DNA from: Chrysochromulina parva
Lineage: Eukaryota; Haptophyta; Prymnesiales; Chrysochromulinaceae
Assembly: GCA_002887195.1 (NCBI GenBank)
Contig: PJAB01002161.1
Coordinates: 1-10,197, forward strand
Length of the DNA stretch: 10,197 nt
Direction of reading: 5' to 3'
Shown: piece by piece, positions 1 to 10,197 of the stretch
Layout of the letters: each line of letters begins with the position of its first letter
How positions within the stretch are numbered: position 1 is the first letter of the stretch
Notes under the pieces: generated by a model
What the model was told of the DNA's origin: nothing
Databases searched by the model: none
Seen by the model: the letters and a program-made list of their open reading frames with translations, nothing else
Made by a program: the position numbers and the translations under genes

Positions 1-83
1 AAAACGGTAAAAGTGACTGACAGGATATGGGCGTATAGCGGTAAAAGTTGCCACTTGACGAGATTCTCGTAAAACGGTAAAAG
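1..83. repeat. Three dispersed copies of a cggtaaaag motif
   Basis: The 9-mer cggtaaaag occurs at 5-13, 39-47 and 75-83, so the copies start 34 and 36 bp apart. The first and third share a longer 13-mer, aaaacggtaaaag (1-13 and 71-83). The spacing suggests the worn end of a roughly 35-bp tandem repeat that may continue beyond the left edge. No gene overlaps it. The function is unknown; it could be a minisatellite or a cluster of protein-binding sites. Confidence 0.55.
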
Positions 84-582
84 CTTCGGACCCTCCGAAA
101 AAGCTACCCCCACCCTATGCCGTCGAGTTCCGGTTCCGCTCCAGACCCCTTACGTGCTGGACAGACCACGACACCGAGATCACAGTTCGAAATACGTCAT
201 GAAATACGTAGGTACGAAAACGCGGTTCCGGCTCGACCACACCCGCACCGGCAAGACCGCGCGCCGTGTCACAGTCCCAATGACCGTCTCGACTCAGACG
301 CAGCCGGCGGGCATACCGCGCCCAGCCAAGCCCACGCGCCCCCTCTCAACGCGCGGAACACACACCCATCAACATCCACAAACACCTCCCAACAGCGTTT
401 CAGGCATTGCCGGTACCGATTGTTCCCTTATACACGCACTCTGCACGCTCAGCCTTGGGATGGCAGTGCTCCCTCTCGCCGACGGTGCCCTGTGACTGTG
501 CCCCTGACTGTGCCCCTGACTGTGCCCCTGACGTCTCCGTGCACGTCGCGTCTGCTCGCTCATGCGGCCTCGGCGACCAAGC
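84..582. other. Non-coding stretch downstream of the membrane-protein gene
   Basis: Several frames are open here, but their translations are low-complexity (rich in Pro, Arg, Thr and Ser), show no domain or membrane pattern, and overlap one another. I therefore call no gene. The stretch lies on the 3' side of the minus-strand gene and should contain its 3' UTR. I saw no clear AATAAA or TGTAA polyadenylation signal on that strand. It does hold two 9-bp copies of gaaatacgt (189-197 and 201-209, 12 bp apart) and the 12-bp tandem repeat listed separately. Confidence 0.5.
493..532. repeat. 12-bp tandem repeat, 3.3 copies
   Basis: The unit tgactgtgcccc is repeated exactly three times (493-504, 505-516, 517-528) and followed by a partial tgac. 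It is a short minisatellite about 50 bp beyond the stop codon of the minus-strand gene, so it may lie in that gene's 3' UTR. The unit length is a multiple of three, so copy-number change would not shift a reading frame, but no convincing protein covers it. Confidence 0.85.
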
Positions 583-1290
583 TCATGGGTTAATAACAGC
601 AGGCTCGCACGCGCGCGAGCGGTACGATTGCTCGAGGACGCGGGAGCGCTTGGTGACGACGATGGCGGACACGAAGAGCGCAAACTGGAAGAGCGCGAAG
701 AGCATGACGAGCGCCGAGCCCAAATCGGCGACCTTGTGAGCGAAATGGTCGCAGAAGGCCTCCTGCTCCGGGATCTTGACATCGAGCACGTCGAGCTTTC
801 CGAGATGCACTTCGATGTCCTTGCGGTCAAGCATCTCAGTTGCATTCATCTGAGGAGCGTGTGCTGCGACCAGCGTACGCGAGCCCCAGTCGAAGGCGAT
901 GGCGAGGGCACCGGGCATCTTGACGCACCCGTTGTGAATCTCACGATGTCCCATTTTCCGGATGGCGACGGCAACAAAGATGGCCCCGATGGAGGCAAGG
1001 AAGGCGCAGATGGCTGCACAGATGGCAAAGCCCTTGACGTAGCGCGTTTGCACTTTTGCAGACGATGCCAATAAGACGGAGATGGCTGCGATCATGCCGA
1101 ACCATCCTTGAATGTTGTTGAGCGACGTCATGGAGAAGATGAGGAGTACGGTCGCCGCGCGGCGCAGCGAGGTCGCCTTGGTGTCGAGGGCGTCGGTGTC
1201 GGACCGCTCGGTGGTTGCGGGCATGAGCCCTGCTTCCTTCGACATGAACATCGAGGAGCTCGGGGTTTTGGTGCAGCACGACATGTTCAT
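583..1290 (-). CDS. Hypothetical four-transmembrane-helix protein (235 aa)
   Basis: I do not recognise the family. The translation has a polar, Ser/Thr-rich N-terminus (residues 1-43) followed by hydrophobic segments at about 45-60, 62-78, 85-111 and 190-212. Between the third and fourth lies a loop of about 78 residues with Cys122, Cys180 and an N-glycosylation sequon at N149-A-T151. The basic tail (KRSR at 214-217) suggests a cytoplasmic C-terminus, giving both ends inside and a large second loop outside. The layout recalls tetraspan proteins, but I see no tetraspanin CCG motif. Membrane helices appear only in this frame, which is why I prefer it over overlapping plus-strand frames. The chosen ATG is the first after an in-frame stop near 1360; a second in-frame ATG lies two codons later. 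The gene is divergent from the actin-fusion gene. Splicing at either end cannot be excluded. Confidence 0.72.
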   Translation of the reverse strand: MNMSCCTKTPSSSMFMSKEAGLMPATTERSDTDALDTKATSLRRAATVLLIFSMTSLNNIQGWFGMIAAISVLLASSAKVQTRYVKGFAICAAICAFLASIGAIFVAVAIRKMGHREIHNGCVKMPGALAIAFDWGSRTLVAAHAPQMNATEMLDRKDIEVHLGKLDVLDVKIPEQEAFCDHFAHKVADLGSALVMLFALFQFALFVSAIVVTKRSRVLEQSYRSRACEPAVINP

Positions 1291-1294
1291 GTCG
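1279..1294. repeat. Palindrome over the start codon of the membrane-protein gene
   Basis: Arms cgacatg (1279-1285) and catgtcg (1288-1294) are perfect inverted repeats around a 2-nt centre. The minus-strand start codon (1288-1290) lies within one arm. The palindrome is flanked by two near-identical strings, gctcggggttttg (1258-1270) and gctcgggttttg (1294-1305). It could be a small translational hairpin, or simply the product of two nearby Met codons. Confidence 0.5.
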
Positions 1295-1540
1295 CTCGGG
1301 TTTTGTGTCTCGTTGCAGCTTTTGTGCAGACCGGACGGGGGCTCCGGGAGAGTGCTCGGTTAGCTCGGGGCTTCTTTGCTTCCGGTCGGGGGCTTCTCTG
1401 CTTTCCACAGAGAGCGCGCGCTTTTTCGCAGCTCAAATAGAGCGGCGCCTCTGGAGCGAAGAGGGGCATCAAAAAGGCGTCGTCGCCGTGGTGTGAAAGG
1501 TAGTGATTGACTGGACCGCTCAAGACGACGCTTTGCGAAA
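1291..1540. promoter_or_regulatory. Shared intergenic region between divergent genes
   Basis: About 250 bp separate the ATG of the minus-strand membrane-protein gene from that of the plus-strand actin-fusion gene, so both promoters and both 5' UTRs must fit here; a bidirectional promoter is likely. I see no TATA box. A pyrimidine-rich stretch lies around 1370-1410. This is inferred from gene arrangement, not from a defined element. Confidence 0.45.
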
Positions 1541-4500
1541 ATGTCGGCATCTCAATGGGAGGACTTCTGGGACGAGCATGAAGCGATCATCGTCGATGTC
1601 GGCAAGAGCTTGTGGAAGGCCGGACCGGCGGGCGGAGATGGACCCAGCGTTGCCATAGACAGCCGAAATCGCGAGGAGACCGATGCGAGCCGGTGGCAGC
1701 GACTCTTCGAGGAGCTCGAGTTGTCGCCCGAGGAGACGCCGGTGCTGCTGAGCGAGGCGCCTGGCACGTCGCGCGCCGATCGTGAGGCGACGCTCCAGCT
1801 ACTCTTTGGGGAGCTACGGGTCCCCGCACTGTACATTGTGGCGCCTTCTCTGCTCACCGCCTACGCCTCGGACATGGTGACTGGCATAGTTGTGGACATC
1901 GGCGAGCGTAGTACAACGGTCTGGTCCGTGTTCGACGGCTATCCGTTGCTGCCTGGGACGACGGTGCTGCCCATGGGCGGTGGGCATTGCACGGACGTGC
2001 TGCTGGGCCGACTGCAGGCGCTCGGCTATACTTCGTCGTCGCCGGCCGAGGCGGAGGTCGTCGCACGCAAGGCCAAAGAAGGGCACGTGCTGGTGCCCGC
2101 CGAAGCGAAGAAGAAGCTGAAGAACGCGGCGGAGGTCGCCCTGCCGGACGGCTCCACTGTCACACTGAGTGGAGACGACCTGACCAAGTGCGGCGAGGTG
2201 CTGCTGCGTGATATTGGCTCTCTTTCACGAGCACCCTCGGCTTCGAAATTGCGCAAGGACACGCTGAGCGGTGCGGCGCTTGAGACGGCGCTTGTGACGG
2301 CGCCAGAGGACCTGGGAGTGGTGCAGGCGATCTTGGGTGTGGTGGCCCTCGCGGACATGAGCATGCGCGGCGCGCTGCTTGCCAACGTGCGGCTCGTGGG
2401 CGGCGGCTCACTCCTAAGCGGGCTCCCGGAGCGCCTCGAGCTCGACCTCTCCAAAGCACTTGGGCCCAAGTCGCCCTTCAAGCCTCGCGTGCACGCGTCG
2501 GGGGCACGGCGCTACGCGCCGTGGATGGGCGGCGCCGTGATGTGCAACCTCTCCGCATGCAAGCGCGCCTTCGTGCTCCGTGAGCAGTACGAGGCCGCCG
2601 GTGCCGAAGCCGTCCATCTGAGGTACGCGCTGCCCGGCGCGGCTTCGCTCGAAGAGCAGCGGCGGCTGTGGCAGGCGGCCGTCGCCGACGAGGCGGCCGC
2701 CAACGCCGAGGTGGCGCTCACGACGGCGCGGCAGATTGGTGAGCTCGCGGGCGCGGCGCGTGCGTGGTGGCTCGAGGCGGCTCCCGCGCACAGTGCCGTG
2801 GAGCGCGAGCGACAGACTCGTCTGCAGCGGGCGCTGGTCGAGCCGCTTGTACGCGCGATGCTGCAGCAGGTGCTCGGCGCGACGCCCTCGCCGCCGGCTC
2901 GCCGCCAGGCTCAGCACGGCGCCTTTGTCTCCGGCGCGCCGCCCTTCCCGCCGTCGGCCGTGCTCGCGGCCGCGGCCGGGGCGCTGCGCCTATCCCTCGG
3001 CACGAGCGCTGCCACCGAGGACGCGTTCGCTCTGCGCCGTCTCACCCAGCTGCGCTCGGCTGCTTGGGCCGTGCAGATGGCGCCCGTCGCAGCGCGTCTT
3101 GACGAGATCGCGAGTCGCTCGGACAGCCACGAGGCGTGCCGCGCATGGCGGCTCTGGGCCACGCTCGCGAGCAAGCAGGGGGTGCGCCGCCGTCGACTTG
3201 CCGACGCTCTCGCACTCCGCGCCTCCGCCATGGTCTTCGGTCACTTTGGCCTATGGGTAGCCAACGCCGCCGTACAGCACAAGGCGAGTGACCAACAGAT
3301 GGTCGCCTTCTACGGCTTCCTGCGCGCGAACCTGCGTGGCTGGCACGCGCGCACTCGTCAGAATCGACGTCTCCTTGTGGCCGTCAAGGCCGCCGCCGCC
3401 GGGTGGCTCGCGATGGACGTGGCGCGTGGCTGGCGAACGTGGCGAACGCGGGCGAGGCTGGTGAGCCACGAGCGACGTGCCGCTGCGTCGGCCGCCGCGG
3501 CACGGCAGCGCGCTGCCTGGCAGGCATGGCTCTCGTTTGCACGCTTGGGAACCAGCGCGGCGGTCGTGGCGCGCGGCGGCGCGCGCCGCGCGCTGAGTTT
3601 GAGCATCTCTTGCTGGATCAGCATGCTTCAAGGGCGACTGGCGGCCGTGCGTCGAGCTCACAAGGCAGGCGAGAGGGCGGCACGCGCAGGTATGGCGAGC
3701 CGGTTTGAGGCGTGGCGGGAGGCTCTCGCGCTCACGAAGCTGCAGGCCGAACTGCTCCGTATGGCGCACCGGGGGCTACTCTCTCGCTGGACACGTGCCT
3801 GGGGACAGGCGGGCAGGGTGCGAGAGGCACGTCGCGACGCATCCCGCCGGCTGCAAGCGCGCTCGATGGCCGACGCCATTCCGGCGCGCCCTCTGCGCCG
3901 CTGCTGGCACTCCTGGCACGGCCGTGCCACCGTCGCGCAGAGGCTTGCGGCCAGGGTCTCCACCGCCTTACTCGCGCGCATGCATCGCTACTGGATCGAG
4001 TGGCGCGTGTGGGCCAGCTCGGTGGAGCGACGGTCGGCGGTGCGGCTGCTCACCACGCTCGCGATCAGTAGCCGCCGCCGGTGGTGTTGGCAGGCATGGC
4101 TGCGTGCGAGCCTGCGCGTGCAGCGCGCGCGCGTGCTCACGGCGCGCTCGCAGCTGCACCACGACCGCTCCGCCGTTCGCCGAGTGCTCCGTGTGCTCGA
4201 GAATCGTCGAGATTCAATCACGCTCGCGCTCCTCGTCACAATGGTAGGACGGCTCTCGGCCCCGCTCATCGCCGATTGGGTCGTAGCCGGGGCGGCCGCT
4301 CGGCATGCCATCGGGCGCGCGCTCAAGCTCGCCAGCGAGTTGGCACGCCGGATGGGCTGGCGCAGGTGGCAGCGAGAGCGCACTCGATCTGCGGAGGGGA
4401 GATTGCTCTTGCACCGAGCACGTCGGCTGTATTCTACCTTGAGCGCTGCCAAGCTTGGACACGGCTTCCAGCAATGGTCGGTCACCGTCCTGAGCACCTC

Positions 4501-4876
4501 GCTCCGCAACGCGGCGCTGGAGCACTGGGCAGAAGAGTTCAAGCCGCGCGCCTTTGCTAACTATGGTTGGCGCCGCTGGCGCGCGGGACTGCACCGTCAG
4601 GCGATGGCGGCGCACATGGCCAGCGTTCTCGAGCGCCGCGCCGACGAGTTTGCCAAAGCCCGATGCGCAGCGGCACTCGCGATGTGGTCGGCGGCCGCCA
4701 CGCGCCGGCTCCACAGGCGAATGCTGAAGACACGCAAGAAGGTGGCGCAGCAGGACGATGCCGCCGTCGAGCGGCTGCGTGGGCTGCTCGCCGACGGGCG
4801 CAAGTGGGCCGAGAGGATGCTCGTCGCGGATGGCGTCCTTCCGGCTGGGAGCCCTTTAGGCTACCCTTTCATTTGA
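1541..4876 (+). CDS. Actin-like domain fused to Sfi1-type centrin-binding repeats (1111 aa)
   Basis: Residues 15-361 align along the whole actin fold. IIVDVGKSLWKAG (16-28) is the phosphate-1 region and VLLSEAP (68-74) matches actin's VLLTEAP. GIVVDIG (115-121) is phosphate-2, LPDG is at 201-204, the adenosine motif VGGGS at 286-290 and RRYAPWMGG at 323-331, followed by an actin-like C-terminal helix. Asp11, Lys18 and Asp154 of actin are kept (D19, K26, D119), but Gln137 and His161 become P102 and T126, and about 37 residues of subdomain 2 are missing. From about 500 to 1060 comes an Arg/Ala/Leu-rich helical array with a Trp every 29-38 residues (509, 539, 572, 601, 634, 663 and on to 1049), often as WxxW. 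This resembles Sfi1 repeats, which bind centrin at spindle poles and basal bodies. The start has A at -3. No intron is evident. The actin call is strong; the Sfi1 call is good but rests on pattern. Confidence 0.88.
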   Translation: MSASQWEDFWDEHEAIIVDVGKSLWKAGPAGGDGPSVAIDSRNREETDASRWQRLFEELELSPEETPVLLSEAPGTSRADREATLQLLFGELRVPALYIVAPSLLTAYASDMVTGIVVDIGERSTTVWSVFDGYPLLPGTTVLPMGGGHCTDVLLGRLQALGYTSSSPAEAEVVARKAKEGHVLVPAEAKKKLKNAAEVALPDGSTVTLSGDDLTKCGEVLLRDIGSLSRAPSASKLRKDTLSGAALETALVTAPEDLGVVQAILGVVALADMSMRGALLANVRLVGGGSLLSGLPERLELDLSKALGPKSPFKPRVHASGARRYAPWMGGAVMCNLSACKRAFVLREQYEAAGAEAVHLRYALPGAASLEEQRRLWQAAVADEAAANAEVALTTARQIGELAGAARAWWLEAAPAHSAVERERQTRLQRALVEPLVRAMLQQVLGATPSPPARRQAQHGAFVSGAPPFPPSAVLAAAAGALRLSLGTSAATEDAFALRRLTQLRSAAWAVQMAPVAARLDEIASRSDSHEACRAWRLWATLASKQGVRRRRLADALALRASAMVFGHFGLWVANAAVQHKASDQQMVAFYGFLRANLRGWHARTRQNRRLLVAVKAAAAGWLAMDVARGWRTWRTRARLVSHERRAAASAAAARQRAAWQAWLSFARLGTSAAVVARGGARRALSLSISCWISMLQGRLAAVRRAHKAGERAARAGMASRFEAWREALALTKLQAELLRMAHRGLLSRWTRAWGQAGRVREARRDASRRLQARSMADAIPARPLRRCWHSWHGRATVAQRLAARVSTALLARMHRYWIEWRVWASSVERRSAVRLLTTLAISSRRRWCWQAWLRASLRVQRARVLTARSQLHHDRSAVRRVLRVLENRRDSITLALLVTMVGRLSAPLIADWVVAGAAARHAIGRALKLASELARRMGWRRWQRERTRSAEGRLLLHRARRLYSTLSAAKLGHGFQQWSVTVLSTSLRNAALEHWAEEFKPRAFANYGWRRWRAGLHRQAMAAHMASVLERRADEFAKARCAAALAMWSAAATRRLHRRMLKTRKKVAQQDDAAVERLRGLLADGRKWAERMLVADGVLPAGSPLGYPFI
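3569..3593. repeat. GC-rich hairpin inside the Sfi1-like repeat region
   Basis: A perfect 10-bp stem (gcgcgcggcg at 3569-3578 and cgccgcgcgc at 3584-3593) surrounds a 5-nt centre. It encodes part of an Arg/Ala/Gly stretch. In GC-rich coding sequence with Ala and Arg codons this may be compositional. Confidence 0.6.
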
Positions 4877-5434
4877 TTCCCAGGGGGGGCACAGACAAAA
4901 TATCTATACGCGGAACTATACAGGGGTTTTGTCGTGACTCGCTGTGTATTCGATATCTGTACGCAAAGCAACGAAAACTTGACGTCGTAACCAAGTTCGT
5001 TACTAGCCGACTACCAACTTATACGTATAGGTGCTAGGTCTGCGCGAGTCTCCAGTCTGCGGCGTGGGGGGTTGGGAACGAACTACTATACCTCACTACC
5101 AACGGCCTGACGTTAGTAGTGAACTACTAGGTTTCAGATACGAAATGGGGCTTGAGGCATGGTCCATGGATGATGGAGATGGAACTTGGAAGTGTCCTAG
5201 TGTGGGAAGACGGAAGTGGCTCGGCTGTCGGCTCCGGCGCCTCCGGCGGAGAGCGACTAGCATAGGTGCATACTTAGCGCGGCCCGCACCAGGCCACCCA
5301 CTTAGTGACAAAAGGTTTGTTGATTATTTGAAGGGCCGATCACAGTGAAAGTAGAAAACTTCTTTTTGGATCCGAAACGGTTTTGGGCGGTCCCCTCGAC
5401 GGAGCGCGGCGGCCGCTTTTCAGCGCTGTACTGA
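4877..5434. other. Less GC-rich intergenic island, no convincing gene
   Basis: Base composition drops visibly against both large genes, with many ta-rich words. A run of seven G lies at 4883-4889, just after the actin-fusion stop codon, and the palindrome tatacgtata is at 5020-5029. A cluster of inverted and direct repeats occupies 5080-5129. A 105-codon open frame (5031-5348) crosses the island but shows no recognisable domain or composition, so I do not call it. The 3' UTR of the upstream gene should lie at the left end. A degraded mobile element is possible; no transposase trace is visible. Confidence 0.5.
5080..5129. repeat. Cluster of inverted and direct repeats built on actacta/tagtagt
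   Basis: The 9-mer gaactacta occurs at 5080-5088 and 5121-5129. Between the copies, tcactac (5093-5099) and gtagtga (5116-5122) pair, and after one mismatch aacg/cgtt (5101-5104 and 5111-5114) extend the stem over a 6-nt loop. The sequence tagtagt-ga-actacta (5114-5129) is itself a palindrome. Such nested short repeats can be the ends of a small non-autonomous element or a protein-binding site. Confidence 0.6.
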
Positions 5435-5530
5435 GAAACGCGGTCTTCAGGGCGATTTACGCCTCTACCTGCGCCTCTTCCTGCGCCTTTTCGGGCGCCA
5501 ATTCGGGCTCAAGTAGAACCCATTGATCTG

Positions 5531-5812
5531 ATGGTGTCCGCCGAGCAGCTCGATCAAATTGAGGCGCTCCGGCGAGAGGAGGCCGCGTTCGATGCCGAGG
5601 TTGACGAGGCCGCGATTGAGGACGAGGTAGAGGGCGCTGGGGACGAACTCGTTCGTGGCTGGGCGCACGAGTGGGCCGAGTACACTGACTCTGAGGCGAC
5701 GGCGCGCCCGCCCGCCTTTCAGGACGTGGACGCAGCGCAGACCTTGGACGGGCTCCGCAAGCTTGCGCAGGCGGCAGCGAAGGAGATGAGTCTCCTGTTT
5801 TTACGGATTTAG
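5531..5812 (+). CDS. Short acidic ORF, possible exon or gene fragment (93 aa)
   Basis: This frame stays open from 5435 to the stop at 5810-5812, with its first ATG at 5531. Upstream codons give a Pro/Ala/Arg-rich stretch. The ORF is rich in Glu, Asp and Ala and looks helical (for example AEQLDQIEALRREEAAFD at residues 4-21), with an aromatic patch WAHEWAEY at about 44-51. That patch faintly recalls the WxxxF/Y motifs of the peroxisomal import receptor PEX5, but the match is too weak to name it. The opposite strand is also open, but Arg/Pro-rich and less protein-like. A second plus-strand frame, open from about 5689 to 6015, overlaps the 3' end, so this may be a frameshifted pseudogene or part of a spliced gene. 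No promoter is apparent upstream. Confidence 0.35.
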   Translation: MVSAEQLDQIEALRREEAAFDAEVDEAAIEDEVEGAGDELVRGWAHEWAEYTDSEATARPPAFQDVDAAQTLDGLRKLAQAAAKEMSLLFLRI

Positions 5813-6015
5813 AGGAGCGGCGTCGACAAGACGCGCGCGTGCCCCGTGTTTGGCGGCGCGCGTTCCAGGCCATGCCTCGCTCGAGGCCAATCTGCATGTG
5901 CGGTCGCCACGCACGTGGCGGTATGTGTGGTCGCTGCCTCCGACGTTTGTCATGGCGGAAGGTGCAGCCAACCAATCTGATGTCTAGTTCAGGAGTTATG
6001 GTGTATATAAGGTAA
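5813..6015 (+). other. Continuation in another frame with a Cys-rich patch; uncertain
   Basis: In the frame one base off the 93-codon ORF, reading is open from about 5689 to a TAA at 6013-6015. Beyond 5813 it gives a basic peptide with a cluster CMCGRHARGGMCGRC, which could bind zinc (CxC and CxxC pairs). Its only ATG-initiated part is 5872-6015 (47 residues). It ends on top of the CCAAT/TATA pair, so coding and promoter readings conflict. It could be the shifted 3' end of the preceding ORF, or chance. Within it, cgccacg-ca-cgtggcg (5905-5920) is a perfect short palindrome. Confidence 0.22.
5972..6011 (+). promoter_or_regulatory. Candidate CCAAT and TATA promoter for the NACHT-like gene
   Basis: A CCAAT pentamer at 5972-5976 lies 28 bp upstream of tatataag at 6004-6011, an order typical of eukaryotic RNA polymerase II promoters. 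Transcription would start near 6030-6040, leaving a leader of about 430 nt before the ATG at 6466. That leader contains several upstream ATGs (for example at 6267), so either a 5' UTR intron is removed, perhaps ending at the tgtag at 6431-6435, or the true start of transcription lies closer to the gene. Confidence 0.4.
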
Positions 6016-6035
6016 AGGCAATGCGCGCGCCCGGA

Positions 6036-6465
6036 AGCCGTGGCGCGCGCTGGCGCGTAGTACGGTCCCCAAGTCAGCGCGTCGCCGTGCAGTCTTGCGT
6101 GCAGTGGTCCGCACCCTGGCTCGTGGCTGCGGGCCGCGGGATCCTGGCTCCCGGGGCTCGCTGAGAACGGAATCCTCTGTGTCCGTTCTCCACACATTCA
6201 CATACATGTACGGCGGACCGGCGTCTCAATTGCGGCGTCTCGACGACCGCATATGATTCCCCGCACATGGCCAAGGAAAACGTGACTCGTAAGAGGAGGT
6301 CCGGCCGGGGCGCGCGCTCGTCTGCCGGGCCTCGCGGTCTTCACAGAAGTGCTCGTCGTGTTAACGTTCACACAAACCGCGGGTGTGCGGCGCGAGCGGC
6401 ACACGAGCGACTCTGTGCTTCTCGTCATCCTGTAGACGGACGCCGACTGCAAAGAAACCCGCGAA
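6036..6465. other. Leader region of the NACHT-like gene, no gene called
   Basis: If the TATA box is used, this is the 5' leader. The open frames here, including one from 6267 that overlaps the start of the large gene, translate to Arg-rich sequence without domains and I read them as non-coding. The large gene's own frame has a TAG stop at 6433-6435, so its protein cannot extend further upstream without splicing. Confidence 0.4.
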
Positions 6466-9400
6466 ATGGGAATCGTGAATGTGCTCGCTGCCGCCGACAA
6501 CCTTGTTGGTTACGTCCTTTCGAACGAGCTGACTGTGTGCGCTGTGTCCCGAGGCCTCGACGACTCGCCAGTCTCTAGGGTGCTGGCCAACCCGGAGTTG
6601 ATAGGGCAGATAGTTGCTGCCAGTTCAACATCCTCTTGCGCGGCCCCTGTGCTCGTGCTTCAAGGGCCTCGCAGCTGCGGCCTGACGCAGATATTGCAGC
6701 GCTGCGCCGCTCGGCTGCAAGTCCTGGGAGAGTCTTGCCGCGTCATCGCCCTTTTCGACTACGACAGCGTGCCCTCGCTGTTATGGCAGCTGCTCAACGC
6801 CCTTGGCGACACGGACCTCGCCGGGGCGACGACACAGACGCCTGCGCACCACCTCGCCTGTGCCGTTGCTGCCGCACTGGTGCGTGCGGCTGCGCTCAGC
6901 CCGCTGGTCATCCTGATTGACAGCATCGCGGGCGACGGCGAGCCGGTGCAATGGCTCCCGTCGCCCATGCCGCACGGCTGCCGTATCGTACTCGCCACAC
7001 GCTTGGGCAGCGTGACTCATCCGATGATCTCGCGCTACGCGGGTGCGCTCTGCCGTCTGAGCCTCGCCAATCCCACACGCGCCGAGGCACGTGCGCTAAT
7101 CGAGGGCTCCGGGCTCACGAAGGCGCAACTCGACGAGCTCATGAGCGACGAGTTTTGGGGGCCGGATGCGCGGGCAGAGTACGTTCGGCGTTTTCTCTTG
7201 GGCATGGCCATGACCATGGGCGTTGACCCTGACGGTTGGAAATTAGGCACGCACGCAGAGGTAGCCGAGAAGGCGGCGGCAGTTTTGTGCGTGGGCGAGA
7301 CGGCTGGCATGTCGACGGATGCCCTCATAGACCGCTGCATCGACATGATGAGTGTGCCCTACGACCGCGCCTTCTCTGTTGCGTGGCTGCACCTGGCCCG
7401 AGATGAGCTACTCGCCACTGGTAGCCTATACGAGCCTCGCGAGCTGCATGCTTTGTGCGAGCGGGCGATTACGCGCGCCGTCGCGTCCGATGAAGAAAAG
7501 GTGAGCATTCGCGTCCAAACGACATCCAGTGCCGACGCTCCTCAAGGCGCACTCTCGCTGAAGGATGTTCACCGGCCCGAGGGCACGTGCAGCCGCATTG
7601 AGCTGAGCGCGCTAGTCGGCGCGCGCGCGCCGAGGCAGATGATGCTGTGGCTGCTCACCGTCAGACCCCGTGGATGGAGCGAGGCGAAGCTTCTACGCGT
7701 GGCTGGCGCGGACGTCGCTCACCTCGAAGATTTGCGTCCTCTGCTCGACCCAACGGCGGCGGCTGTGGGTAGCGTGGCGCTACGGAGCGTGGTTGCAGAC
7801 GGGGTGCGCCGGTGCTGGCTGTGCTCGAGCGAGCGGTGGCTTGAAGATGGTGCCCAAAGAACATTGGAGATTCTGGCTGCCGAGCAGGCCGAACAAGTTG
7901 CACGCGAATGTTACGCGGCAGACGCGGAGACTCGACGTCAATGCATTGAACGCCGCGTCGACGCCGCGCCGTGCTTCATTATTGAACGCGCTCTGCTCGA
8001 GGCGGCGGTGCATGCAACCTTGGGCGCGCGCTTGCCCGATGAGCCCCAAGATGACGAGCTCGCACGCGCGGTCTGGCATCAGTGGCAGGTGCATCGGCTC
8101 ATACAGATGGTCCAAAAGGTGGGAACGGTGCTTGGTCCTTGGCGGGTGGGGTATGGGACGTGGTGCATGATGCAGGGCCCCGTGTTCAAGGATTGTGAGA
8201 CGGAGTGCGCGCGGCTCAAGTCAGTCGTGCGGGTGTCGCTGCTCAGTCCCGCCGTACTGCGTACCCTCCTCCGCCCCGCAAGCACACGGCAACTGCGCCT
8301 CATGGTCCTTGCGCTCGGGGACCGCCCCGTCGACGCCAGCTGGCTCGCCACGGCCGTCGACCAGAAGGTCGATCCGTTACCTGTGGCAGAGCTCGAGGCA
8401 GCGAAAGCCGAGGCGGCAGCACGGCTCGCTGCGGAGCAGGTCGAGCAACGTGCCTTCCTCGAGGCGCGTTTGGTGGAGATGGAGGCGATCCAAGCCGAAT
8501 CGACGGCCAGTTTCCAGGCGGCCAGGGAGAAAATGGAGGCGCTGGCCATCGAACTGCAGGCGGAGAAAGGAGCCGAGGTGGCGGTGGCGGCCAAGGCGGC
8601 CATCCTTGAGCACATCAATGCTAAGGAGGCGGATGTGGAGGCGAGGGTTGCTGCCTCCAATGGTCAGCTGGCGGCGACTTGGGTGTTGATGCAGCTGACC
8701 GCGGAGGAAGGTACCGGCGCTGACCGACTCGTCAGTCGTGCGAGCGCGAGCGCGTCGTCACCGCCAGGCACCGCGTACGGGCAGTGGCCAAACGACTCCG
8801 CGCACTGGCAGCTGAGCGCGCAGCTCGGTGCATTCTGCTCTGAGCTCGGGTTGTTCTCCGAGGCGCGCACGCTCCTTCTCGAGGCGCGAACGGCGCTCGG
8901 CGCGTGCGCGTGCGCCGGCGGCGCCTCGGACGAAATTATGGGTGGCTTGCTGCTCGACCTCGCCCAAAATGAGGTTCGGCACTGGGACTCGCTGCGCCGC
9001 TGGGAGGCGCACGAGCTGACGTTGCTGCTCGAGTCCTCAGCCGAGGCCGTCGCGCGGCTGCGCCGTACGCCTGATGGGGCGGTCCGATCAGTAAGGCTCG
9101 CCTCGGCCCTCTCGCGCCGCGCCAACGGCTGCTTCAAAATTGCATGCGTGGTCGACGCGCCCGCGCGTGAACAATGGCTTGCCGAGAGCGATCAAGCGAC
9201 GGCGGAAGCGCGCCGTCTTCTCGAGCCTTACGGTGACTCGTACTCGCTTGGCTCGAGCTGCCTCGTGCGCGCGGTGACGCAACTCGTTCGCCTCTCACGC
9301 GGGATCGAAGACGAGCTTGCCCCCCCCACCGAGGCACTGGCACTCGAGCGCCACGGCGCCTTCGAGGCCCTCATCGAGCAGTTGGAGGAGGCTGGCCACA

Positions 9401-9837
9401 TTTTGCGCAGATCGGTTGGAGTGGTCTGTGAGCCGATGATGTTTGTGCATGCGAATCTGAGCGAAGTCCATCTGATGGTTTGGCGGACTTCGCTCAGATT
9501 GGCCGGGCCCGCGGGTCTCGATCGCACGCACGCGATCGCGCACCACATGCGCTCGATCGAGCACCTGGGTGCTGCATGCGAGGTCGCCATCGCCCACTTT
9601 GGCACCGCCGATCACCCGAACGTGCGCATGAAACTCGGGGAGTACCAACGGCTTTTGAGCGCGACCCTCGGGCCTGGGATCCTCGGAGGGCCTCTGTCCG
9701 CACTTGCTCAGTGCCGCTCGCGCCTCGACATCCGCCGGATCCGCGAGAGCATCCACCATCTCTTCGCAAACCGTCTTCTTGAGGGTTCCTTAAACGTCGG
9801 AGGGTTTCGGATGATCGATCTCGGCGATCTCGCATAG
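6466..9837 (+). CDS. NACHT/nephrocystin-3-like STAND NTPase with coiled coil and TPR-like C-terminus (1123 aa)
   Basis: STAND NTPases are switch proteins in signalling, immunity and, for nephrocystin-3, cilia. The order here is as follows. A P-loop region (VLVLQGPRSCGLT, 62-74) has the Walker A Lys replaced by Leu. Walker B is LVILID (147-152) with Asp152, and WLPSPMPHGCRIVLATR (163-179) fits the post-Walker-B strand of NACHT proteins. A helical region (about 195-340) follows, then a winged-helix-like segment around 385-450 (GWSEAKLLRVAG, 403-414). A coiled coil spans 636-735, rich in Glu, Ala and Lys. The C-terminus has TPR-like helix pairs (for example LSAQLGAFCSELGLFSEART, 783-802, and a segment ending AHFGTADHPNV at 1043-1053). 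The start is the first ATG after an in-frame stop, with G at -3 and +4. No intron is evident over 3.37 kb. The STAND assignment is by pattern; the target is unknown. Confidence 0.78.
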   Translation: MGIVNVLAAADNLVGYVLSNELTVCAVSRGLDDSPVSRVLANPELIGQIVAASSTSSCAAPVLVLQGPRSCGLTQILQRCAARLQVLGESCRVIALFDYDSVPSLLWQLLNALGDTDLAGATTQTPAHHLACAVAAALVRAAALSPLVILIDSIAGDGEPVQWLPSPMPHGCRIVLATRLGSVTHPMISRYAGALCRLSLANPTRAEARALIEGSGLTKAQLDELMSDEFWGPDARAEYVRRFLLGMAMTMGVDPDGWKLGTHAEVAEKAAAVLCVGETAGMSTDALIDRCIDMMSVPYDRAFSVAWLHLARDELLATGSLYEPRELHALCERAITRAVASDEEKVSIRVQTTSSADAPQGALSLKDVHRPEGTCSRIELSALVGARAPRQMMLWLLTVRPRGWSEAKLLRVAGADVAHLEDLRPLLDPTAAAVGSVALRSVVADGVRRCWLCSSERWLEDGAQRTLEILAAEQAEQVARECYAADAETRRQCIERRVDAAPCFIIERALLEAAVHATLGARLPDEPQDDELARAVWHQWQVHRLIQMVQKVGTVLGPWRVGYGTWCMMQGPVFKDCETECARLKSVVRVSLLSPAVLRTLLRPASTRQLRLMVLALGDRPVDASWLATAVDQKVDPLPVAELEAAKAEAAARLAAEQVEQRAFLEARLVEMEAIQAESTASFQAAREKMEALAIELQAEKGAEVAVAAKAAILEHINAKEADVEARVAASNGQLAATWVLMQLTAEEGTGADRLVSRASASASSPPGTAYGQWPNDSAHWQLSAQLGAFCSELGLFSEARTLLLEARTALGACACAGGASDEIMGGLLLDLAQNEVRHWDSLRRWEAHELTLLLESSAEAVARLRRTPDGAVRSVRLASALSRRANGCFKIACVVDAPAREQWLAESDQATAEARRLLEPYGDSYSLGSSCLVRAVTQLVRLSRGIEDELAPPTEALALERHGAFEALIEQLEEAGHILRRSVGVVCEPMMFVHANLSEVHLMVWRTSLRLAGPAGLDRTHAIAHHMRSIEHLGAACEVAIAHFGTADHPNVRMKLGEYQRLLSATLGPGILGGPLSALAQCRSRLDIRRIRESIHHLFANRLLEGSLNVGGFRMIDLGDLA
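9320..9327 (+). repeat. Run of eight C inside the NACHT-like gene
   Basis: Eight consecutive C bases fall in codons for Ala-Pro-Pro around residues 952-954. Homopolymers of this length are prone to polymerase slippage and sequencing error. Protein-like sequence continues in the same frame on both sides, so the frame as given looks correct. Confidence 0.8.
9454..9500. repeat. Perfect 16-bp inverted repeat inside the NACHT-like gene
   Basis: aatctgagcgaagtcc (9454-9469) is the exact reverse complement of ggacttcgctcagatt (9485-9500), with a 15-nt loop between them. It encodes residues 997-1012. A 16-bp perfect stem this close together is unlikely by chance in about 10 kb. In the mRNA it would form a stable hairpin near the 3' end of the coding region. 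Confidence 0.9.
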
Positions 9838-10197
9838 CTCTCATGTGAGGCATGTCGTTCGGTTACAGTCTCGCGGCGGCCGGCGCCGGTCCCGTGTGGT
9901 GCGGCGGTGTGTGGCGTGCGTGCGTGCGTTCTCGGTTTCGTGTGCCACATGGGCGTTCGGATAATCGTACGGGCGGAATGACGATTTCCCCGGTCCCCGG
10001 GCATCATCGACCGCGACACGTCGTCGACTTATCGCCCGTCTGGAGGTGCGGCATTATGGCCGGTAAAGCGACGATGAGGCTCTAGCTCAGGTCAGGGGTC
10101 TCAGGCTGGGGTGTAAACTGAGGTTTGGGCACAGGGGTCTGGGGGGAGGCTTGCCCGCCGCAGGCGCGAAAATTTTGGCGATATTGATTGTAAATCA
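9838..10197. other. 3' flank of the NACHT-like gene; non-coding
   Basis: No convincing gene is present. The microsatellite (gcgt)4 lies at 9914-9929. caggggtct occurs at 10093-10101 and 10132-10140. TGTAA, the polyadenylation signal used by green algae, occurs at 10112-10116 and 10189-10193, but it is a short word and its use here is unproven. The stretch should hold the 3' UTR and perhaps the start of a neighbour's promoter. Confidence 0.45.
10164..10181. promoter_or_regulatory. Paired E2F-like sites at the right edge
   Basis: gcgcgaaa (10164-10171) matches the reverse of the E2F consensus TTTSSCGC, and the adjacent tttggcga (10174-10181) matches it in the other orientation except at the last base. 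Back-to-back E2F sites occur in cell-cycle promoters, so a gene beyond the right edge might be S-phase regulated. With so short a motif in GC-rich DNA, chance is a real alternative. Confidence 0.22.

Follow-up and report, generated by a model that had tools for sequence, protein, structure and literature searches.

A gene family of Chrysochromulina parva that joins a trimmed actin fold to an Sfi1-like tryptophan array

Introduction

Does a gene on one short contig of the haptophyte Chrysochromulina parva encode an actin-like protein fused to a centrin-type scaffold, and if so, what might such a protein do? The stretch of DNA under analysis, referred to here as the window, is 10,197 nucleotides long and is the entire contig C2161 of a genome of 45.07 Mb in 2199 contigs. 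A preliminary description of the window had claimed one uninterrupted 1111-residue frame that carries a full-length actin-type fold followed by about 18 Trp-centred repeats resembling those of Sfi1. The features of the gene are as follows.

1541..4876, plus strand: whole gene, a single open frame of 1111 aa comprising an actin-fold head, a neck, a Trp array and a C-terminal module
1562..2632, plus strand: actin-fold head, residues 8-364
1658..1696, plus strand: residues 40-52, the junction at which alignments show actin subdomain 2 and the D-loop (actin about 32-85) to be missing
1895..1918, plus strand: second phosphate loop DIGERSTT, residues 119-126, aligned to actin D154-H161
2399..2422, plus strand: adenosine-site loop GGGSLLSG, residues 287-294, aligned to actin GGTTMFPG
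2636..2980, plus strand: neck, residues 366-480
2756..2785, plus strand: family motif ARAWWLEAAP, residues 406-415, within the neck, from family alignments
3038..4735, plus strand: Sfi1-like array, residues 500-1065, with 18 key Trp, from Trp spacing and from the hydrophobics three and seven residues before isolated Trp
4751..4840, plus strand: C-terminal module VERLRGLLADGRKWAERMLV, from family comparison

Results

The reading frame and its family

The uninterrupted frame is borne out by a public counterpart, P0001, which is of the same length, is 99% identical and belongs to a cluster with 52 members. When codon usage was compared with that of nine other open frames from the same genome, frame 0 was the best-fitting forward frame for both head and tail; the reverse frames were nearly as good in the tail, and codon usage in the neck was ambiguous. 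This ambiguity, the small size of the contig (just 10,197 bases) and the existence of two gene models that lack the head (P0002 and P0003) would be consistent with an artefact in which a misassembly or frame accident fused two genes, and the preliminary description had named a misassembly around 2620-2800 as a finding that would undo it. However, the same layout is repeated in three further genes of the same genome and in other proteins, including P0001 with its equal length, which, as far as sequence can tell, rules out an artefact of this kind and leaves it a negligible probability.

The three further genes are C1303 (locus L009), which encodes 1283 aa in the same layout; C299 (L016:2672-6793, plus strand), which encodes 1373 aa in the same layout; and C16 (L010), in which that layout extends over two frames, one of 796 aa and a second that bears the conserved end. 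The deduced products show that a trimmed actin fold, a conserved neck and an array of about 18 putative Sfi1-type sites are combined in no fewer than four genes of this genome. Among public proteins, the same layout is present in P0001, P0004 (35%), P0005 (36%) and, in part, P0006, a protein of 558 aa with a head, a neck and the start of a tail. P0002 and P0003 match at about 90% over the neck and tail. The preliminary description had suggested looking for other proteins with both domains, and these genes and proteins are what such a search returned; its central claim, an actin-family domain fused to an Sfi1-type array, is supported for a gene family and not for a single odd gene. A search with a full-length alignment yielded seven proteins, among them P0007, which is actin-like and has no tail, and P0008-P0010 are further entries among the matches listed. 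Since the protein database searches scored the approximately 8000 candidates that shared most words, further relatives may exist. In genome searches with two of the tails, each found itself alone.

The C299 gene has a PDZ-like insert between its head and neck (E 0.018, below the cut-off). Short intron-like inserts that share TGCTCACCAYGGCGCC and a CACAG end lie in L010 (about 3400-3700, minus strand) and L025 (about 130-200, plus strand), and one insert of this type occurs in tandem copies. The AHHGA reading of these inserts recurs at the head-neck border of P0002 and P0003. The inserts look like introner-type introns, and such an insert could account for the change of frame within C16.

To either side of the gene, a 1123-aa open frame at 6466-9837 of the window (plus strand) has no Pfam match at E 10 and, read by eye, contains the nucleotide-loop-like stretch GPRSCGLTQ in its N-terminal part, and a 235-aa frame at 583-1290 (minus strand) has sub-threshold Pfam matches to DUF973 (E 0.027) and a CD20-like domain (E 0.21). 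An Rfam search of the window and three loci gave no match, and neither did a bacterial-type promoter scan of positions 1-600, a type of scan that is not meaningful for this DNA.

Place of the heads among actin-family proteins

In an unrooted tree of 13 rows, which holds no named actin-related proteins from elsewhere, a branch with support of 100/99 separates the seven heads from the six remaining actin-family rows. A 441-aa actin-related frame of this genome (L011:4194-5519, plus strand) lacks both subdomain 2 and a tail and lies outside the family in the tree. Another frame, of 573 aa (L018:3819-5540, minus strand), has an F-box-like match (E 8e-9) and an Actin match (E 8e-34), is apparently without subdomain 2, and is presumably an F-box actin-related protein of the plant ARP8 type.

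Chromatin remodellers have long helices to which actin-related proteins bind, a precedent for reading the family as nuclear actin-related proteins whose heads act in chromatin and whose tails are unrelated helical extensions. We consider this very improbable, given that the 13-row tree separates the heads from the remaining actin-family rows of the genome and that the array and its centrin pattern would be left without a role.

An actin fold without subdomain 2

Pfam Actin (PF00022) matches the head at 164.1 bits against a cut-off of 27. A structure prediction of the N-terminal part, which the preliminary description had proposed as a check, produced a model in which the actin fold is present. 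Contrary to what had been supposed, the fold is not full-length. In alignment to actin, about 12 residues of the window head take the place of about 54 in the subdomain 2 region, and P102, R123 and T126 stand at the positions of actin Q137, G158 and H161, which we take to be catalytic and gamma-phosphate residues. The loop DIGERSTT keeps its D and G, and its R and T stand for actin G158 and H161. The role of GGGSLLSG at the adenosine site is one that we assume from knowledge of actin.

Subdomain 2 was recognisable in none of the seven heads aligned; P0005, which has a Pro-rich stretch at that place, seems from its alignment to keep Q at the actin Q137 position. Much of the subdomain 4 region is also gone from the aligned heads of C1303, C16, C299 and P0004. 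Residues D19, G21, D119, G121 and G287-G288 are invariant in a six-row alignment. A conventional actin is ruled out by the missing subdomain 2 and D-loop and by the changes at the Q137, G158 and H161 positions. Since subdomain 2 is absent and these three positions are altered, it appears unlikely that the head would polymerise as actin does. An actin fold without its polymerising parts has yet diversified into four genes of one genome.

Such a fold might be a dead knob on a basal-body or centrosomal Sfi1-type scaffold, one that has no actin-related partner and serves assembly or self-association. The changed catalytic positions and the lost subdomain 2 are in keeping with this, the subdomain 4 losses in C1303, C16, C299 and P0004 look like decaying filament surfaces, and the sub-threshold PDZ-like insert of C299 (E 0.018) suggests that the front end may be a general docking site. 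On the other hand, the head is still recognisably actin at 164 bits, and the invariance of D19, G21, D119, G121 and G287-G288 would go beyond the needs of a passive knob. We therefore regard a dead knob as possible but somewhat doubtful.

The neck and the C-terminal module

ARxWW is present in the necks of five of seven members, the exceptions being P0006 and C16, and is followed in the family comparison by E-Q-A-P or a variant. A406, R407 and W410 are invariant in a six-row alignment without P0006, which differs at R407. In the C-terminal module, the window and P0004 share the motif GRKWA, in place of which C16 has GQKWA and C299 has GHAWA; the C terminus of C1303 offers only a loose match to a motif of this type.

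Tryptophan spacing and flanking hydrophobics in the tail

We relied upon the spacing of Trp residues because pairwise Trp conservation is biased by the scoring matrix. Trp pairs in the window tail are in excess at lag 29 (9 vs 1.4 expected, z 6.7), lag 32 (6 vs 1.4, z 4.1) and lag 3 (9 vs 1.45, z 6.8). The lag peaks in the single tails of other members are weaker, with best z values of 2.4 to 3.0; when six tails are pooled, lags 3, 29, 30, 33 and 36 stand out with z values of 6.5, 3.4, 3.0, 3.5 and 3.1, respectively. The Trp spacing 27-3-33-29 is exactly common to the window and P0005 at 31% identity.

Residues flanking Trp were counted in seven tail pieces from six proteins, the C16 gene supplying two pieces; the near-copies of the window (P0001-P0003) and the short tail of P0006 were excluded, only isolated Trp were counted, and Trp itself did not count as hydrophobic. 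Hydrophobic residues are in excess at -3 (55/93, z 7.7) and -7 (34/83, z 3.4) of Trp, and there is no excess at +3 (22/93) or +7 (25/86). In the window tail alone, the corresponding counts are 8/10 at -3 (z 3.8) and 7/10 at -7 (z 3.2). In the centrin triad L8xxxL4xxW1 these two places are numbered 4 and 8, and the -7/-3/0 pattern forms the backbone of AX7LLX3F/LX2W, the Sfi1 consensus, according to the passages of PMC8622359 drawn on here. The pieces contain 33 8-4-1 motifs, compared with 12.3 ± 3.2 in shuffled sequences, and the motif in reverse order (1-4-8) shows a mild excess as well (19 vs 12.6 ± 3.4). The preliminary claim of about 18 Trp-centred repeats resembling Sfi1 thus agrees with 18 key Trp, lags of 29 and 32, and hydrophobics that precede Trp by three and seven residues, as they do in Sfi1.

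The strict consensus A-x7-LL-x3-F/L-x2-W is not enriched in the seven pieces (1 vs 0.56 expected, with hydrophobics widened to LIVMFWY), nor is Ala at -16 of Trp in the tails (z 1.0). The minimal centrin motif [FLW]xxW[KR] has only four occurrences in the window, where 1.1 would be expected and the largest count in a shuffle is five, and none in the first C16 piece. Its top counts among 356 frames belong to this gene, C299, C1303 and a separate Sfi1-like gene; these frames, each at least 150 aa long, lie in loci chosen for other purposes and are a non-random set in which some loci overlap and some frames appear twice. A structure prediction of the tail alone is nearly all helix, but with a pLDDT of 41.

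Comparison with Sfi1 profiles and with an Sfi1-like protein of the same genome

Pfam Sfi1 (PF08457) has no match in the window. Filing the protein under this family was consequently dropped, and Sfi1 was kept as something that the tail may work like. The sole PF08457 match listed genome-wide at E up to 1 is sub-threshold (14.2 bits vs 22) and lies in another gene, L036. A profile of the tail repeats gave no PDB match at E 10, and the tail itself gave two weak, unrelated PDB matches, Sfi1 not being among them.

The L036 gene (L036:1-2226, minus strand, contig C678) has a frame that runs for 742 aa to where the contig stops and encodes an Sfi1-like protein that has no actin head; an hmmscan of its 699-aa piece did not list Sfi1. 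Its Trp period is at lag 33 (z 10), and hydrophobics stand at -3 of Trp in 12 of 14 cases and at -7 in 10 of 13. A position matrix built from the 20 repeats of L036, with Trp ignored, scores the seven tail pieces, pooled, at z 6.8, with none of 500 shuffles as high, and scores eight control proteins at z -1.3. Piece by piece, the values run from z 1.5 for C16a (39/500) to 4.1 for P0004, with 2.0 (7/500) for the window. The reverse test, in which a matrix from the tails was scored on L036, gave z 4.7 (0/500) and -0.2 for the eight control proteins; these controls were hand-picked, and one of them, L009b, alone scores z 1.9. Direct comparison of the tails with L036 found no match (hhalign probability 4.0 and 0.9; BLASTP E 0.89), so the likeness is one of shared pattern and does not demonstrate common descent.

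The tail could instead be a Trp- and Arg-rich helical rod that binds no centrin and packs upon itself, upon another EF-hand protein such as calmodulin, or upon the microtubule lattice. That is what one might expect of tails that have no sequence-level match to solved Sfi1, show no enrichment of the strict Sfi1 consensus and change so quickly that a genome search with either of two tails returned that tail alone. Weighing against a rod of this kind are the directional -7/-3/0 pattern, a spacing of about 29-33 that is close to Sfi1 as described in the passages drawn on here, and the occurrence of the same pattern in the actin-free Sfi1-like protein L036. We judge a rod without centrin to be unlikely.

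Centrins and light-harvesting proteins of the host genome

Ten EF-hand loci were opened from 150 scored matches, and centrins were found among them. L024 is a centrin whose best PDB match is 3qrx (E 1e-57), and four loci (L027, L028, L029 and L030) carry near-identical copies, judged by eye, of a second centrin type, the copies being alleles or recent duplicates.

The genome has 58 matches to light-harvesting proteins, indicating a photosynthetic alga, and four of these were examined. L021 (minus strand) has its best PDB matches in chains from E. huxleyi (9jj8, 9uen) and I. galbana (8z11), with E values of 2e-71 and 1e-67, followed by 9uh3_G at 1e-59 and the next at 7e-47; the E. huxleyi and I. 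galbana assignments are as given in the passages of PMC13219633 and PMC12716418 drawn on here. The other three loci are less clear than L021. At cut-offs of 1e-20 for L020 and 1e-25 for L022, the best matches of both are 9vfj polyproteins, and at a cut-off of 1e-35 a 9vfj chain is the sole match of L023; the scores of these matches are summed over repeated domains. The next best matches of L020 are 9uen and 9jj8, both from E. huxleyi. The light-harvesting matches by themselves make a haptophyte host probable.

Discussion

The reading that we favour, and which we think fairly probable, is that the protein is a cytoskeletal scaffold composed of a trimmed actin head and an Sfi1-type centrin tail, with the head as an anchor by which a centrin fibre is fastened to an actin-type structure. 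Each site of the array would hold one centrin, and with all sites occupied the tail would become a centrin-coated, calcium-responsive rod. The head, lacking the D-loop and carrying altered catalytic residues, would build no filaments and would instead be a fixed cap or anchor whose partner, an actin, an actin-related protein or a second rod, would be bound through the subdomain 1/3 face that is left. In this way the protein could tie a centrin fibre by one end to an actin-type structure, located in the basal apparatus or possibly the haptonema of a haptophyte. The preliminary description had raised a physical connection of actin-type with centrin-type cytoskeleton, and such a connection is possible.

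A further suggestion, which we put forward as improbable, is that the actin-headed centrin rods are a family of the haptophyte lineage and function as components of the haptonema, or of its base. Calcium would cause the tail-bound centrin to change shape, and the actin-fold heads would fix the rods to a partner structure. In the passages of PMC6398456 drawn on here, haptophyte centrin is placed at the tip of the haptonema microtubules, and coiling of the haptonema is called motor-independent, its mechanism unknown. If true, the suggestion would supply a molecular candidate for motor-independent coiling.

An anchored centrin scaffold, if correct, would be a built-in connector of actin-type and centrin-type systems in algae whose group is noted for a calcium-triggered organelle, and the family offers testable genes for work on the haptophyte cytoskeleton. 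Both modules are known; the new element is their combination, kept and multiplied in evolution, of which we could find no report in an open-access literature search covering titles and the starts of abstracts.

Among known systems, Sfi1, the centrosomal centrin scaffold of yeast and human (PF08457), is matched by Trp-centred sites mostly 29-33 apart, by likewise oriented hydrophobics at -3 and -7 and by the presence of centrins in the same genome. Unlike Sfi1, the window protein has an actin-fold head, a WW neck and a C-terminal module of its own, and it lacks a Pfam Sfi1 match and an enriched A-x7-LL consensus. With actin and the actin-related proteins (PF00022) it shares the fold, the profile and the glycines and aspartates of the nucleotide loops, whereas it differs in the absence of subdomain 2 and the D-loop, in the altered Q137, G158 and H161 positions and in a C-terminal extension of about 750 residues. 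The F-box actin-related protein L018 likewise has an actin fold fused to another domain, seemingly without subdomain 2, but in the tree its long branch lies apart from the actin-Sfi1 group, its F-box is N-terminal and its frame ends soon after the actin fold.

PfSlp of Plasmodium was named Sfi1-like for its centrin motifs without sequence homology, and its interaction with centrin has been shown (PMC10180636). It resembles the window protein in being Sfi1-like by accumulated centrin motifs and differs in that no actin head is mentioned in the passages of that report drawn on here. The scaffolds of ciliate myonemes and spasmonemes, as the passages cited from PMC12661445 describe them, are giant, have hundreds of sites and come with no mention of an actin head; like the tail proposed here, these Sfi1-type scaffolds carry arrayed centrin-type proteins, centrins or spasmins, and in the contractile myonemes the arrays serve calcium-driven contraction.
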